From Sediminispirochaeta bajacaliforniensis DSM 16054 (GTDB taxonomy: Bacteria > Spirochaetota > Spirochaetia > DSM-16054 > Sediminispirochaetaceae): a stretch of DNA of 64,000 nt. The first letter of the stretch is position 1. Every line of letters starts with the position of its first letter. The translations under genes and the position numbers were made by a program. Below, in pieces: positions 1 to 64,000 of this stretch. The notes under the pieces are model-generated. The model saw nothing but the letters and a program-made list of their open reading frames with translations. It made no database searches and was not told the origin of the DNA. The stretch covers positions 1 through 64,000 of the forward strand of contig NZ_KB899409.1 in NCBI RefSeq assembly GCF_000378205.1. Reading direction: 5' to 3'.

Positions 1-1624
<1,624 letters not shown>

Positions 1625-1900
1625 GTATGTTCAACATCCGAAGATGTTGAGTTCTTACTTATAAAAAGTCCTTATCCCAACCCGTTTTCGCTCGCGTCGG
1701 ATACTTTTCTTCCCTTCCCTATTTCCTCTGACAAAGATCCTTTCTCACTCACAAAAGCTCCTCACCTTCATGAGCGTGACGCCAGTTGTACCAAATCCCC
1801 TCAACCTTGTCAAGCAGATTCAGACGCTTTTTGCGGTTTATTTTCAACCGGCTCTTACCAACCGAACCACGGTCAAACCGTTGCTCAATCAGTGAAGCGT
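1625..1900 (-). other. rRNA operon leader with UUCG hairpin
   Basis: This is the transcribed leader between the rrn promoters and the 16S gene; no protein gene is credible here. At 1632-1649, eight bases upstream of the mature 16S, a perfect 7-bp stem (CAACATC/GATGTTG) closes a UUCG tetraloop on the transcribed strand. That is an exceptionally stable hairpin and may help leader folding or 16S 5' processing. I could not identify a convincing boxA antitermination site. Between 1650 and 1784 I see nothing else recognisable. Confidence 0.6.
1785..1813 (-). promoter_or_regulatory. rrn promoter P2
   Basis: On the minus strand there is TTGACA (1808-1813), a 17-base spacer and TACAAC (1785-1790). 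The -35 is consensus and the -10 is weaker. It lies about 160 bases upstream of the 16S gene and downstream of the stronger P1, giving the tandem arrangement common for rRNA operons. Confidence 0.6.
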
Positions 1901-1928
1901 ATTATATCAACAGAACATCTTGTGTCAA
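1901..1928 (-). promoter_or_regulatory. rrn promoter P1 (consensus)
   Basis: On the minus strand both hexamers match the sigma-70 consensus exactly: TTGACA (1923-1928), a 16-base spacer and TATAAT (1901-1906). The predicted start is near 1894. Its strength and position fit the main promoter of the rRNA operon. Confidence 0.85.
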
Positions 1929-1960
1929 CCAAATTTGCAAAACTTACGATAAAAAAACGC

Positions 1961-2314
1961 TTACTCATCCATTGGTGCATGCTCTTCGCCTTCTGCGGCA
2001 TCAAGATGCTGTAAAGCTTCCCGCTTCTCGGCCAGCCGAGTCGATACATCTTCAAGCTCTGCAAGTATATCCCGTAGCTCTGTGGTGCGCGAAGATACAG
2101 AACCGCGCCCCTCCTCTACAAGAAGATGAAATACAGAAGAACCAAGACTGCTGACAAGATCGTCATGTCGAGCCTGAAGCTGCCGAATTTCCAATGAAAG
2201 GACACTATAATCACCGATATCCCTGGCCCGTTCTTTGGCCCGATCAAAGAGCCGCCTGGAAGAATCCACTCCGCTTTTCAGCCCTTTTTCAACCCTTTTC
2301 TTCCAATCCTTCAT
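1961..2314 (-). CDS. Small coiled-coil protein of unknown function
   Basis: The ATG at 2314 gives a 117-residue, highly charged helical protein beginning MKDWKKRVEKGLKSGVD. Leucines and charged residues alternate through the middle, and the acidic C-terminus ends PMDE. This pattern suggests a coiled coil with no signal peptide or membrane segment. A longer frame extends upstream, but it would overlap the divergent zinc-ribbon gene at 2337, so the shorter start is preferred. No clear Shine-Dalgarno precedes it. The gene ends about 33 bases before the rrn P1 -35 element and reads in the same direction as the rRNA. I do not recognise the family. It might be a small cytoplasmic scaffold or chaperone-like protein, but nothing supports a specific role. 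Confidence 0.6.
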   Translation of the reverse strand: MKDWKKRVEKGLKSGVDSSRRLFDRAKERARDIGDYSVLSLEIRQLQARHDDLVSSLGSSVFHLLVEEGRGSVSSRTTELRDILAELEDVSTRLAEKREALQHLDAAEGEEHAPMDE

Positions 2315-2336
2315 ATATAAAAGGTAAGAAGATATC

Positions 2337-2612
2337 ATGGCAAAATCAAGAGACAAACCATGCCACTCTTGTGTATACTGGGTTTTAATGGATGAATCGC
2401 ACACACCCTTTTATCGTCGCTGCATCAATTGCGGAGCATGGATCGAAGAGGGTTCACGTATTGCCGATAGATTTTGCAGCATCGAATGCTCACTTCGCTA
2501 CAAGCGTTGCGGGAACTGCGGAGCTTATTATCACGCCGCAGGCGACAAGGGTGAGACGGTATGTCCGGTGTGCGGATATCGTCAGGAACAGAACGAAGAG
2601 GGAGGAACATAG
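2337..2612 (+). CDS. Zinc-ribbon protein, 91 residues
   Basis: The protein is small and has many cysteine pairs: CHSC near residue 9, CINC near 29, C47/C51, CGNC near 58 and CPVC near 76. These could form two or three zinc ribbons, and there is no other domain. A loose AAGG lies upstream of the ATG. The gene ends one base before the adk start codon, so the two are almost certainly cotranscribed and translationally coupled. Zinc-ribbon proteins of this kind often bind nucleic acid or ribosomes, but a specific role cannot be assigned. It is divergent from the coiled-coil gene, with only 22 bases between the two start codons. Confidence 0.75.
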   Translation: MAKSRDKPCHSCVYWVLMDESHTPFYRRCINCGAWIEEGSRIADRFCSIECSLRYKRCGNCGAYYHAAGDKGETVCPVCGYRQEQNEEGGT

Positions 2613-2613
2613 T

Positions 2614-3249
2614 ATGAGACTCATTTTTCTCGGCCCTCCGGGAGCCGGTAAGGGAACCATAGCGGTAAAAGTGAAAGAGGCGTATCAGATTCCCCACATA
2701 TCAACCGGCGACCTTTTTCGAGAGGCCATTGCCAATCAGACTCCTCTAGGAAAAAAGGTCAAGGCTATTCTCGACAGCGGAGAGTTGGTGCCTGATGAGG
2801 TGACGGTGGAGATGGTAAAGGAACGCTTATCTCGTTCGGATGTAAAGGGTGGATTTATCCTCGACGGATTTCCCAGAACAACGGGACAGGCGGATGCACT
2901 CAAGGCCTTTGCATCCGTGGACATGGTGATCAACTTTGTGCTGAGTGAAGAGAAGATTGTCGAACGCCTTTCCGGCAGGCGAATAGCAAAAAAATCCGGC
3001 AGGGTGTATCACGTAAAGTATAATCCTCCGGCAAAAGAAGGAATCTGCGACGAAAGCGGAGAGCCCTTGATCCAGCGCCCGGACGATAAACCGGAAGCAA
3101 TCAAAAACCGACTACGGGTCTATGCGAAGCAGACGGCACCGCTTATCGATTACTACCAAAAAGAGGGAAGTCTCGTCGATATCGATGCAGCCCCCTCCCC
3201 CGAAGAGGTGTTCGAATTGGTACGAACGGCCCTTTCGAAGCTCTCATAG
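2614..3249 (+). CDS. adk: Adenylate kinase
   Basis: This enzyme catalyses ATP + AMP = 2 ADP in the cytoplasm. The 211-residue length matches the long-LID bacterial form. The P-loop GPPGAGKGT lies at residues 7-15, the AMP-binding region has STGDLFR, and DGFPRT is the conserved nucleotide-binding loop. The LID region (GRR...GRVYH...IQRPDD) is complete but lacks the four cysteines of zinc-type LIDs. The residue after GKGT is Ile where most bacterial enzymes have Gln. The start is fixed by GGAGG at 2601-2605 and an ATG 8 bases later. It follows the zinc-ribbon gene and converges on the TPR lipoprotein gene with a 6-base gap. Confidence 0.96.
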   Translation: MRLIFLGPPGAGKGTIAVKVKEAYQIPHISTGDLFREAIANQTPLGKKVKAILDSGELVPDEVTVEMVKERLSRSDVKGGFILDGFPRTTGQADALKAFASVDMVINFVLSEEKIVERLSGRRIAKKSGRVYHVKYNPPAKEGICDESGEPLIQRPDDKPEAIKNRLRVYAKQTAPLIDYYQKEGSLVDIDAAPSPEEVFELVRTALSKLS

Positions 3250-3255
3250 CAGGGA

Positions 3256-4248
3256 TCAGGGAGAGGCTCCTTTTTTCGAGGCATCCAGAACCTGCCGGAT
3301 TGCATCCGGATCGAGGAGGTCCGGCTCGGAAAGGAGCTTCTCTATTGCAGCATCATCCGTGAATCCGGCATCAAGGGCGAGGCGAAGCTCTTCAAGCCCT
3401 TCCTGATAACGTTCCAGATCGACGAGAAGTATACGGGCAAAATCAAATGTAGCTTCAGCCGTAAGTGTGCCGGCATCGGATAGTTCCTGATAATACGTGA
3501 CGGCCTCTTCAGGCCTTCCCTGATCGGCAAGAAGAGTAGCGAGCCGTAGTTTGAGAGCCAATTCATCGTCTTGTTTTTCGGCCTCTTCGGAAGGTCTCGT
3601 GCCCGAAGAAGCGGCCCCTGCCCCGCCCTCCGGCTCACCCTTTGTCTTCAGGGCTTTTGTAAGCCAGATAAGCTCATCCCCCGGCATAAAGGCCCCGGAA
3701 GCAAGATCGGCAAGCCTGAGGTAAAGCTTACGCTTGCCAAATCCGGCAACCGTTTCATCCTTCCATTCGTCGGCCGACGGCCTGAGGATATCGAAGGCTT
3801 CACGATAAGCTCCCCGGCGTTCAAGGAGCAGAGAAAGGTTGAGTGCAGCAGGGCCATAGCGCTCATGTTTTTCAAGAAGCTCCCGATAGAGGCGCTCCGA
3901 TTCATCATCCCGACCTTCCAACATGCAGCCATAGGCAAACAGTTCAGAGACAAGCACATTCTCAGGGTAACGTCGATGAAGGTCTTCTGCCTGACGACTG
4001 CCATATCGAATATCGCCAGCTAAAAAAGCGAGGCGTGATGATTCATACTGATAGCGCAGGGAACCAGGTTCAAGCTCAAGAGCCGCTCGAAAGGCGTCAA
4101 AGGCCTCTGCATAGCGGCCATCCTCTTCAAGCAGCATCCCGCGTCCGGACTCGCTTTCCGCCAGTCGACGAGATAGAACGGCATCGCTCATACAGCCGGA
4201 AAAAAGCAAGAGAAACAGGGCACAAGAAATAAACAGCCGCCGTCTCAT
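3256..4248 (-). CDS. TPR-repeat lipoprotein
   Basis: The ATG at 4248 starts a 330-residue protein with a basic N-terminus, a hydrophobic stretch and a lipobox (LLFSGC, Cys about residue 18). It is therefore predicted to be lipid-anchored and periplasmic. The body has TPR-type helix pairs, for example EDGRYAEAFDAFRAALELEPG near 40-60 and later YQEGLEELRLALDAGF. A low-complexity Glu/Gly/Ala stretch sits near residues 210-230. The ATG is 8 bases downstream of the UPRT-like gene stop, so the two form an operon. A longer frame reading into the upstream gene has no signal peptide and is rejected. Its role is probably as an envelope scaffold; no partner is identifiable. Confidence 0.8.
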   Translation of the reverse strand: MRRRLFISCALFLLLFSGCMSDAVLSRRLAESESGRGMLLEEDGRYAEAFDAFRAALELEPGSLRYQYESSRLAFLAGDIRYGSRQAEDLHRRYPENVLVSELFAYGCMLEGRDDESERLYRELLEKHERYGPAALNLSLLLERRGAYREAFDILRPSADEWKDETVAGFGKRKLYLRLADLASGAFMPGDELIWLTKALKTKGEPEGGAGAASSGTRPSEEAEKQDDELALKLRLATLLADQGRPEEAVTYYQELSDAGTLTAEATFDFARILLVDLERYQEGLEELRLALDAGFTDDAAIEKLLSEPDLLDPDAIRQVLDASKKGASP

Positions 4249-4255
4249 ACGACCG

Positions 4256-5317
4256 TCAGCCAAGCACTGTTTCCTCAATTTCCTGCACCTGGGAACGATA
4301 AAGACTGGCGATATTCGCTCCGTAATCGGCAATAAGCTGGATAATATTCCGGGGTCGGTCATCCTCATCAATGCCGTTGATCCGGTCTCCGGCATCCCCC
4401 AGACCGGGAAGAATATAGGCATCCTCATTGAGAACGGGATCCATCCAGAGCGTATAAACCTCGACATTATCAAGGGCCCGAACAATGCGAAGTGCTCCCT
4501 TAAGAGCCGATATTACATTGATACACTTGATAGATCGGGGCTGCACCCCTTGGCTGAGAATATATTTCACGATGGTAACAAAACTGCCGCCGGTGGCATT
4601 CATGGGATCGGCAAACACGAGATCCTTTCCCTGAAGCTCCTCCAGGGAAAAATAGGAACGCTCCAGATCGAGAATATACTCCATGTTGTACTCTTTCTTT
4701 GCATCGTCACGTTTAATCTTAAAAAGGGCAAAAGGGGTAACATAATTGGTCGAACTATATTCCTGGATCTCCTTGCTGACGATCATCGAAGGAAGCAAGG
4801 CGCCGCGAAGCATAACGCACATGACCGTGTTTTCAATGGCTTCATCGACATCGGGAATTTTGTGAACGGCAAAGTTCTGTACAGGAAGAACGACAGGAGT
4901 TTCGGCAATGAGATAATTTTTTTTCGGACTATGAGACTCAACAAACGAGAGATTAAAGAGCATCTCATAGGCACGCTGAATATAGTAAACAAACTCATCA
5001 TGAGGGGTATCTACCGTTCGGAGCTTGGCAATCAGACGAGAGGCCTCACCATGCACCTCATCGGGAGTGTCGAAACAATAGACATGGACATGATCCTCCC
5101 CCTGGACAATATCCTGCATCTTTTTTCCCATTCGGTCGTAGACATCGATAAGGCGTTGCTTTGCATCACTGAGACGGCGCTCATTAGCGGCCTTGTTCAG
5201 AACCTCGAAAATTTGCTGAGCCTCATGATAGAGACGATCCATCTCCGATAATTGCTGTTTATCACTGTCCGTGAGATATCCATCCAAATCTGTCGCTTTT
5301 AGGACAATCTTACTCAT
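4256..5317 (-). CDS. upp: Uracil phosphoribosyltransferase-domain protein with N-terminal extension
   Basis: The C-terminal half carries the signatures of uracil phosphoribosyltransferase (uracil + PRPP to UMP). These are a PRPP loop DPMNATGGS at residues 237-245 and the uracil-binding motif GLGDAGDR at 305-312. Canonical enzymes are about 210 residues with DPMLATGGS; here Leu is replaced by Asn. The protein is 353 residues. The first 150 residues form a separate, mostly helical region rich in charged residues that I do not recognise. A good Shine-Dalgarno (AGGAG) precedes the ATG. The TPR lipoprotein follows within 8 bases. Pyrimidine salvage is likely, but the extension could add regulation or oligomerisation, so the exact activity is less certain than the fold. 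Confidence 0.85.
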
Positions 5318-5408
5318 TCTTCTTCTCCTGCTATGTATGCAGCACCACTCTACCCCATCTCCGGGACACCGTCAATTCTCGCTTTTTTCCGCTTTTTTTG
5401 CCGACAGA

Positions 5409-5436
5409 TTGACTTTTCGAAATTGGGAGATATACT
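5409..5436 (+). promoter_or_regulatory. Promoter of small barrel-protein gene
   Basis: TTGACT (5409-5414), a 16-base spacer and TATACT (5431-5436) form a good sigma-70-type promoter. The predicted start lies about 28 bases upstream of the ATG at 5471, leaving room for the Shine-Dalgarno AAAGGAG. Confidence 0.65.
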
Positions 5437-5470
5437 AATGAAGGAAAAGAATATAAAGGAGTTTTAGTGC

Positions 5471-5935
5471 ATGAAAAAGCGAATTTTTGTGGTCGGCCTA
5501 CTTCTCTTGTTTACGACAAGTGCAAGTGTTTTCTCCCTCGGAATCGGTGCGGCCTTCGGACTAAACGGAATCGGAGATGAAAACACCGGCGGCAATATCA
5601 TGCTCAGCGCAAAACTTGACCAGCTTCCTATGGTGCTCGGGCTTTCATATAATCTTGACGATCCTTTTTCCTTTGGTCTTTATGGTGATTGGCAGATGGT
5701 TCGGCAGCCCCTCGTTAATTTTGTAAATATTTATGCAGGTCCCGGTTTCTTCTTCAGCTATACCGATGTTTCCGATGATGCGGTCCAGCTCGGACTCAGA
5801 ATCCCCGTGGCTCTTTACATCTTTCCCGTTGATTTTCTCGAGCTGTTCCTCGAGGTAGCTCCTGCTTTTAGCTTTGTTCCAGAAATCGATCTCGGCTTCC
5901 AGTCGGCGCTTGGTTTTCGTTTCTGGTTCAACTGA
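5471..5935 (+). CDS. Small outer-membrane beta-barrel-like protein
   Basis: The 154-residue protein has a clear signal peptide (MKKRIFVVGLLLLFTTSASVFS). It is followed by alternating hydrophobic/polar strands rich in Gly, Phe and Tyr, and it ends in an aromatic C-terminus (FRFWFN). These are features of a small outer-membrane barrel of perhaps eight strands. An AAAGGAG Shine-Dalgarno fixes the start. It has its own promoter and a strong downstream terminator, so it is monocistronic. Spirochaetes carry several small barrels of unknown function; I cannot name the family. A soluble lipocalin-like beta protein is the alternative. Confidence 0.75.
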   Translation: MKKRIFVVGLLLLFTTSASVFSLGIGAAFGLNGIGDENTGGNIMLSAKLDQLPMVLGLSYNLDDPFSFGLYGDWQMVRQPLVNFVNIYAGPGFFFSYTDVSDDAVQLGLRIPVALYIFPVDFLELFLEVAPAFSFVPEIDLGFQSALGFRFWFN

Positions 5936-5962
5936 TACTAAAACTATTATTGCATCCGTTCC

Positions 5963-5996
5963 GGCCGTCCGCGTTTAGCCTGCGGGCGGTCTTTTT
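5963..5996 (+). terminator. Rho-independent terminator after barrel gene
   Basis: A 10-bp stem (GGCCGTCCGC with GCGGGCGGTC, two G-U pairs) encloses a 9-base loop and is followed directly by TTTTT (5992-5996). It ends the transcript of the gene at 5471-5935. Confidence 0.85.
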
Positions 5997-6003
5997 ATTT
6001 CCT

Positions 6004-6041
6004 TTGCCTTTTCCGCCGCCATTCTCTACAATAGTGCTATG
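6004..6041 (+). promoter_or_regulatory. Leaderless-type promoter of CheW-CZB gene
   Basis: TTGCCT (6004-6009), a 17-base spacer and TACAAT (6027-6032) end 6 bases before the ATG at 6039. There is no Shine-Dalgarno upstream. A start 7 bases after the -10 would place +1 on the A of the ATG. The preceding gene is closed by a terminator, so this promoter is needed. Confidence 0.6.
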
Positions 6042-6893
6042 AGCGATGAATTCGATCTTTTCGACGATCTTGAAGAAGAGGCAGAGACACCTTACCTGCT
6101 CTTTTCCGTGGGGAAAAGACTCTTTGCAGTCGAAGCCCTCCAAACTCGAGAGATGGTTAAGCTTCCTGAGACCGTTCCGGTCCCGGAACAGGCGCCGTGG
6201 GTACGAGGTATCATGAGCTTGCGGGAAAAAACATATCGGGTCATAGATTTCAGGAAACGGATTGGCATGAAGGGAAGCCGAGAAGAAATCAGTGATCTGG
6301 CAGAAGAGCTTGATAAGCGAGAGGCAGAACATAAGCAGTGGCTCAAAGCACTTGAAGAGTCTCTTGCCAATGGGTCAGAGTTTACAGGTGAAGAGAATCC
6401 GCACCAATGCGGCTTCGGCCGTTGGTACGACCACTACAAATCCGACAACGTGAACGTAACAATCGAATTAAAGAAGTTCGAAGCACCCCATCAGCTTATT
6501 CACGAAACGGCACATCAGGTTTTATCGCTAAAACAAAAAGGCAAAAAAGAAGAAGCAATTACGTTGATCAGACAGCGAAGGGAAGGCGAACTTGCAAAGA
6601 TGATTGAGCTTTTCGAGAGTCTAAAGGCAACGCTTTTTTCAACCTTGAGAGAAATCGCAATCATCATCGATTCAGAGACTCATCCAAGTGCGATTTGCGT
6701 AGATACGGTAGTCTCAGTGGAACCCCTGGAAAAAGCGGCTTCGGCAGAATTTGTCTTTGCCCAAGACAAGGCCTCTTCCCTGAGCAGAAATGCGGTGATA
6801 GGCAAAAGGCTCGGCGGAGAAGAACTGGTGCTCATCCTTGATCCCGAATGGATTCTCAACGAAACGGAAAATAGTGACCGGACCTTCCAATAG
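6039..6893 (+). CDS. CheW-like coupling protein with inserted CZB zinc-binding domain
   Basis: The 284-residue protein begins with CheW strands (residues 18-75, e.g. LLFSVGKRLFAVE and WVRGIMSLREKTYRVIDFR) and ends with the remaining CheW strands (205-273, ending ELVLILDPEWIL). Between them, at about 90-200, is a chemoreceptor zinc-binding (CZB) domain. Its likely ligands are His98 (HKQW), Cys124 (CGFGRW), His151 and His155 (HQLIHETAH). CheW bridges chemoreceptors and the CheA kinase. CZB domains bind zinc and respond to zinc level or to oxidants such as hypochlorous acid through the Cys. This suggests a soluble adaptor that feeds a metal or redox signal into chemotaxis. CheW-CZB proteins are known; the domain being inserted inside CheW is visible here. 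It is transcribed alone from a leaderless-type promoter. Confidence 0.88.
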   Translation: MSDEFDLFDDLEEEAETPYLLFSVGKRLFAVEALQTREMVKLPETVPVPEQAPWVRGIMSLREKTYRVIDFRKRIGMKGSREEISDLAEELDKREAEHKQWLKALEESLANGSEFTGEENPHQCGFGRWYDHYKSDNVNVTIELKKFEAPHQLIHETAHQVLSLKQKGKKEEAITLIRQRREGELAKMIELFESLKATLFSTLREIAIIIDSETHPSAICVDTVVSVEPLEKAASAEFVFAQDKASSLSRNAVIGKRLGGEELVLILDPEWILNETENSDRTFQ

Positions 6894-6921
6894 GAAAATC
6901 CGGCCACGCATGCCGAAAATA

Positions 6922-7191
6922 CTACACCCGTTCGATCCGTGCCACGACTCGCGCTTCCGGATCGGGGCATGCGACAAGCGCAACGCCGTCCTGTTCCCAG
7001 CGCAAACTTCCGCCGGCGGCAAATGACATACAGGTTGGGAAAGCGACAAAAAAGAGTTCCGGACAAAAACCATCGCTGTTCTCCAATTTCATGCAGCCAT
7101 GGTCCCTTATGATGAACGAGTCGCCTTTTTTCAGGCCCGCCGAACAGTGGCCAAAGATCGATTCAACCGTCACTTGTACCGAATGCCTCAT
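6922..7191 (-). CDS. TIGR04076-family small protein
   Basis: From the ATG at 7191 the protein has 89 residues and matches my memory of the TIGR04076 pattern. That pattern is an N-terminal VTVESIFGHCSAGLKKGDSF, a central CPELF, a GGSLRWE segment and a C-terminal CPDPEARVV. Conserved cysteines suggest metal binding or redox sensing, but the function is unknown. The start ATG overlaps the TRAP permease stop (ATGA), so it is translationally coupled and is the last gene of the transporter operon. It converges with the CheW-CZB gene with a 28-base gap. A longer frame reading back into the permease is less likely. Confidence 0.8.
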   Translation of the reverse strand: MRHSVQVTVESIFGHCSAGLKKGDSFIIRDHGCMKLENSDGFCPELFFVAFPTCMSFAAGGSLRWEQDGVALVACPDPEARVVARIERV

Positions 7192-9104
7192 GCGGCCACA
7201 ACCCCCTTTCTCTTTGATGTACGAAAAAGATACACAGCAATGAATAAACACACTGCAAGACTGATGACATTTACCAGAATGAGGTGGCTTAATAAGCCGA
7301 GACCACCCACTAATAAAAGCAGCTGGGCAATCCGATCAAGTTTCATAAAAAGGAAACGACTGAAACCGGCAGAGAGAAACAGCACGCCGAAAAAGGCGGA
7401 GCCCACAGAAAGAACGATCGAAAGCGGAGTGCCTATTGCCATAAGGGCGGGGTTGTATACAAAGGCAAAGGGAACAAGGAAGGCCACAATGGCCAGTCGA
7501 CAGGCGGTCAAAGCCGTTTTATTATGATCCGCACCGGCAATCCCTGCAGCTCCATAGGCAGCAAGGGCAACAGGAGGCGTCAGCGCGGACGCGATACCGT
7601 AGTAATAGACGAAAAAGTGTGCTGGTAGTACCGCAACCCCCATATCAAGCAGTGCAGGTACCGTCAGGGCCGATACAATGACATAAACGGCAGCTGCAGT
7701 CATTCCCATGCCGAGAACGATGGAACTCACCATGGTCAGCAACAATACGACAAAGAGACTGTTTCGCGAAACAGCAAGAATCATCGAGCTGAATTTGATC
7801 CCGAGTCCCGTCCCGGTAATGACACCGACTACTATTCCGGCAACGGCGCAGGCAACGGAGACCATGACGGTGTTTTTCGCCCCCTCTTCCATTGCCGCCA
7901 GAATATCCCAGATGCCCATGCGGGTCTCTTTCCGAATAAAGCTCAAAAGAACCATGGCAACGATTCCGACACTGGCGGCAAGCATCGGGCTATAGCCCAT
8001 AATCAGCATGGCAGCCAAAATGATAATCGGCAGGAGATAATACCAGCCTTTTTTCAGGACCTCTCTTTTGGACGGAATATCTTCATCACGCATAGGCCCA
8101 AGACCGAGCCGTTTAGCCTCAAAATGGACCATTGCCAACACAGCAGAAAAATAAAGGAAGGCAGGGAAGATTCCCACCAGCATGATCTTTGAATAGGGTG
8201 TATTGGTAAACTCCGCGATAAGAAATGCAACACTTGCCATAATCGGTGGAGTGATCATACCGCCATTGCTTGCAGCCGCCTCTATCGCAGCCGCGAAATG
8301 AGGCTTGTACCCCACACGTTTCATAAGGGGAATGGTGATACTACCGGTAGCGACGGCATTTCCCACACCGCTTCCGTTGATTGTAGCCATCATGGCACTG
8401 GCAACCACGGCAGCCTTTGCAGGCCCTCCCCACATCTTCCCTGTCAAACCGAATGCAAGATCAATAAAGAAATTTCCCGCACCACTTTTATTGAGGAAGG
8501 CAGCAAAAAGAATAAACATGATGACATATTCTGCAGCAACCTTTATCGGAATACCCAATATGCCTTTCGTTTGGTTGTAAATAAAATCGACAAAGCGGCT
8601 TATACTCATTCCCCGGTGATAAAGCGACGAAGGGAAAAGAAAACCGAAAAAGGCATAAAAAAGAAAACAGGCGGCGATGATCGTCACTGCCCATCCCAGC
8701 TTTCTTTTGCTTGCCATCAACGTCACCAAAACCAGCAAAATGCCGATAACGATATCGCCGTGGTTCGGTCTGCCCATTCTCAGAATAATGTGTTCATAAT
8801 CGAGAAATGAATACAACGCAATCGCGGCCACGAGGATAAGGAAAAGAACAGAAATCACTTTTTTTATCTTTCCCGCCTGAGGCATATTCAGGTCGGTCAA
8901 GAACGCAATCATTAAGATACAAACAAGATGTATCATTCGGTGAAGCCAGCTTTCGAGTAGACCCGTAAAGCCGGTATAAAGGCTAAAGCCGCTCAGGGCC
9001 AAGGCAAAAAGACAAAGCAGAACCTCTCCCACCCTTATCTTTCGGATTCCACCCGAGCGGAGTTTCTCGACTATCGTATCGCCAGAACTTAGCTCTTCAG
9101 TCAT
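7188..9104 (-). CDS. TRAP transporter fused permease (TAXI type)
   Basis: The 638-residue polytopic membrane protein combines the small (DctQ-like) and large (DctM-like) TRAP permease parts in one chain, as is usual for TAXI systems. It has long runs of hydrophobic segments, plus conserved loops such as INGSGVGNAVATGSITIPLMK, AASNGGMITPPIM and ALTPPVALAAYGAA. TRAP transporters import organic acids using a sodium or proton gradient, with substrate delivered by a periplasmic receptor, here the upstream TAXI protein. The substrate cannot be read from sequence. A hairpin lies in the 62-base gap after the receptor gene, and TIGR04076 follows with an ATGA overlap. Confidence 0.93.
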   Translation of the reverse strand: MTEELSSGDTIVEKLRSGGIRKIRVGEVLLCLFALALSGFSLYTGFTGLLESWLHRMIHLVCILMIAFLTDLNMPQAGKIKKVISVLFLILVAAIALYSFLDYEHIILRMGRPNHGDIVIGILLVLVTLMASKRKLGWAVTIIAACFLFYAFFGFLFPSSLYHRGMSISRFVDFIYNQTKGILGIPIKVAAEYVIMFILFAAFLNKSGAGNFFIDLAFGLTGKMWGGPAKAAVVASAMMATINGSGVGNAVATGSITIPLMKRVGYKPHFAAAIEAAASNGGMITPPIMASVAFLIAEFTNTPYSKIMLVGIFPAFLYFSAVLAMVHFEAKRLGLGPMRDEDIPSKREVLKKGWYYLLPIIILAAMLIMGYSPMLAASVGIVAMVLLSFIRKETRMGIWDILAAMEEGAKNTVMVSVACAVAGIVVGVITGTGLGIKFSSMILAVSRNSLFVVLLLTMVSSIVLGMGMTAAAVYVIVSALTVPALLDMGVAVLPAHFFVYYYGIASALTPPVALAAYGAAGIAGADHNKTALTACRLAIVAFLVPFAFVYNPALMAIGTPLSIVLSVGSAFFGVLFLSAGFSRFLFMKLDRIAQLLLLVGGLGLLSHLILVNVISLAVCLFIAVYLFRTSKRKGVVAA

Positions 9105-9126
9105 AGTTGTGTCCTTCTAAACAGCA

Positions 9127-9157
9127 ATTCCGGTCCGCCTCAACAACGAACCGGAAT
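9127..9157 (-). promoter_or_regulatory. Intercistronic hairpin between receptor and permease
   Basis: A perfect 8-bp inverted repeat (ATTCCGGT...ACCGGAAT) with a 15-base loop lies between the TAXI receptor stop and the permease start. There is no T-run after it on the transcribed strand, so it is more likely an mRNA-stabilising or processing element than a full terminator. Such hairpins are common where the binding protein must be made in excess over the permease. Confidence 0.6.
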
Positions 9158-9166
9158 CACAGGTTT

Positions 9167-10153
9167 TTACTGGATGAGTCCGATTTCTTTGTAATATCGT
9201 CTGGCTCCGGGATGAAGGATACTCTGATCAATCCCCAAGAGAGCATCATCTCCGATCTCGACACCTTCAATCTGATTAAGCTTGTCCTTATTTTCAAGGA
9301 TCGCCTTTGTCAGCTGATATACAAGCTCCTCAGGAAGATCATTGTTGGCAAAAAAGACGGAAGTATGGCCGATGGTCAAAGCGTCGCTATCCTGCCCTCT
9401 GTAGGTTCCAGCCTTGATCGTGCCTTTGAAATAACCGAGATTTTCTGCAAGAAACTGGTCCAGCTGTTCCTTACTCAGGCCTATGATCCGTGCCTTATTG
9501 GTGGCATCAATCTCCATGACGTTGGAATTCGGCACGGCCCCTTTGAAAGCGGCCATATCCGCATGACCGTCTTTGAGCAGGCTTGGAGCCTCCCCCCAAC
9601 TGACGAAGCTTACCGATCCACCATTCGCCTTGATTGAATCGTAGGAAAAACCGTAGAGATTGCAAACCGCTCCGGTCAAGGCTTCAATCCCCCATCCCTT
9701 TGGCCCCGGAAGAATCCGCTTGTCACCAAGCTGACCGAATTCGGTAATACCACTATCTGCAAGAACGGTAAACTGAACATAGTCGACGGCAAAGTTCATG
9801 ATAGCCGAAATATTATCTATTCCGTCTTCGGCAAATACCCCTTTTGCATCAAGGGCATCTATAACATTCGGGAGACTGGCCATACCGACATCCAGGTCAC
9901 GACCTTCATTCGTGAGCCGAACATTACTGATTGCGCCTCCTTCAATAACCGAAACGGAGACATCGGGCATTTCCGTTTTCAGGATTTCGCTGATCTGGGC
10001 AGCCAACAGATACCACGAACCGCCTGCGCCTCCGGCCCCTATGATGATATTCCTTCGTTCACCATCTTTCTGTCCAGAGGCAAAAAGAGGAAAGCTTACA
10101 AGTAGTGCACACAGTACAATACCCACCAAAATCTTGTTTTTTCTGGATTTCAT
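9167..10153 (-). CDS. TAXI-family TRAP transporter solute receptor
   Basis: The 328-residue periplasmic receptor has a signal peptide (MKSRKNKILVGIVLCALLVSFPLFASG). The TAXI-family N-terminal motif follows (IIIGAGGAGGSWYLLAAQIS). Later motifs typical of the family include ILPGPKGWGIEAL and FLAENLGYFKGTIKAGTYRGQD. It should capture an organic acid or amino-acid-like ligand and hand it to the permease encoded next. A Shine-Dalgarno (AAGGA) precedes the ATG. It lies between the flavoprotein and permease genes in one minus-strand operon. Family assignment is strong; the ligand is unknown. Confidence 0.93.
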   Translation of the reverse strand: MKSRKNKILVGIVLCALLVSFPLFASGQKDGERRNIIIGAGGAGGSWYLLAAQISEILKTEMPDVSVSVIEGGAISNVRLTNEGRDLDVGMASLPNVIDALDAKGVFAEDGIDNISAIMNFAVDYVQFTVLADSGITEFGQLGDKRILPGPKGWGIEALTGAVCNLYGFSYDSIKANGGSVSFVSWGEAPSLLKDGHADMAAFKGAVPNSNVMEIDATNKARIIGLSKEQLDQFLAENLGYFKGTIKAGTYRGQDSDALTIGHTSVFFANNDLPEELVYQLTKAILENKDKLNQIEGVEIGDDALLGIDQSILHPGARRYYKEIGLIQ

Positions 10154-10190
10154 ATCCTTAACTCCTTTTAGTTGTTGTTTTCTTGGTCCG

Positions 10191-10847
10191 CTAAAACATG
10201 TATTTGCTCATTTGCACCTCCCCTGCACCGACCAATGATTTTCCGGCGGCAATAAGCAGAGTCCAGTAGGCAAGACGCCGGCCCAGAGATAGCAGCGAAT
10301 TTTCCGCCTCTTCATCAAAAGAAAGGACATCCTTTCCCTTATCACCACTCCAAACCATCGCCCCGGAATAAAAGCCCGGCTCTCCGCCGACATAAACAAT
10401 TCCACGTGTCAAGCAGGCATGAACAATATTACTGATCGTAAGCTCCTGCCCGCCGTTGCGTCTTCCTCCCACGGCAATGGCGGTAGCAAGCTTGTTTCGG
10501 AGCTTACCTCCGTCCCGATCATGCAACGCCCGCATACGGCTAAAAAATGCCGACAGCTGCGGAGTCATATTCATCGCATATACAGGAGAAGCAAAGATAA
10601 AAGAATCTGCTTCAAGCAAAGATTCATATAACGGCGTCATGTCATCCTCTATGACACAACGACCTCCGTTTCGCTTGCAAGCGTTGCAGTGATTGCAGGG
10701 GGCTATCTTTTTTCCTTTAAAAGAGACAAGTTCAACATTCAAATCATCGGGGGAAAATGTCCGCGCCCCTTCCAGGGCAACCTGCAGGCTCTCATACGTT
10801 GCAGCCTTTCTGGGACTCCCGACTATCCCTAAAATCTTCTTCTGCAT
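10191..10847 (-). CDS. Iron-sulfur flavoprotein / flavodoxin-fold NAD(P)H reductase
   Basis: The 218-residue protein has an FMN-binding flavodoxin fold of the NADPH-dependent FMN reductase type. GIVGSPRK at residues 7-14 is the phosphate loop, and ASPVYAMNMTPQL forms the next FMN contact. Between them a compact cysteine motif, C51-x2-C54-x2-C57-x6-C64, matches iron-sulfur flavoproteins that bind a 4Fe-4S cluster. These shuttle electrons in anaerobes. It is the first gene of the TAXI-TRAP operon, 37 bases before the receptor, so it may act on the imported substrate or protect against oxygen. Both ideas are inference. Confidence 0.85.
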   Translation of the reverse strand: MQKKILGIVGSPRKAATYESLQVALEGARTFSPDDLNVELVSFKGKKIAPCNHCNACKRNGGRCVIEDDMTPLYESLLEADSFIFASPVYAMNMTPQLSAFFSRMRALHDRDGGKLRNKLATAIAVGGRRNGGQELTISNIVHACLTRGIVYVGGEPGFYSGAMVWSGDKGKDVLSFDEEAENSLLSLGRRLAYWTLLIAAGKSLVGAGEVQMSKYMF

Positions 10848-10876
10848 AACAAAAACCCTTATGATCAGTTTTGATT

Positions 10877-10905
10877 ATAATACAATAGGTCTGATGAGCT
10901 GTCAA
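10877..10905 (-). promoter_or_regulatory. Promoter of flavoprotein-TRAP operon
   Basis: On the minus strand there is TTGACA (10900-10905), a 17-base spacer and TATTAT (10877-10882). It lies about 30 bases upstream of the flavoprotein ATG and downstream of the tRNA terminator, so it should drive the four-gene operon. Confidence 0.75.
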
Positions 10906-10923
10906 CCTGACCTTAACAAAAGG

Positions 10924-10979
10924 TAGTGTTCTGAAAATTGGTGATACATAGCGTATAATCACCAGGATTCGGAACACTA
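10924..10979. repeat. TA-flanked 56-base imperfect inverted repeat
   Basis: The arms TAGTGTTC...GGTGAT and ATCACC...GAACACTA pair over 22 positions with four mismatches around a 12-base loop. The outermost bases are TA on both sides. It sits between the tRNA-Glu terminator and the flavoprotein promoter. There is no T-run, so it is not a standard terminator. It could be a tiny miniature inverted-repeat element, a protein-binding site or a structural RNA. Only one copy was noticed in the window. Confidence 0.5.
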
Positions 10980-10988
10980 TAAGGGCTC

Positions 10989-11021
10989 AAAAAAAGGCCG
11001 TCCGGTAAAAACCGGACGGCC
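10989..11021 (-). terminator. Terminator downstream of tRNA-Glu
   Basis: A perfect 10-bp stem (GGCCGTCCGG/CCGGACGGCC) with a 6-base loop is followed on the minus strand by seven T residues. It lies 8 bases after the 3' end of tRNA-Glu and ends the tRNA transcript. Confidence 0.92.
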
Positions 11022-11028
11022 TTTAAGG

Positions 11029-11100
11029 CATCTCCTGGGGGAGTTGAACCCCCGTTGCCGGGATGAAAACCCGGTGTCCTAACCACTAGACGAAGGAGAC
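11029..11100 (-). tRNA. tRNA-Glu (anticodon UUC)
   Basis: The minus-strand sequence folds as a cloverleaf. The acceptor arm GTCTCCT pairs with AGGAGAT, starting with a G-U pair. The D-arm is GTCTAGTGGTTAGGAC. The anticodon stem CCGGG/CCCGG carries a TTTTCAT loop with anticodon TTC. The T-arm has GGTTCAA. The 3' CCA is not encoded. It has its own promoter upstream and a strong terminator downstream. Confidence 0.95.
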
Positions 11101-11114
11101 ACGATGTAGAGTGG

Positions 11115-11143
11115 ATAATATCCACCGAAAAACCTTCTGTCAA
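11115..11143 (-). promoter_or_regulatory. Promoter of tRNA-Glu
   Basis: On the minus strand there is TTGACA (11138-11143), a 17-base spacer and TATTAT (11115-11120). It lies between the two tRNA genes, so tRNA-Glu can be transcribed independently of tRNA-Lys. Confidence 0.75.
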
Positions 11144-11177
11144 GATGGCTCAAGCATATCACAAGAACCTTCTTTTC

Positions 11178-11250
11178 TGAGCCGCACAGGGTTCGAACCT
11201 GTGACCCACGCCTTAAAAGGGCGTTGCTCTACCTACTGAGCTAGCGGCCC
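11178..11250 (-). tRNA. tRNA-Lys (anticodon UUU)
   Basis: The minus-strand cloverleaf has acceptor GGGCCGC pairing with GCGGCTC (one G-U pair) and D-arm GCTCAGTAGGTAGAGC. The anticodon stem ACGCC/GGCGT has loop CTTTTAA and anticodon TTT. The T-arm has GGTTCGAACC. The discriminator is A and CCA is not encoded. Confidence 0.96.
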
Positions 11251-11268
11251 AATTGCTTGTGCGGTGGC

Positions 11269-11297
11269 ACTATACCAGTGGTCAAAAAAAATGTCAA
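11269..11297 (-). promoter_or_regulatory. Promoter of tRNA-Lys
   Basis: On the minus strand there is TTGACA (11292-11297), a 17-base spacer and TATAGT (11269-11274), placed about 12 bases before the tRNA 5' end. It is a strong stable-RNA-type promoter lying just beyond the 3' end of the OMP operon. Confidence 0.85.
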
Positions 11298-11311
11298 CCT
11301 GCTTTCGGTTT

Positions 11312-12463
11312 TTAATAACGAAACTCAAAGCCCAGCTGCAGATTATACACAGGGCTCATTCCAGGCTCGGTCGATCGCTCGGTTCCAAACATCGAGGCAT
11401 TTAAGGTAAACCACTTAAGGTTGACGCCTATTCCGGCAGCAGGCAGCCCTTCGGAAAACCCAAGGCGAACCGCAAGGATCCGAAGCATGGTCAATTCCGC
11501 CCCCAAGCTTACGTGAAGAACAGGGTTGACAGCCAACGTCGGATACAACCAAAAATCCAGCAGATCAGCATAATCAAGATAGAAATTTACTGTGCTTATA
11601 AAGAGATTTTTTTCCGATAGATCGAGAAGATAGCGTGTACCTATGTTCAAAGTAAAGGGGACCACCCCATACTCCTGCGAGAGCTCCGCATCACCATCAA
11701 GGAAGGCCTGGAGGCTTGCGTAGTTTTTTTTACTTGTCGGTGTATACACATCCTTTCCCGTAAGGCCGACGAACAAACGATCTTGCCAACTATAGAGCAG
11801 CCCAAGATCCATGCCGATTAGGTTGATAAAAGCAAATGGCTCGTCGTCGGTAAACTGTGAGGGATCAAAATCCTGAATATCGACAGCGGTGACCTCCGCC
11901 TCCAGCTCGCCACGAAAGCCCCCCTTGAGCAGGACACCTCCGTCGAGCCTGTGCCCCTCCGGCATTATATTAATGGGAAAGGAGTAGCCTCCTACAAGAA
12001 GCAGGTCCTGCCGAACCCTGGCGGTCGCAGCCAACGGAGTATAACTGGACAAAAGCACATCCGAGGTCCCGATAATACCGAGCCCAAGGCCGTTTCCGAC
12101 ATAGCCGAAAGAAAGAGGCCCGCTGAGCCCGAGGCCTGCGTAGATACCTGTCAAAAGATCACCGATCGAGGTAAGATCGGTATCCCCGCCGATAATAGCA
12201 TCGGCGATGGAAAAAATGGGCCCTTTCAGTCCAAGGGTAATCTCACCCCATGAAACCTCTTCACCACTTTCAAAAAATCCGGCGGGATTTGTATAGATGG
12301 TGGTAAAACCGTCGGCATAGGCGGCATGGAGGCCTCCCATCCCCGTCAAACGGGAAGAGAGACCGACCATCGGATCCTCGTAATAATCGGAGGCATAAAG
12401 CAACGACGAAACGGGAAAAACCAAAAGGTAAGAAATCATCATGCGTAGAAAAATTTTCCGCAT
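11312..12463 (-). CDS. PorV/FadL-like outer-membrane protein (pair 2)
   Basis: The 383-residue protein has a signal peptide ending near SLLYAS and a long beta-strand pattern ending in an aromatic C-terminus (LGFEFRY), as in outer-membrane barrels. The N-terminal block SRLTGMGGLHAAYADGFTTI followed by YTNPAGF matches the G-x-GG-x-x-A...NPAG signature of FadL/PorV-type barrels. The barrels at 13160 and 41140 share it. AAGGAG precedes the ATG. It follows a lipoprotein gene, and the two pairs in this operon are probably an ancient duplication. Its cargo or partner is unknown. Confidence 0.85.
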   Translation of the reverse strand: MRKIFLRMMISYLLVFPVSSLLYASDYYEDPMVGLSSRLTGMGGLHAAYADGFTTIYTNPAGFFESGEEVSWGEITLGLKGPIFSIADAIIGGDTDLTSIGDLLTGIYAGLGLSGPLSFGYVGNGLGLGIIGTSDVLLSSYTPLAATARVRQDLLLVGGYSFPINIMPEGHRLDGGVLLKGGFRGELEAEVTAVDIQDFDPSQFTDDEPFAFINLIGMDLGLLYSWQDRLFVGLTGKDVYTPTSKKNYASLQAFLDGDAELSQEYGVVPFTLNIGTRYLLDLSEKNLFISTVNFYLDYADLLDFWLYPTLAVNPVLHVSLGAELTMLRILAVRLGFSEGLPAAGIGVNLKWFTLNASMFGTERSTEPGMSPVYNLQLGFEFRY

Positions 12464-12481
12464 TACGTCGTCTCCTTACAT

Positions 12482-13138
12482 TTAGGGATTAAGCATATCG
12501 AGCAGAGAGTCGATATCGTCGATATCCATGGATGCCTGACTAAGAAAGTAGGCGGCATTTTCCGCATCACTTTGAGAGGCGCTGTAGGAGGATGGGGTGG
12601 AAGGCAATGTATCAATAGTATCAATAACGTCCTCCAAGTCGCTCTGAGTACCTCCTCCGGTAATAGCCTCAGAAAGAACAAGCGATGCGGCGGCCAACAG
12701 GTAATCGGTATCGGAGATATCCGCACCTCCCGCTTCGGCAGCGGCAAGGCTCGTTCCTGCAGCCTGGAGGTAGGTTTGGTCGAGACTGCCAAGGATATCA
12801 CCGGCATCGATATCTGCCTCATCGATACCGGCATCAAGTTCATCAACGATGTTTTCTACCGCTTCGTTAAGGCCCGAAGCTCCAAGAGCAACCTGGCTTG
12901 CAAGAAGCTGGACATCGGGATCACTGTTGTCCGCTATGGCGTCGTAGGCCTTTTGAAGGGTCTCTGCATCGCCGCTGGAAAGAGCCATCTGGGCATATGC
13001 AACCTGCTGATCATCCGACAGCTTGGACGGATCCCGGGCAGCCCAGGAAAGGGGACTGTACGTGAACATTTGTTCGCAACCGGCCAGCAACAGGGCAAGA
13101 GCCACAATATAAAGCAATGTCCATAAACGGCGATTCAT
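12482..13138 (-). CDS. Acidic helical lipoprotein (pair 2)
   Basis: The ATG at 13138, preceded by GGAGG, gives 218 residues with a basic N-terminus and lipobox LLAGC (Cys about 22). An upstream in-frame ATG at 13150 lies inside the ribosome-binding region and is rejected. The mature part is very acidic and alanine-rich (for example DELDAGIDEADIDAGDILG) and predicted helical, possibly a TPR-like solenoid. It lies between the two barrel genes with gaps of 18 and 21 bases. It is likely a periplasmic or surface partner of the barrel that follows. No family is recognised. Confidence 0.75.
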   Translation of the reverse strand: MNRRLWTLLYIVALALLLAGCEQMFTYSPLSWAARDPSKLSDDQQVAYAQMALSSGDAETLQKAYDAIADNSDPDVQLLASQVALGASGLNEAVENIVDELDAGIDEADIDAGDILGSLDQTYLQAAGTSLAAAEAGGADISDTDYLLAAASLVLSEAITGGGTQSDLEDVIDTIDTLPSTPSSYSASQSDAENAAYFLSQASMDIDDIDSLLDMLNP

Positions 13139-13159
13139 ACAAGCCTCCATGACTTCGTA

Positions 13160-14305
13160 TCAGAAACGAATGGCAGCCTCCACGGAGAAGCCTTCGTTCG
13201 GCCGCGACCCCGCATAATTACCCATTTCTCTTGTAAAATAGGCGAGATTGACATCGAGAAACAGCAACTTCATACCAAACCCTGCGGTAAAGTAGCCCTG
13301 GTTGATTCCGCCCCTCAGTTTCAGGAATCTCAGCACCTTGACCTCGGTACCGGCATGGACTTTGGTCCAGCCGCTGGGGTCTGATTCCTGGTAATAGGTA
13401 TTGCGATACTCCATATGAAAGGTCGGATCAAGCAGCCAGGCAAGAGAGCCAAAATTGGGATGATACGACAGACCGTAGGCAATGGTCATGGGAATGGTAA
13501 AGGTATCGCCGTCAACCGACGAAGCCCCGGAATCATCGAAGGTAAGAATCGCGGAAAAGTCTCCTGAGTCGTCCAGGGAATAATCCATCTTTGTACCGCC
13601 GATATCCCTGACCGAAACGCCAAGATTAAAGGGGCCCAGCTCGGCTATAATGCCGGCATCCACTGCAAGCCCACTTCCGTAATAGACGGGAAAGCTAACA
13701 TCCTCATCGCCGTTGGCAGCATCGAAGAAATCGACGATCGCAACATCCTGGGCCTCCGCCCTGAGCATGTAGCGAAGATCACCCCCGATATAGAGGGTGG
13801 AAAAGCCGATCTCTATGGGGACCGCGTATCCTGCGATCGCCGCCCAGGTGTAGGACGCATCGATCTCCGTTGCCATGGCATAGTCGCCGCGGCCGTAGAA
13901 ATCGAATCCGCCGACAAGACCCAGTCCAAGGCCCTTCCCCACGATACCGATGCCCGTTGAGACGTTGCCGCCGATGCCGTTGCCAGTAATGAGATCACTG
14001 AGAAGAGAAATACCGTCTTCGGGTTTATCCCCCACAAGCTCACCAAGATTGTCGAGATCCCCGTCAGAAGGAACAAAATAAGGGGTCACCGATGCCGAGA
14101 GAAGGGTAAACGAGCCGCCCTTTCGAGCAAAGCCTGCAGGGTTGGTAAAAAGCGCGTTATAACCGTGGGCCACAGCCGTAAACGAGCCGCCCTGGCCCAA
14201 AACCTCCGCGGTAACAGGAGAAAAGACGGGACTGTCGAAATCATGAGCAAACAGGGAGGCTGAAAAAGCCGCCAAAACGGCACATATTAATACTAGTCGT
14301 TTCAT
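13160..14305 (-). CDS. PorV/FadL-like outer-membrane protein (pair 1)
   Basis: The 381-residue protein has a signal peptide (MKRLVLICAVLAAFSASLFA) and a barrel-like strand pattern ending AAIRF. The N-terminal block LGQGGSFTAVAHGYNALF followed by TNPAGF is the same signature seen in the neighbouring barrel at 11312. AGGAGG precedes the ATG. The gene follows the first lipoprotein by 12 bases. FadL/PorV-type proteins either take up hydrophobic compounds or hold secreted proteins at the outer membrane; sequence alone does not decide which. Confidence 0.85.
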   Translation of the reverse strand: MKRLVLICAVLAAFSASLFAHDFDSPVFSPVTAEVLGQGGSFTAVAHGYNALFTNPAGFARKGGSFTLLSASVTPYFVPSDGDLDNLGELVGDKPEDGISLLSDLITGNGIGGNVSTGIGIVGKGLGLGLVGGFDFYGRGDYAMATEIDASYTWAAIAGYAVPIEIGFSTLYIGGDLRYMLRAEAQDVAIVDFFDAANGDEDVSFPVYYGSGLAVDAGIIAELGPFNLGVSVRDIGGTKMDYSLDDSGDFSAILTFDDSGASSVDGDTFTIPMTIAYGLSYHPNFGSLAWLLDPTFHMEYRNTYYQESDPSGWTKVHAGTEVKVLRFLKLRGGINQGYFTAGFGMKLLFLDVNLAYFTREMGNYAGSRPNEGFSVEAAIRF

Positions 14306-14317
14306 TCACGTACCTCC

Positions 14318-15112
14318 TTAGAACGTAGTATCGTATCCCGCCCAGGAGAGGATGTTGAAAAGGCTACCTGCATCATCCAACTGGTCGAAGGGGTCGTCAT
14401 CATCGGAAAACTGAACACTCGGATCCGTCGGATCCTGCACGAGGGTCCAAAGATCCTCTATTCCGGCATCACTGTCACCACTTCCCAGAGTATCGACTGC
14501 AGTACTCACCACGATGGCGACGATGGCCATCTGGGCGATTCCACCTGCGTCCCCGTCGCTGAGGCCGATATCACCGGGATCATCGGTATCGGACAAACCA
14601 CTGCCAAGGGCATTGAAGGCATCCGCAGCGGCAAGCAAATCATTGATTGCCTCGGTAAATGCCGTTTTGTCGTTCTTCAGATCGCTGGGAACAAAGGTGG
14701 CGATCAGGTCCTCGGGATCGGGATCAGAGTCGTCAGCGGTCAGCTCACTGATGATGTCCGGAAGGCTGTTGACAAGCTCCTTGGCGTCGTCGTTGCTTTC
14801 GATCATCACCTTGCCGGCCGCAGCAGCAGCCGCCTGTTTTTTGGGAGTATCCGCATCCGCAGTGCCGCCGTCTGTTGCATAGTCAAGTAAATTGTCATAG
14901 GCCGTCTGGGCTTCGGACGAACTCAGGGACTCGGAGATCTCACCGTCGAAAAGATCCTCACTATAGGACATGACGTTGGAATCGGTGATGGTCACATCGG
15001 CATCGAAATCCGGGCCTTTCTCAAGCCCTGCATCCATAAAAAGATTACCACTGCAGCTGCCGAGCAAGATGAGCGACAAGGCAACGATAAAAAACGGGAG
15101 CCTTTTTTCCAT
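14318..15112 (-). CDS. Acidic helical lipoprotein (pair 1)
   Basis: The ATG at 15112 follows a strong AAGGAGG. The N-terminus MEKRLPFFIVALSLILLGSC gives a signal peptide with lipobox LGSC (Cys 20). The mature chain of about 245 residues is extremely rich in Asp, Ala and Ser, with runs such as SDDDDPFDQLDDAG and many helical blocks. It resembles the lipoprotein at 12482 in composition and place, but I could not align them confidently by eye. It is first in a four-gene operon of lipoprotein-barrel-lipoprotein-barrel. The high acidity could reflect calcium binding or halophilic adaptation. Confidence 0.75.
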   Translation of the reverse strand: MEKRLPFFIVALSLILLGSCSGNLFMDAGLEKGPDFDADVTITDSNVMSYSEDLFDGEISESLSSSEAQTAYDNLLDYATDGGTADADTPKKQAAAAAAGKVMIESNDDAKELVNSLPDIISELTADDSDPDPEDLIATFVPSDLKNDKTAFTEAINDLLAAADAFNALGSGLSDTDDPGDIGLSDGDAGGIAQMAIVAIVVSTAVDTLGSGDSDAGIEDLWTLVQDPTDPSVQFSDDDDPFDQLDDAGSLFNILSWAGYDTTF

Positions 15113-15192
15113 AGGTTCCTCCTTGTATTTGGCAGTTACCATTCATATTTCATTTATATACTTTACATAGTTTACATGAGCTTTTGTAACGA

Positions 15193-15221
15193 AGTGTAAC
15201 ACCTGGAATTCCAAAAAACAA
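15193..15221 (-). promoter_or_regulatory. Candidate promoter of lipoprotein/OMP operon
   Basis: On the minus strand there is TTGTTT (15216-15221), a 17-base spacer and TACACT (15193-15198). This leaves a leader of about 75 bases before the ATG at 15112. The leader holds two near repeats (GTTACA and ATGTAAA motifs) that might bind a regulator. Both hexamers are imperfect. Confidence 0.4.
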
Positions 15222-15251
15222 TACCAAAATGACAAAAAAAGCTTTTTAGAG

Positions 15252-16613
15252 TTATTTGATTTCCTGAATAAATGTTGCCCTCAACGATTCCGAATCAGGC
15301 TCATAGTCGAGAAGTACACGACAGAGATCGCCCCGTTTTTCGGATGGAGGAATGGCATTGCAGGGAAGGTGAAGATAGCGGTCGGTCAGCACCAGGGCCT
15401 GTCCATTCTCGGGCAGCCGCTCGATGACGGCCTCTTCACTGGTTCCTGCCCGTCTTGCAAGAAAAGATGTGTGAAGCCGGGAAGAAAGTCGGCCGATTTC
15501 CACCATTCTCTCGGCGGCAATTCGCTCAGGCACCCTCCCCCGGGCCGTATAGAGGGGTGTTCCCGGACGAGGGCTAAAGGGAAAGGCGTGGATGTGGGCG
15601 AATCCGCAGCGTTCGACAAGAGAAAGGGTTGCCTCAAAGTCGACATCCCGCTCTCCGGGAAGACCGACGATGATGTCGGCAGCAAGGAAGGGATCTTCCT
15701 TGGCTTTTCGAAGCAGCGATACGGCGCGCAGAACATCGTCTGCGGTGTAGTGCCTTCCCACGGAAGCAAGAACGGCATCGGATCCGCTTTGAACGGGAAG
15801 ATGAAAGTGGGAGCGTACCCTGGGAGAAGACGCGGCCGAGACAAGCTTCCGGTCAACGGCATCGGGTTCGATACTGGAGAGACGGATGCGATAAGCACGG
15901 GAATCGGATGCCATGAGGGCAAGAAGATCGGCAAAGCGGAGATCTCCCTCCTGCCAGGCAGTAAGATTAACACCGGTCAGTACAATTTCGCCGAAGCCTT
16001 CGTCTGCAAGGGCTGCTGCACGCCGCATGACCTCGGAAGCAGATAGCGAAACCGAGGGCCCCCGGGCGAGGCGCACCCGACAATAGGTACATGCATTGTC
16101 GCAGCCATCCTGGATTTTGAGAAAGCCCCTGCTCCGTCCCGATTTTTCGTTTCCGGAGATCTCAAAACGAAAGCGATCGGAGGCCGAAGGATCGCCGGCG
16201 AATGCCGCAGCACTTTTTTCCCGGGCAAAGCTTCGCACCGCATCCAGGAGGGTATAGCCGCCGGCGGCACCTTCGAGGAATTCGGGAAGATCAAGGATCG
16301 AGGCCTTCGCAGAGAGGGGTAACACAACCACATTCTCGCCGAGGGCGGCAACCTGGTCGGGATCCATTTGGGCATAGCAGCCGGTGACGAGAACCACCGA
16401 CAGGGGATTGTTTCTGGCAAAGGAGCGTATCATTCTCCGGGCCTTCTGTTCGGCCTTACTGGTGACGGTACAGCTATTCACCACAAAGACTTCGGCCTTT
16501 CCTTTTGCGGAAGGAGGGACCAAAGAAAAACCCCGGCGTCCGAAGGCGGTCGCCAGGGCCTCACTCTCACTCTGATTGAGTTTACAGCCGAGGGTAAAGA
16601 AAGAGACCCGCAT
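15252..16613 (-). CDS. mtaB: tRNA t6A37 methylthiotransferase
   Basis: The enzyme adds a methylthio group to N6-threonylcarbamoyladenosine at position 37 of ANN-decoding tRNAs. The 453-residue protein has the N-terminal UPF0004 domain with three cluster cysteines: C10 (TLGCKLNQ), C48 (NSCTVT) and C79 (TGCYAQ). The radical-SAM motif C171-x3-C175-x2-C178 (CDNACTYC) follows. A C-terminal TRAM-like segment ends the chain. TLGCKLNQ and NSCTVT are typical of MtaB rather than MiaB. The start ATG overlaps the TPR gene stop by one base (TGATG). The upstream extension of the frame has no family similarity. Confidence 0.93.
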   Translation of the reverse strand: MRVSFFTLGCKLNQSESEALATAFGRRGFSLVPPSAKGKAEVFVVNSCTVTSKAEQKARRMIRSFARNNPLSVVLVTGCYAQMDPDQVAALGENVVVLPLSAKASILDLPEFLEGAAGGYTLLDAVRSFAREKSAAAFAGDPSASDRFRFEISGNEKSGRSRGFLKIQDGCDNACTYCRVRLARGPSVSLSASEVMRRAAALADEGFGEIVLTGVNLTAWQEGDLRFADLLALMASDSRAYRIRLSSIEPDAVDRKLVSAASSPRVRSHFHLPVQSGSDAVLASVGRHYTADDVLRAVSLLRKAKEDPFLAADIIVGLPGERDVDFEATLSLVERCGFAHIHAFPFSPRPGTPLYTARGRVPERIAAERMVEIGRLSSRLHTSFLARRAGTSEEAVIERLPENGQALVLTDRYLHLPCNAIPPSEKRGDLCRVLLDYEPDSESLRATFIQEIK

Positions 16614-17251
16614 CAACCCCTCAACTTTGTTTCCACCCGCTCTTTTCCACGGACAGCGTCGGAAAGTCGTGAGTTTAACTCGAGGGCCTTGTTGTATGCG
16701 GCAAGCGCATACCGGTAGTCCTCGGCCATCTCCCGTGCATAGCCAAGCCGTGCCCACCATCTCGCCACCGAATCGGTGTGATATACCGCAGTGGTAAGGG
16801 CGATATCGGCATGGTTGTATTCACCCATCCGTATAAAAATCTCCCCCATAAGATAATAAACGGAATCGATCCGCATACCTGTGGGAGCAATCGTCGCATA
16901 TTCTTCGAACCATTTCAAAGCGTCGAGGTTGTTTCCCTTGTAGTAATACCCCTCGCCCATCACCTCGACCATGCGGGCATCGTAGCGGCTGACCTGCATT
17001 CCCTTTCTGGCCCACTCGAGGGCCTCGTCGTACTTACCGCCTCGAAGAAGACTCCAGCAGAGTACCGAATAGGAATCCATGTTTTCCGGTGTCGCTTCAA
17101 GTTCCTGTTTACAAACCTCAACCGCCTGGTCATAGTTACCGGCACGATAGAGCTTTAGTGCATCGGGACGTTCCTGAGCCGAGGAAAACGTCACAGACGC
17201 AGCCATCAAGAGCGGAATAAAGAGTAATCGTATCCCTCTTTTGCTTATCAT
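16613..17251 (-). CDS. Secreted TPR protein
   Basis: From the ATG at 17251, preceded by GGAGTAGGG, the 212-residue protein has a signal peptide (MISKRGIRLLFIPLLMAASVTFSSAQ) and at least four TPR units. Examples are LYRAGNYDQAVEVCKQELEA near 35-55 and RYALAAYNKALELN near 185-198. It is probably a periplasmic scaffold. It is the middle gene of a bactofilin-TPR-mtaB operon, and its stop codon overlaps the mtaB start. Its pairing with a bactofilin suggests a cell-shape or envelope role, which is inference. Confidence 0.82.
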   Translation of the reverse strand: MISKRGIRLLFIPLLMAASVTFSSAQERPDALKLYRAGNYDQAVEVCKQELEATPENMDSYSVLCWSLLRGGKYDEALEWARKGMQVSRYDARMVEVMGEGYYYKGNNLDALKWFEEYATIAPTGMRIDSVYYLMGEIFIRMGEYNHADIALTTAVYHTDSVARWWARLGYAREMAEDYRYALAAYNKALELNSRLSDAVRGKERVETKLRG

Positions 17252-17258
17252 TACCACC

Positions 17259-17636
17259 CTACTCCTTCGCTTCGGAGCGTTCCGGCGGAGCCTCCATACG
17301 GCAGATCCCGTTGAAACGGCAACCGCTTTCCATGATAACGTCCGGTGCGGTGATATCACCATCCACCATGGCTGTGGAAAAAAGCTCAACCTTGGTGTGG
17401 GCAAACACATCACCCTTTACATAGCCTTTGACAGAGACGATATTGGCCTCTACCCGGGCCTCTACATAAGCCTTCTCATCAATATAGAGATCTCCGGTAG
17501 CTGCGATCTCGCCCTTCAGACGACCCTTGATCATGAGGCTGTCCGGAAAGCTTAAGGTACCGGAAAAATCAATATCCTCAGCAAGAATAGTTACAATATC
17601 ATTTTCATCGATGTCTCTGATATAGACGTCGGACAT
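17259..17636 (-). CDS. Bactofilin
   Basis: The 125-residue protein has the single bactofilin domain, a right-handed beta-helix that polymerises without nucleotide into cytoskeletal filaments. The repeating pattern of short strands is visible in DSLMIKGRLKGEIAATGDLYI, then VEANIVSVKGYVKGDV and AMVDGDITAPDVIM. A start at 17642 is also open, but GAGGAG sits one base before it and 7 bases before the ATG at 17636, so the latter is chosen. It leads the operon with a TPR protein and mtaB. Bactofilins affect cell shape and motility in spirochaetes. Confidence 0.9.
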   Translation of the reverse strand: MSDVYIRDIDENDIVTILAEDIDFSGTLSFPDSLMIKGRLKGEIAATGDLYIDEKAYVEARVEANIVSVKGYVKGDVFAHTKVELFSTAMVDGDITAPDVIMESGCRFNGICRMEAPPERSEAKE

Positions 17637-17665
17637 CAGCATACTCCTCGAAATAATACACCTAT

Positions 17666-17693
17666 CCTATAGGCGGCCCTGCGGGGCTGTCAA
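17666..17693 (-). promoter_or_regulatory. Promoter of bactofilin operon
   Basis: On the minus strand there is TTGACA (17688-17693), a 16-base spacer and TATAGG (17666-17671). The -35 hexamer overlaps the stop codon of tyrA, showing how compact the region is. Confidence 0.65.
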
Positions 17694-18445
17694 GGGCGAT
17701 CCGGTGGTAAATCGGCCTGAGCGAAAAGCGTCATGATCTGCTCGAGAGCACTGGTCAACTCCATTCGCATGCCATGAGTGTAGGGGTTGTAACGTTGCAG
17801 ATCAATAAAAAGCTGCAGCGGGTCGTTGCAGGTCTGTTCACGCACCTGCAAAAGTCTTTTATAGCCGCTGGTCGCTATCTCGCTTTCATGAAGATCCAAT
17901 TCGCCAAGTATTCTCCCGACAACATGGGTAATACCTTGGGTATAGGCCGCTTCCTTGTCATGCCGATCGGCAGTGATTTCAATAACACGAAGTCCCATCT
18001 TCGAAAAGTGATGCCTCCAAAAATCGACTTTTCCCTCATCGTCGCGGCCGGGGCAAAGAACCACGGGAAGGCCGTCCATTCCTTCAGATGCGGAGTCTGG
18101 GCCGAACATAGGATGGGAACCTGCGAAAGTACAGCCTCGAGGCAGGAGGCGTTCCATAGTCCGCAAAGGTTCGACTTTCACGGAACAGGTATCGAAGACA
18201 AGGGTATGTTTTCCGATTTTGGCAGCCGTATGCGATAAGACCTCTTCAAAAGAGCTTATGGCAACGCAATAAAAAAGGGTATTACAGGAAAGCACCTCAG
18301 CTTCCGACCCCGAAACGACACCTTCGGGAAGAGCACGTTTACTTCTGTTGTATCCAATGACCTTCAAGCCGCTTGCGGCAAGGCTTTTCGCCCAAAAAGA
18401 ACCGAAGCGACCCAGGCCATATATGCCTACGGTGTGTTCTACCAT
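17690..18445 (-). CDS. tyrA: Prephenate dehydrogenase-family protein
   Basis: This enzyme oxidises prephenate to 4-hydroxyphenylpyruvate with NAD(P) in tyrosine synthesis. The 251-residue chain begins with a Rossmann loop ([13 protein letters not shown]) and has the substrate motif SHPMFGPDS near residue 110. It ends with the helical dimerisation domain ([10 protein letters not shown] onward), and no ACT domain is present. The start at 18445 is chosen because the frame upstream adds only a short, non-conserved stretch. A -10 hexamer also lies 7 bases before this ATG. It is divergent from pta. Confidence 0.85.
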
Positions 18446-18481
18446 ACCAGGCATACTACCCAGTTGAATCGCATCGCACAA
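18443..18481 (-). promoter_or_regulatory. Leaderless-type promoter of tyrA
   Basis: On the minus strand there is TTGTGC (18476-18481), a 17-base spacer and TAGTAT (18453-18458), ending 7 bases before the ATG at 18445. No Shine-Dalgarno is present. Transcription would begin on or one base before the start codon. Confidence 0.45.
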
Positions 18482-18515
18482 GCATCAGAAGGAAAAACCA
18501 AGAAGGAAAACAGAC

Positions 18516-18544
18516 TGTTCACCTCGTTGTATCTTTGGTATGAT
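18516..18544 (+). promoter_or_regulatory. Candidate promoter of pta
   Basis: TGTTCA (18516-18521), a 17-base spacer and TATGAT (18539-18544) with an extended-10 TG (TGG before the hexamer). The predicted leader of about 39 bases contains AAGGAG before the pta ATG. The same pair of hexamers precedes the hydrolase at 44681. Confidence 0.45.
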
Positions 18545-18589
18545 AATGGTCGTATCAGAAGATCAATCATTGCAAGGAGCAAAAATAAT

Positions 18590-19585
18590 ATGACGTTTGC
18601 CGAAAAGATGAAGGGAAAAGCAAAGAGCATGAAAAAAAGCCTGGTTCTCCCCGAGGGGACCGAGCTAAGGACTCTTAAGGCGGCGGGAGAGATTCTCAAA
18701 CAGGGCATTGCTTCCGCAGTAACGGTATTGGGGAAGGAAGCAGAGGTAACAAAAGCGGCACAACATGCAGGAGCCGATCTCTCCGGGGTCACTATTCTCG
18801 ATCCATCGAGTTCTTCCTATTTTGATGATTTTTCCGCAGAACTTTTTCAACTGCGCAAACATAAAGGCATGACTGAAGAAGAGGCGAAAAAGCAGATCCT
18901 TTTGCCGCTGAACTGGGGCGCAATGATGGTCCGCAAAGGAAAGGCGGATGCCATGGTTGCAGGTGCGGAAAACTCCACAGGGAATGTACTACGATCGGCC
19001 TTTACCATCATAAAAACAAAGCCGGGAGTCACATATGCCAGCAGCTGTTTCGTCATGTCGATGCAGGATAAGAGCTGGGGCGTCGATGGTAATCTGATTT
19101 TTGCCGACTGCGCGACAATTCCTGATCCCAGTGCCGAACAGCTGGCGGAGATTGCCATTGCCAGTAGTGAAAGTTGTCGAACATTCCTGGATGCCGAACC
19201 GGTGGTGGCATTGCTGAGTTTTTCGACCAAGGGTTCGGCAGAACATCCCAACGTCGACAAGGTCCGAGAAGCGCTGAAGATTGTTAAAGAAAAACGCCCC
19301 GATCTGAACATCGATGGTGAATTACAGGCGGACGCAGCATTGGTTCAGTCGGTTGCAGAGAAAAAGGCCCCGGGATCCAAGGTCGGAGGAAAAGCCAATG
19401 TCCTGGTTTTTCCCGATCTCCAGGCGGGAAATATCGGTTACAAACTGGTACAACGTTTGGCAGGAGCCGAAGCATTCGGTCCCGCACTTCAGGGCTTTGC
19501 GAAGCCGGTTAGCGATCTCTCAAGGGGATGCAGTGTGGAGGATATTGTCACCACCAGTGCTATTACCCTGGCTCAGGCAAAATAA
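18590..19585 (+). CDS. pta: Phosphate acetyltransferase
   Basis: This enzyme interconverts acetyl-CoA and acetyl phosphate, the step before acetate kinase in acetate fermentation. The 331-residue length matches the short form made of the PTA_PTB domain alone. Visible family motifs include [53 protein letters not shown] and the C-terminal [31 protein letters not shown] lies 10 bases before the ATG. An open frame extends upstream without similarity. No acetate kinase gene is adjacent. A long imperfect hairpin follows the stop. Confidence 0.95.
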
Positions 19586-19596
19586 GAGAGGAGGCC

Positions 19597-19652
19597 GGCG
19601 AACAAAGACTCGTTCACAATCCGGGCTTCACTGCTCGGGATCTTGGTTCGCC
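19597..19652 (+). terminator. Long imperfect hairpin after pta
   Basis: GGCGAACAAAGA (19597-19608) pairs with TCTTGGTTCGCC (19641-19652) with one mismatch. The enclosed 32 bases can form a further short stem. The following DNA is T-rich but has no clean T-run. It could be the pta terminator or an mRNA 3' stabiliser. Confidence 0.45.
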
Positions 19653-19676
19653 ATTATTTGATATCTTTAGGTGTAT

Positions 19677-19706
19677 GCTTACGGCCCGCCTTCGGGCGGC
19701 GTAAGC
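19677..19706 (+). other. GC-rich hairpin upstream of TetR gene
   Basis: GCTTACG (19677-19683) and CCGCC pair with GGCGG and CGTAAGC (19700-19706) around a TTCG loop, with a 2-base bulge on the left arm. No T-run follows. It abuts the 16-base palindrome at 19705. It may be a second transcription barrier after pta or part of the regulatory region. Confidence 0.5.
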
Positions 19707-19746
19707 AATGACGTCATTGCCCAATAGAGAGTTTAGACGGGATAAC
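19705..19746 (+). promoter_or_regulatory. TetR-family operator and leaderless-type promoter
   Basis: A perfect 16-base palindrome, GCAATGACGTCATTGC, spans 19705-19720. It overlaps a -35-like TTGCCC (19717-19722). After an 18-base spacer comes GATAAC (19741-19746), ending 6 bases before the TetR ATG at 19753. Perfect palindromes of this size next to a tetR gene are typical autoregulatory operators. There is no Shine-Dalgarno before the ATG. Confidence 0.6.
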
Positions 19747-19752
19747 TACACA

Positions 19753-20337
19753 ATGAAAAAATCTTTTTCCAAAAGACAGCGACAGATCATCGAAGTTACC
19801 ATGAACCTGATTCAAGAGCAGGGTCTGGTTGCCGCAACAACACGAAATATTGCTGCAAAACTCCAGATCAAAGAGCCGAGTCTCTACCGACACTTTGCCA
19901 ATAAAAAGGCAATTTTCGAAGGAATGTGCGACGTAGTGGAAGAATATTATCATGACTTTGAAAATCAAATCGATACAATTCAGGGATCGCCTCTGGATAT
20001 CATCGGAAGCGCCTTTATCCTCCGAAGTAAGGTATTCAGCGAGCATCCTCATTTGGGCTTTCTGATTACAAACAGCGAACTGGTTTTCCAAGCCTATGGG
20101 GATCTAAGAAAACGCGTTGGGGAACTCAGAAAAAACGATTACACGGGAATCATAAAAGCAATAGGAGAGGGGCAGAGCCAGGGAATCATCCGAAAAGATC
20201 TGGCGACGGAGAATATTGCGGCCATGATAGGCGGTTCGTTTATCATCGCCTACCGCAACACAATCGACTACACTACCTCTCCTTTGAAGCGCTACAAGTC
20301 GGTATGGCAAGACCTACGAATAACGCTTGTTGCCTAG
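19753..20337 (+). CDS. TetR/AcrR-family transcriptional regulator
   Basis: The 194-residue protein has an N-terminal TetR helix-turn-helix (ATTRNIAAKLQIKEPSLYRHFANKKAIF, about residues 27-54) and a ligand-binding C-terminal domain without recognisable specificity. The ATG at 19753 is preferred over an upstream ATG at 19708 because residues 16 onward match the family. The upstream start would also place the operator inside the coding region. No target gene is adjacent: pta lies upstream and a convergent HEAT gene downstream. Autoregulation through the palindrome at 19705-19720 is likely; other targets are unknown. Confidence 0.88.
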   Translation: MKKSFSKRQRQIIEVTMNLIQEQGLVAATTRNIAAKLQIKEPSLYRHFANKKAIFEGMCDVVEEYYHDFENQIDTIQGSPLDIIGSAFILRSKVFSEHPHLGFLITNSELVFQAYGDLRKRVGELRKNDYTGIIKAIGEGQSQGIIRKDLATENIAAMIGGSFIIAYRNTIDYTTSPLKRYKSVWQDLRITLVA

Positions 20338-20361
20338 GCGGCGTTACGAAAACTAATGCAT

Positions 20362-20385
20362 GTTTTCATTAAACGTTTTCATTAA
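20362..20385. repeat. Short tandem direct repeat
   Basis: Two copies of GTTTTCATTAA (20362-20372 and 20375-20385) lie 13 bases apart between the TetR stop and the shared terminator. This is a low-complexity AT-rich stretch and may have no function. Confidence 0.35.
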
Positions 20386-20391
20386 TGCAAT

Positions 20392-20423
20392 AAAAAAGGG
20401 GCCCACACAACAGCCCCTTTTTT
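20392..20423. terminator. Bidirectional terminator between TetR and HEAT genes
   Basis: AAAAAAGGGGC pairs with GCCCCTTTTTT around a 10-base loop. The A-run on the left arm and the T-run on the right let it end both the plus-strand TetR transcript and the minus-strand HEAT operon. Confidence 0.88.
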
Positions 20424-20441
20424 GTTATGCCCTAATAACAG

Positions 20442-21644
20442 CTAAAGATTGAGCTTCTGAAGAGCAGCCTTTGCCTCTCTTCGCACGGACCCTTCCCAAA
20501 ATTCCGAAACGGTCACCATGGTAAGAGCTTCAAATCCGGCAGAACTGCCGGTCGATCCCAAGGCCTGGATGGTTGCCTTGGCAATCCGAAGAGAATCGCT
20601 CGCCCCATATTGCCGTCGCTCGGTTTGGTAACTGAGAAAAGAAGCAAGGGCCTTAGCAACCTCATCATCCTGAAAGCCGCCCATCGCATCGAGAAGCGTA
20701 AGCATCGTATCTTCTTCGAAGATTCTATTGGTCTGATATCCGATGAGCATCGATTCCATAGGCTCGGCCGCAGCAGGGTCCTTCGTCTGAAGTGTTCCGA
20801 TGGCACGGAGTGCCGACAGCCTGAGGCTCTTGAGCTCCCGCTTCTCTATTCCGTCCTTTGCCGTATAGCGAAGCCCTTCCTGCAGCGCAAAAGTCGCCAG
20901 CGAAGCCTTCGCCTCATCAGGAGCCTGAGAAGCAAGGCCGGCATCAAGGGCAGCCGTTTTTACCGAATACCGTTCGTTATTTTCCATGATGGAATGCAGC
21001 TGCTGTGTGGGGTCCTCCACAATGACCGCCAACGCCTGCTTTGCACGTTCCTTCACACCGCTGAGGGATGAATACCAGCCCATGGATGCAAAGAAGATAG
21101 GCTCGTATCCCTCTTCTGCCTTCAGACGCTCCAAGGCGAGTACAAGTGCATAGGCAAAGACCTCATTCGCCCGCTGATTCTCAAGTTCATCATAATTAAA
21201 ATTGAGGTTGCGCAGCATGGTTGCCATCTGCCCGGCATACTGACGTGCACCCATCTTGCCAAGCGCAATAACCGCTTCCCCTTTGAGAAAAGGATCATCG
21301 ACGGCCTCAACAACCTCCCAGGTGTAGGTTGCGGCTTGGGATGCCTTAAGGCGGCCGAGCTCTTTTACAATCATCTTGATTAGCTCATAGGCTTGCGTCT
21401 CTTCCGTGGCCGATCTTTGATTGCTGAGGTTTCTAACCTGCTCATCCAGGGCCGAAGTGAGAACAGGAATCATGTCTCGATCGTGCTGTTCCACGATGCT
21501 TTGCATGATTGCCAACTTATGGTCGACCGTCGATGCTCGTCCGTACAGACGTCCCCACACCGCGGTAACTTCGTTCGCACTCAGCGGCAAGACGGCCGAC
21601 AGAACAAACAAAACAGCTAATCCTCGAAAAACTTTGACGTTCAT
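20442..21644 (-). CDS. Secreted HEAT-repeat-like protein B
   Basis: The 400-residue protein has a signal peptide (MNVKVFRGLAVLFVLSAVLPLSA) and then only helical repeats. Examples with HEAT-like spacing are DPFLKGEAVIALGKMGARQY near 117-136 and SLRLSALRAIGTLQTKD near 275-291. It is likely a periplasmic scaffold. It resembles the HEAT protein at 24896 in length and layout and is probably a distant paralogue. It is the last gene of the minus-strand operon, 7 bases after the YwqK-like lipoprotein gene. The function is unknown. Confidence 0.78.
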   Translation of the reverse strand: MNVKVFRGLAVLFVLSAVLPLSANEVTAVWGRLYGRASTVDHKLAIMQSIVEQHDRDMIPVLTSALDEQVRNLSNQRSATEETQAYELIKMIVKELGRLKASQAATYTWEVVEAVDDPFLKGEAVIALGKMGARQYAGQMATMLRNLNFNYDELENQRANEVFAYALVLALERLKAEEGYEPIFFASMGWYSSLSGVKERAKQALAVIVEDPTQQLHSIMENNERYSVKTAALDAGLASQAPDEAKASLATFALQEGLRYTAKDGIEKRELKSLRLSALRAIGTLQTKDPAAAEPMESMLIGYQTNRIFEEDTMLTLLDAMGGFQDDEVAKALASFLSYQTERRQYGASDSLRIAKATIQALGSTGSSAGFEALTMVTVSEFWEGSVRREAKAALQKLNL

Positions 21645-21651
21645 TCCTACT

Positions 21652-22533
21652 TTACTCCTCTCCTACTGTCCTGGTTACGCTTCTTGCAATGTATGTTTTC
21701 GTGATCCGCTCCAAGACATTATCGGATGCATCCAGATAGGTAATCTCAACAGGCATCCCCTCTTCGTTGTTCCGATAAAGGGTTTTCCGGATTACGGTGC
21801 CGTTTTTTCTGTGTTCGATCTCCTCTACCAAAAGAGCATTTTCATATCGGTAGCTCGTATATGATTCAAGCTTTTTATCCTTGTCATACTGAGAACGTTT
21901 TACAAGAAGGCCATTTTCATATTCACTTTCGAACAGCTCTTCAAGACCGCCTGCAGGATTGTAATTCTCGGTGCTGCTGAGTCTGCCGCCTTCATAGTGA
22001 AAGAGTGTATAGGCAAGCAGTGCACCGCTGCCGTTGTAGACCTCCCACCGTGTTTTTCTTCCTTCCGCATCGTAATCCCAGTGGAGACGAGTCTGCAACT
22101 CGTCATTTTGATCAAAGAGCCGGTCCTCAACAAGGAGAGAGTTGTCATACGCATAACGGTGAGTTGAAGTCACTTCCCCCGCACCATTTTCGGTTCGTTC
22201 AGAGAGCAGCAACCCCTCTTTCCATTCATAGATTGTACGTTCCTGAAGCTTCTGCTCCGCATCATAGAGCAGGGACTCAAGCTTATTAGTTGTCGTTTCA
22301 TCGTACCTGTTTACCCGCCGTTCATCGGCCACCCCATCGGCAAACCACGATTGTTCCTCGCTTGCCAAGTAGACCGTTTCGGTAACAACGGCAGGTTTCT
22401 GCGCTTTCTCTTCTTTTATTGGCTCCGGTTGTGAAACGTCAGCCTCAGGAGCGGTTGCACATGCTGCAAACACCATGACAAACATTATGGCTGCCGAACC
22501 AAAAACAAGCTGCCGAATTGATCTTCTTTTCAT
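21652..22533 (-). CDS. YwqK/MORN-like repeat lipoprotein
   Basis: From the ATG at 22533, preceded by GGAGGGA, the 293-residue protein has lipobox FAACA (Cys about 24). From about residue 75 it carries repeated units of the form Y-x-NGLL...S-x-YD-x-x-GKL, e.g. YENGLLVKRSQYDKDKKLES and YENALLVEEIEHRKNGTV. Such repeats occur in the YwqK-type toxin-antitoxin-associated and MORN-like proteins and in RHS/YD proteins. Here they form a small surface or periplasmic beta-repeat domain. It lies between rsmA and the second HEAT gene. No toxin partner is visible. Confidence 0.75.
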   Translation of the reverse strand: MKRRSIRQLVFGSAAIMFVMVFAACATAPEADVSQPEPIKEEKAQKPAVVTETVYLASEEQSWFADGVADERRVNRYDETTTNKLESLLYDAEQKLQERTIYEWKEGLLLSERTENGAGEVTSTHRYAYDNSLLVEDRLFDQNDELQTRLHWDYDAEGRKTRWEVYNGSGALLAYTLFHYEGGRLSSTENYNPAGGLEELFESEYENGLLVKRSQYDKDKKLESYTSYRYENALLVEEIEHRKNGTVIRKTLYRNNEEGMPVEITYLDASDNVLERITKTYIARSVTRTVGEE

Positions 22534-22574
22534 TCCTACGTCCCTCCGCGTAAACTTAGAATTACCTTTCTCAA

Positions 22575-23456
22575 TCACAGTATATTCGAAGCGAATTTAC
22601 CGGTCAAATGGCTACAGGCCTTGGCAACCATTTCGACACTCACCTCCTCCCCTCTTTGCCCTAAACCGATACCAGCCTCCTCCGCCGCATTGAGAATAGC
22701 ATTTTTCCCCAACCTTGCGGCAAGAATTCCGCCGGAAAGTGAATTTCTGACGGTTTTTCTTCTATTTGCAAAAAGATCCTTGGCAAACGTCGAAGCCAAA
22801 CCAGCCGATAAACCGGAAAAACGATGATGAGGAACCATCTCGATAATGGCTGAGGTGACCTCGGGAACGGGAAAGAATGATCCGGGTTTTATTACGCCAG
22901 CGATACGAACATCCCATGAAAAGGCACAGATCATGGAAAAAGCGCCGTAACGTTTACTTCCGGGGGAAGCAGACATTCTTTCGGCTACCTCTTTTTGAAT
23001 GGTAAAAACCATTTTTCTCGGTTTTGCCTCCGCTTCGATAAGATCACCGATAAACGAGGCGGCACAGTTGTAGGGAAGATTACCGAAGATGAGAGAAGGA
23101 GGACCCAAACGCTTATAGGCCGGCTGCCAATTTTTCATGACATCCCCCTCTACTAATTCGAAACCGTCTACCATGGAGAAACGTTCTCGAAGAAAGGAGA
23201 TGAAGCCTCGGTCAATCTCAAACACCGTTATAGTGCGACACAGCCCCAGAATCATATGGGTCATGGCACCGAGACCAGGCCCTATTTCCCATACATGATC
23301 ATTCTTCGAAAGTTCAAGAAGCTTTACGATTTTTGAACGAACCCCCGGCGCAACGAGGAAATTCTGTCCGAAGCGTTTCTGCATGCTCAATCCCCGGACT
23401 TCCAGGAAAGCGGCAAGAGACGCGGGCGAATCGTAATCGAAAGGGTATTCCACCAT
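22575..23456 (-). CDS. rsmA: 16S rRNA A1518/A1519 dimethyltransferase
   Basis: RsmA dimethylates two adjacent adenines near the 3' end of 16S rRNA late in 30S assembly. The 293-residue protein has KRFGQNFLV (family start motif), the SAM loop EIGPGLGAMT near 57-66, FEIDRG, GDVM and the catalytic NLPYN near 125-129. The C-terminal part has ANRRKTVRNSL. The start at 23456 retains the usual 25 residues before GQNFL. It overlaps the ComEC-like frame by 143 bases, which is unusual; an ATG at 23384 would shorten that overlap. Confidence 0.93.
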   Translation of the reverse strand: MVEYPFDYDSPASLAAFLEVRGLSMQKRFGQNFLVAPGVRSKIVKLLELSKNDHVWEIGPGLGAMTHMILGLCRTITVFEIDRGFISFLRERFSMVDGFELVEGDVMKNWQPAYKRLGPPSLIFGNLPYNCAASFIGDLIEAEAKPRKMVFTIQKEVAERMSASPGSKRYGAFSMICAFSWDVRIAGVIKPGSFFPVPEVTSAIIEMVPHHRFSGLSAGLASTFAKDLFANRRKTVRNSLSGGILAARLGKNAILNAAEEAGIGLGQRGEEVSVEMVAKACSHLTGKFASNIL

Positions 23457-24765
23457 TATTAAAAAGATAGCGTAGCGACAGTGTGATGGTCAACAGAAGT
23501 GTGGCAAAGATCGCGGCAGTGTTGGGATCTTTGGGAAACACTGCAGGAAGCGAGGCACACAATTGTGCAAGTGAGAGCACAAAAGCCGCAAGGTGGTCTG
23601 AGAACACCGAACAGCATGCCAGAAGTGCGGAAAGCTTGGTAATGTGTAAGAAAAGCTGAACCAGGCCGCTCCAAATAAGAAGAAGAACAGGAAGGGAAAG
23701 GAGCACAGAAGCCGCAAGAGAGGCAGGACGCAGCTCCCCAAAGTAGAAAAAGAGGAGCGGAGCAGAGGCAAGAATCGCCGCTATAGAGGCGGCAAGAAGA
23801 GAAGAAAGGGCCGAAGGCAGCAAAAGGCCCCTCAGAATGTTATCGATAGGAGCAGCAAGGGTGAGGATTCCAAAAAGCGCAAGGTAGGAGAGTTGAAAAG
23901 AAAGTTCTGCCGGGCTTAAGGGGAAAATGACAATCTGCATAAGAAAGGTAAGCGTGAGGGCACGAAACGAAGAGCTTTTGCTCCAGAAGATTGTTCCCGC
24001 AAGGATAAAAAAGAAGAGGGCCCGCACAAGGGATGGGCGTAAGCCAACAAGAAACAGATAGAACGGCAAGAAGAGAAGCAACAGAACTTTCGCGTATCGC
24101 CTTCCCACAATGGGCCTGAGGAGAGAAAAGACCAAGGACGCAAGAATCCCGATGTGCATACCCGATAGGGCAAGGATATGGCTTGCCCCGGCCCTGCGGA
24201 AAAGCGTAAAGACAGGGCTCGAGGGATCACTTTTTCGCCCCAGAAGCAGGGCCTCCAAAAGGAGAGAGGCCCTCGGCGAGTCTGAAAAAAGCCTCGAAGC
24301 CGACCGGAAAAATGTATATCGTATACGCCTGCCGAGGCCGCAGTGGCGCGTCAAACGTAGCGTTGAAGATCGGGCAAGGGGCCGGTCTGTCTCATCGAAG
24401 GAGAGATCGAGGGATATCTCACATCCTGTCAAGGCCTGCCTGGCCATATCGCGGCAGTCCGGCACAAAAAGAGTACAGATGCCCCTCCCCGAGGCGATCG
24501 TACCGTCCCTGCCCCGCACAGAATCGATATGAAATTGAAGGAGGGCACCATCGGAAGCGGTAAGAACGGGGTCCCGGTAAAGGTATCCCTCAACCGATCG
24601 AAGCCGTGTCGGATCAATCCCCCAAGAAGGCATCAAGGATGTTCGGGTACGTACAGAGAGAAGTGCGGCCCCCGACCCCAAAAAAAGGAAAAGAAAAACC
24701 CTTCCTATCCGGTATGCCTTATCGGAGGCAAAAGAACGTAGAACAACGGAAAAAGCGGCACACAA
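23314..24765 (-). CDS. ComEC/Rec2-type competence membrane protein, lacking the C-terminal nuclease-like domain
   Basis: The frame has about 483 codons and many membrane segments. It carries the Competence domain signature FRRAGASHILALSGMHIGILASL near 190-212, then GLRPSLVRALFFF and LSFQLSYLALFGI. An OB-like stretch (DUF4131 type) lies near 55-130. ComEC forms the channel for single-stranded DNA uptake. The metallo-beta-lactamase-like domain normally at the C-terminus is absent. The first conventional start in frame is a TTG at 24765, but the same frame continues upstream as a membrane-like segment with no ATG, GTG or TTG (back to about 24890). An ATG at 24862 lies in another frame. Either a rare start or a small frameshift is present. 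The 3' end overlaps rsmA. Confidence 0.8.
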   Translation of the reverse strand: MCAAFSVVLRSFASDKAYRIGRVFLFLFLGSGAALLSVRTRTSLMPSWGIDPTRLRSVEGYLYRDPVLTASDGALLQFHIDSVRGRDGTIASGRGICTLFVPDCRDMARQALTGCEISLDLSFDETDRPLARSSTLRLTRHCGLGRRIRYTFFRSASRLFSDSPRASLLLEALLLGRKSDPSSPVFTLFRRAGASHILALSGMHIGILASLVFSLLRPIVGRRYAKVLLLLFLPFYLFLVGLRPSLVRALFFFILAGTIFWSKSSSFRALTLTFLMQIVIFPLSPAELSFQLSYLALFGILTLAAPIDNILRGLLLPSALSSLLAASIAAILASAPLLFFYFGELRPASLAASVLLSLPVLLLIWSGLVQLFLHITKLSALLACCSVFSDHLAAFVLSLAQLCASLPAVFPKDPNTAAIFATLLLTITLSLRYLFNNGGIPFRLRFARVSCRFPGSPGIEHAETLRTEFPRCAGGSFKNRKAS

Positions 24766-24895
24766 AAAGGGAAAGAGAAGAAAAAAGGGCCGGAAAACAT
24801 GAGATACGAGGAGGAACAGGACGGCCGAAGCGATTGCAGCAAGATCGCAAAGGAATTCCCATGACTCGTTCCGTCCTCTTCTTCGTACTATGGCT

Positions 24896-26113
24896 TCAGT
24901 TTTTGAGATTATCGAGCGCCTCCCGGGCGGCCCGCTTCACGGGAGGTGCATAATCAAGGTAACCGGTATAGAGAAGGTAGTCGAAGGCGACACGGTCTCC
25001 AAGGGCCCCAAGATTATTTACCACCGCAAGAGCCACCTGGGTATCTACAGGCTGCCCATTTTCAACATATGCATTCATCACTTCTAAATACAGCGATAAA
25101 CGCACAGCTGCTTCATGGGTACCCATGGCACCGAGGCCTGCGATAGCCTCGAGTAAGCTTGAGGTACTGGTTTCCCCCCGATCGACCTCGACGGTTGTTT
25201 GGTCAAAATGGTCGATCACCAACTCGGTCGCTTCGGCCCAGCGATATTCGGTCAAAGCCCGAACCGCTTCATATCGAAGTTCCCGAAGTACAGGTTTCTC
25301 TTCTTCGGCTACAACCCGGGAATCGAGGCCATATGAAAGCGCCTTCATGGCTATTGTAGCCTTCTGCTCGACACTCAACGCCTCCCGGGAGTCCGCGCGT
25401 TTGAGAGCTTCTAACTTTTCCACCGGCGGATTTTGTTCGATAACTCGGGAGATGTTGGCAACATAGTCGCCTCCGAGCTGTTCAAGAGCCCCATCGGCTT
25501 TATAGGTAATCTCGTCCGAGTATTTCAAATAGGAAGCACTAAATAGGAGTCCGTAGGAATTTTCATTACCGATTTTACCGAGAGTAACGACACACTCCGC
25601 GAGAACCTGACGATCGACATTGCCGCCGGACCGCATAGCGTTGTTCTGAGACGCCATCCAGGTATTGAGTTTACTTATCAGCTCCGGATTATCCCCGGCT
25701 ACAGACCCAAGGGCGCTCATAACCGCAATCTGAATACGGACAGAACTGCTCTGTTCGAAAAGCCTCCAGATAATATCGGCTGCAGGGGTGTATTCATGCA
25801 TACCGATAAGATTGACAGCCAACACGGCAAGCTCCTGGGCTGCGGTATCATCCCGGAGGGTTCGGATATTATCAAGAATAAACTCAATGGCCTGTCGATA
25901 GAGGGGACCCATTTCGGGGCCGTTCATCTCAGAGGCATCCTGAAGCACCTGAATTTTCGTCGAAAGGCTTCCTCGTGCAAAACTCTTTTGAAAGGCAAGC
26001 AGCATGGGATCTTCCTCGGAAGCATCCTGAGCCGAAACGACGGAAAGCGATGTCACAAGCAAAACCGCGAAAATGAGTGTAAAAAGCCGGTAGAAACCTG
26101 TTGTCCGATTCAT
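24896..26113 (-). CDS. Secreted HEAT-repeat-like protein A
   Basis: The ATG at 26113 lies 9 bases after GAGGAGG and gives 405 residues with a signal peptide (MNRTTGFYRLFTLIFAVLLVTSLSVVSAQ). A GTG start at 26131 would place the ribosome-binding site inside the gene and is rejected. The mature chain is entirely helical repeats, e.g. VRIQIAVMSALGSVAGDN, RYEAVRALTEYRWAEA and a terminal VKRAAREALDNL. It is probably a periplasmic scaffold and a paralogue-like partner of the HEAT protein at 20442. It follows the PilZ gene by 14 bases in the same operon. Confidence 0.8.
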   Translation of the reverse strand: MNRTTGFYRLFTLIFAVLLVTSLSVVSAQDASEEDPMLLAFQKSFARGSLSTKIQVLQDASEMNGPEMGPLYRQAIEFILDNIRTLRDDTAAQELAVLAVNLIGMHEYTPAADIIWRLFEQSSSVRIQIAVMSALGSVAGDNPELISKLNTWMASQNNAMRSGGNVDRQVLAECVVTLGKIGNENSYGLLFSASYLKYSDEITYKADGALEQLGGDYVANISRVIEQNPPVEKLEALKRADSREALSVEQKATIAMKALSYGLDSRVVAEEEKPVLRELRYEAVRALTEYRWAEATELVIDHFDQTTVEVDRGETSTSSLLEAIAGLGAMGTHEAAVRLSLYLEVMNAYVENGQPVDTQVALAVVNNLGALGDRVAFDYLLYTGYLDYAPPVKRAAREALDNLKN

Positions 26114-26127
26114 GTTGAGATGCCTCC

Positions 26128-27180
26128 TCACGATAACGCTGTCGCCCGCCGGGCTGTAGTTTGTTGTTTGGAATCCATATCCCTTTCTCCAAAAAGATTA
26201 TACACGAAAACAAGGACCCTGTTGCGTGCCGGAGGAGATAGCGGGAGTGCCTGAATATGGAGCAAAGACTGATTTGTCTTCGTATTATAGTTCACCCCCC
26301 TGACCGTACCGTTCATGACGATGGTTCGATCTGCCAGGGAGAACTGAATCTTGACATTCATGCCGACCTTTCCCTTCCCGCCTATACGAACGGCCGCCCC
26401 GTCTTCGGAGAGATCCTCAAGCCTGGCCCGGAGCCCTTTTCTGGCCTCGGCAACCTCATCGGCATGATCAAGAGAGGAGAGAGGGTAAATCCATGCGGGC
26501 TTACGGACTTCGACTCGAACGGAATTCCTTTTCTGACTCCTGATAAGGCTGTCGGAATGGGAGATGTGGAGAATCGGATACTGTTTTTCGGAATAGTCTT
26601 CGAGAACCCTTGATTCAAAGGTATATCCGGCATCATCGACCCGCCAAAAATAGACCTGAATAAGCTGCCCCTTCCATAGAAAACCGGGAGCGAGCTTTGG
26701 CCCCTCGGGATACGAGACGGCAAGATAGCGGCGAAGGTTTTCCACCACCTGGGAATCAAAGGTACCGGCACCAGGTAAAGATATCTTTATTCGCTGCCGC
26801 TGCATGATCTTCCTGCTGGATTTTAGACCTAGTTTATATTTGGGAAGATTGAGTTCTACCTGACGCCGAAAATTGAAAAGTTTCAGAAGAAACTGAGAAG
26901 CATTGAAATCATCCATGAGATTCTGCGAACGGAATTTCGTAACCACACCTCGAATGGATCGATCGAGTTGACCAATCGACCAGAAAAGGCTTGTGGGATT
27001 TTTGAGACGAGCCTCAACTGCGATTCTGCGGAGCAGATTCACCTCACGAAAACTAAAACCGGCCTCTTTCCCCTTCACGTAAAAATGTATCCAGGGGAAA
27101 CTTCCTCCGCCCGCCCTTCGTATAAGAGCGATGAGAAGAAAAATAAGACCACATACTACCGCTAAAATTGTCCAATTCAT
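26128..27180 (-). CDS. Membrane-anchored PilZ-domain protein (c-di-GMP receptor)
   Basis: From the ATG at 27180, 5 bases after AAGGAA, the 350-residue protein has one N-terminal membrane helix (WTILAVVCGLIFLLIALIRR). A region of about 190 residues that I cannot assign follows, and then a C-terminal PilZ domain. The PilZ c-di-GMP motif RxxxR is RNSVR near residue 218, and the second motif DxSxxG is DLSEDG near 257. PilZ proteins change activity or partner binding when c-di-GMP rises. This one heads the operon with HEAT, ComEC-like, RsmA and YwqK-like genes. It may therefore couple c-di-GMP to an envelope function. Confidence 0.87.
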   Translation of the reverse strand: MNWTILAVVCGLIFLLIALIRRAGGGSFPWIHFYVKGKEAGFSFREVNLLRRIAVEARLKNPTSLFWSIGQLDRSIRGVVTKFRSQNLMDDFNASQFLLKLFNFRRQVELNLPKYKLGLKSSRKIMQRQRIKISLPGAGTFDSQVVENLRRYLAVSYPEGPKLAPGFLWKGQLIQVYFWRVDDAGYTFESRVLEDYSEKQYPILHISHSDSLIRSQKRNSVRVEVRKPAWIYPLSSLDHADEVAEARKGLRARLEDLSEDGAAVRIGGKGKVGMNVKIQFSLADRTIVMNGTVRGVNYNTKTNQSLLHIQALPLSPPARNRVLVFVYNLFGERDMDSKQQTTARRATALS

Positions 27181-27249
27181 CAAAATTCCTTTTCTCAGGC
27201 TTCACTATAAACAGCTTCTCATGATACATCATACCATAAGGAGTAACGG

Positions 27250-27948
27250 ATGACAATTTTCCCGGAAGAGAGAAACGAAAAAAGCGGCAACGACCCGAAA
27301 TCTTTACTCGAACCGATTTTGCTTTTCTTTGTTCTGTTCTTTCCCGGTTACCTCTCCGGCACCGATTCAGGTCAGAAGATAGATTTCGCAAACCTCGGCT
27401 TCCTCTTTCGCTATGCGGCAGTGGCACTCCCCCAGATTCTGCTTCTCCTTTTCATGATTTCAAAAAAGGGGCCGGGTTGGCCCGAACGATACGGTATTAC
27501 AAGGATCAAACGGCGGGATATTCCGGGGGCCCTGCTCCTGCTTCCCCTCCTCCTGGCAATCTCTTTTTTGATCGCTCTCCTCTTTCCTTTCGGCTTGCAG
27601 GAGAGCTGGGGTATGGAAAAACGAACGCTGCTTTTGCCGGCGATCGTCGCAATGGTTATCACGGGTTATCGGGAAGAGCTTTTTTTTCGAGCCTACCTGC
27701 TCAGAGAGCTGAGCACATTCCTTGGCGGTGAGGAACAGCGGCCGGGCTGGCGGGAGGTTACGACCTCTTCGCTGCTCTTTGCAGCAGGCCACCTCTACCA
27801 AGGATGGGGAGGAGCGCTTACGACCCTGCTGATCGCAATGGTTCTCGGCTTCCGCTACTCACGAAAAAAGAGCCTCCACGAGGTCGCAATCGCCCATTCA
27901 CTCTACAACAGCGTCGCCCTGATCATGATCTCTTTTGGCTCTTATTAA
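27250..27948 (+). CDS. CPBP-family intramembrane metalloprotease
   Basis: The 232-residue membrane protein has the CPBP (Abi/Rce1-like) motifs. These are E142-E143 and R147 in REELFFRAYL, a histidine in AAGHLYQG (H181) and a second histidine in AIAHSLYN (H216). These residues build the metal site of this glutamic/metalloprotease fold, which cleaves within membranes; bacterial members are linked to peptide processing or immunity. AAGGAG precedes the ATG. It is divergent from the PilZ operon with a 69-base intergenic region, and it appears to stand alone because tlpA has its own promoter-like sequence. Confidence 0.88.
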   Translation: MTIFPEERNEKSGNDPKSLLEPILLFFVLFFPGYLSGTDSGQKIDFANLGFLFRYAAVALPQILLLLFMISKKGPGWPERYGITRIKRRDIPGALLLLPLLLAISFLIALLFPFGLQESWGMEKRTLLLPAIVAMVITGYREELFFRAYLLRELSTFLGGEEQRPGWREVTTSSLLFAAGHLYQGWGGALTTLLIAMVLGFRYSRKKSLHEVAIAHSLYNSVALIMISFGSY

Positions 27949-27962
27949 AGAACCGAAGCCTC

Positions 27963-28000
27963 TTGCCTATCCCTTCGCTTTATAGTAATTTTCATATATG
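27963..28000 (+). promoter_or_regulatory. Candidate leaderless-type promoter of tlpA
   Basis: TTGCCT (27963-27968), a 17-base spacer and TAATTT (27986-27991) end 6 bases before the ATG at 27998. There is no Shine-Dalgarno. The -35 is identical to that of the CheW-CZB gene; the -10 is weak. A better-looking TATAGT at 27981 lacks a spaced -35. Confidence 0.4.
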
Positions 28001-28582
28001 AAAAAGCATATAAGTTCTTTGTATCCCATGCTTCTTTTGTCGGTTTTTGCTCTTACCCCCGGACTTTTCGCTCAAGAAAGCGGTGACGAGAGTTATTCCA
28101 TGTCAAAGGGGCAAGCCGCCCTTTATCAACTCGGTTTTGATATCCCCAGGGGCAGCCTGGCCGCACCGCCCTTTTCCCTGACGACCATCGACGGCGAGAC
28201 GGCAAGCCTTTCGGCAGCAAAGGGAAAGCTGCTGCTCCTCAATCTTTGGGCGACATGGTGTCCCCCCTGTCGCCAGGAGATGCCCTCCATGCAAAAAATC
28301 TATGAGCGTTTTGCCGGAAAAAACTTTGAAATGTACGCCGTCGCAGCCCCTACTCCCCCGAGGGAAACCCTCGAACTGATTACAGCACATGTTGCCGATA
28401 ACGGATTCACCTTCCCCGTTCCCATCGACAGCGAATACCAGGTCAATTCAATATACGGAACGGGGAGCATTCCCACTACCTGGATCATCGATGAAAAGGG
28501 AAACATCATCGCCAGGCTGGTAGGTGCAACCGATTGGTCATCACCTGAGATCATCGGGGCTCTTGAGATGCTCATTCCATAG
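27998..28582 (+). CDS. TlpA/ResA-type thiol-disulfide oxidoreductase
   Basis: The 194-residue protein has a signal peptide (MKKHISSLYPMLLLSVFALTPGLFAQ) and a thioredoxin fold of the TlpA/ResA/AhpC-TSA kind. The active site is WCPPC (C88, C91) in NLWATWCPPCRQEMP, followed by the cis-Pro loop SIPTTWIID. It should reduce disulfides in the periplasm, for example in apocytochromes or other exported proteins, using electrons from the DsbD encoded 15 bases downstream. It lacks a ribosome-binding site and may be leaderless. Confidence 0.9.
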   Translation: MKKHISSLYPMLLLSVFALTPGLFAQESGDESYSMSKGQAALYQLGFDIPRGSLAAPPFSLTTIDGETASLSAAKGKLLLLNLWATWCPPCRQEMPSMQKIYERFAGKNFEMYAVAAPTPPRETLELITAHVADNGFTFPVPIDSEYQVNSIYGTGSIPTTWIIDEKGNIIARLVGATDWSSPEIIGALEMLIP

Positions 28583-28596
28583 GAAAGGAGGCGGCG

Positions 28597-30381
28597 GTGT
28601 ACCGACTAAGAAGAGTTCCGGCCCTGTTGTTGTTCCTGCTTGTCGTGCTGCTTCCCCTTGCCGCCGCCAAGCCCCGAATCGTCGATGTGGGGGTCTTTGG
28701 GCAGAGAGATTCGCAGCGCATCACCCTCTCGCTGGAGATTCCCGAAGGGTATCATCAAAGCTTCAACGAAGATTTCTTCTTTTTTGAACTGGTCGATCCA
28801 GCGGGGGCGGATCTCGGTAGGATCGATTATCCGAAGGGGACCGATACCGAAACAGGACCTGCCTACTACGGAACGATATCCCTAAGCGCTCCACTGCCCC
28901 CCGAAAAATTCCGGTCCACTTCTGCACAGACGGGAAAAATCAGGCTCCATTATCAGCTTTGTGACGAGGCCGGCACCTGTTTCCTGCCCGGCACCGTCGA
29001 AGCATCCTTTTCCATACCTGCACCCGACACGGGCTCTTTTTCAAGCAGCATCGGAGGGTTCAAGGGAGAGAAGGGCATCTGGCTCATGCTCGCCTTCGCC
29101 TTGCTCGGTGGGATTCTCCTCAACATAATGCCCTGCGTCTTTCCCATTCTCTCGATCAGGGCCCTCAACCTTGTCAAACAGAGCAGTAATGACAAGAAGC
29201 TGTTGCGTTTCGGCTCCCTGCTCTACGGTGCCGGAGTCCTGGCCTCGTTTTTGCTCCTCGCTCTGGTGGTCATCATCCTGAAACAGTCGGGAGAACTAGT
29301 CGGCTGGGGCTTTCAGTTTCAGAATCCGGCTTTTGTGCTGGCTCTCAGCGCTATTCTTCTGGTATTTGCCCTCAGCTTATTCGACCTCTACCTCTTTCAG
29401 CCGCCGATATTCGGGTCGAAACTGGCCGCCGCCGGATCGAGGGGACTTGTCGGTTCCTTTGTAAACGGGCTCGTTGCCGTAATCCTTGCAACCCCCTGCA
29501 CCGCACCATTTCTTGGCAGCGCTCTGGGCTTTGCCTTTAGCCAGCCGCCGCTTTTAATCATCTTCTTTTTTCTCACCATTGGGATAGGCTTTGCCCTCCC
29601 ATTTGTTTTGCTCGGTTTCATTCCCCGGATCATCCATCGGATACCGAAACCGGGGGCATGGATGGAGCTCTTCAAAGAAACGATGGGTCTGGTACTGATT
29701 GCCACCGCTCTCTACTTCTTTGCTATCTTCGGACGTCAGACAGGAGCGCAGGCAATGATCGGGGCCCTTGCCTTTCTCCTTTCCCTTGCATCGGCAGCCT
29801 GGCTCTACGGAAAACTTGCAAAACCGACCTCATCGAAACGGCAACGTTGGCTTTCGCTTCTTTTGTTCGTTATACTTTCCTCAGCGGCCGCTACGATCTT
29901 CATCGATCCATCCTCCTGGAAGTCCCAGGAAGGAAACGCAAGTGAAACAGCAATGGCGGAGCATGGCGGCGAAGGGGTCGAACGTATTGCCTATTCATCC
30001 GAAAGGGTGGAAACGATGATTCGTTCCCGGCAGCCCTTTCTCCTTGTCTTCTCCGCCCAGTGGTGCAGCGTCTGCAAGCTAAACGACCGTCGGATTTTTG
30101 CCACCGAACGGGGAAAAGAGCTTTTTCAACGCTACGGTATCCAGATGGTCTACGGAGATTACACCAATGCCGATCCTGTGATAGGCGAAGCGATAAAAGA
30201 CCTTGGCAGAGCCGGCGTTCCGGTGTATGCTTTTTATCGGCCGGCGGCCGACAAACCTATTCTGCTGCCGGAACTACTTACCTTCGAGAAACTCGAGGAA
30301 CTTTTCTCGAAGGCAGACCATGAGGCGGAAACCGGAGAAACTCCGACCGCTCAGCCGCTGGGAGATGCCCTTTTTTTCTAA
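28597..30381 (+). CDS. dsbD: Thiol:disulfide interchange protein DsbD
   Basis: DsbD carries electrons from cytoplasmic thioredoxin across the membrane to periplasmic thiol proteins. All three modules are present in the 594 residues. After a signal peptide comes the N-terminal immunoglobulin-like domain with C122 and C128. The eight-helix membrane domain has C180 (NIMPCVFP) and C301 (ATPCTAPF). The C-terminal thioredoxin domain has C490-x2-C493 (WCSVCK). The start is GTG at 28597, set by AAGGAGG 5 bases upstream. Its natural client is the TlpA-like protein encoded just before it. Confidence 0.94.
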   Translation: MYRLRRVPALLLFLLVVLLPLAAAKPRIVDVGVFGQRDSQRITLSLEIPEGYHQSFNEDFFFFELVDPAGADLGRIDYPKGTDTETGPAYYGTISLSAPLPPEKFRSTSAQTGKIRLHYQLCDEAGTCFLPGTVEASFSIPAPDTGSFSSSIGGFKGEKGIWLMLAFALLGGILLNIMPCVFPILSIRALNLVKQSSNDKKLLRFGSLLYGAGVLASFLLLALVVIILKQSGELVGWGFQFQNPAFVLALSAILLVFALSLFDLYLFQPPIFGSKLAAAGSRGLVGSFVNGLVAVILATPCTAPFLGSALGFAFSQPPLLIIFFFLTIGIGFALPFVLLGFIPRIIHRIPKPGAWMELFKETMGLVLIATALYFFAIFGRQTGAQAMIGALAFLLSLASAAWLYGKLAKPTSSKRQRWLSLLLFVILSSAAATIFIDPSSWKSQEGNASETAMAEHGGEGVERIAYSSERVETMIRSRQPFLLVFSAQWCSVCKLNDRRIFATERGKELFQRYGIQMVYGDYTNADPVIGEAIKDLGRAGVPVYAFYRPAADKPILLPELLTFEKLEELFSKADHEAETGETPTAQPLGDALFF

Positions 30382-30417
30382 TCTCCCGACGGCACCATAT
30401 GCCAAAAGGAGGTAGAG

Positions 30418-32322
30418 ATGGCCCCCCTTGACACCGTACCGAAACGAATCAGAGAAACTGCACGGAAACACCCCGATATGACGGCCTTACTGGCAAAAGG
30501 GAAGGAAGGAGAATTCGAAGCGGCAAGCTTCCGGGAGATGATGGATCTTTGCGCGGCTTTTTCCTGTGCCCTGAACGATATCGGCGTGGAGCGAGGTGCA
30601 CATGTCGGTATCATCAGCGATAATCGAAGAGAGTGGATCATTGCGGACCTTGCCATGCTTGGCCTCGGTGTGGTTGATGTGCCCAGAGGCTCTGATTCCA
30701 CCGCCGACGAGATTGCCTATATCCTCGGCCATGCCGAGTGCGAGATTGCTTTTGCGGAAAACGGAGCTCAGGCGGATAAGATTATTGCGAACGCCCATGA
30801 TCTTCCCCTCTTAAAGCGAATCATCCTCTTCGATGCCGGCCGGAGTCCCTCGAAAAAGCTTCCGACCTCCCTCGAGCTGTCGTCTTTCGATGAAATGATG
30901 AAACGGGGAAGCGAACTGCTTCCGCAGAAACAGGATTTCTTCGACAAAGAGATCGATAAGGGTTCGCTCAACGATCTTGCAACCATCATCTATACATCTG
31001 GTACCACAGGAGAGCCCAAAGGGGTGATGCTCCCCCATCGCAGTTTTATCTTTCAACTCGATCGTGTGTACGACCACATTCCGATCGTGCCCGGTCAAAT
31101 TCTTTTAAGTGTTCTTCCGGTTTGGCATAGCTTTGAGCGGGCGGTGGAGTATATCATGCTTGCCCGCGGCGCCGCCATCGCCTATTCGAAACCGATTGGT
31201 GCGGTGATGCTTCCGGATATGCAGAAGGTTAAACCTCAGTGGCTTGCCTCGGTACCGAGGATTTGGGAGGGGGTCAGGGCTGCCATCTTCAAAAATATCG
31301 CAAAAGAGGGAAAGGCAAAACAGCTTCTGTTTTCCTTCTTTGTTGCCGTAGGAGAACTGCACAGCGCCATGTTTAACATGGTAACCGACAGAAAACCGGA
31401 CTTTGTCGGTCGACATCGCTGGCTCGACATCCTTCTTGCGATTATCCCCCTGATTCTCCTAACGCCCCTTCAGCTCCTTGGCAGTCTCCTGGTCTTTGGA
31501 AAGCTGAAAGCCCGTTTGGGAGGAAAGTTTATTGCCGGTATCTCAGGGGGAGGCGCCCTTCCCCCCTACGTGGATCGCTTCTTTCAGGCCGCCGGTATTC
31601 TGTTGCTGGAGGGCTACGGACTGACGGAAACAGGCCCAGTACTTGCGGTACGCAAGCAGAAGCATCCGGTACATGGAACAGTAGGGCCGCTTTTAGCCGA
31701 CATCGAACACCGTGTGGTCAACAGGGAGGGAGTTGTGCTTCCACCGGGCAGAAAGGGGGTCCTCTACGTAAAAAGTCCCCAGGTGATGGACGGTTACTAT
31801 AAACGAGAGGAGGCCACCGAAGCGGTGCTTCACGATGGTTGGCTCAACACAGGCGATATCACGCTCTTTACCCGTCAGGGTGAGTTCAAGATTCTTGGAC
31901 GGGCAAAAGAGACCATCGTCCTGCTTGGTGGTGAAAACATCGAACCGGTTCCGATCGAGGAGCACCTCTGTGCCAGCGACGCAATCGCACAAGCCATGGT
32001 TGTCGGCCAGGATAAGAAATTTCTCGCCGCGCTCATTGTCCCGGAGATGGAAAAGCTGCAACACTATGCCCAGGAAAAGGGGATCAGCTATATTCAGGCG
32101 GAAGAATTACTGACGAACCCCGAAATTCAGGAGTACGTCCACGACAGGATACAGGAACAGGTGAACCCCAAAAACGGTTTTAAACACTTCGAACGCATCT
32201 ACCGATTCACGCTCCTGCCGAAGCCCTTCGAGGTAGGAAAGGAGCTGACTCACACCCTGAAGATCAGGAGAAGCGTGGTCTACAAGCTTTACCGACATGA
32301 AATCGATTCCCTCTTCAGATAG
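30418..32322 (+). CDS. Long-chain acyl-CoA synthetase / AMP-binding enzyme
   Basis: The enzyme activates a carboxylic acid, most likely a long-chain fatty acid, to its acyl-CoA through an acyl-adenylate. The 634-residue chain has the AMP-binding motif YTSGTTGEPKG at 192-202. It also has the A5-type EGYGLTETGP near 400 and the C-terminal hinge GRAKETIVLLGGENIEP near 500. Full length and motifs fit FadD-like synthetases. AGGAGG precedes the ATG. It lies 36 bases after dsbD and overlaps sfsA by 26 bases. No other beta-oxidation gene is nearby, so a role in lipid recycling is possible. Confidence 0.92.
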   Translation: MAPLDTVPKRIRETARKHPDMTALLAKGKEGEFEAASFREMMDLCAAFSCALNDIGVERGAHVGIISDNRREWIIADLAMLGLGVVDVPRGSDSTADEIAYILGHAECEIAFAENGAQADKIIANAHDLPLLKRIILFDAGRSPSKKLPTSLELSSFDEMMKRGSELLPQKQDFFDKEIDKGSLNDLATIIYTSGTTGEPKGVMLPHRSFIFQLDRVYDHIPIVPGQILLSVLPVWHSFERAVEYIMLARGAAIAYSKPIGAVMLPDMQKVKPQWLASVPRIWEGVRAAIFKNIAKEGKAKQLLFSFFVAVGELHSAMFNMVTDRKPDFVGRHRWLDILLAIIPLILLTPLQLLGSLLVFGKLKARLGGKFIAGISGGGALPPYVDRFFQAAGILLLEGYGLTETGPVLAVRKQKHPVHGTVGPLLADIEHRVVNREGVVLPPGRKGVLYVKSPQVMDGYYKREEATEAVLHDGWLNTGDITLFTRQGEFKILGRAKETIVLLGGENIEPVPIEEHLCASDAIAQAMVVGQDKKFLAALIVPEMEKLQHYAQEKGISYIQAEELLTNPEIQEYVHDRIQEQVNPKNGFKHFERIYRFTLLPKPFEVGKELTHTLKIRRSVVYKLYRHEIDSLFR

Positions 32323-33070
32323 CGTTCGTCTCTTTTCGGCAGATGCCGATGCACGCTTTTTAGCCCGCCCCAACCGCTTTACGGTTGAGGCGGAGCTGCG
32401 GGAGAGAGGTGCGGACAGCAAGGTGGCGGTTCACTGTGCAAACCCCGGCAGGCTCAAGGAGCTTCTTTATCCCGGTGCCCAACTCATCCTCGAAAGGGCA
32501 AAGGGAGGGGCGAAACGAAAGACCAAATGGAGTCTGGCCGCCGTCCGGTTCCAGGGAAAGATCATCCCGTTAATCAGCGCCAGGGCTAACCTGGCGGTGC
32601 GGAGCCTCTGCCTTCCGAGGCTCTTTCCCCGCGCCCTTTCCATTGAAGCGGAAAAAACCCTTCCTCAGCAGCCGGGCAGCCGTTTCGACTTTCTCGTGAA
32701 AACGGAACAGGCCCTCTATCCTATCGAGGTCAAGGCCTGCACCCTCTTAAAACCCTTTAAACAGGCAAGCTTTCCCGATGCGCCGACGCAACGGGGAAGG
32801 CGGCATGTGGAAGAGTTGACGGCCCTCGCCGCTTGCAGGGATGGGACGGGGAAGGAATATCGGCCTAAGGTGATTATCGCAGTCTTCCATGCCGATGCCG
32901 AAACATTCTCTCCAAATGCAGAAACCGACCCCGATTTCGCCAAAGCCCTCTGCCGTGCCAGGAATCTGATCGATATAAGAATACCGCTTTTCCAGACCGA
33001 TGAGGAGGGGATAGCCAGAGTGATACGGGAAACCATTCCATTTGTCCCCGCCCCGAATCACAGCCGGTAA
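32297..33070 (+). CDS. sfsA: SfsA-family DNA-binding/sugar fermentation stimulation protein
   Basis: The 257-residue protein shows the SfsA family blocks HCANPGRL near 46-53, SRFDFLV near 128, PIEVKACTLL near 141 and FPDAPTQRGRRHVEEL near 158-173. SfsA has an N-terminal OB fold and a C-terminal nuclease-like fold with these acidic and lysine residues; its cellular role is poorly understood. The ATG lies inside the 3' end of the acyl-CoA synthetase gene, a 26-base overlap in another frame. Its own 3' end overlaps the convergent zinc-ribbon gene by 13 bases. Confidence 0.92.
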   Translation: MKSIPSSDSVRLFSADADARFLARPNRFTVEAELRERGADSKVAVHCANPGRLKELLYPGAQLILERAKGGAKRKTKWSLAAVRFQGKIIPLISARANLAVRSLCLPRLFPRALSIEAEKTLPQQPGSRFDFLVKTEQALYPIEVKACTLLKPFKQASFPDAPTQRGRRHVEELTALAACRDGTGKEYRPKVIIAVFHADAETFSPNAETDPDFAKALCRARNLIDIRIPLFQTDEEGIARVIRETIPFVPAPNHSR

Positions 33071-33378
33071 TAGAGAAAGGTCAATAAGCCCAAGGCTCCC
33101 AAAAGTATGATGGTAATAAGAAGATAAAACCAGGCAGGAAGCGAACGGGGAGACGAGCCCTGCGAAACCTGCTCAAGCGAAGACTCTCTACCTTTTTGGG
33201 ACGGGGCAAGATAGCCGCAGGATGGGCAGCCCTTTACAAAGAGAGAGGAAGGCCCTGCATAACCGCAGCGGGGACACTGGACCCCATAGAAACGACTGCC
33301 GCAGGATGGGCAGCGGCTGCTTCCCGCATCCACCTCGGCTCCACAACTTTCACAGTAGAACTTCGCCTTTTTCGTCAT
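33058..33378 (-). CDS. Double zinc-ribbon membrane protein
   Basis: The 106-residue protein has two to three CxxC pairs (CESCG, CPSCG, CPRCGYAG, CPSCGYLAP) in the first 60 residues. A Ser-rich linker and one C-terminal membrane helix (WFYLLITIILLGALGLLTFLYY) follow, so the ribbons should face the cytoplasm. The ATG at 33378 lies 4 bases after the SpoIIE gene stop with AGGTGTG upstream, so the two are coupled. A longer frame reads back into that gene and is rejected. It may recruit a protein or RNA to the membrane; the link to the phosphatase is positional. Confidence 0.75.
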   Translation of the reverse strand: MTKKAKFYCESCGAEVDAGSSRCPSCGSRFYGVQCPRCGYAGPSSLFVKGCPSCGYLAPSQKGRESSLEQVSQGSSPRSLPAWFYLLITIILLGALGLLTFLYYRL

Positions 33379-33382
33379 TGCT

Positions 33383-36300
33383 TCACACCTTTTCAATACC
33401 AAGGACAGTCAGGTCGTCGTACTGCTCATCCTCTTTCAAAGCGCCGTAGGTGACATAGGTATCGTTTCGGCCGATTTCCTTCCCGCCGAAATAGTGTTCG
33501 AATTGCACGAAACAACATTGCAGGAAATCATCGATTTTGATATCGACATTGACAACATCACTCTCGCCTGCCTTCGGATCGGGATTGAGCCTGAAGATTT
33601 TTTCAACCGCGACCAGGGCAAGTACGGCATCCTCTATGCCGGAACCGCAGGAGGCAAAATCGAATTCGAGTACCTCGCCGGGAATTGGGTTGTGATACTT
33701 CTCCAGTCGGTAACGTCCATTCCGGTAGAAGGTATTGATGATTTCATGGATCCGGGGGATTCCCAACTCCTCGTTATCGTTGCCGACCGGGTGGGTATCA
33801 TGCAGCTGCCCCTGCTCCAGCCCTGGTTCTTTGCAGGTGACGACTTCGAATCGTTCATTCCGAAACTTTCTCTGTGCCTCTTCAAGACCGTCGGTAAAGA
33901 GAAAAAGCTTGTCTCCTGATCTTAGGACATGGGGTACCTTGGAAAAACCGCCTTTCATATCGATCAGATCATTCGGGAAAACCCCTGCCGCAGGCGCGGC
34001 GGGAAGGGTCATCATCTCCATGGACTCCTTTTTTCCCTGATAAAGGTGAACCTGATTATCCCCGGCATTGCAGAAAACGGTTTTTCCCGTCGCCCCGTCG
34101 ATAAGTACGACGATCAAGGCCGCAAACCGTCCCTGGAAGCCCCGCTCCTGCACAAGACTATTAATACTGGCCACCAGCTGATCGATGGCCGGTTCCTGCT
34201 TACGGGGAGCGATTCCCTTCGAGGAGGCGACGGATAGAATCCTCTCCTGCGCCCGTTTCCACTCGTTGAGAAAGTTCCTGAAAATCGTCGCAACCTCGAC
34301 CATGATCAAAGAGGCGGGAACACCCTTTCCCGCTATATCACACTTGATGACGGCGTAAAGATTTCCGGGTAGCTGCATATAGTCGAAGTAATCGCCGGAA
34401 ACACCCTTTGCCCCCTCATAGTATCCAAAAAAGTTGAGTCCGGGATAGTTGTCCGAGGCCGTGGTTTTTTTATTGCCTCTGGAGTCCTGTTCCAGGGGAA
34501 TAAACATTTTCTGGACCTCTTTTCCAATGGTGAGGTCCTTTTTCGCACTCTCCGCCTTTACCAGTCCGCGGGTCATCTCATTGATGGTCTCCGCAAGTTG
34601 GAAAAGCTCGTCCCGGGTTTTTACAACAATGACATGGTCCTTCAGTTTTTCCTTATCGTCGGTTTCGCTGATGACCTCGACGCCCCGGACTAAGGTTCGA
34701 ATCGGGATAATGATGATGGCAGCAAGAAGCAGGGAACCCAGAATCCCGAGAAGAACGGCACCGAGGGCAATAACGGCAGTCTGCCGAACCAATCTGTCGC
34801 GGCTGGCAATGATTTCACCGCGAATGCGTTCGGTGGTGATACCGAGCCGGACCAGGCCGTGGTAGTAAACTCCCGGACGATTCGAATCCTGATAGACAAT
34901 GGGTCGATAAAAGGTATATTCGCTGGGTCCGGAAAGGATGGTTTCGGGATCGAAAGTGGGCACAGAAGAGACCTCGCTCCCGATATCTTGCAGCTTTGCC
35001 TCTATCTCCTCACTAACCGAAGCTATGGAATCCTGCAGCTCCTGGAGCAGCTGGGCCGTATCCTCGTCCCGCCGCGTGACCAATCTGGTGGCTGCATCTC
35101 TGGCCTTTTCCTGCAACTCTGCCAATTCCTGGCTAAGGGCCCCAACCTCGGCCTCCGCTCTGTCATCGATACGATCTCTAAGTTCGTCGATAAAGGGAGA
35201 AACACCATCTTTGATCCGGGCAGCCCCGCGCCGAAAGGAGTTCTGCCCTCCTCCGGTATCTTCATCGGTCAATTTTTCGGCAATAGAGGGGTCGTTCGTC
35301 GCCCACAGGTAATCGAAATAATCATTATCGGTATCGGGAACCTGCGAACTGCGTACCCCTGTAATGGTGGCATAAAGCGCATCCTCGGCCGCCCGACTCT
35401 GTGCCGGAAGTCGACCAAGCTCTATGGTATTCTCCTCGGGAAGATATTTTCCCGCACCCGATGCAAGGCTCTCCACCAAAACCCTGGTACTTTGTAAAAG
35501 GCCGTCGGCAAGACTCCTCTGCTGCGTATCAATCATAAAGCGGCCCATCGGCAGGGCGACAAGCAAAACAACAATCAGGACCAGAGATGTAACAAGCAGG
35601 GCAAATTTTCTTCTTAACCCCTTTCGCTCTTTAGCCATGGTGATAATCCTCTCTTTTCGTTCTTCATGCGGCAGGCGGCGCTGCTCCAGCAAGGCGACGG
35701 CTTCGTTCCGGAGCAGGTTACCCTCCTGGACCAGGCGAAGGATACGCCAGGAAACGAAGAGAAAACTTGCTCCTAAAAGAACCATCACAAGGACAAAGGC
35801 TGCGGTTCCCCCCGATAGGGTGGAAAAAGGAAGCCGGATAAGATGCAGAGCGGGACGCTGGAGAATCGTAAAATCTCCAAACTTTACGGTACCGGTGTCG
35901 GAGAAGCTTAGCGTTCTTCGGGTAAGGTATAAGCCCCTGGTCGGGTGGATGACCCCGAGGTGATACTCGCCACCGTCGATATCCTCGATCACCGGTCCCT
36001 CGATTCGTCGATCCGAAACCACTCGATACGCGGCGCTTTCCGCATCAAAGCTGTAATCGTAGGGCGGTTTTCCGTCTCTATCAAGGAAAACGGTTCCGAT
36101 ATTGCCCCCTACCGAGAAGCCACGACCTACAATCGATATGAGATAGCGGCCCAGGTCATCTTCCCGAAGGGAGATATCCGTAACATAGGTGACCGGAATA
36201 TACTTATTCAATCTCATCCGAAAGGAAACAGCCTCACCGACATTTCCTACCTGATCCACAGGCGCCACGGTAACGGCCCACAAACCGTTATCGATATTTC

Positions 36301-38056
36301 GAAAGCTTAGGGAAGGAACCCGCAGCCGGATACTGTCTGAAGGGGTACGGGCAGACAGGGCCCCGGGAGCCCCTGCATAATCGGCAGACGCAAGATACTG
36401 AAGTCGGTATGCGTAACCCGCAACATCCGTTTCTGCAGGAGGCTCCCAAGCGATGCTTCCGGTATTGGAAGGAAGGAAACCGTCGCCGTCGAGCTCGGGA
36501 TCAATAAAGCGAACGGGAGAGGGGGGTGTGGTATCACGAACAGCCTCAATGGTCATGCTTTTCGACCAGTTGCCAGCGTAATCTCTTGCCGCAATATGAA
36601 AAAACCAGGGTCCGTCCTCCTTCAAAGAGGCTGAAAAACGACGTTCTTCCCTGCGCAACAACATCAACCTATGGGGTGGATCACCCTCCGGATCTCGGTC
36701 GACGGAATAGCTGAAACCGCTAATACCCGAAGAGTCATCGGGAAGGTTCCAGGATACGATGAAACTATCTTGTTTGGTGGGACGCCCCTGCCGGAAATTG
36801 AGGGGACGGACTTGGGGAGGTGAAGCGCTTTTATCCGGGGCAAGGAAGGCGATACGCGATCTGTTTGCAAAGCTGTTCTCCCAGAGCAGGGAGAGCTCTC
36901 CGGAACGGAACATGGGAACGGGAAAGGCGCTGACACCGTTCATGACGCTCACATCTTCCGCATCCCAGGAAACGCCTCGTTTGAGGGCGAAAAAGATACG
37001 GTTATCCCCCTTGCTATCGTCGAACCAGAAGAGGACCCTTTCTCCCGCCGTCTCGGTAATGACCGGATTCCTACAGACGTTGCTGCCCTGGGAAATTCGC
37101 TCGGGTACCCCCACCACAGCCCCTTCGGGGCTCAATTCGGCGTAGAAGATCTGGGGAGGGGAGCTTCCCGAGTATCTGCGCTCCCATGCCACAGCAAGCC
37201 CCTTCCCATTACCGTACAGGTAGGGGCGTTGATTATCGTAGAGGCTGGGATCGCCATTGTCGGAAATGGATCGATCCTCAAAATCGCTTATCAGCCGAGG
37301 CGAACTCCAGCTCGCCCCTCCGTCGCTACTTGATACGAGATAGAGCTGATAAAAACGGCTTTCCTGAGGAGAGGCCTGAAAGGCTACATAATCCTTTCCT
37401 CCGTAATGGGCAAGCGAGGGCAAATAGACGTATGCAAGATTGCTTCCTTTTGCAAGGGACGTGAACTCACTCCAATTTCGTCCATCCCGACTCACGGAAA
37501 AAGCGGCCCCAAGACTCACCTCACTGGTAAGGGCTTGGAGCCCTTCTGAGATGAGAGGGCTGGTAACGAATAAAAAGAGGGAACCTGTAGAAGATAAAAA
37601 GAGGCGGGGAGCAACAACAGTCCCCTCTTCCGATCCGATTCCAGGCTCGGCAACCTTTACAAAGCTTGCTCCGTCGTCACCGGAACGGTAGATCGCGATG
37701 GTATTGCCGGAGGTGGCAAGAGCGATAAAGATATGTCCGGCCTTATCGATCACCATCGAAGCAACGGGAACCTTTTCTCCTACGTAGCGAAAGGGTCCGA
37801 GCACCCGCTCGTGGCGTTCCCACGTATTCCTGTAGCTCATCAGCGAAATATAGAGATCACGATAACCATCGGAGGGCTCACCATATTCATGCCAGAGAAA
37901 GGCAGAAAGTTCGCCATTTGAACTACTTCGGACAAAGGAGGCGTTCGCATCAACCAAAATCTCGGGACGTTCCCAGTAGAATTGCTGAGCCTCTACCTGA
38001 AGGGCAGCGAAGAGCACAAGCACCAGGCAAAAGAGCAAAGGGGCTCGGCGGCACAT
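33383..38056 (-). CDS. Giant membrane SpoIIE/PP2C-type phosphatase receptor (1557 residues)
   Basis: The domains in order start with a signal peptide (1-24) and a sialidase-like beta-propeller with Asp-box motifs (about 28-410, e.g. SSSDGGASW near 244-251). Two fibronectin-III-like domains (about 425-615, TTPPSPV near 510) and another beta domain (to about 740) follow. Next are membrane helix 1 (753-775), a cytoplasmic linker and helix 2 (819-845). A second extracytoplasmic sensor with a coiled coil (about 955-1030) leads to helix 3 (1093-1120), HAMP (to about 1170) and a PP2C/SpoIIE phosphatase (about 1205-1557). Phosphatase motifs are SGDYFDY, DIAGKGVPASL, FTDGLEEA and YDDLTVLGI. Such phosphatases dephosphorylate anti-anti-sigma STAS proteins in partner-switching. 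ATG (38056) overlaps the stop of the upstream repeat protein by one base; GTG at 38059 is possible. No STAS or anti-sigma gene is nearby. Confidence 0.92.
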   Translation of the reverse strand: MCRRAPLLFCLVLVLFAALQVEAQQFYWERPEILVDANASFVRSSSNGELSAFLWHEYGEPSDGYRDLYISLMSYRNTWERHERVLGPFRYVGEKVPVASMVIDKAGHIFIALATSGNTIAIYRSGDDGASFVKVAEPGIGSEEGTVVAPRLFLSSTGSLFLFVTSPLISEGLQALTSEVSLGAAFSVSRDGRNWSEFTSLAKGSNLAYVYLPSLAHYGGKDYVAFQASPQESRFYQLYLVSSSDGGASWSSPRLISDFEDRSISDNGDPSLYDNQRPYLYGNGKGLAVAWERRYSGSSPPQIFYAELSPEGAVVGVPERISQGSNVCRNPVITETAGERVLFWFDDSKGDNRIFFALKRGVSWDAEDVSVMNGVSAFPVPMFRSGELSLLWENSFANRSRIAFLAPDKSASPPQVRPLNFRQGRPTKQDSFIVSWNLPDDSSGISGFSYSVDRDPEGDPPHRLMLLRREERRFSASLKEDGPWFFHIAARDYAGNWSKSMTIEAVRDTTPPSPVRFIDPELDGDGFLPSNTGSIAWEPPAETDVAGYAYRLQYLASADYAGAPGALSARTPSDSIRLRVPSLSFRNIDNGLWAVTVAPVDQVGNVGEAVSFRMRLNKYIPVTYVTDISLREDDLGRYLISIVGRGFSVGGNIGTVFLDRDGKPPYDYSFDAESAAYRVVSDRRIEGPVIEDIDGGEYHLGVIHPTRGLYLTRRTLSFSDTGTVKFGDFTILQRPALHLIRLPFSTLSGGTAAFVLVMVLLGASFLFVSWRILRLVQEGNLLRNEAVALLEQRRLPHEERKERIITMAKERKGLRRKFALLVTSLVLIVVLLVALPMGRFMIDTQQRSLADGLLQSTRVLVESLASGAGKYLPEENTIELGRLPAQSRAAEDALYATITGVRSSQVPDTDNDYFDYLWATNDPSIAEKLTDEDTGGGQNSFRRGAARIKDGVSPFIDELRDRIDDRAEAEVGALSQELAELQEKARDAATRLVTRRDEDTAQLLQELQDSIASVSEEIEAKLQDIGSEVSSVPTFDPETILSGPSEYTFYRPIVYQDSNRPGVYYHGLVRLGITTERIRGEIIASRDRLVRQTAVIALGAVLLGILGSLLLAAIIIIPIRTLVRGVEVISETDDKEKLKDHVIVVKTRDELFQLAETINEMTRGLVKAESAKKDLTIGKEVQKMFIPLEQDSRGNKKTTASDNYPGLNFFGYYEGAKGVSGDYFDYMQLPGNLYAVIKCDIAGKGVPASLIMVEVATIFRNFLNEWKRAQERILSVASSKGIAPRKQEPAIDQLVASINSLVQERGFQGRFAALIVVLIDGATGKTVFCNAGDNQVHLYQGKKESMEMMTLPAAPAAGVFPNDLIDMKGGFSKVPHVLRSGDKLFLFTDGLEEAQRKFRNERFEVVTCKEPGLEQGQLHDTHPVGNDNEELGIPRIHEIINTFYRNGRYRLEKYHNPIPGEVLEFDFASCGSGIEDAVLALVAVEKIFRLNPDPKAGESDVVNVDIKIDDFLQCCFVQFEHYFGGKEIGRNDTYVTYGALKEDEQYDDLTVLGIEKV

Positions 38057-41049
38057 CACAGGCGTGCCTCTATTCGCTTCTGAAGATCGAGGAGTTTCGG
38101 ATTATTCCTGTTCTTCGTGTTGTTCATCAACTGCTCCACAATAACGCTTGCCTCAAAATAGCGCCCTTCTATGAAGAGATCCTCCGCCTGCTTAAGCTGT
38201 TGCTGCGCGATACTGGAAAGAACAACGGTAACAGCCCCGCCGCTTCCGGCTTGTATCCTGTCCTTGAGAACAATGGCATCATTATAATCGGGATTAAGCT
38301 TAATCGCCTCGTTCAAATAGGCAAGAGCCACAGGAAATTGCGCCCGTACATCGTTTTCCACAATCTTCTCGGCATCGCCGTAAAGGTCCCTGGCCCTGGC
38401 AAGCTTCGCCCGATCAGGAGGAGGTTGCCTGATACCCGTTGCAATTTCCGCATCGTATAGGGCCTTTTCCATTCCGGGGAAATCGGGCCGAATTGCTTCA
38501 AGGACCTTGAGTTCCCGATACGCATCTTCCGGCGTCGAATTCAATTGGCGCCTTGCATTGTTGAACCGACTGGAAAAAATAGCATCAAAGTCATCAGGCT
38601 CGGTGTACTGCAAGATCTGAAGATAGAGAATACTGGCATCTTTGTTGTTTGGAAAGGGCTCCTTCACGTATTCGATCTTCCGTTCGGCCTCGGAAAATCG
38701 CGCAAGCGCTTTATCTCGGTCGCCGGAGGTGAAAAGTCGCTTGCCATCGAGAAAATCCTTGCGGGCGAGATTGAGCATCTGAGTCATTTCGGGATAAAGG
38801 GGATCGGCAACCACAAGTTCCACACCACTTGTGGTATCCAGAGCACGCTTGACCCGTTCGAGCCAGCTGTTGACTTCAGGTTCCTCTTCGGTATTGGTTT
38901 GCAGCCAGCGCGCCTGGGCCCTTTGAAAGGTCTGCTGGGCCTCGATAAATTTTTCCTGAAAGAAGAGATCCCGCCCCTGGTTGATTAACGCACGTACCTG
39001 CCGAACAATCTGCCGATTCTGTGCCGCAATGATCCGGTCTGCAAGATCCGGAATGTCCTTATCGATGCGACTCCTGACCTGCTGATCTTCACGATAGGTA
39101 AGACTTTGGGCCAAAGCCGTGCCTGCCTGCTCCAACTTGTCCCTTGCCTGCTCAAAGCTCTCGTCGTCGAGGCGGCTCTCCGCTTCACTGAAGCGAAGCT
39201 CTCCCTCGGCAAGGGCAAGATCGGCCTGTCGGTTTAACGCTTCCCCCTCTGTAAGGAGCGTTGTTCCGGTGTTGCGAAGCGAAATGATATCGGCACGCAT
39301 CGTATCTGTCGAAGAGAGCGATTCTTTAATCGCAGGAGAAGCGACAATCGCATCGCTTTCGGCGGAAAGGGAGGCGGAGATGGAGGCGATATCCCGATCA
39401 AGGGCGTCCAGGGTCGGCAGGGTCTCTTCAATGATTTTGATCCCCTGATCAGGGCGCCGCACTACTATGGGGTCGGTCCCCTCGACAATTGTCTCCTGGC
39501 TGCCCTCGATAAGAGCCTGTGCTTTTTCAATGCTGTTTTGCCTCTCCGAAAGACGGCTGCTCAGTTGAGCAATGAGAATCGAAGCGCGACGCGAAACCGC
39601 CTCAAGTTCCATGGATGAACTCTGGCCGAATGCCTCGTCCACGGCGCTCAAAAACTGCCCGGCAAGGGCCTTGGGGCGGTCCACGGTGATGGGGGCTTCG
39701 TACCCATCAAGGGAGGAAGAGAGGCTTTTCACGGGATCGCCAACGGCTTCGATCCTTGTCTGAAGATCGAGGATGCGGTCTCTGCGCAGGGCCAGGGCCT
39801 CGGTATCAAGGCTTTCCCATGCTTCGTTTTCGCCTCCCAGCTCAGCCTTCAAAGCAGCAAGTTCCGTAAACTGACCACTGGCGCTTTCCAGAATCCGAGA
39901 AAAAAGAAATTGCTCCGTGATCTCCCTACCGCTCTCCGCCAGATTCTCCATGGCAGGAGCGGTCCCTCCGTTTTCAAAAGCAATCAGCTGCTCCACCATC
40001 TGTGTATATTCACCTGCAGATCGAAAAAAGCGGGCAGCCACATCCTCTCTTCCTTGATGGTATGCGGCTACCCCCGACTGGTACTCCCTTTCGGCAAGGT
40101 CACCGATTCCTTCGAAGAGAGAGGTGTAGGAACCGTCGGAAAAGCGCAGAATGGTTCCGGCAATTCCTTCGGGGGCTTCGGCATCGGCCCTCCCTCTTGC
40201 AAGAACCCTCAATGTGGAAAGATAAGGAACATCGTTTTCATCTTCGCTCTGCACCGAGGCTTTGAGTTTTTCGAGCTCCTCAGCAGCGTAGAGGATCCCC
40301 CTTCGCTGCTCGTCTACAGCCAGCATAGCCGCTCCGAACGTGTCGATGGTATTGGTAAGATCCACTTTATTTTCCTGCCGAAGAGCTTCCATAACATGAT
40401 CGTAAAAGGATGATGCCTCGGGACGATCAAGAAGGAAGGCATCGGAAAGATTCTCCAGGCTCTGACGAAGCGTGCGAACGTGCTCAAAAACATCGGCACC
40501 GTAATCCTTCTCCAAAAAAAGTTTTTGATGAAGATCGAAACCCGATCGGTAGAGCGCAACGGCCTGATCGTACTCCTTTTTTTCCAGGAGTTGCCATGCC
40601 TCCTCGATAATCCGACGGAACTTTCTATCGTTGACGGCAAACACAATCGAAGCACGCATTTGAGCAAAGGCCTGGACTGCAGCCGGATTGGGATCACTGT
40701 CGAGAGCCTCCATCTTTGTAATCAAATCATACGCATGATCTTCATCGATCTCACCGCCATCCGGAGGATCCAGAACCTCTATCAACTCGGCATAATAGCG
40801 GTTGTACTGGTCACGAATGGCCCTCACCTGCTGGAGGAGTTCTTCAGCCTGATCAAAACGATCAGGATCCTCCTTCATCATCTGGGTAAGGACCAGGATG
40901 GCATCGTTGTAGCGCTGCTCGGCCATAAGCTGACGAGCCGTATCGACAGGGTCCTCCCGTTGCCCTCCACCAAAGAGCCAAACCGGCAGCAAAAGGAAAA
41001 AGATGAGAAAAATATATGTTTTCAAAGGCCGCGTACGTACTGGCTCCAT
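38056..41049 (-). CDS. Large periplasmic TPR/coiled-coil repeat protein (997 residues)
   Basis: From the ATG at 41049, preceded by GCGGAGC, the protein has a basic N-terminus and signal sequence (TYIFLIFFLLLPVWLFGGG). It then consists almost wholly of helices with TPR-like units, e.g. AEQRYNDAILVLTQMMKEDPD near 43-63, EKKEYDQAVALYRSGF near 150 and QEKFIEAQQTFQRAQARW near 685. Long coiled-coil stretches separate these (about 250-640). It is probably a periplasmic scaffold anchored at the inner membrane. The stop overlaps the SpoIIE receptor start (TGATG), so the two are made together and may bind each other. An upstream GTG at 41085 is less likely. Confidence 0.83.
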   Translation of the reverse strand: MEPVRTRPLKTYIFLIFFLLLPVWLFGGGQREDPVDTARQLMAEQRYNDAILVLTQMMKEDPDRFDQAEELLQQVRAIRDQYNRYYAELIEVLDPPDGGEIDEDHAYDLITKMEALDSDPNPAAVQAFAQMRASIVFAVNDRKFRRIIEEAWQLLEKKEYDQAVALYRSGFDLHQKLFLEKDYGADVFEHVRTLRQSLENLSDAFLLDRPEASSFYDHVMEALRQENKVDLTNTIDTFGAAMLAVDEQRRGILYAAEELEKLKASVQSEDENDVPYLSTLRVLARGRADAEAPEGIAGTILRFSDGSYTSLFEGIGDLAEREYQSGVAAYHQGREDVAARFFRSAGEYTQMVEQLIAFENGGTAPAMENLAESGREITEQFLFSRILESASGQFTELAALKAELGGENEAWESLDTEALALRRDRILDLQTRIEAVGDPVKSLSSSLDGYEAPITVDRPKALAGQFLSAVDEAFGQSSSMELEAVSRRASILIAQLSSRLSERQNSIEKAQALIEGSQETIVEGTDPIVVRRPDQGIKIIEETLPTLDALDRDIASISASLSAESDAIVASPAIKESLSSTDTMRADIISLRNTGTTLLTEGEALNRQADLALAEGELRFSEAESRLDDESFEQARDKLEQAGTALAQSLTYREDQQVRSRIDKDIPDLADRIIAAQNRQIVRQVRALINQGRDLFFQEKFIEAQQTFQRAQARWLQTNTEEEPEVNSWLERVKRALDTTSGVELVVADPLYPEMTQMLNLARKDFLDGKRLFTSGDRDKALARFSEAERKIEYVKEPFPNNKDASILYLQILQYTEPDDFDAIFSSRFNNARRQLNSTPEDAYRELKVLEAIRPDFPGMEKALYDAEIATGIRQPPPDRAKLARARDLYGDAEKIVENDVRAQFPVALAYLNEAIKLNPDYNDAIVLKDRIQAGSGGAVTVVLSSIAQQQLKQAEDLFIEGRYFEASVIVEQLMNNTKNRNNPKLLDLQKRIEARL

Positions 41050-41139
41050 TTGCTCCGCTACTCTGTTTCTATCCCACTGTATCACATTATCGGCAGGATA
41101 ATTACTGGATAAACCAGAAGGAAGATAGTATAGTATAAG

Positions 41140-42384
41140 ATGATGAATATTCGGAATAGACCGTTATTTTTACTACTCATTCTGTTTGTACCGGCGATTC
41201 TTTTCGCCGATCTTTCGGAATTCTACAGCGGCTATTCCTCCTTTGCCGATTCGGATTTCATCACCGATTCCAACACCGGCCAGAGTGCCTTCACCACCCT
41301 TCTTATCCCTTTCGGAGGACTCTATGAGGGGATGGGAACTGCCTTCACCGCCGTTGCCAGCGATGTCGGTTTCCTGGAGGCAAATCCTGCAGGCAGCAGT
41401 CGTATCGATGTTACACAGCTATCCCTTATGCACAACGACTGGATCGCGGATACCAATATCGAATCAGCCGCCTTTACCTCCAGAAAGGATAACTTTGGGT
41501 TCGGCTTCGGAGGGAAATTTCTCTACGTCCCCTTCACCGCCTACAACGACTGGGGAGACCGGGCCGGAAGCGGCTACTATTCGGAAACGGTACTCTACGC
41601 AAACGCTTCCTACAATGCCTTCCGCTCCTATGATTTCTCGGGCCTTTCCGTGGGAGCCACGCTCAAGGGGGCATACAGAAATGTACCGGAATCGGTAGCC
41701 TCGGGTCAGTCGGCCTTTGCGGGGATGATCGACCTTGGAGCCCTCACCAGATTTAACTTTTTGAAGCCGTATCCATCGCGGGACAAAAACTTTTCTCTCG
41801 GCCTTGCGGTACGAAACATCGGTTTCGCCAGCCTCGACGATAATCTTCCGTCTAACGCCAGCCTCGGCTTTGCCTATTCTCCCCTCAGGCCGCTTCTCGT
41901 AAGCTTTGATTACACCTTTCCTTTTTCTCTGACCCTTCCGGCCGAACAGTGGGAACATCCCTACTTTGCGACCGGAGCGAAAGTCGCCGTCACCGATAAT
42001 TTTGCCATGCAAACAGGCTTTACCCACAGGGGATCAAATCCGCGATTCACCCTCGGGGGCTCGGTGGATCTGAATGATTTGACCATTATTGCAAACTACA
42101 CCCTCGATCTTACCACCCAGCTCAGCTCTCTCGACCGCTTCAGTCTTCAGGCGACAATGGCATTAGGCGATGATGGGCGACAAATGACAGCCCAACGCAT
42201 CGACGAGTACTACATCGCCGGTCTCGAAGCCTATGCCCAGGGCGATTTTGAGCGGGCAATCCAATATTGGGAAGCCGTTCTCGACCTCGATCCCACCTAC
42301 AGACCCGCTCATGAAAACCTCGATTTGGCACAAAGAAGCCTCGATCTGCTGTTCAATATGCGAAAGCTCAATACCGTAGAATAA
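41140..42384 (+). CDS. UPF0164-family outer-membrane barrel with C-terminal TPR
   Basis: The 414-residue protein has a signal peptide (ending LFA) and a FadL/PorV-like barrel. The family block LYEGMGTAFTAVASDVGFL with EANPAGS near residues 62-86 matches UPF0164, a spirochaete family with several paralogues in Treponema pallidum. After the barrel (about 350 residues) one TPR-like unit remains (YIAGLEAYAQGDFERAIQYW...). This should be periplasmic and could contact the repeat protein encoded divergently. ATG at 41140 or 41143 is possible; no well-spaced Shine-Dalgarno is present. The stop directly abuts the stop of the convergent gene. Confidence 0.88.
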   Translation: MMNIRNRPLFLLLILFVPAILFADLSEFYSGYSSFADSDFITDSNTGQSAFTTLLIPFGGLYEGMGTAFTAVASDVGFLEANPAGSSRIDVTQLSLMHNDWIADTNIESAAFTSRKDNFGFGFGGKFLYVPFTAYNDWGDRAGSGYYSETVLYANASYNAFRSYDFSGLSVGATLKGAYRNVPESVASGQSAFAGMIDLGALTRFNFLKPYPSRDKNFSLGLAVRNIGFASLDDNLPSNASLGFAYSPLRPLLVSFDYTFPFSLTLPAEQWEHPYFATGAKVAVTDNFAMQTGFTHRGSNPRFTLGGSVDLNDLTIIANYTLDLTTQLSSLDRFSLQATMALGDDGRQMTAQRIDEYYIAGLEAYAQGDFERAIQYWEAVLDLDPTYRPAHENLDLAQRSLDLLFNMRKLNTVE

Positions 42385-43110
42385 TTAACGCTTCAAGGCC
42401 CGATACACACCGAAGAGAGGGAGATCCAACTTATTGTTTAATTTGACCGATTGCCGCTGCTTGCGTTTTCGCAACGCCTTTTCCTGCTTCCGATAGGCGC
42501 GGCTGGCAAAACGGCGGCGGAGATAGGAAACCAGCTGATCGAGCCGCTCTTTCTCTCCCGTAACGGAAAACTCCACGGCATCGGCCAGGGATTCGGCAAG
42601 TTGCCGGGTATCTTCCGCCTCAAGGCGAAGAAGGAGTTCCTCGGCTTCCTCGACTAAAGAATCATGCTCGAAATAGATTTCGTCGACCCGTTCACGAAGG
42701 GCGATACGTTTGGCAGTCGCAGCCTTGGAGCCGGAATCGCGTCGGGAAAGCAGATAGTAAACAAAAAAAGAGGCCGCAAGGGAACCTCCCAACTCATCAA
42801 TCATGGGGATGGGGTCCCGGATAACCAGGGAGAGGAAAAAGTAGACAACAAGAAAAAGCAAACTTGAAATCAAAAAACGAGGGATAAAACGCTTTTCCGA
42901 AATCCAGTTTTTCACCGCAAGTTCAATTAAGCGATAAAGCTCGTTTCTCAGCAGTGTCACGCTTTCCGGACGCGGTTCTCTTCCATAACGACCCGCGATA
43001 ACCGTATTGGCATCAAGCTTGAGTAATGTATCAGGATCATCAAAGGGATGGAGAAAGAGAGGAACTCCCCCCAACCTCTGCAAATGGAAGATGTTAATCT
43101 CTGTTTTCAT
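42385..43110 (-). CDS. Two-helix membrane protein of unknown function
   Basis: The ATG at 43110 follows GGAGGGG and starts a 241-residue protein. About 75 N-terminal residues may be cytoplasmic, including a Pro/Asp-rich stretch (FLHPFDDPDTLLKLD). Two membrane helices follow (FLISSLLFLVVYFFLSLVI and GGSLAASFFVYYLLS), then a charged coiled-coil tail with a strongly basic end (RKQEKALRKRKQRQ). No family is recognised. It is the last gene of a three-gene minus-strand operon with another membrane protein and a TIR-like/ankyrin protein. Its stop abuts that of the UPF0164 gene. Confidence 0.75.
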   Translation of the reverse strand: MKTEINIFHLQRLGGVPLFLHPFDDPDTLLKLDANTVIAGRYGREPRPESVTLLRNELYRLIELAVKNWISEKRFIPRFLISSLLFLVVYFFLSLVIRDPIPMIDELGGSLAASFFVYYLLSRRDSGSKAATAKRIALRERVDEIYFEHDSLVEEAEELLLRLEAEDTRQLAESLADAVEFSVTGEKERLDQLVSYLRRRFASRAYRKQEKALRKRKQRQSVKLNNKLDLPLFGVYRALKR

Positions 43111-43150
43111 AACCCCTCCGAGAAAAAGATAGTAGGCGAGCGCCTCCACG

Positions 43151-43693
43151 TCAAGATGTTATCTTTTCGACATAGTCGAGGATAAAGCGGTAGGCAAAGA
43201 GACCGGAACGGACGACAAGGAAAAGTCCGACAACAAGGGCGCTAACGTCGGAGGCTATAATATAGGACCCCTTGAGCATGACCGCTGCACAAGCACCGAG
43301 AAGCAAAAAGCAGGAGGCAATAATGACCGCTATGCCGGCCCGCTGTTCTCCCGATTTTCGAACGATTTCACCGACCACCATGCACAGGAGAAAGAGAGCA
43401 ACGGTCCAAGAGCCGGGAGAGGAAACGGCCTTCCCGTGGATAAAAAGAAGCAAGGTACCGATTCCCGAAAGGGTTTCGGCCGAGGAAAGAACCAAGATAA
43501 CGAGGGCACAGACCCCGTTCAAAAATCGATGTTCCCGAAAAAGGAGTCCGGAACAACATATGTACGTCATAAACAGACCTCCGGCGCTAACCGCCGGAAT
43601 TTCCGTCAGAAACCCGACAACGGCGATGAGCGCGGAGAAGGTCACCACAATCACTGCTTTTCGAAACGAATCTTTATCTTCCATCACGTTCAT
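43151..43693 (-). CDS. Multi-spanning membrane protein of unknown function
   Basis: The 180-residue protein has about five membrane helices, e.g. AVIVVTFSALIAVVGFL, LNGVCALVILVL, WTVALFLLCMVVGEIV and SALVVGLFLVVRSGLF. The loops are short and I see no known motif. It overlaps the 3' end of the TIR-like/ankyrin gene by 20 bases, so translation is coupled, and the start could be 43693 or 43684. It is followed by the two-helix membrane protein after 40 bases. Possible roles range from a small transporter to an effector or anchor for the ankyrin protein; none is supported directly. Confidence 0.72.
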   Translation of the reverse strand: MNVMEDKDSFRKAVIVVTFSALIAVVGFLTEIPAVSAGGLFMTYICCSGLLFREHRFLNGVCALVILVLSSAETLSGIGTLLLFIHGKAVSSPGSWTVALFLLCMVVGEIVRKSGEQRAGIAVIIASCFLLLGACAAVMLKGSYIIASDVSALVVGLFLVVRSGLFAYRFILDYVEKITS

Positions 43694-44564
43694 CCATCAT
43701 CTTTATAATATCGGTTAAACCAAAAAGTTGGGCATATTTCCTTGCCGACATCCCAAGGGCATCCTTGATCTCGACATCGGCACCTGCACCTATTAAAATA
43801 CTTGCCGCCTCTACGTGCTTTTGCCCCACCGCAAGAACAAGAGCTGTTTGCCCGTTTTTGCTCTGAAAATGAGGAGAGGCCCCGGCACCAAGCAGCAGGC
43901 GAAGGATTTCAAGCTGCTGATCTGCAGCCGCATCCATGAGAGCGGTATTTCCCCTGTCAAGGCTCACCGCATCGATATCCGCACCGGCATCAAGCAGCAG
44001 TTCAACAACATTCCGGTGTCCGCTCCTGACGGCAAGAGAAAGAAGCGGGACCCCCTTCTTATCCCGAACATCGGGTGAGAAACCGGCCTCGAGAAAAAGC
44101 TTCAGCGGAACAATCTCGCCTTCGGTGGTGACCTTCGCAAGGGTCTCCTCCCCCACCCCGAGGCCCATGGCGATGAGTTGCCCCTTTGCATGCTCCTTCT
44201 TTTGCTTCTGTGCCCATATCCGCCTTTCACCGGAGAAATAGGCAAGTACATCCTGAGGCTTATCAGCCTTAAACACCTGGGAGGGAAGAGTGGGAAGGCC
44301 CACGGGCTCCAATAGATAGAAAAAGAGAGGAATCTCCCGACCAAGAGAAAAACCAAGGACAAAGGCGAAGCTTTTCCGTTCGAGGTTCTCCTGCCGTAGA
44401 AGCATCAGAAGGTGAGTGGTCTCTCCGAGCACTCCAAGGAGGGTAAAATCCCAGCCACGACGATACTCGTGAAGTTCCGCATCCACACCGATGGCCTTCA
44501 ATTGTCGGCAAAAATCCTCTGCTACGGCTTTATCTTCCCTAAGATGGAGCAGCAGCAGCTTCAA
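43674..44564 (-). CDS. TIR-like / ankyrin-repeat fusion protein
   Basis: The N-terminal 120 residues have the order of a TIR-like fold. There is a first strand (LLLLHL), a helix (EDKAVAEDFCRQLKAIGVDAEL), a middle segment (ETTHLLMLLRQENLERKS), and a helix plus strand (FAFVLGFSLGREIPLFFYL) resembling the WxxxElgfAlg...P block of TIR domains. The usual catalytic Glu position is Val here, so NAD cleavage is doubtful. Four to five ankyrin repeats follow (about 165-290), e.g. GNTALMDAAADQQLEILRLLLGAGA. The chosen start is a TTG at 44564, set by GGGAGG 5 bases upstream. An ATG at 44630 is open but would overlap the divergent upstream ATG of the hydrolase frame and adds unrelated residues. It leads an operon with two membrane proteins. 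Confidence 0.72.
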   Translation of the reverse strand: MKLLLLHLREDKAVAEDFCRQLKAIGVDAELHEYRRGWDFTLLGVLGETTHLLMLLRQENLERKSFAFVLGFSLGREIPLFFYLLEPVGLPTLPSQVFKADKPQDVLAYFSGERRIWAQKQKKEHAKGQLIAMGLGVGEETLAKVTTEGEIVPLKLFLEAGFSPDVRDKKGVPLLSLAVRSGHRNVVELLLDAGADIDAVSLDRGNTALMDAAADQQLEILRLLLGAGASPHFQSKNGQTALVLAVGQKHVEAASILIGAGADVEIKDALGMSARKYAQLFGLTDIIKMMDERDGR

Positions 44565-44665
44565 ACATACCTCCCGATTCCGGATATACCAGTATCTATC
44601 TTTTTTTTCGGCAGATAATGGGGAGAACATTACGACCTCTCCTACTGTTCACCGACCACGGTGAT

Positions 44666-44683
44666 TGCTATGATGGGATCATG
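44666..44683 (+). promoter_or_regulatory. Extended-10 leaderless-type promoter of hydrolase gene
   Basis: TATGAT (44669-44674) with an extended TGC (44666-44668) ends 6 bases before the ATG at 44681. A weak TGTTCA lies 17 bases upstream (44646-44651), the same pair as at pta. There is no usable Shine-Dalgarno. Confidence 0.5.
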
Positions 44684-45490
44684 TCAGCAAGCAATCTTCA
44701 AAAAATGGCGGCAGCGGTGCAGCATAGCTCGGTGGCGCAGATCGCAAAGCCAAGGCTGCTTATGCCGAATTCCTCTTCAGCAAAGGGACGGGCCGTCCTT
44801 CTGATCCATGGCTATACAGGAGGCCCGCACGATATGGGGTATCTTGCCCAGCGATTGCAAGAGGCGGGGTATCTGGTATCTGTTCCCCGCCTTCCGGGGC
44901 ACGGTACCTCTCTTGAGGATTTTCTGAAAAGCGATGCTCACGATTGGCTCAGGGCCTCTCTTGATGCTTTTCTCGATCTTAAGAGCGAGGGGCTTCCCGT
45001 ACATATTGCGGGGCTCTCGATGGGCGGGGTTCTCACCGCAATTCTGGCAGCCTATCTTTCCCCGAAAAGTGCCATTCTGGCTGCACCGGCCCTTTTGACA
45101 AGCAATCCCATCCTTCCCTTAACGCCTTTTCTCAAGCTGTTCATCAGGAAATGGGAGCGGAAAAGAAAGAAGCCGTGTAAAGATCCGGAACTCACCCCCC
45201 TTGCCGATGAATATGGACGATTCTACACCCCCTCCACGGCGGCGGAGCTTTACAAACTGCAAAAATTCGGACGAAAGGCGCTTAAAAAGATCAGTGTTCC
45301 CGTTTTTACCATCTCCAGCAAAAAGGACAAGGCAGTTCCAGCGAAGGTTGCCTCCTTTGTCTCTTCATCCGTAGCCTCACAGGTTAAGGAAGAGCTGATC
45401 CTTGCAGAGAGCCCCCATGTTGTGGTAAACGACTGTGAAAAAGAACGGGTTGCCGACGCGATTATCGGCTGGCTTGATCGGCAAGATTAA
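44681..45490 (+). CDS. Alpha/beta-hydrolase (carboxylesterase/monoacylglycerol lipase type)
   Basis: From the ATG at 44681 the 269-residue protein has the hydrolase fold with an oxyanion motif LLIHGYTGGP near 40-49. The nucleophile elbow is GLSMGG (Ser113), and the likely acid Asp216 (SSKKDKAVP) and His246 (ESPHVVV) complete the triad. It resembles thermostable carboxylesterases that cleave short-chain or monoacyl esters. A start at 44618 is open, but the added residues lack similarity and contain the promoter. The 3' end overlaps the convergent trpR gene by 29 bases. Confidence 0.9.
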   Translation: MSASNLQKMAAAVQHSSVAQIAKPRLLMPNSSSAKGRAVLLIHGYTGGPHDMGYLAQRLQEAGYLVSVPRLPGHGTSLEDFLKSDAHDWLRASLDAFLDLKSEGLPVHIAGLSMGGVLTAILAAYLSPKSAILAAPALLTSNPILPLTPFLKLFIRKWERKRKKPCKDPELTPLADEYGRFYTPSTAAELYKLQKFGRKALKKISVPVFTISSKKDKAVPAKVASFVSSSVASQVKEELILAESPHVVVNDCEKERVADAIIGWLDRQD

Positions 45491-45764
45491 TCATTGCCCT
45501 AAACGCCGAATGGGACTTTTTCAGCTCCCTGGAGCCTCGGGTAATCTTGCAAAGGCTCAGGCCTAATTCGGCGGCAATGGTGCGTTGTGTTTTCCCCTCG
45601 TCGAGGAGGCGAACAAGCGCCCAGCGCTTTCCAATATCATCGGCTTCCGCCGGTGTGAATATGCTCAGGAGAAAATCGCGAATAAGCGTTGGATCTTCAC
45701 ATTTTGCAAGGGCACGGGCGAGTTCCGCCAGAGCACCTTCGGAGACATGTTCGTCGTTTTCCAT
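45462..45764 (-). CDS. trpR: Trp repressor-family regulator
   Basis: The 100-residue, all-helical protein matches TrpR in length and pattern. It has a core FLLSIFTPAEADDIGKRWALV and the helix-turn-helix KTQRTIAAELGLSLCKITRGSREL. The ITRGS recognition element is as in E. coli TrpR (ITRGSNSL) rather than the YerC/YecD relatives. It should bind tryptophan and repress transcription. No trp biosynthesis gene is in the window. A consensus promoter sits immediately upstream with an internal GTAC-N3-GTAC palindrome that overlaps its -10 element, pointing to autoregulation. Confidence 0.88.
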   Translation of the reverse strand: MENDEHVSEGALAELARALAKCEDPTLIRDFLLSIFTPAEADDIGKRWALVRLLDEGKTQRTIAAELGLSLCKITRGSRELKKSHSAFRAMINLADQASR

Positions 45765-45798
45765 TCGTACATAGTACCATCCTTGGGCTTCCTGTCAA
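45762..45798 (-). promoter_or_regulatory. Leaderless-type trpR promoter with overlapping palindrome
   Basis: On the minus strand there is TTGACA (45793-45798), a 16-base spacer and TACTAT (45771-45776), ending 6 bases before the ATG at 45764. No Shine-Dalgarno is spaced correctly. The palindrome GTAC-N3-GTAC (45767-45777) covers the -10 and the gap, and it resembles the GTACTAG half-sites of known trp operators. Confidence 0.65.
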
Positions 45799-45853
45799 CC
45801 ATCGCCCTGCATACTTGCAAGAGATGATGGTTCCGGAGTACCCTTGCCTACCG

Positions 45854-46630
45854 ATGAACAACTATCATACACACACACAACGCTGTCAACACGCAGAGGG
45901 TTCGGTCATGGACTACGCCCTCCAGGCAAAAAAAGAAAAGAGTTCGGTACTCGGCATGTCGGACCACACGCCTCTCCCCGACGGGCGCTGGCCACACATG
46001 CGTATGGCCCTCAGCGAGCTTGAAGAGTATATCGCGGAAATAGAAGAGGCCGCAGAAGCCCTGCCCGAATTGAAAATCCTTAAAGGGGTGGAATGCGAAT
46101 GGGCCCCGGAGTACATAAACTTTTATCAGGAAGAACTTATAGGCAAGCATTCTTTTGACTATCTGATCGGTGCCGTCCACTGGTTTCCTCACCACGGAGA
46201 GTGGCTCTATATCGGGGATGCAGACACTCCGCAACGGCTTGTTTCCTATGCACGCCACATGGCGAAGACCATAGAAAGCGGACTTTTCACCTTTATCGCC
46301 CATCCCGACGGTTTTGGACTGGGCTACAATCAGTGGGACGAAAATGCAAGGGCCTGCAGCCTTGATATTATCGCTTCCGCCGAGGCCTGTGCGCTTCCTC
46401 TTGAAATTAATGGCTATGGCCTTCGAAAGAAAAAAGTCACAAGCCCGGCGGGAGCGTTACGCCGCCCCTACCCTCTCGATGAGTTCTGGCAACTTGCCTC
46501 AGGAACAAAGATTCAGGCGGTTTGTAACTCGGATGCCCACAAACCCTCCGATCTTTTCTCTTCAGTCGATCAGGCACGGGCCCTTGCCGAAGAATTTTCG
46601 GTGCCGGTCATCGACCCCTTCGAGCGGTAA
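45854..46630 (+). CDS. PHP-domain histidinol-phosphatase-like protein
   Basis: The 258-residue protein begins MNNYHTHTQRCQHAEG, the metal-binding start of the PHP family (HisK-type histidinol phosphatase). Further metal ligands appear in SDHTPLP, KGVECEW, IAHPDGF and NSDAHKP. It likely removes phosphate from histidinol phosphate or a related ester in the cytoplasm. No his genes are nearby, so the substrate is open. The ATG at 45854 matches the usual family start; in-frame ATGs at 45824 and 45827 are possible. It is divergent from trpR, and its 3' end overlaps the convergent EamA gene by 23 bases. Confidence 0.87.
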   Translation: MNNYHTHTQRCQHAEGSVMDYALQAKKEKSSVLGMSDHTPLPDGRWPHMRMALSELEEYIAEIEEAAEALPELKILKGVECEWAPEYINFYQEELIGKHSFDYLIGAVHWFPHHGEWLYIGDADTPQRLVSYARHMAKTIESGLFTFIAHPDGFGLGYNQWDENARACSLDIIASAEACALPLEINGYGLRKKKVTSPAGALRRPYPLDEFWQLASGTKIQAVCNSDAHKPSDLFSSVDQARALAEEFSVPVIDPFER

Positions 46631-47477
46631 AGTAGACAAGGCCGGCGGCTCCCAAGATAAGAAGAGCCCCGGTCAATGAAAACCAATCGGGGAGCTCTCT
46701 CCATCCTATATAACCGATGAGAAGAGAGAAGATCACGCTTGAATAGTTGAAAATCGAGATATCGGCGGCCTTACCGTAACGGTAACTTAAGGTAATGAAA
46801 AACTGCCCTCCGGCCCCGAAAAGTCCGGTTGCGACCAGGGCAATCAGGAGCGGTGGATTGGGTATCACAAAGCCGCGCATGGCCAGAGGCAGGCTGACGA
46901 GGACCGAAAGAAGCGAAAAATAGAAGATGATCACCATGGGATCTTCTCTGGCGTTGAGGGAACGCACAAGGGTATAGGCGGCGCCTGCAAAAATAGCGGA
47001 AAGGAAACCGATAAAGGCGGGAAAGGCGTTTACATCGAAACCCGGTTTAATGATGAGAACAGCCCCGATCATGGCCGCGACCAGGGCGGGAATATGGACA
47101 CGACGTAATCGCTCGTGCAAGAAAATCGCTGCAAAAAAAGTTACGAAAAAGGGTGAGGTCTTATTTAATAGGTTGGCATCGGCGAGGGGAAGTTTGCCAA
47201 GGGCATAAAAGGTACAGACCACGCCGAAATAACCTAAAAGGGCACGTAAAAACAACTTCTTTCGATCCCCAGCCTCGCCCCAAGGAGACATACGTCTGCC
47301 GGCAAGGGATATGAAGGCTATGAAGAGAATAATGAGGTTACGAAACAGCACCTTCTCAAAGACAGGAATACCTTGGGCATATTTAACGGCCGCGCCCATC
47401 AGGGCGAAGGAGGCCGCCGAGGCGGTCATCAAAAAAGCCCCTAAAAAGGGACGATTTTCTCTCTTGTCGGAATTCAT
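46608..47477 (-). CDS. EamA/DMT-family transporter 1
   Basis: The 289-residue membrane protein has ten predicted helices in two EamA repeats. Family motifs include MGAAVKYAQGIPVFEKVLFRNLII in the first repeat and SLLIGYIGWRELPDWFSLTGALLILGAA in the second. Such proteins export amino acids, nucleosides or metabolites. Its start overlaps the stop of the second EamA gene (ATGA), so the two are coupled and may work as a heterodimer or have related substrates. Confidence 0.9.
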   Translation of the reverse strand: MNSDKRENRPFLGAFLMTASAASFALMGAAVKYAQGIPVFEKVLFRNLIILFIAFISLAGRRMSPWGEAGDRKKLFLRALLGYFGVVCTFYALGKLPLADANLLNKTSPFFVTFFAAIFLHERLRRVHIPALVAAMIGAVLIIKPGFDVNAFPAFIGFLSAIFAGAAYTLVRSLNAREDPMVIIFYFSLLSVLVSLPLAMRGFVIPNPPLLIALVATGLFGAGGQFFITLSYRYGKAADISIFNYSSVIFSLLIGYIGWRELPDWFSLTGALLILGAAGLVYFTARRGR

Positions 47478-48352
47478 CGTTCTGCACGCTCCCTCACCCT
47501 CTTGCGGACCTGGCTTACGAGCATCCCGGCGAACATTAATGCGGCGCCGAAAAGCTCCCGGGAACTGAGGCGCTCGGAAAGGAGCAGGGCCCCTCCCAAG
47601 GCCGCAAAGAGACTCTCCATGCAGAGAATGATGGCGGCATGGGTTGGATGGGCCCTTCTCTGGGCAACAATCTGGAGCGAATAGGCAACGCCGACGGACA
47701 TGATTCCACCGTAGGCAATGGAGGGAAAAGCTCCCGCAAGGGATGAGGAATCGATGCTTTCTCCGGAGAACAGAGCCGCCGCAAGGCTAAGTACGGCACA
47801 GACGAGGTATTGGCCAATCGAAAGGGAAACAGGATCAAAACGGACAGTGATTCGCGAAAGATAAAGCACATGGGATGCGAAAAAAAGAGCGGAGATCATC
47901 ACCAGCAGATCCCCAAAAGCGATCGAAAGACTTCCATGTACACTTAGAAAATAGAGACCGGATAGGGCCAGAATCGCCCCTGTCCATCCTCGTTTCCCGC
48001 TACGAAGGCCGAAGAGCCCACCCAGCAAGGGAACCAGAACAACATAAAAACCGGTAATAAAACCTGCTTTCCCCGCAGATGTATACACAATTCCCATTTG
48101 CTGGAGGGCCGATCCGCCAAAAAGGAAAAGGCCCGCAAGGAGGACCTCAAACCATTTCCCCTGCCGGAGGTGACGATGTACCCGGTTCCCATGGGCGGAA
48201 TATAGAAAAAGCGGGAAAAGAGAAAGAGCACCGAGAAAAAAGCGAAGGGCGTTGTACGTATGGGGACCAATAAAGGCCATTCCGCTCCGCTGAGCAACAA
48301 AGGCAAAACCCCAGATGGCCGCTGTGGTCAACAAAAGAAGATCATTTTTCAT
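47474..48352 (-). CDS. EamA/DMT-family transporter 2
   Basis: The 292-residue, ten-helix protein begins MKNDLLLLTTAAIWGFAFVAQRSGM, a typical EamA start (AxxWGxxF). The second repeat contains AIILCMESLFAALGGALLLSERLSSRELFGA. It is first of the coupled EamA pair, 42 bases after the histidine kinase gene, and may be cotranscribed with it. The substrate is unknown. Confidence 0.9.
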   Translation of the reverse strand: MKNDLLLLTTAAIWGFAFVAQRSGMAFIGPHTYNALRFFLGALSLFPLFLYSAHGNRVHRHLRQGKWFEVLLAGLFLFGGSALQQMGIVYTSAGKAGFITGFYVVLVPLLGGLFGLRSGKRGWTGAILALSGLYFLSVHGSLSIAFGDLLVMISALFFASHVLYLSRITVRFDPVSLSIGQYLVCAVLSLAAALFSGESIDSSSLAGAFPSIAYGGIMSVGVAYSLQIVAQRRAHPTHAAIILCMESLFAALGGALLLSERLSSRELFGAALMFAGMLVSQVRKRVRERAER

Positions 48353-48394
48353 TGGTTTAAGCTATACATTCAAAGAAAAAACTGCAATCCGTTC

Positions 48395-50026
48395 TCAGGC
48401 CTTTTCAAGAGGGAAGGAAAACCGGACTCCGCCGCCAGGCCCCGGAAGGATCTCCGCATCTCCGTCTATCTGTCGGGCCAGGCTCTCCACCAGCGAGAGT
48501 CCTATTCCCTCGCTGTCGTTGAGAGGATTACCGAAGCTGACATCCGGAGAAAAACCCTTTCCATTATCGGCAACAAAGCAGAGAGCACGTCCTTCCGAGA
48601 TGGTGACGGTAACCGCGAATTCAAGCAATTGTTCAACAGGAATTTCGGCATACTTCAGGCTGTTGGTAAAGAGCTCCGCAATGATAAGCCCTAAAGGGAT
48701 AAGTCGTTCAATCGAATAGAAAAGGGAGCTTTCGATCTCCTCATTGACCGCGATGCGCCTGTGACCGCTTTCGGAAGCAGCAAGCTCCTGCAGCAGTGCA
48801 TGGAGGTAATCACATAGCTTGATGTACTTAAGGTCGTCTCCCATGTAGAGTTTCTCGTGAACAAGCAGAATGGAGGAAATCTTCCGTTGAATTTTTGCAA
48901 GGATCTCTTCGGTTTCCCGATCCTTTGTTTTTGCGTATTGCAGATTCACAAGGCTATTGACCAGGGCAAGATTATTTTTCACTCGATGGTGAAGCTCCCG
49001 AAGCAATACCTCACGTTGCTGAAGGGCATCGTACAGTTGTCGGTAAAGCGTGCTGTTTTTTAGTGCGAGAGAAACCGCCGCAGCAAAGGGCTTCAGATGC
49101 TCGGCATCCTCTGTCGTATACATATTGGGAAGCTCATGTTCGAGTGCGATCTCTCCAATCACCTCTTCACCATCCAAAAGCGGAAGATAGATGACCGATC
49201 TGATGTAGGCCGTGGCGGGGAAGACCGTCCAGCCGGAATAGGCATGAGCATCGCCGATCACGACGGGCTCGCCGGTTTCGATGGTTTGTTGTATGACAGG
49301 ATAGTACAGGGGGTCTATTTCATGGTTCATGACAAACTCAAAGGCATCACGCTCCTTGTAGCCGAGGGATCGTTCGGCCTTGAGAATACGGCCGTGAAAT
49401 AGTTTTACACTTCCGCTGGTAAAATCGACAATCCGTCGAACCTGTTCGAGAACAAGATCCAAAAGCCTATCGCGATCAACCTCCCCGGTAACGACCATGG
49501 TGATCTCCTGGATCGTCTCGGAGAGAAAACGACGCTTTTCCGCCGCTCGTTCCCTCTGTTTTCGATCCGTAATATCAACCATGGAGACAAGTGCACGGGT
49601 GATAGATGCTTCCGCGCAGAAGAACGATACGGAAATAAGCAAATGAACAGGCTTGCCTCCAAGCGTCAGATTGATTGTTTCTCCTTCGACGGTTTCTTTT
49701 TTTCGATAGATGGCTATAAGCTCTTCCTGCAGGAATCGGGAGGTTTCTTTGCTTAAAATCCGTCCAAGGGAGCCGAGAAATTGATTCTTACTTTCCGCCT
49801 CGAAGAGCTTGAGGGCCGCAGGATTTACATCCACGACTCGGACCTTGGACATAAGCTCCCGTGCCATTTTCGGATGCTCATTCAGATAGGCTGATAGCTG
49901 TGTATCACTGTGAACAGGCAAGAACTGAAGCGCCTCGATTACCTCGCCGAAATCCTCTTCCAAAATTGCGATGGCGGAATTGTGAAATAATACGTTGTAA
50001 CGTTCATCAAAAACCTTGTTTTCCAC
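48395..50026 (-). CDS. PAS-GAF sensor histidine kinase (HisKA_2 type)
   Basis: The 543-residue soluble kinase has an N-terminal PAS-like domain (about 55-165, VRVVDVNPAALKLFEAES...VDITDRK). A GAF domain follows (about 185-320), then a HisKA_2 dimerisation domain with H-box LRELHHRVKNNLALV near 340. The HATPase_c domain has N-box ELFTNSLKYA, G1 DNGKGF and G2 EGIGLSLVE. There is no membrane segment, so the signal is cytoplasmic. HisKA_2 kinases pair with PP2C- or REC-type partners; none is adjacent. The start is GTG at 50026, with a -10 hexamer 6 bases upstream and no ribosome-binding site. Confidence 0.9.
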   Translation of the reverse strand: MENKVFDERYNVLFHNSAIAILEEDFGEVIEALQFLPVHSDTQLSAYLNEHPKMARELMSKVRVVDVNPAALKLFEAESKNQFLGSLGRILSKETSRFLQEELIAIYRKKETVEGETINLTLGGKPVHLLISVSFFCAEASITRALVSMVDITDRKQRERAAEKRRFLSETIQEITMVVTGEVDRDRLLDLVLEQVRRIVDFTSGSVKLFHGRILKAERSLGYKERDAFEFVMNHEIDPLYYPVIQQTIETGEPVVIGDAHAYSGWTVFPATAYIRSVIYLPLLDGEEVIGEIALEHELPNMYTTEDAEHLKPFAAAVSLALKNSTLYRQLYDALQQREVLLRELHHRVKNNLALVNSLVNLQYAKTKDRETEEILAKIQRKISSILLVHEKLYMGDDLKYIKLCDYLHALLQELAASESGHRRIAVNEEIESSLFYSIERLIPLGLIIAELFTNSLKYAEIPVEQLLEFAVTVTISEGRALCFVADNGKGFSPDVSFGNPLNDSEGIGLSLVESLARQIDGDAEILPGPGGGVRFSFPLEKA

Positions 50027-50038
50027 GTATCAAGTATA
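50024..50038 (-). promoter_or_regulatory. Leaderless-type -10 of histidine kinase gene
   Basis: On the minus strand TATACT (50033-50038) ends exactly 6 bases before the GTG at 50026. No good -35 lies at 16-18 bases, and there is no Shine-Dalgarno. The predicted transcript begins on the start codon. Confidence 0.5.
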
Positions 50039-50135
50039 AACGATAAAGTCGATTTTTCACCAGACAGGAAGCGTCTTTACTCGCCCATAGTAGAGTAAAA
50101 TATTGCTAAACACATACTAATAGATAGCCTCGTCA

Positions 50136-50164
50136 TTGACGATAAGGGACTCTTGCCTTACTGT
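50136..50164 (+). promoter_or_regulatory. Promoter of yejABEF operon
   Basis: TTGACG (50136-50141), a 17-base spacer and TACTGT (50159-50164). The predicted start near 50171 leaves a leader of about 36 bases with GGAGG before the yejA ATG. Confidence 0.55.
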
Positions 50165-50206
50165 AACGGTAAACGTAACTGGAAAGAGAAACACCGGAGG
50201 TCCATG

Positions 50207-52012
50207 ATGCGCAGAGTCATACTATCGTGTATTATGCTTCTTTTGACCCTAACGGCCTGGAGCGAGGTAACGATAAGTCATGCCCTCTCCATTCGGGGTA
50301 CCCCGAAATACGGTCCCGATTTCCAACATTTCGACTATGTACGCCCCGATGCTCCTCAGGGAGGGACCTTACGACGGTACAACATCGGAACCTACGATAA
50401 CTTTCACCGCTACGCCCTTCGCGGTGTGCCCGATTCGGCCAGCACAGCACTCTACGACACCCTCATGACCTATAGCGCCGACGAGGTCGAGAGCGTCTAT
50501 CCCCTGATTGCTGAAAAGCTCGAATACCCCGACGACTTCACTTGGGTGATCTTCCATATCGATCCCAGGGCACGATTCCAGGATGGCGAGCCCATTACCG
50601 CCGAGGATGTTCGCTATAGTTTTACCACTTTCATGGAAAAGGGGGTTCCCCAGTTTCGTTCATACTTTAAACCGGTCAGGGAGGTGGAGGTACTCGACCG
50701 CCTGCGGATAAAGTTCACCCTTGAAAAGGGGGACCGGGAGATGGTCCTTTCCCTTGCAAGCCTGACCATTATCCCGAGACAGTGGTGGAAGGACCACGAT
50801 TTCTCGGAGCCGCAGACAGAGGTTCCCTTGGGGTCTGGGGCCTACACCATCTCGGATTACAAGATCGGCCAGTATATTGTCTACAAGCGGCTTGATGATT
50901 ACTGGGCGAGGGATCTGCCGGTAAACCGGGGAAGAGATAACTTCGACTACATTCGCTACGACTACTATCGGGACAGTAATGTTGCCTTCGAGGCCTTCAA
51001 GGCGGGAGAGTACGACCTGCGATTCGAAAATACCAGTAAAAATTGGGCGACCCTCTATACCGGTCCAGCCTTCGACAAGGGCTACATTAAAAAAGAGACC
51101 ATCGAACACCAGCTGCCGGCCAATATGCAGGCCCTTGTTTTTAATATTCAGCGGCCGATTTTTTCCGACCCGAAGGTACGGCGGGCCATCGGTTATCTCT
51201 TCGATTTCGAATGGATGAACAAGAACCTCTTCTACGGCCAGTACGCCCGTACCCGCAGCTTTTTCCAGCACACCGAATACGAGGCAAAGGGACTGCCCTC
51301 TCCCGAGGAAAAGAAGATCCTCGAACCGATCAGGGATCAGATCCCTCCGGAGCTCTTTACCCAAGCCTACGATCCTCCCAAAACCGACGGCTCGGGCAAT
51401 ATCAGAGGCCAGATGCGTTCAGCCCTCGCCCTTTTCAAAGAGGCGGGCTGGGAGGTACGAAACAGGAAGCTGGTCAATGCCGCAACAGGAAAGGCCATGG
51501 AGTTTGAACTCCTCTTGGCAGATGCATCATTAGAACGCGTCGCCCTTGCATTCCAGAAAAATCTCGAACGGGTGGGCATCACCATGAATATCAGGGTAGT
51601 CGACGTCAGCCAGTTTACCAACCGCCTGAGGGAACGGGATTTCGATATGATAAGCAGCGTGTACCGGGCAAGGCGCTATCCCGACAGCGGCTTACTTTTG
51701 CCGTGGCACAGCGCATATCTCGACTCCACCTATAACACCGCAGGTGTAAGCGACCCCGCCGTGGACTACCTGATCGAGGGGATTATCCGAAATCAGGAAA
51801 ACGGTCAACAGCTGATCTATTGGGGCAGGGCCCTGGATCGGGTTCTAAGCTGGAACTTCTATCTGGTCCCGGAATGGCATAACTCGGCATATTGGATTTC
51901 CTACTGGAATAAATTTTCCCGACCGCCATTGTTGCCCAAATATAGTACGGGTGTCGACTGTTGGTGGTACGACGAACAGAAGGCCGCTATGTTGCCGGAA
52001 GAACATCGATAA
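50207..52012 (+). CDS. yejA: Peptide/microcin-type ABC transporter substrate-binding protein
   Basis: The 601-residue periplasmic protein has a signal peptide (MRRVILSCIMLLLTLTAWS) and is a family-5 solute-binding protein (SBP_bac_5) of the YejA type. It contains FDYVRPDAPQGGTLRRY near 42-58, YPDDFTWVIFHIDPRARFQDGEPITAEDVRYSF, and NMQALVFNIQRPIFSDPKVRRAI. YejABEF imports oligopeptides and, in E. coli, microcin C. GGAGG lies 6 bases before the ATG at 50207 and only 3 before the ATG at 50204. The permease and ATPase genes follow directly. Confidence 0.93.
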   Translation: MRRVILSCIMLLLTLTAWSEVTISHALSIRGTPKYGPDFQHFDYVRPDAPQGGTLRRYNIGTYDNFHRYALRGVPDSASTALYDTLMTYSADEVESVYPLIAEKLEYPDDFTWVIFHIDPRARFQDGEPITAEDVRYSFTTFMEKGVPQFRSYFKPVREVEVLDRLRIKFTLEKGDREMVLSLASLTIIPRQWWKDHDFSEPQTEVPLGSGAYTISDYKIGQYIVYKRLDDYWARDLPVNRGRDNFDYIRYDYYRDSNVAFEAFKAGEYDLRFENTSKNWATLYTGPAFDKGYIKKETIEHQLPANMQALVFNIQRPIFSDPKVRRAIGYLFDFEWMNKNLFYGQYARTRSFFQHTEYEAKGLPSPEEKKILEPIRDQIPPELFTQAYDPPKTDGSGNIRGQMRSALALFKEAGWEVRNRKLVNAATGKAMEFELLLADASLERVALAFQKNLERVGITMNIRVVDVSQFTNRLRERDFDMISSVYRARRYPDSGLLLPWHSAYLDSTYNTAGVSDPAVDYLIEGIIRNQENGQQLIYWGRALDRVLSWNFYLVPEWHNSAYWISYWNKFSRPPLLPKYSTGVDCWWYDEQKAAMLPEEHR

Positions 52013-52015
52013 GCA

Positions 52016-53116
52016 ATGGGCTCCTACATCCTTCGACGAGTGCTTTTAATCATTCCCACCCTCATTGCCATCATCACGCTCAATTTTTTTATTGTCCAGA
52101 TCGCCCCGGGCGGACCGGTGGATCAGGCCCTTGCCTCCATGCACGGGATAGGAGATACCAACATGGCAATGGAGCGTATCGCGGGAAGCAGCGGAGGGGA
52201 GCAGCCACAGGGCCAAGGCGGCAGCCGGGAAGAAAGCTACCGTGGAGCCAGGGGCCTTGACCCGGAGGTGGTGGCGGAGATCGAAAAGCGATTCGGCTTC
52301 GATAAGCCCCTGCATGTGCGTTATTTCTCCATGCTTCGCCGCTATCTGGTCTTCGACTTCGGAGAAAGCCTCTTCAAGGGCAAGGGAGTCGTAGAACTGA
52401 TCATCGAACGTATGCCTGTTTCCCTGAGCCTCGGGCTGTGGAGCACTCTCATCATCTACCTGGTATCCATCCCCCTGGGGATTGCCAAGGCCGTGAGAAA
52501 CGGCAGCCGCTTCGACAGTTGGACCAGCACGGCAATTGTTCTCGGTAACGCCATTCCTACGTTTCTCTTTGCCATCGTACTCATCATCTTTTTTGCAGGG
52601 GGAAGCTATCTCAAATGGTTTCCTCTGAGGGGGCTGGTGTCCGACAACTTCGATCGGCTTTCGACGGCGGGAAAGATCTTCGATTATTTCCATCACATTA
52701 CCCTGCCCATCCTCGCCATGGTGATAGGCGGTTTTGCCACCCTTACCCTTCTGACGAAAAACAGTTTTCTCGACGAGATTGGCAAGCAGTACGTGGTAAC
52801 CGCCAGGGCAAAAGGCTGTACCGAGAAACGAGTACTCTTTCGCCATGTCTTCCGAAATGCCATGCTGTTGATTATTGCAAGCTTTCCCTCGGCATTCATC
52901 GGAATGTTTTTCACCGGGAGCCTTCTGATCGAGGTGATTTTCAGTCTCAATGGATTGGGGCTCCTCGGCTTCGAGGCCACCATGCAGCGGGACTATCCCG
53001 TGATGTTCGGGACCCTCTACATGTTCACCCTCCTGGGACTGGTGCTCAATCTGATCAGCGATATCACGTACACCATCGTCGATCCCAGGATCGACTTTGA
53101 ATCGAGGAAGCAGTGA
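52016..53116 (+). CDS. yejB: Peptide ABC transporter permease
   Basis: The 366-residue inner-membrane permease is of the OppB/DppB (BPD_transp_1) class. It starts [27 protein letters not shown]. The EAA loop is [25 protein letters not shown] hydrophilic Gly/Gln-rich insertion near residues 58-78, typical of YejB, follows the first helix. It starts 4 bases after yejA, and its stop overlaps the yejE ATG by one base. Confidence 0.94.
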
Positions 53117-54135
53117 TGATGAGCGAGATGCAGGTACAGCGGATTCGCAGCTTCAAGGCAAACAAGCGGGGACTTTGGTCCCTGCGCATCTTTCTCATAC
53201 TCTTTCTTCTCTCACTTTTTGCAGAGTTCATTGCCAACGACAAGCCTCTTCTGGTTTGGTACGCCGGACGGCTCTTTTTTCCCTTGACCCATGAATATCC
53301 GGAAACGGCCTTCGGCGGCGAGTTCGAACTGGAAGCCGATTACAAGGATCCTTTCGTCGTCGACCTGATCGAGGAAGCGGGCTGGATTCTCTGGCCGCCG
53401 GTCAGGTACAGTTACGACACCATCAACTACGACCTTCCCAGTCCGGCTCCGAGCCCTCCGACCCGGGAGAATATCCTCGGCACCGACGATAAGGGACGGG
53501 ATGTGCTGGCCAGGCTCATCTACGGTTTTCGGATATCGGTCCTTTTCGGCCTTGCCCTCACCATCACCTCATCGGTCATCGGGGTTACGGTCGGGGCTCT
53601 CATGGGTTATCACGGCGGAAAACTCGATATCCTCGGCCAGCGATTCATCGAGGTGTGGTCCGGGATGCCGACCCTCTTTCTCCTCATCATTCTTTCGAGC
53701 GTGGTGGAACCGAACTTCTGGTGGCTCCTTTTGATCACCCTCCTTTTCGGCTGGATGAGCCTCGTGGGAGTGGTCCGGGCGGAATTCTTACGGGGCAGGA
53801 ACCTCGAATACGTCGAGGCGGCCCGGGCCTTGGGGGTAAAGGACCGACACATCATGTTCCGCCATATCCTTCCCAATGCGATGGTGGCGACCCTCACCTT
53901 TCTCCCCTTCATTCTCAGTGGAGCGATCACCACCCTCACCAGCCTCGACTTTCTCGGTTTCGGGCTGCCTGTGGGAAGCCCCTCCCTCGGTGAGCTTCTG
54001 GCTCAAGGAAAGGCAAACCTTCAGGCACCCTGGCTCGGCATCTCCGCCTTTGTTGTTCTCGCTCTGATTCTGGCGCTGCTGGTCTTCGTCGGCGAAGCGG
54101 TACGCGACGCCTTTGATCCGAGGAGGAATCTGTGA
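53116..54135 (+). CDS. yejE: Peptide ABC transporter permease
   Basis: The 339-residue permease is of the OppC/DppC class. It has an N-terminal cytoplasmic stretch (IRSFKANKRGLWSLRIF) and a periplasmic segment characteristic of YejE (ETAFGGEFELEADYKDPF). The membrane domain has GTDDKGRDVLARLIYG and the EAA loop YVEAARALGVKDRHIMFRHILPNA. Start codons at 53113 (GTG), 53116 and 53119 are possible. The ATG at 53116 overlaps the yejB stop (TGATG). The stop overlaps the yejF GTG. Confidence 0.94.
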   Translation: MMSEMQVQRIRSFKANKRGLWSLRIFLILFLLSLFAEFIANDKPLLVWYAGRLFFPLTHEYPETAFGGEFELEADYKDPFVVDLIEEAGWILWPPVRYSYDTINYDLPSPAPSPPTRENILGTDDKGRDVLARLIYGFRISVLFGLALTITSSVIGVTVGALMGYHGGKLDILGQRFIEVWSGMPTLFLLIILSSVVEPNFWWLLLITLLFGWMSLVGVVRAEFLRGRNLEYVEAARALGVKDRHIMFRHILPNAMVATLTFLPFILSGAITTLTSLDFLGFGLPVGSPSLGELLAQGKANLQAPWLGISAFVVLALILALLVFVGEAVRDAFDPRRNL

Positions 54136-55745
54136 CTTCGCTGCTGCGCATAGAAAACGTACGAATCGCCTTTCGCCGGAAAGAGCGGCTTAGGCAGGTG
54201 GTCCACGGCATCGATCTTCGGCTCGGGGAACATGAGAGCCTCGCCATCGTCGGGGAAAGCGGATCGGGAAAAACGGTTACGGCAGCATCCATCCTTCGTC
54301 TTTTGGGGCCTTCGGCCGAATATCCTTCCGGAGAAATCTATTTCAGGGAACAGGAATTGCTCCGCGCATCGGAACGGACACTGCTGGGAGTCAGGGGAAA
54401 AGAGATCGGCATGATTTTCCAGGAGCCGATGTCGAGCCTCAATCCCCTCCAGAATATCGGTAGACAGGTTGCCGAAAGCCTCTTCCTCCACGGGGGAACC
54501 GAAAGCAGGCAAAACCGCACAAAGGTTGTCGAAATGCTCCGCCGTGTCGGCCTCAGAAATGCGGAAACCCGGCTGGGGGCCTTTCCCCATCAGCTTTCGG
54601 GTGGGGAACGTCAGCGGGTGATGATCGCCATGGCCATTGTCAACAGACCCAGGCTTTTGATTGCCGATGAGCCGACAACAGCCCTGGATGTGACGATACA
54701 GGCCCAGATCCTCGACTTGCTCCTTGATCTGAAGCGTGAGCTGGGAATGGCAATGATTTTCATCACGCACGACCTCTCCATAGTCGGCAGGATTGCCGAC
54801 AGGGTCGTGGTTATGAAAGAAGGGGAGATCGTCGAAGAGGCGGAAACAAAGAAGCTTTTCGCCACCCCCGCCCATCCCTATACCAGGCTCCTCATCGAAT
54901 CGGAACCAGCGACAGCCCCGCCCGAACGAAGCGCAGGCCCCGACGAGACGCTTTTGGAAATCAGGAATCTTAAGGTCCACTTCCCTGTGCAGCGGGGAAT
55001 TCTCAAAAGAACCGTCGATTATATCAAGGCGGTGGACGGTGTCTCTCTTTCGATTCCCCGAGGCGGAAGCTTCGGTCTGGTGGGAGAAAGCGGCTCGGGA
55101 AAGACCAGTCTGGGAAGAGCCCTTTTGCGCCTTATTCCCAGTAATGGAGAGATATTCTTAAAGGGACAGCCTGTTCATAACCTTAAAAACGATGAACTTC
55201 GTCCTCTTCGCAGATGGATGCAGCCGGTCTTTCAGGATCCCTTCGGAACCCTCTCCCCCAGAATGTGCGTAACCGATATTGTCGGAGAAGGATTACGTGT
55301 TCATGAAAACCTGAGCATCCCGGAACGACAAGAACGAGTTGCCTCCGCCCTGGAAGAGGTGGGGCTCGATCCAGGGATCGGGAAGCGATACCCCCACGAG
55401 TTTTCCGGAGGACAGCGGCAGCGCATCGCCCTTGCCAGAGCCCTTGTTCTCAAGCCGGATCTTTTGGTGCTTGATGAACCCACCTCAAGCCTCGACAGGT
55501 CCATTCAGTTTCAGGTTATTGAATTGCTTTTGAACATCCAGGCCGAACATGGACTCACCTATCTCTTCATCAGCCACGACCTCAAGGTCGTCCGCGCCCT
55601 TTGCCGTTCTCTCGGCGTCATGAAGCAGGGAGTCCTTGTCGAACAGGGAGATGCCGAACAGGTCATGAAAGAACCACAACAGGAGTACACCAGAAGATTA
55701 CTTGAAACGGCTTTTATGCTTGACCAGGAAAGAAGAGCCACATAG
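54132..55745 (+). CDS. yejF: Peptide ABC transporter ATPase, double ATPase domain
   Basis: The 537-residue ATPase carries two ABC domains, as in E. coli YejF, so no second ATPase gene is needed. The Walker A motifs are GESGSGKT near 44-51 and again near 317-324. The ABC signatures are LSGGERQR and FSGGQRQR, and the Walker B regions are LLIADEPTTALD and LLVLDEPTSSLD. The C-terminal parts after each domain have the oligopeptide-transporter pattern (HPYTRLLIES). The start is GTG at 54132, placed by AGGAGG, overlapping the yejE stop by 4 bases. Confidence 0.95.
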   Translation: MTSLLRIENVRIAFRRKERLRQVVHGIDLRLGEHESLAIVGESGSGKTVTAASILRLLGPSAEYPSGEIYFREQELLRASERTLLGVRGKEIGMIFQEPMSSLNPLQNIGRQVAESLFLHGGTESRQNRTKVVEMLRRVGLRNAETRLGAFPHQLSGGERQRVMIAMAIVNRPRLLIADEPTTALDVTIQAQILDLLLDLKRELGMAMIFITHDLSIVGRIADRVVVMKEGEIVEEAETKKLFATPAHPYTRLLIESEPATAPPERSAGPDETLLEIRNLKVHFPVQRGILKRTVDYIKAVDGVSLSIPRGGSFGLVGESGSGKTSLGRALLRLIPSNGEIFLKGQPVHNLKNDELRPLRRWMQPVFQDPFGTLSPRMCVTDIVGEGLRVHENLSIPERQERVASALEEVGLDPGIGKRYPHEFSGGQRQRIALARALVLKPDLLVLDEPTSSLDRSIQFQVIELLLNIQAEHGLTYLFISHDLKVVRALCRSLGVMKQGVLVEQGDAEQVMKEPQQEYTRRLLETAFMLDQERRAT

Positions 55746-55768
55746 TATAAGATGCCGGAGCCAAAAAG

Positions 55769-56887
55769 GTGAAAGAAATCCCTGCAAACGAACTATTTCT
55801 TAAGCATTACGACATTCTCCAGGAAACGGGGATACTCCAACAGATCAACGCCCAGCAGCATCGTATCCACGAATTGGAAGAGCTTTTGTCGAATGCGGTC
55901 GAGATTTTCAATCAGCGAAGCCCCGACGAATTGGTTCACTTCCTTATCTCCTGTATCGTTGATAAATTTATTCCTTCCCATCTCGCCTTTTTTTTCAAGA
56001 ATCATAAAAATGATGATCCGATCACGACCCTTTGTTTCGAGCAGCTGCGGCCTGTAAAATCGAAGGTTGTTCTCAAAACTCTGGACGACTATCGTCATTT
56101 TTTCTCACGCTATCCCAACCCCATCGATTTCCATCTTTTCGAATATACCGTGGAACAGAAAGCAATAGCAAATCGCTTAAAGATCCTCGACCCGGCAATT
56201 ATCGTGCCCCTCATTGGCATGGATGGCCTTTTCGGTTTAATCGTCATCGGCAGAAAAGTTTTGGGAGAAGAGTATAGTCCCGAAGAGATGATCCTTTTGG
56301 ACAAGCTGATGAAGTTTGCCTCCATCAGTCTTCAGAATAAAATTTATTACACAAGCTCGGTAACCGATTATAAAACACGACTTTTCAACCATGCCTATTT
56401 CATGCGGCGTCTGCAGGAGGAGATTGCCAAGGTGAAGCGCTACGCCAGCGCCTTTTCCATACTTGCCATCGACGTCGATCATTTCAAGGTGATCAATGAT
56501 AAGCATGGCCATTTGGCAGGCGATAAAGCACTTTTTGCCCTTGCAAGAACGCTGGAACGCACACTGAGAGAAGAGGATGTCCTTTCCCGTTTCGGGGGAG
56601 AAGAGTTTTTCGTGCTTCTGACCGACAATAGCCTCACACGGGCAATCCAGGTTTCCGAAAGAATCAGATCGGAGGTGGAGAAGATGAGGATCGAGTATGA
56701 GGATTTTATCCTGAAGCTGACAATCAGCATTGGGGTCAACCATGTCAACGCCGGCCGCCTTGCGAGCGAAAACGAACTCATCGCACAGGCGGATAAGGCC
56801 CTCTATATCTCGAAAAACAACGGCCGCAACCAAATAACAATCTATAATCCCGGCTTTCTTTATAAGGCCCAGCAATTGAAGTCATAA
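55769..56887 (+). CDS. GAF-like / GGDEF diguanylate cyclase
   Basis: The 372-residue cytoplasmic protein has a coiled N-terminus, a GAF-like sensory domain (about 40-195) and a GGDEF domain (about 200-365). The active site is GGEEF at 276-280. A product-inhibition site RxxD (REED, 267-270) is correctly placed five residues before it. It should therefore make c-di-GMP from two GTP and be feedback-controlled. The start is GTG at 55769, with GGAG 8 bases upstream. It follows yejF by 23 bases. The PilZ protein at 26128 is a possible receptor in the same cell. Confidence 0.92.
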   Translation: MKEIPANELFLKHYDILQETGILQQINAQQHRIHELEELLSNAVEIFNQRSPDELVHFLISCIVDKFIPSHLAFFFKNHKNDDPITTLCFEQLRPVKSKVVLKTLDDYRHFFSRYPNPIDFHLFEYTVEQKAIANRLKILDPAIIVPLIGMDGLFGLIVIGRKVLGEEYSPEEMILLDKLMKFASISLQNKIYYTSSVTDYKTRLFNHAYFMRRLQEEIAKVKRYASAFSILAIDVDHFKVINDKHGHLAGDKALFALARTLERTLREEDVLSRFGGEEFFVLLTDNSLTRAIQVSERIRSEVEKMRIEYEDFILKLTISIGVNHVNAGRLASENELIAQADKALYISKNNGRNQITIYNPGFLYKAQQLKS

Positions 56888-56964
56888 GCGGATACTGGCG
56901 CAAATGCTTTCTTTTTGCTAGAATAGCTGGAAATACTTGGTAGAACTATTAAGGAGAACATGCA

Positions 56965-58647
56965 ATGGCTGATGCGGAAAAATCGTCCCTCAATTTCATT
57001 GAACGAATCATCGAAGATGATTTTGCCCGAGGGAAGCATTCTCAAGTCGTAACCCGTTTTCCGCCGGAGCCGAACGGCTATTTACATATCGGACATGCAA
57101 AGTCCATTTGCCTCAATTTTGGGCTTGCCAAGAAATATGGCGGACGTTGCCATCTTCGTTTCGACGATACCAATCCGGAAAAAGAATCTCTGGAATATAT
57201 CGAATCGATCAAGCGCGATGTACAGTGGTTGGGATTTTCCTGGGGAACACATGAGTATTATGCCTCGGACTATTTTGAAGAGCTGTATAAACGCGCGGTA
57301 CGGCTCATCAAGGCGGGAAAGGCCTATGTGGACGATCTCAGCCCCGAGCAGATGCGTGAATATCGGGGGACCCTAACGAAACCGGGAAAAGAGAGTCCGA
57401 ACAGAACGCGCAGCATCGAAGAGAACCTCGATCTTTTCGAGCGGATGCGAAAGGGGGAATTCCCCGACGGAAGTATGCTGCTGCGGGCAAAGATCGACAT
57501 GGCAAGCGGCAACATGAATATGCGTGATCCGGCACTGTACAGAATTCGAAGGGTCAACCACCACCGGACAGGTGATGCGTGGTGTATCTACCCCATGTAC
57601 GACTTCACCCATCCCCTTTCCGACGCGATCGAGGGCATCACCCATTCAATCTGTACCCTGGAGTTTGAAGATCACCGCCCTCTCTACGATTGGTCCGTTG
57701 AAGAGACAGAGATGGAATGCCATCCCCGGCAGATAGAATTTGCTCGCCTGAATCTCACGTATACGGTAATGAGTAAGCGAATTCTCCTTCAGCTGGTAAT
57801 GGAGGGGCATGTATCGGGCTGGGACGATCCCAGGATGCCGACCATCAGCGGGCTTCGGCGACGAGGCTATACGCCTGAGGCAATCCGTCAGTTTGCCGAT
57901 ATCATCGGGGTTGCCAAGGTAAACAGCACTGTTGATATGGCCCTTCTCGAACACTGCCTGCGTGAAGATCTGAATCTGCGAGCGCTGAGGGTGATGGTGG
58001 TTCTTGATCCGGTCAAGGTTGTCATAGACAACTATCCCGAAGGAAAAGAGGAAATGCTCGAAGCGGAAAACAACCCCGAGGATCCCGACGGAGGGATGCG
58101 CATGGTTCCCTTTTCGAGAGAGGTTTACATCGAAAGGGAAGATTTCATGGAAGATCCTCCGAAGAAGTTTTTCCGCCTTGCTCCCGGCAGGGAGATACGA
58201 CTTAAGCACGCCTACTACATTACCTGCGTCTCGGTTGAGAAAAACGAATCGGGAAAGATTACGACCATCCACTGCACCTATGATCCCGAAAGCAGGGGGG
58301 GAGGTACTCCCGACGGACGGAGGGTCAAGGGGACGAGCCACTGGGTCAGCGTTGCCCATGCAAAAGAGATTGAGGTTCGTCTCTACGACAACCTTTTTAC
58401 CTCGCCGGAGCCAGGGTCCCGTACCGGTAACTTTCTCGACGATCTGAATTCCGACTCCCTTTCCACCATCAAGGCGATGGCGGAACCCTCTTTAACCGAT
58501 GCCGAACCGGAAGCGCACTATCAGTTTTTGAGGAAGGGCTACTTCACCGTAGACCCAAAGGAGAGTAAAAAGGGAGCTCCGGTTTTCAATCGAACGGCCA
58601 CTCTCAGGGATAGTTGGGCAAAGCTTCAGAAAAAGATAGAGGCTTAA
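56965..58647 (+). CDS. glnS: Glutaminyl-tRNA synthetase
   Basis: The enzyme charges tRNA-Gln directly with glutamine. The 560-residue protein has the class I signature HIGH (41-44, [15 protein letters not shown]) and a KMSKS-type MSKR at 269-272. The conserved [20 protein letters not shown] block and the C-terminal anticodon-binding beta-barrels (ending near 545) are also present. AAGGAG lies 8 bases before the ATG. Having GlnRS means the amidotransferase route is not needed for Gln-tRNA. In bacteria GlnRS is patchy and was acquired from eukaryotes. Confidence 0.97.
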
Positions 58648-58652
58648 AGGGC

Positions 58653-59969
58653 ATGCCGGTGAACAAGGAGGAGATATTCTACGATCCTCATTGTCACGCA
58701 ATGACCCTTGCCCATCCAAACCTCCTGATGTTTATTCAGGAGTTCAGGAAGAATTTCACCGATGAGGTAATCAACGATATTTTTTCGCCGAATTACCTCA
58801 TCGATTCACAGGTTCGCCACCCCGTTCATAATGCTCAGAACATGCTTGCGGTGATGGAGCATGATATTGCAGGCATTTTTAAGCTCATGGAGGACGACCT
58901 TTCCGGCCATTTTCTCAAAGCGACAGATAAAAATGATGAGGGAGGAAGGCGGCCACTCATCGAACATGGGGTATTGAAATTTCGAGAGCGGGAATATCGT
59001 CAGCTGGTACTCACTCCCCTGGTTATGGACTTTTCGAACAAGCGAAGAGTGGATGGCGGCCTTTACTATTCACGTCCCCCCGAACGTCCCTTGTGGCAAT
59101 ACGTCAGGGATACCCTGGAAGGAATCAAACGTTACCACAAGGATCGCCCCGACGGCATACTGAGGATTTATCCTTTCCTCGGTATCAATACCAGAAACTA
59201 TTCGCTTCGGGAGCTGGAAGAACTCCTGAAAAAGTACTTTTCGGTGTACAGCTCCTCATTCACCTTCCGAACAGAAACGACGAGGCTCATAAGTAGTTTT
59301 ATGGGCCTCATGGAGGGGGTTGGCAGCAACGTATTCGCCGGCATCAAGGTCTACCCTCCCCTCGGCTTTGACCCGTGGCCCACTGATGAGCCCGAAGAAC
59401 TGGAAAAGGTAAAACTTCTTTTCAGATTTTGTCAAAAACGAAAGATTCCAATTACGACCCACTGCGACGACCAGGGATATCGCACCATCCCGGTAAAGGT
59501 GGCGTGGCGCAACAGCTCCCCCCGGCGCTGGGCATCGGCACTGGAGGCATTCCCGGAGCTCAAAATCAACTTCGGCCACTACGGCTACCAGTACAATAAG
59601 AAGTGGGGAACCATCAGAAAGCTCGACTGGCTAAAAGAGATCTTCGATCTTATGGATCGTTACGATCACGTCTATGCCGACTTCAGTTTCGACGGCACAA
59701 GGGCAGAGTATTACCCCTTTCTTCAGCAGCACCTTCTCGCACTGCCCCCCCGCCTGCGGGCAAAGGCTCTTGTACGGACGATGTTCGGAACAGATTTCAT
59801 GGTAAACCTTTCCAAGGTGAGAAGCTATCTCGATTACTATCTGACCTTCGAGTCCTCGCCCTTCTCAGACGAGGAGGTTCATCTCTTCTCTTCGACGAAT
59901 CCGAGGCACTTTCTCTTTACCGAAGATGGGCCCCTCGACCGTGTGAAGAATTTTTTCGGGCAACGGTAA
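58653..59969 (+). CDS. Amidohydrolase-superfamily protein
   Basis: The 438-residue protein has the metal-dependent hydrolase pattern with YDPHCHAMTLAH at the N-terminus (HxH), THCDDQGY near the middle, INFGHYG and a C-terminal GTDFM. These are ligands expected of a TIM-barrel amidohydrolase (amidohydrolase 2-like). The substrate is unknown; ring-opening hydrolases and decarboxylases share this fold. The ATG at 58653 is 6 bases after the glnS stop, so the two are cotranscribed; an earlier frame reads back into glnS. Its 3' end overlaps the convergent methyltransferase gene by 53 bases. Confidence 0.82.
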   Translation: MPVNKEEIFYDPHCHAMTLAHPNLLMFIQEFRKNFTDEVINDIFSPNYLIDSQVRHPVHNAQNMLAVMEHDIAGIFKLMEDDLSGHFLKATDKNDEGGRRPLIEHGVLKFREREYRQLVLTPLVMDFSNKRRVDGGLYYSRPPERPLWQYVRDTLEGIKRYHKDRPDGILRIYPFLGINTRNYSLRELEELLKKYFSVYSSSFTFRTETTRLISSFMGLMEGVGSNVFAGIKVYPPLGFDPWPTDEPEELEKVKLLFRFCQKRKIPITTHCDDQGYRTIPVKVAWRNSSPRRWASALEAFPELKINFGHYGYQYNKKWGTIRKLDWLKEIFDLMDRYDHVYADFSFDGTRAEYYPFLQQHLLALPPRLRAKALVRTMFGTDFMVNLSKVRSYLDYYLTFESSPFSDEEVHLFSSTNPRHFLFTEDGPLDRVKNFFGQR

Positions 59970-60900
59970 CGGTTTTTCGTTTCAAAAGCCAGCAGCGGTG
60001 TGGTTTTCTCGCATCGAAATCGGGTGGCAGGGTTTCCCGGGTAATCTCCAAACTTTCCGATCCCATAATCCTGCCGGGATCGAAGTGAAACTCTTTCTTG
60101 GTCGTACAAAAGAGTAGTCTGCCTCCATCGTTCAAGAGTTTCATGGCGGCGGCCACGAACCAAACATAATCACGCTGAAGGTCGAAGGTTCCGTCGGTCT
60201 TCCTGCTGTTGCTGAAAAGCGGGGGATCAAGAATAACCAGGTCGAATTTCGAACGCTCTTTATCGGCCTCCATGAGATATTTTCGCACATCTTCGGCTAT
60301 AAAACGGTGCTGATCACCGATAAGACCGTTTGCCCGCAGATTTTTTTCCGCCCAGGCAAGATAGGAAGAGGACAGATCGACGGTAACCGTCTCGAGAGCC
60401 CCCCCTGCCGCTGCTGCCACACTAAATGCCCCGGTATAGCCGAAGAGGTTGAGAACCCGAAGCCCGAAGCTCTCTTCGGCCACCATCTTCCGTGTCAGAC
60501 GGTGATCCATAAAGAGCCCGGTGTCCACGTAATCGGTGAGATTTACCAAAAAGGTCAGCCCGTTTTCCGTCACCGGGAAGAGTTCACCCGTATTGCCCAG
60601 CTTTTCGTATTGTGTTCGTCCGTGGAGCCTCGGACGAAATTTGTAGAACACGTCATGAGGATCGCTGTAAAGCGAAGAGGCGACCAAGGCCTCCAGTTCT
60701 TTTCTCTTCAGTCCCACAGGAACGTGCTTCGCAGTACCCTCATATTCGGTAATCAAAATACGCCTATCATACAAGTCGATGGTATAGGGATAGAGGGCAT
60801 CGTTCCTATCGTAGACCCGGAAGCAGTTCGTTCCGTCGTCGGCAAAAAGCCTGCGGAAGCGCTGGTGCCGCTCCTTCAATATGGTAGAAAAAGATTTCAT
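59917..60900 (-). CDS. Class I SAM methyltransferase, RlmI/RlmK-like
   Basis: The 327-residue protein resembles the methyltransferase part of the 23S rRNA enzymes RlmI and RlmK. Its blocks are TDYVDTGLFMDHR (substrate-side loop), VLNLFGYTGAFSVAAAAGGA (SAM loop), TVDLSSSYLAWAEKNLRANG, and the catalytic-region DLVILDPPLFSN. A methyl group is probably added to 23S rRNA, but the exact nucleotide is not certain. There is no PUA domain as in RlmI. It has its own minus-strand transcript between two plus-strand genes, and its last 18 codons lie inside the 3' end of the amidohydrolase gene. Confidence 0.88.
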   Translation of the reverse strand: MKSFSTILKERHQRFRRLFADDGTNCFRVYDRNDALYPYTIDLYDRRILITEYEGTAKHVPVGLKRKELEALVASSLYSDPHDVFYKFRPRLHGRTQYEKLGNTGELFPVTENGLTFLVNLTDYVDTGLFMDHRLTRKMVAEESFGLRVLNLFGYTGAFSVAAAAGGALETVTVDLSSSYLAWAEKNLRANGLIGDQHRFIAEDVRKYLMEADKERSKFDLVILDPPLFSNSRKTDGTFDLQRDYVWFVAAAMKLLNDGGRLLFCTTKKEFHFDPGRIMGSESLEITRETLPPDFDARKPHRCWLLKRKTVTVARKNSSHGRGAHLR

Positions 60901-61000
60901 CGCCCCACTCTACCCATGATGCCGATGATATGCAAGAAGCTCCACGATCGGCTATTCTTGTAGTATATTAAAAAAAGACTATTAACCGAAGGAGGATAGT

Positions 61001-61420
61001 ATGGGCAACAAGGTCTCTTGTGAATGGAAGGGGGGAATGGCTTTTGAGGCAGATGTAACGGGACACACAATCGTGATGGACGCAGACGCTTCTTCAGGTG
61101 GAAACGATACAGGATCGAGGCCGAAGCCTCTCCTCCTTGCAGCCCTCGGAGGTTGTTCTGGAATGGATGTCGTATCGATCCTGAAAAAAATGCAGGAACC
61201 TCTTACATGGTTCAATATGGAAATCGAAGGCCAGGCGGCAGAAGAACATCCTCGCTACTACACAGCAGTAACAATCGTCTATCAGTTTAAGAAAGGTGAC
61301 GGACTTGATGAGGCGAAGGTGGAAAAAGCGGTCCGCCTGAGCCAGGAACGCTACTGCGGGGTAAGTGCTCAACTTTCCAAGGGAGCAGAGGTAAACTGGC
61401 GAATAGAATATCTGGAATAA
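61001..61420 (+). CDS. OsmC-family peroxiredoxin-like protein
   Basis: The 139-residue protein has the OsmC/YhfA fold with both conserved cysteines, C52 (LGGCSGMDV) and C119 (RYCGVSA). These reduce organic hydroperoxides. The region RPKPLLLAALGGCSGMDVVSILKKM is typical of the YhfA-type subgroup. GGAGG lies upstream of the ATG. It is separated from its neighbours on both sides and is probably monocistronic or shared with the next gene. Confidence 0.93.
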   Translation: MGNKVSCEWKGGMAFEADVTGHTIVMDADASSGGNDTGSRPKPLLLAALGGCSGMDVVSILKKMQEPLTWFNMEIEGQAAEEHPRYYTAVTIVYQFKKGDGLDEAKVEKAVRLSQERYCGVSAQLSKGAEVNWRIEYLE

Positions 61421-61466
61421 CGCTTTTCCCTTGTCTTTTTCAGCATGCTATGGGAAACTGTTCCTC

Positions 61467-61925
61467 ATGAACGACGACACAGACAAAATGCTCAGAGAAC
61501 TTGAAGAGCAGAACGGCGGTAAGATTCGTTACAAAACCTATGCCCTGTTTCTCGGTAAAAGCGGGGGGGGAGAACAGGACTTGGGCGGCCTGTTCTACGG
61601 AATCGAAGACCGTCTGATTTTCGAAGACTTCGAACGCCCCCCAAACATGCTTTTGGCGTTATTTAATACCAAGAAACCTGAATATACGAAATACAAGGTG
61701 GAATTTTCCCCTTCGGAGATTACGGGAGTCAGGGCCGTTGTGATGGGACAGGTAAAGGCCGCCGTTACGGGAAGGATCCCTCCCGAACGTGTGGCGGAAT
61801 CGACAGGTCTCCGTAAGATGTTGGGACGAAGCGCCGTTGAAATTCGCCTGAATGATGGCAAGGCCTTCTATTTTGAGCTTTTCGATATCAAGGGATTTAT
61901 CCGGCACATGAAGGAGCTTGTATGA
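61467..61925 (+). CDS. Conserved-looking protein of unknown function
   Basis: From the ATG at 61467 the protein has 152 residues and no signal peptide or membrane helix. The composition is mixed alpha/beta, with strands such as KIRYKTYALFLG and TKYKVEFSPSEITGVRAVV and a C-terminal AVEIRLNDGKAFYFELFD. This pattern could be a PH/GRAM-like barrel, but I cannot prove it. The stop overlaps the ATG of the phosphohexomutase gene (ATGA), so the two are coupled. Confidence 0.7.
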   Translation: MNDDTDKMLRELEEQNGGKIRYKTYALFLGKSGGGEQDLGGLFYGIEDRLIFEDFERPPNMLLALFNTKKPEYTKYKVEFSPSEITGVRAVVMGQVKAAVTGRIPPERVAESTGLRKMLGRSAVEIRLNDGKAFYFELFDIKGFIRHMKELV

Positions 61926-63256
61926 AAGCATTTAAAGCCTACGACATAAGAGGGGTTTGGAACGAAGATTTTAATGCCGAGGATGTTTATAAGATAGGTT
62001 TTCACCTGCCAGGCCTTCTGGGTGCCGACAAGGTCCTGGTCGGTCGAGATGTTCGATTATCCAGCGAAACAATCTTCGAGGCCCTCTGCCGCGGCATAAA
62101 CGATGCCGGAGCGGATGTTTGTGATGCGGGTCTGGCCACGACGCCAATGGTTTATTGGGGAACGGCCCGTTTCGGTTACAATGCCTCCGTTCAGATCACT
62201 GCAAGCCACAATCCGGCACGATATAACGGACTGAAGGTCTCAAAAAGCGAAGCACTTCCGGTAGGTTACGATACCGGCCTCTCAGAGCTGGAAAAGATGC
62301 TCGATGACCCCATCACCCCCGTAAAGAAACGGGGTTCGGTAGAGAGCGTGGATATACGCAGCCCCTACATAGCCTATATGAAGGCATCGGTCCCTGACCT
62401 TTCAGGGATCAAACTATCGGTGGACTGTTCGAACGGAATGGCGTCCATCCTGGTACACGAACTGCTGGGAGAGAGCCCCCGCTACCTTTTCGATACTCTG
62501 GATGGCTCCTTTCCCAACCACGAGCCCAATCCCCTCGAAGAAAAGAACGTAGAGGCGTTGAAACAGGCCGTTAGAGCGGACAGCAGCGACGTGGGGATCA
62601 TCTACGACGGTGATGCCGACAGGGTGATGTTCGTCGACGAGAAGGGAGCGTTTGTCCCCCCCGATCTCATCATCGCCCTCATGGGCCACCATTTTCTCAA
62701 AAACGAAAAGGGCAATGTGCTCATGGATATCCGCACCAGCAAGTCCGTCTACGAGTATATCGAAAAACTCGGAGGCAAGGCCCATATGTGGAAGGTAGGC
62801 CACGCCTTTGCCAAGCTGAAGATGCGGGAGCTAAAAGCCATCTACGGGGGTGAGCTGGCCGGGCACTACTACATCCGGGACTTCTATAACTGCGACAGCG
62901 GTATGCTTGCCAGCCTGATCGTCCTCGATGTTCTCGCCGAGGCAAAAAAGCAGGGGCGCACCTTTTCCCAGTTGATCGATGCTATTCGCAGCTATGCCAA
63001 CTCCGGAGAGATAAATTTCCGGATCGAAAAAAAGAAGGAGGCGATGGATGCCCTCAAAGAGCACTTTGAGGGGAAAGAAAAACCGACAGCCTTCTTTGAT
63101 TTCGACGGATACCGGATCGAATTCGCCGACTGGTGGTTTAATGTACGCCCATCCAACACCGAACCCTATCTGCGGCTCGTCGTCGAAGCGAAAACCGATG
63201 AGCTCCTTTCGGCAAAGTTGGAATCGATCACATCGCTTCTTTCCGACTTTACCTGA
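61922..63256 (+). CDS. Phosphomannomutase/phosphoglucomutase
   Basis: This enzyme moves phosphate between C1 and C6 of mannose or glucose to supply nucleotide sugars. The 444-residue protein has all four family motifs. The phosphoserine loop is TASHNP (93-98), the magnesium loop is DGDADR (229-234), the sugar-specificity loop is GGELAGH (309-315), and the phosphate-binding loop near the C-terminus is RPSNTEP. The GGELAGH form fits the bifunctional PMM/PGM group. It is coupled to the upstream unknown gene by an ATGA overlap. Confidence 0.95.
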   Translation: MKAFKAYDIRGVWNEDFNAEDVYKIGFHLPGLLGADKVLVGRDVRLSSETIFEALCRGINDAGADVCDAGLATTPMVYWGTARFGYNASVQITASHNPARYNGLKVSKSEALPVGYDTGLSELEKMLDDPITPVKKRGSVESVDIRSPYIAYMKASVPDLSGIKLSVDCSNGMASILVHELLGESPRYLFDTLDGSFPNHEPNPLEEKNVEALKQAVRADSSDVGIIYDGDADRVMFVDEKGAFVPPDLIIALMGHHFLKNEKGNVLMDIRTSKSVYEYIEKLGGKAHMWKVGHAFAKLKMRELKAIYGGELAGHYYIRDFYNCDSGMLASLIVLDVLAEAKKQGRTFSQLIDAIRSYANSGEINFRIEKKKEAMDALKEHFEGKEKPTAFFDFDGYRIEFADWWFNVRPSNTEPYLRLVVEAKTDELLSAKLESITSLLSDFT

Positions 63257-63262
63257 TATCTC

Positions 63263-63739
63263 ATGGAAAAACGGGCAATGAGAAGAGGCGACAAAGCATT
63301 AATAGAGATGGCCCAGCTATGGGCCGTTCTTGACAAAGCGGAGGTTCTGACCCTCTGTTTCAACGATGAGGGGAGTCCCTACGGGGTCCCGCTATCCTTC
63401 GGGACAGGCGAAGACGCCCTCTTTATCCACTGCGCCAGGGAGGGGAGAAAGTGGGACCTCTTGAACCAGGCGAAACCCATCTTCTTTCTTGCATGGTGCG
63501 ACGCAAAACTGAAACAGGGCGAGGCGGCCTGCAGCTATTCGATGCGCTATCGTTCGATAATGGGGACTGCTTTCCCCGTCCTTCTTGAAGATCCCGACGA
63601 AAAACGGGAAGGGCTCAATAGGATCATGCACAAATACACGGGCAGGAGCGATTTCGCCTTTCCCGATAAAAGCCTCGAAGCTACCGGAATTTTTCGCCTG
63701 GAGATCACATCCATGACGGGAAAGGCCTCGGGTTACTAA
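63263..63739 (+). CDS. NimA-like pyridoxamine-phosphate-oxidase-family flavoprotein
   Basis: The 158-residue protein has the split-barrel FMN-binding fold of the PNPOx family. It matches the NimA subgroup, starting MRRGDKAL and containing VPLSFGTGEDALFIHCAREGRKWDLL with a conserved His-Gly/Lys pattern. NimA proteins are linked to nitroimidazole reduction, but many have other roles. The ATG at 63263 is used; one at 63278 matches the family start better. It follows the phosphohexomutase gene by 6 bases. Confidence 0.85.
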   Translation: MEKRAMRRGDKALIEMAQLWAVLDKAEVLTLCFNDEGSPYGVPLSFGTGEDALFIHCAREGRKWDLLNQAKPIFFLAWCDAKLKQGEAACSYSMRYRSIMGTAFPVLLEDPDEKREGLNRIMHKYTGRSDFAFPDKSLEATGIFRLEITSMTGKASGY

Positions 63740-63785
63740 GAGCTGCAGATTTCACTTTTTCTTCTCGTGTTATTACCTTATAAGG

Positions 63786-64000
63786 ATGAAAGATAAGCCG
63801 AAACCAATCGAATTGGATCTACAAGGTGCAAGCTGCGCCAGTTGTATCTTTGCCATAGAGCATGCGGGGCGCAAGATCAAGGGAGTAAAAGATATCAAGG
63901 TGGATAGTATCCGCTCCAAGATTGTGATCGACCTCGATGAGAAAGAAAATGACGATCAGACAGAAATCACCGACAGGGTGATCAAAATCGTCAGAACCAT
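63786..64000 (+). CDS. Heavy-metal-associated domain protein, N-terminal part (runs off the window)
   Basis: The open frame begins at an ATG at 63786 after TAAGG and continues to the end of the window (71 complete codons). The first residues include LDLQGASCASCIFAIEHAGRKIKGV, a CxxC metal-binding motif (GASCASC) of the HMA fold. The full gene could be a copper or zinc P-type ATPase, a metallochaperone, or a thiol-linked enzyme with an HMA module. The first spacer residue of the motif is Ala, as in some ATPases. The 3' end is missing. Confidence 0.8.
   Translation, partial: MKDKPKPIELDLQGASCASCIFAIEHAGRKIKGVKDIKVDSIRSKIVIDLDEKENDDQTEITDRVIKIVRT

Follow-up and report, generated by a model that had tools for sequence, protein, structure and literature searches.

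A conserved spirochaete locus for an outer-membrane barrel, a periplasmic scaffold and a receptor phosphatase: a candidate envelope-signalling module

Three neighbouring genes of Sediminispirochaeta bajacaliforniensis DSM 16054, encoding an outer-membrane barrel, a periplasmic scaffold and a large receptor phosphatase, form one conserved unit in the class to which this spirochaete belongs. We think they probably work as a module that signals the state of the envelope, with barrel, scaffold and receptor as its arm and the phosphatase acting on a small protein that joins a STAS domain to a zinc ribbon. What we infer is which proteins touch, which way the signal runs, what stimulus sets it off, which substrate is acted on, and that PspA is an output. 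The features below lie in the window, by which we mean the whole 64,000-nucleotide stretch analysed, except for the last, which lies elsewhere in the same genome.

33383-38059, minus strand: receptor phosphatase gene, 1558 aa (Pfam, hydropathy, AlphaFold2, orthologues)
33386-34462, minus strand: putative cytoplasmic PP2C/SpoIIE catalytic part of the receptor, residues ~1200-1558, with D1223, D1241, D1390, D1548 and D1549 conserved
33434-33874, minus strand: insert of ~147 residues (~1396-1542) within the PP2C domain, present in class orthologues and absent from distant-class receptors
35816-37987, minus strand: periplasmic ectodomain of the receptor, residues ~25-748, with a sialidase/GH145-like propeller, FN3-type domains and a third Ig-like domain; missing from short receptors
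38056-41085, minus strand: scaffold gene, an ORF of 1009 aa from GTG, or 997 aa from ATG at codon 13
41086-41139, no strand: divergent control region common to scaffold and barrel, 54 bp between called starts
41140-42384, plus strand: UPF0164/FadL-like outer-membrane barrel gene, 414 aa (PF03687 and orthologues)
42205-42381, plus strand: C-terminal TPR tail of the barrel, residues 356-414 (Pfam and orthologue profile)
258287-258835 of contig C2 of the window's own genome (G000), minus strand: STAS-zinc-ribbon gene, candidate substrate

The coordinates and gene calls bear out the sequence-only reading in placing all three genes in one divergent locus, where the barrel gene stands head to head with a translationally coupled scaffold-receptor pair. 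That reading also gave scaffold and receptor a one-base overlap, which holds for an ATG start; with a GTG start the overlap is 4 nt, and among 118 pairs from relatives 4 nt is the commonest overlap of receptor start and scaffold stop (79 pairs, as against 8 with 1 nt). The divergent barrel adjoins the pair in 85 of the 91 loci with enough flank, two contigs being in both collections. A promoter scan of the divergent gap returned two weak consensus sites where 0.6 were expected, a result uninformative on function.

From its N terminus the receptor runs through a signal peptide, a propeller and FN3/Ig-like ectodomain, a first membrane span (TM1), a cytoplasmic linker, TM2, a Cache-like sensor with a coiled coil, TM3, HAMP and the SpoIIE/PP2C domain. 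Pfam places it in the SpoIIE/PPM family (PF07228, 76.8 bits; cut-off 25), and its HAMP match, at 25.0 bits, falls exactly on the cut-off. The AlphaFold2 model (pLDDT 87.8) backs the propeller, the FN3/Ig-like domains and a second sensor that bears a coiled coil, so that Pfam and model agree on the architecture first read from the letters: propeller plus FN3 ectodomain, second sensor, HAMP and SpoIIE. The fold matches of the propeller include sialidases, with GH145-type hydrolases closest among single propellers, and its two Asp-box matches mark it as sialidase-type; against the sequences of solved structures the receptor had no match. The catalytic domain had been called intact, and the metal-binding and catalytic aspartates D1241, D1390, D1548 and D1549 are indeed conserved in 118 of 118 aligned receptors, with D1223 in 117 and one row gapped. 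By these residues it is a putative active phosphatase. Catalytic motifs, like the tails of the barrels, were counted by alignment and profile.

The barrel belongs to UPF0164 (PF03687, 150.5 bits; cut-off 21.4), a family modelled as FadL-like 14-stranded importers (PMC8407342). The TPR unit proposed at its C terminus stands: in the window the tail scores E 8e-6 and 26.0 bits, just below the TPR_2 cut-off of 27, and the profile finds it kept in 85 of the 87 barrel orthologues examined. Like its relatives, the scaffold carries an SPase-I-type signal peptide that lacks a lipobox cysteine. It had been described as almost all TPR and coiled coil. Its AlphaFold2 model (pLDDT 91.9) is indeed an all-helical solenoid, but no Pfam TPR model reaches its cut-off in the window scaffold (best E 0.018), and structure comparison gave the model no global match. 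Because the protein in the scaffold's place in a distant class is a clear Pfam TPR protein (146.4 bits), that relative and the model together lead us to read the scaffold as a helical solenoid.

Across 117 genomes of the class, scaffold and full-length receptor always occur together (54 of 54). The barrel accompanies them in 51 of those 54 and occurs in none of the other 63 (Fisher p 5e-30, a value that ignores the kinship of the genomes). Synteny in related genomes, on which the sequence-only reading depended, is thus present, and scaffold, receptor and barrel are one conserved unit in the class. Its further expectation, that the barrel family would not occur independently of the other two, holds within the class; in other classes the pair is present and the barrel unlinked, on another contig or at a distant site. 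The barrel is nevertheless dispensable to the pair, which is kept without it in three Treponemataceae-type genomes (G218, G236 and G290). The barrel is also missing at loci L123 and L138, at locus L125 scaffold and barrel are both reduced to fragments, and the 2.6 kb upstream at L114 contain no scaffold.

Six class genomes in which the profile search found neither scaffold nor barrel keep a short receptor, and short receptors occur only in such genomes. They begin at or after TM1, and the missing part is exactly the propeller/FN3 ectodomain. On the receptor tree, full and short forms require at least four changes, the short ones nesting at several places inside the full-length clade. No genome listed for SpoIIE has more than one receptor with the insert, and three of the short ones lie beside the same GH57-type neighbours; together with the nesting, these points speak against old paralogues, and we prefer to regard the short receptors as truncations of the full form. 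As the coding DNA of barrel, scaffold and ectodomain is contiguous, each co-loss could be a single deletion. Their repeated removal from one receptor amounts to a natural experiment that separates two sensing inputs.

What the receptor acts upon is suggested by its distant relatives. In distant classes there is an operon of TPR protein, propeller/HAMP/SpoIIE protein, STAS protein and HATPase (HATPase_c_2, 63.2 bits); the STAS gene adjoins the receptor gene in G003, G039, G068 and G028 and, by coordinates, in G016, G047 and G061 as well. This operon-linked STAS protein matches TIGR00377. The class STAS-zinc-ribbon proteins are 40-50% identical to it over their full length, whereas other STAS proteins reach 24-28% over the STAS domain alone. 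Within the class the family is found in all 60 genomes with a receptor, full or short, the Treponema pallidum-like one included, and in 7 of the 57 without one; in G177, which has the triad, it is the sole STAS match. The alignment has an invariant SSTGIG at residues 66-71, by its resemblance to known motifs a putative phosphorylatable Ser/Thr site. Genomes of the window's class carry the gene away from the locus, where it often precedes PspA, a linkage absent from the sampled Treponemataceae-type loci. No dedicated kinase for the protein was identified in the window's class.

The seven class genomes that carry the STAS-zinc-ribbon protein and no receptor we count against the envelope-module reading.

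A partner-switching output, through sigma or STAS, had been proposed together with a search for co-occurring STAS or anti-sigma genes. The STAS half is supported by the 60 of 60 co-presence and by the distant-class operon with its RsbW-like kinase; a sigma-factor output is unsupported, as is the suggested sensing of the secretion state, and in the T. pallidum-like genome no RsbW could be recognised.

How might such a module work? The barrel would sit in the outer membrane and offer its TPR tail to the periplasm, where the secreted helical scaffold may bridge that tail, or the outer-membrane side generally, to the propeller/FN3 ectodomain of the receptor. How occupied or strained this arm is would, along with input from the second, Cache-like sensor, be passed through HAMP to the cytoplasmic PP2C activity, which most likely dephosphorylates the STAS protein with its zinc-ribbon tail. 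That protein would then engage a partner further downstream; in distant classes this would be an RsbW-like kinase, and where the STAS gene heads a PspA operon the output probably includes envelope-stress functions such as PspA. The strictest form of this scheme, a physical chain in spirochaetes, the syphilis agent included, in which the barrel tail docks on a 1000-residue solenoid that holds the propeller, and in which release or strain leads to STAS-zinc-ribbon dephosphorylation and a PspA-type or other envelope programme, is one we put forward tentatively and with some doubt.

Scaffold and receptor could instead be an inner-membrane and periplasmic sensor of envelope glycans or peptidoglycan, with the barrel a co-regulated client or target on the divergent promoter, outside any physical chain. 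The barrel lies on the opposite strand, it is missing from three genomes and unlinked in other classes while scaffold and receptor are inseparable (54 of 54), and a propeller closest to GH145 and sialidase folds would be compatible with glycan binding. Yet the class barrel never occurs without the pair (0 of 63), 85 of 87 barrels keep a periplasmic TPR tail, and losses of scaffold and ectodomain take the barrel with them, which leaves us thinking this account rather unlikely. A mainly structural or transport machine, in which scaffold and barrel serve to take up or secrete some hydrophobic compound, the phosphatase merely tuning transporter expression by local feedback, is a much poorer prospect. 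The FadL-like importer models of UPF0164 (PMC8407342) would fit it, as would the abundance of TP0855 and TP0858, above expectation for a pure sensor (PMC11668736), and the common divergent promoter region would suit feedback; but some genomes keep receptor and scaffold with no barrel, others keep the receptor with neither, and the phosphatase at the cytoplasmic end is conserved and linked to a STAS family whose genes lie far from that of the barrel.

We give equally little credence to the idea that the receptor's partner is another switch operon (a second SpoIIE, a STAS protein and a 180-aa RsbW) with a classical anti-sigma output. This RsbW occurs in 51 of 54 triad genomes, and in G236 (locus L047) its operon lies ~3 kb from the scaffold gene. 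The operon already has its own phosphatase, however; three triad genomes, the T. pallidum-like one among them, lack the RsbW, 14 class genomes with no triad have it, and the operon-linked STAS of distant relatives is of a different STAS family. On the phosphatase and the two genome counts we rejected it as the specific output.

The sequence-only reading placed an RsbU-like gene near UPF0164 genes in T. pallidum, and this is right: at locus L044 of G056, a 1.14-Mb T. pallidum-like genome, receptor, scaffold and UPF0164 genes stand in the same order. They match TP0854 (SpoIIE phosphatase), TP0855 and TP0856/0858/0859 (PMC10600179, PMC11668736, PMC8407342). The barrels adjoining the scaffold there have lost the TPR tail. 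In excerpts of the literature TP0854 is described as a phosphatase or possible sialidase (PMC5956850, PMC10600179), TP0855 as an abundant putative outer-membrane protein (PMC11668736), TP0855 and TP0858 as abundant in the syphilis spirochaete (PMC11668736), and the FadL-like barrels as vaccine candidates with TPR extensions (PMC8407342). Those excerpts treat TP0854, TP0855 and TP0856-TP0865 as separate entries, and we found in them no account joining them as one system, whereas we propose a single module from a FadL/UPF0164 locus arranged as in the window. As for the label of sialidase virulence factor given to TP0854, we set it aside; the ectodomain is part of a two-sensor receptor with a conserved phosphatase, and signalling is the simpler reading, although the ectodomain may have enzymatic activity as well.

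Spirochaetes are not known to have the outer-membrane stress systems that are classical in enterobacteria. Even the T. pallidum-like genome, strongly reduced as it is, retains the module; its barrel genes are currently candidates for a syphilis vaccine, and its phosphatase and scaffold are expressed. Reading the locus as a module would give TP0854 and TP0855 a testable function, place the barrels under study for vaccines in a signalling pathway and name a candidate substrate, the STAS-zinc-ribbon protein.

Several known systems resemble parts of this arrangement. The barrel matches the PorV model of type IX secretion (NF033709, 65 bits), yet below its cut-off of 90, and PorQ (NF033711) at 37.8 bits against 220; these scores rule it out as a PorV member, and a scan of neighbouring genes recognised no type IX component. 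BT4663, a Bacteroides hybrid two-component sensor among the receptor's fold matches, also combines a propeller-plus-Ig-like periplasmic sensor with a signalling output in one chain; the window receptor differs in having a PP2C phosphatase output in place of a histidine kinase, and a sialidase/GH145-like propeller. Another is SiaABC(D) of Pseudomonas aeruginosa, where a membrane HAMP-PP2C phosphatase and a kinase work against each other on an anti-sigma-antagonist-like protein with a threonine phosphosite, and which illustrates that a non-sigma output is possible (PMC7647112). The best NCBIfam match of the distant-class receptor is SiaA (NF038263, 84.8 bits), far from the equivalog cut-off of 700, and the window receptor has no match to that model at E 0.01. 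SiaA has two membrane spans, HAMP and PP2C, with no propeller ectodomain, periplasmic scaffold or outer-membrane barrel described, and its system ends in a diguanylate cyclase (PMC7647112). With RsbU/RsbV/RsbW and SpoIIE/SpoIIAA/SpoIIAB the spirochaete module shares a PP2C-type phosphatase and a STAS antagonist, to which distant classes add a putative HATPase_c_2 kinase encoded in the same operon. It departs from them in its trans-envelope arm, the zinc ribbon on its STAS protein, the lack of an identified sigma factor and, in the T. pallidum-like genome, of a recognisable kinase. We read the module as probably partner switching in altered form, with an arm that would span the envelope.

The receptor, scaffold and barrel genes lie at 33383-42384, just where the sequence-only reading had placed them:

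33383-38059, minus strand: receptor, 1558 aa, Pfam matches to SpoIIE and HAMP
38056-41085, minus strand: scaffold, no Pfam match above cut-off
41140-42384, plus strand: barrel, UPF0164 with a TPR tail (Pfam)

The scaffold's stop overlaps the receptor's start at CTGTGATG. The single base of overlap originally read holds for an ATG start; a GTG start makes it 4 nt. AlphaFold2 single-chain models are good for both the scaffold (pLDDT 91.9, 88 orthologous rows) and the receptor's sensor part (87.8, 100 rows). The scaffold is modelled as a long helical solenoid, its similarity to TPR proteins in fold searches being only partial, and like its relatives it has a signal peptide and no lipobox. By model and hydropathy, the receptor passes from a signal peptide through a propeller and FN3/Ig-like domains to a membrane helix (about 751-769), a cytoplasmic linker, another helix (about 819-837) and a Cache-like domain with a coiled coil inserted in it; a helix at about 1102-1120, HAMP and the phosphatase follow. 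In a fold search with the model the propeller falls close to GH145-type hydrolases and sialidases, and the ectodomain of BT4663, a propeller-type sensor, is among the receptor's matches.

Four aspartates of the catalytic domain (D1241, D1390, D1548 and D1549) are invariant in the alignment of 118 orthologues, and D1223 is present in all but one, a row that is gapped there. Receptors of the class Spirochaetia carry an insert of about 147 residues in the PP2C domain (33434-33874), between the TDG and DD motifs, whose median spacing is 160. A receptor from a distant class of the phylum (locus L157) lacks it, SpoIIE aligning up to position 191 of 192.

Other genes of the window are worth recording:

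33058-33402: 114-aa double zinc-ribbon protein immediately downstream of the receptor; relatives close to the receptor in about 30 loci
42385-43149: putative membrane protein, 254 aa, no Pfam family above cut-off; its place next to the barrel is conserved in 27 loci
27998-30381: AhpC/TSA-type redoxin adjoining a DsbD-like thiol transporter

We searched 296 genomes of the phylum with the scaffold, the receptor's non-catalytic part and PF03687; the class sample is 117 genomes, counted from a listing of lineages that lacks two of the 296. Scaffold and ectodomain-bearing receptor occur in an identical set of 54 of the 117, and UPF0164 in 51, all within that set. The Fisher test for co-retention (p 5e-30) ignores phylogeny, yet the losses are spread across families and genera. 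Gene order was followed through 40 regions from the searched genomes and 80 named loci (Sediminispirochaeta, Gracilinema, Breznakiella, Treponema and many uncultured Spirochaetia), and the conserved synteny that had been put forward as a check was found: scaffold and receptor share a strand in 118 loci, 79 of which show the 4-nt overlap, and the barrel diverges from them in 85 of the 91 loci with enough flank. Because the flanking genes differ from family to family, the triad is more than a frozen neighbourhood. That scaffold and receptor form a functional unit is close to certain, and very probably the barrel belongs to it. At L125:9326-9914 and L114:1-2674, scaffold and barrel are collapsed or undetected beside full-length receptors, possibly through decay or assembly error.

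Six class genomes (G206, G212, G259, G262, G276 and G288) match the receptor's C-terminal part only. Their receptors, of 741-900 aa, start at or past the first membrane helix and retain the Cache-like domain, HAMP and the insert-bearing phosphatase. Profile searches found neither scaffold nor barrel in any of the six, weak matches being generic TPR stretches. In a tree of the shared part the short forms nest within the full-length clade, and the form must have changed at least four times. Three short-receptor loci (L148, L149, L152) have as neighbours the GH57-type and 230-aa genes that recur beside many full-length loci. Barrel, scaffold and ectodomain were thus lost together, leaving the remainder of the receptor in place; the lost DNA being contiguous, a single deletion could explain each case. 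The pattern shows that this remainder, stripped of its arm, is retained as a membrane phosphatase. It also shows that the ectodomain is never retained without the scaffold in the class genomes sampled.

The suggestion that Treponema pallidum has an RsbU-like gene near UPF0164 genes was borne out. In a T. pallidum-like genome (G056), UPF0164 genes lie at 934.7-938.5 kb, and the locus (L044) holds a 1533-aa receptor, an 1127-aa scaffold and barrels, corresponding to TP0854, TP0855 and TP0856/0858/0859, respectively. Published work places tp0856-tp0859 at about 933.0-937.2 kb and gives TPR extensions to three of five FadL-like proteins (PMC8407342, which mentions neither TP0854 nor TP0855). TP0854 is described in other papers as a SpoIIE phosphatase that is expressed and has a sialidase-like fold (PMC5956850, PMC10600179), and TP0855, a putative outer-membrane protein, is listed as abundant (PMC11668736). 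In the T. pallidum-like genome the TPR tail is missing from the two barrels closest to the scaffold and present on the third.

What might the phosphatase act upon? The window locus contains no STAS or kinase gene. Distant classes have the pair in simpler form (L154-L157), a TPR protein of 615-725 aa (Pfam TPR 146 bits in L157) with a propeller/Cache/HAMP/SpoIIE receptor of 1158-1181 aa. Next on that strand come a STAS protein, in two cases with a C-terminal zinc ribbon, and a 140-aa HATPase_c_2 kinase; by coordinates, G016, G047 and G061 share this receptor-STAS neighbourhood. Class counterparts are 40-50% identical to the operon-linked STAS over their full length, zinc ribbon included, against 24-28% for other class STAS proteins. 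The family occurs in 54/54 triad genomes, 6/6 short-receptor genomes and 7/57 others, is the sole STAS match in G177, and has a motif, SSTGIG, that is invariant and lies where the phosphorylation site of STAS proteins is placed. Operon linkage, co-occurrence and motif together make this protein a candidate substrate of the receptor, and we think it probably is the substrate.

L142:2366-2911: STAS-zinc-ribbon gene, T. pallidum-like genome
L159:2285-2842: STAS-zinc-ribbon gene, the window's own genome
L159:1200-2842 (contig 2 of the same genome), also L160 and L162-L166, several families: STAS-zinc-ribbon and PspA/IM30 loci

A PspA/IM30 gene (163.6 bits in L160) comes after the STAS-zinc-ribbon gene in seven genomes (G000, which is the window's own, and G177, G194, G130, G142, G063 and G096), with a CesT/YbjN-like gene detected between them in five of the seven loci; PspA is not adjacent in the six Treponemataceae-type loci examined. 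The adjacency hints, by association at one remove, at an envelope-stress output.

A separate switch cluster, of SpoIIE phosphatase, STAS protein and 180-aa RsbW-like kinase, is widespread in the class:

L145:2260-6579 (contig 4 of the window's genome): phosphatase on the opposite strand
L146:3309-5953: second switch cluster
L147:3947-6803: second switch cluster
L047:13892-16001: second switch operon about 3 kb upstream of the scaffold gene, barrel-less Treponema-type genome
L144:5280-5651: orphan STAS of this type, T. pallidum-like genome, phosphatase and kinase neighbours gone

The module as a whole is best read as a partner-switching phosphatase whose trans-envelope input is unusual. A physical chain linking barrel, scaffold and receptor ectodomain in that order is an even bet, and envelope strain or a glycan or lipid ligand is a plausible stimulus. 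Of the sigma or STAS output first proposed, the STAS part gains from the distant-class linkage and co-occurrence; a classical sigma output is unsupported because the T. pallidum-like genome yielded no cognate anti-sigma: its HATPase_c_2 matches are weak and one resembles part of a histidine kinase. SiaABC is an example of a switch of this type working without a sigma factor (PMC7647112).
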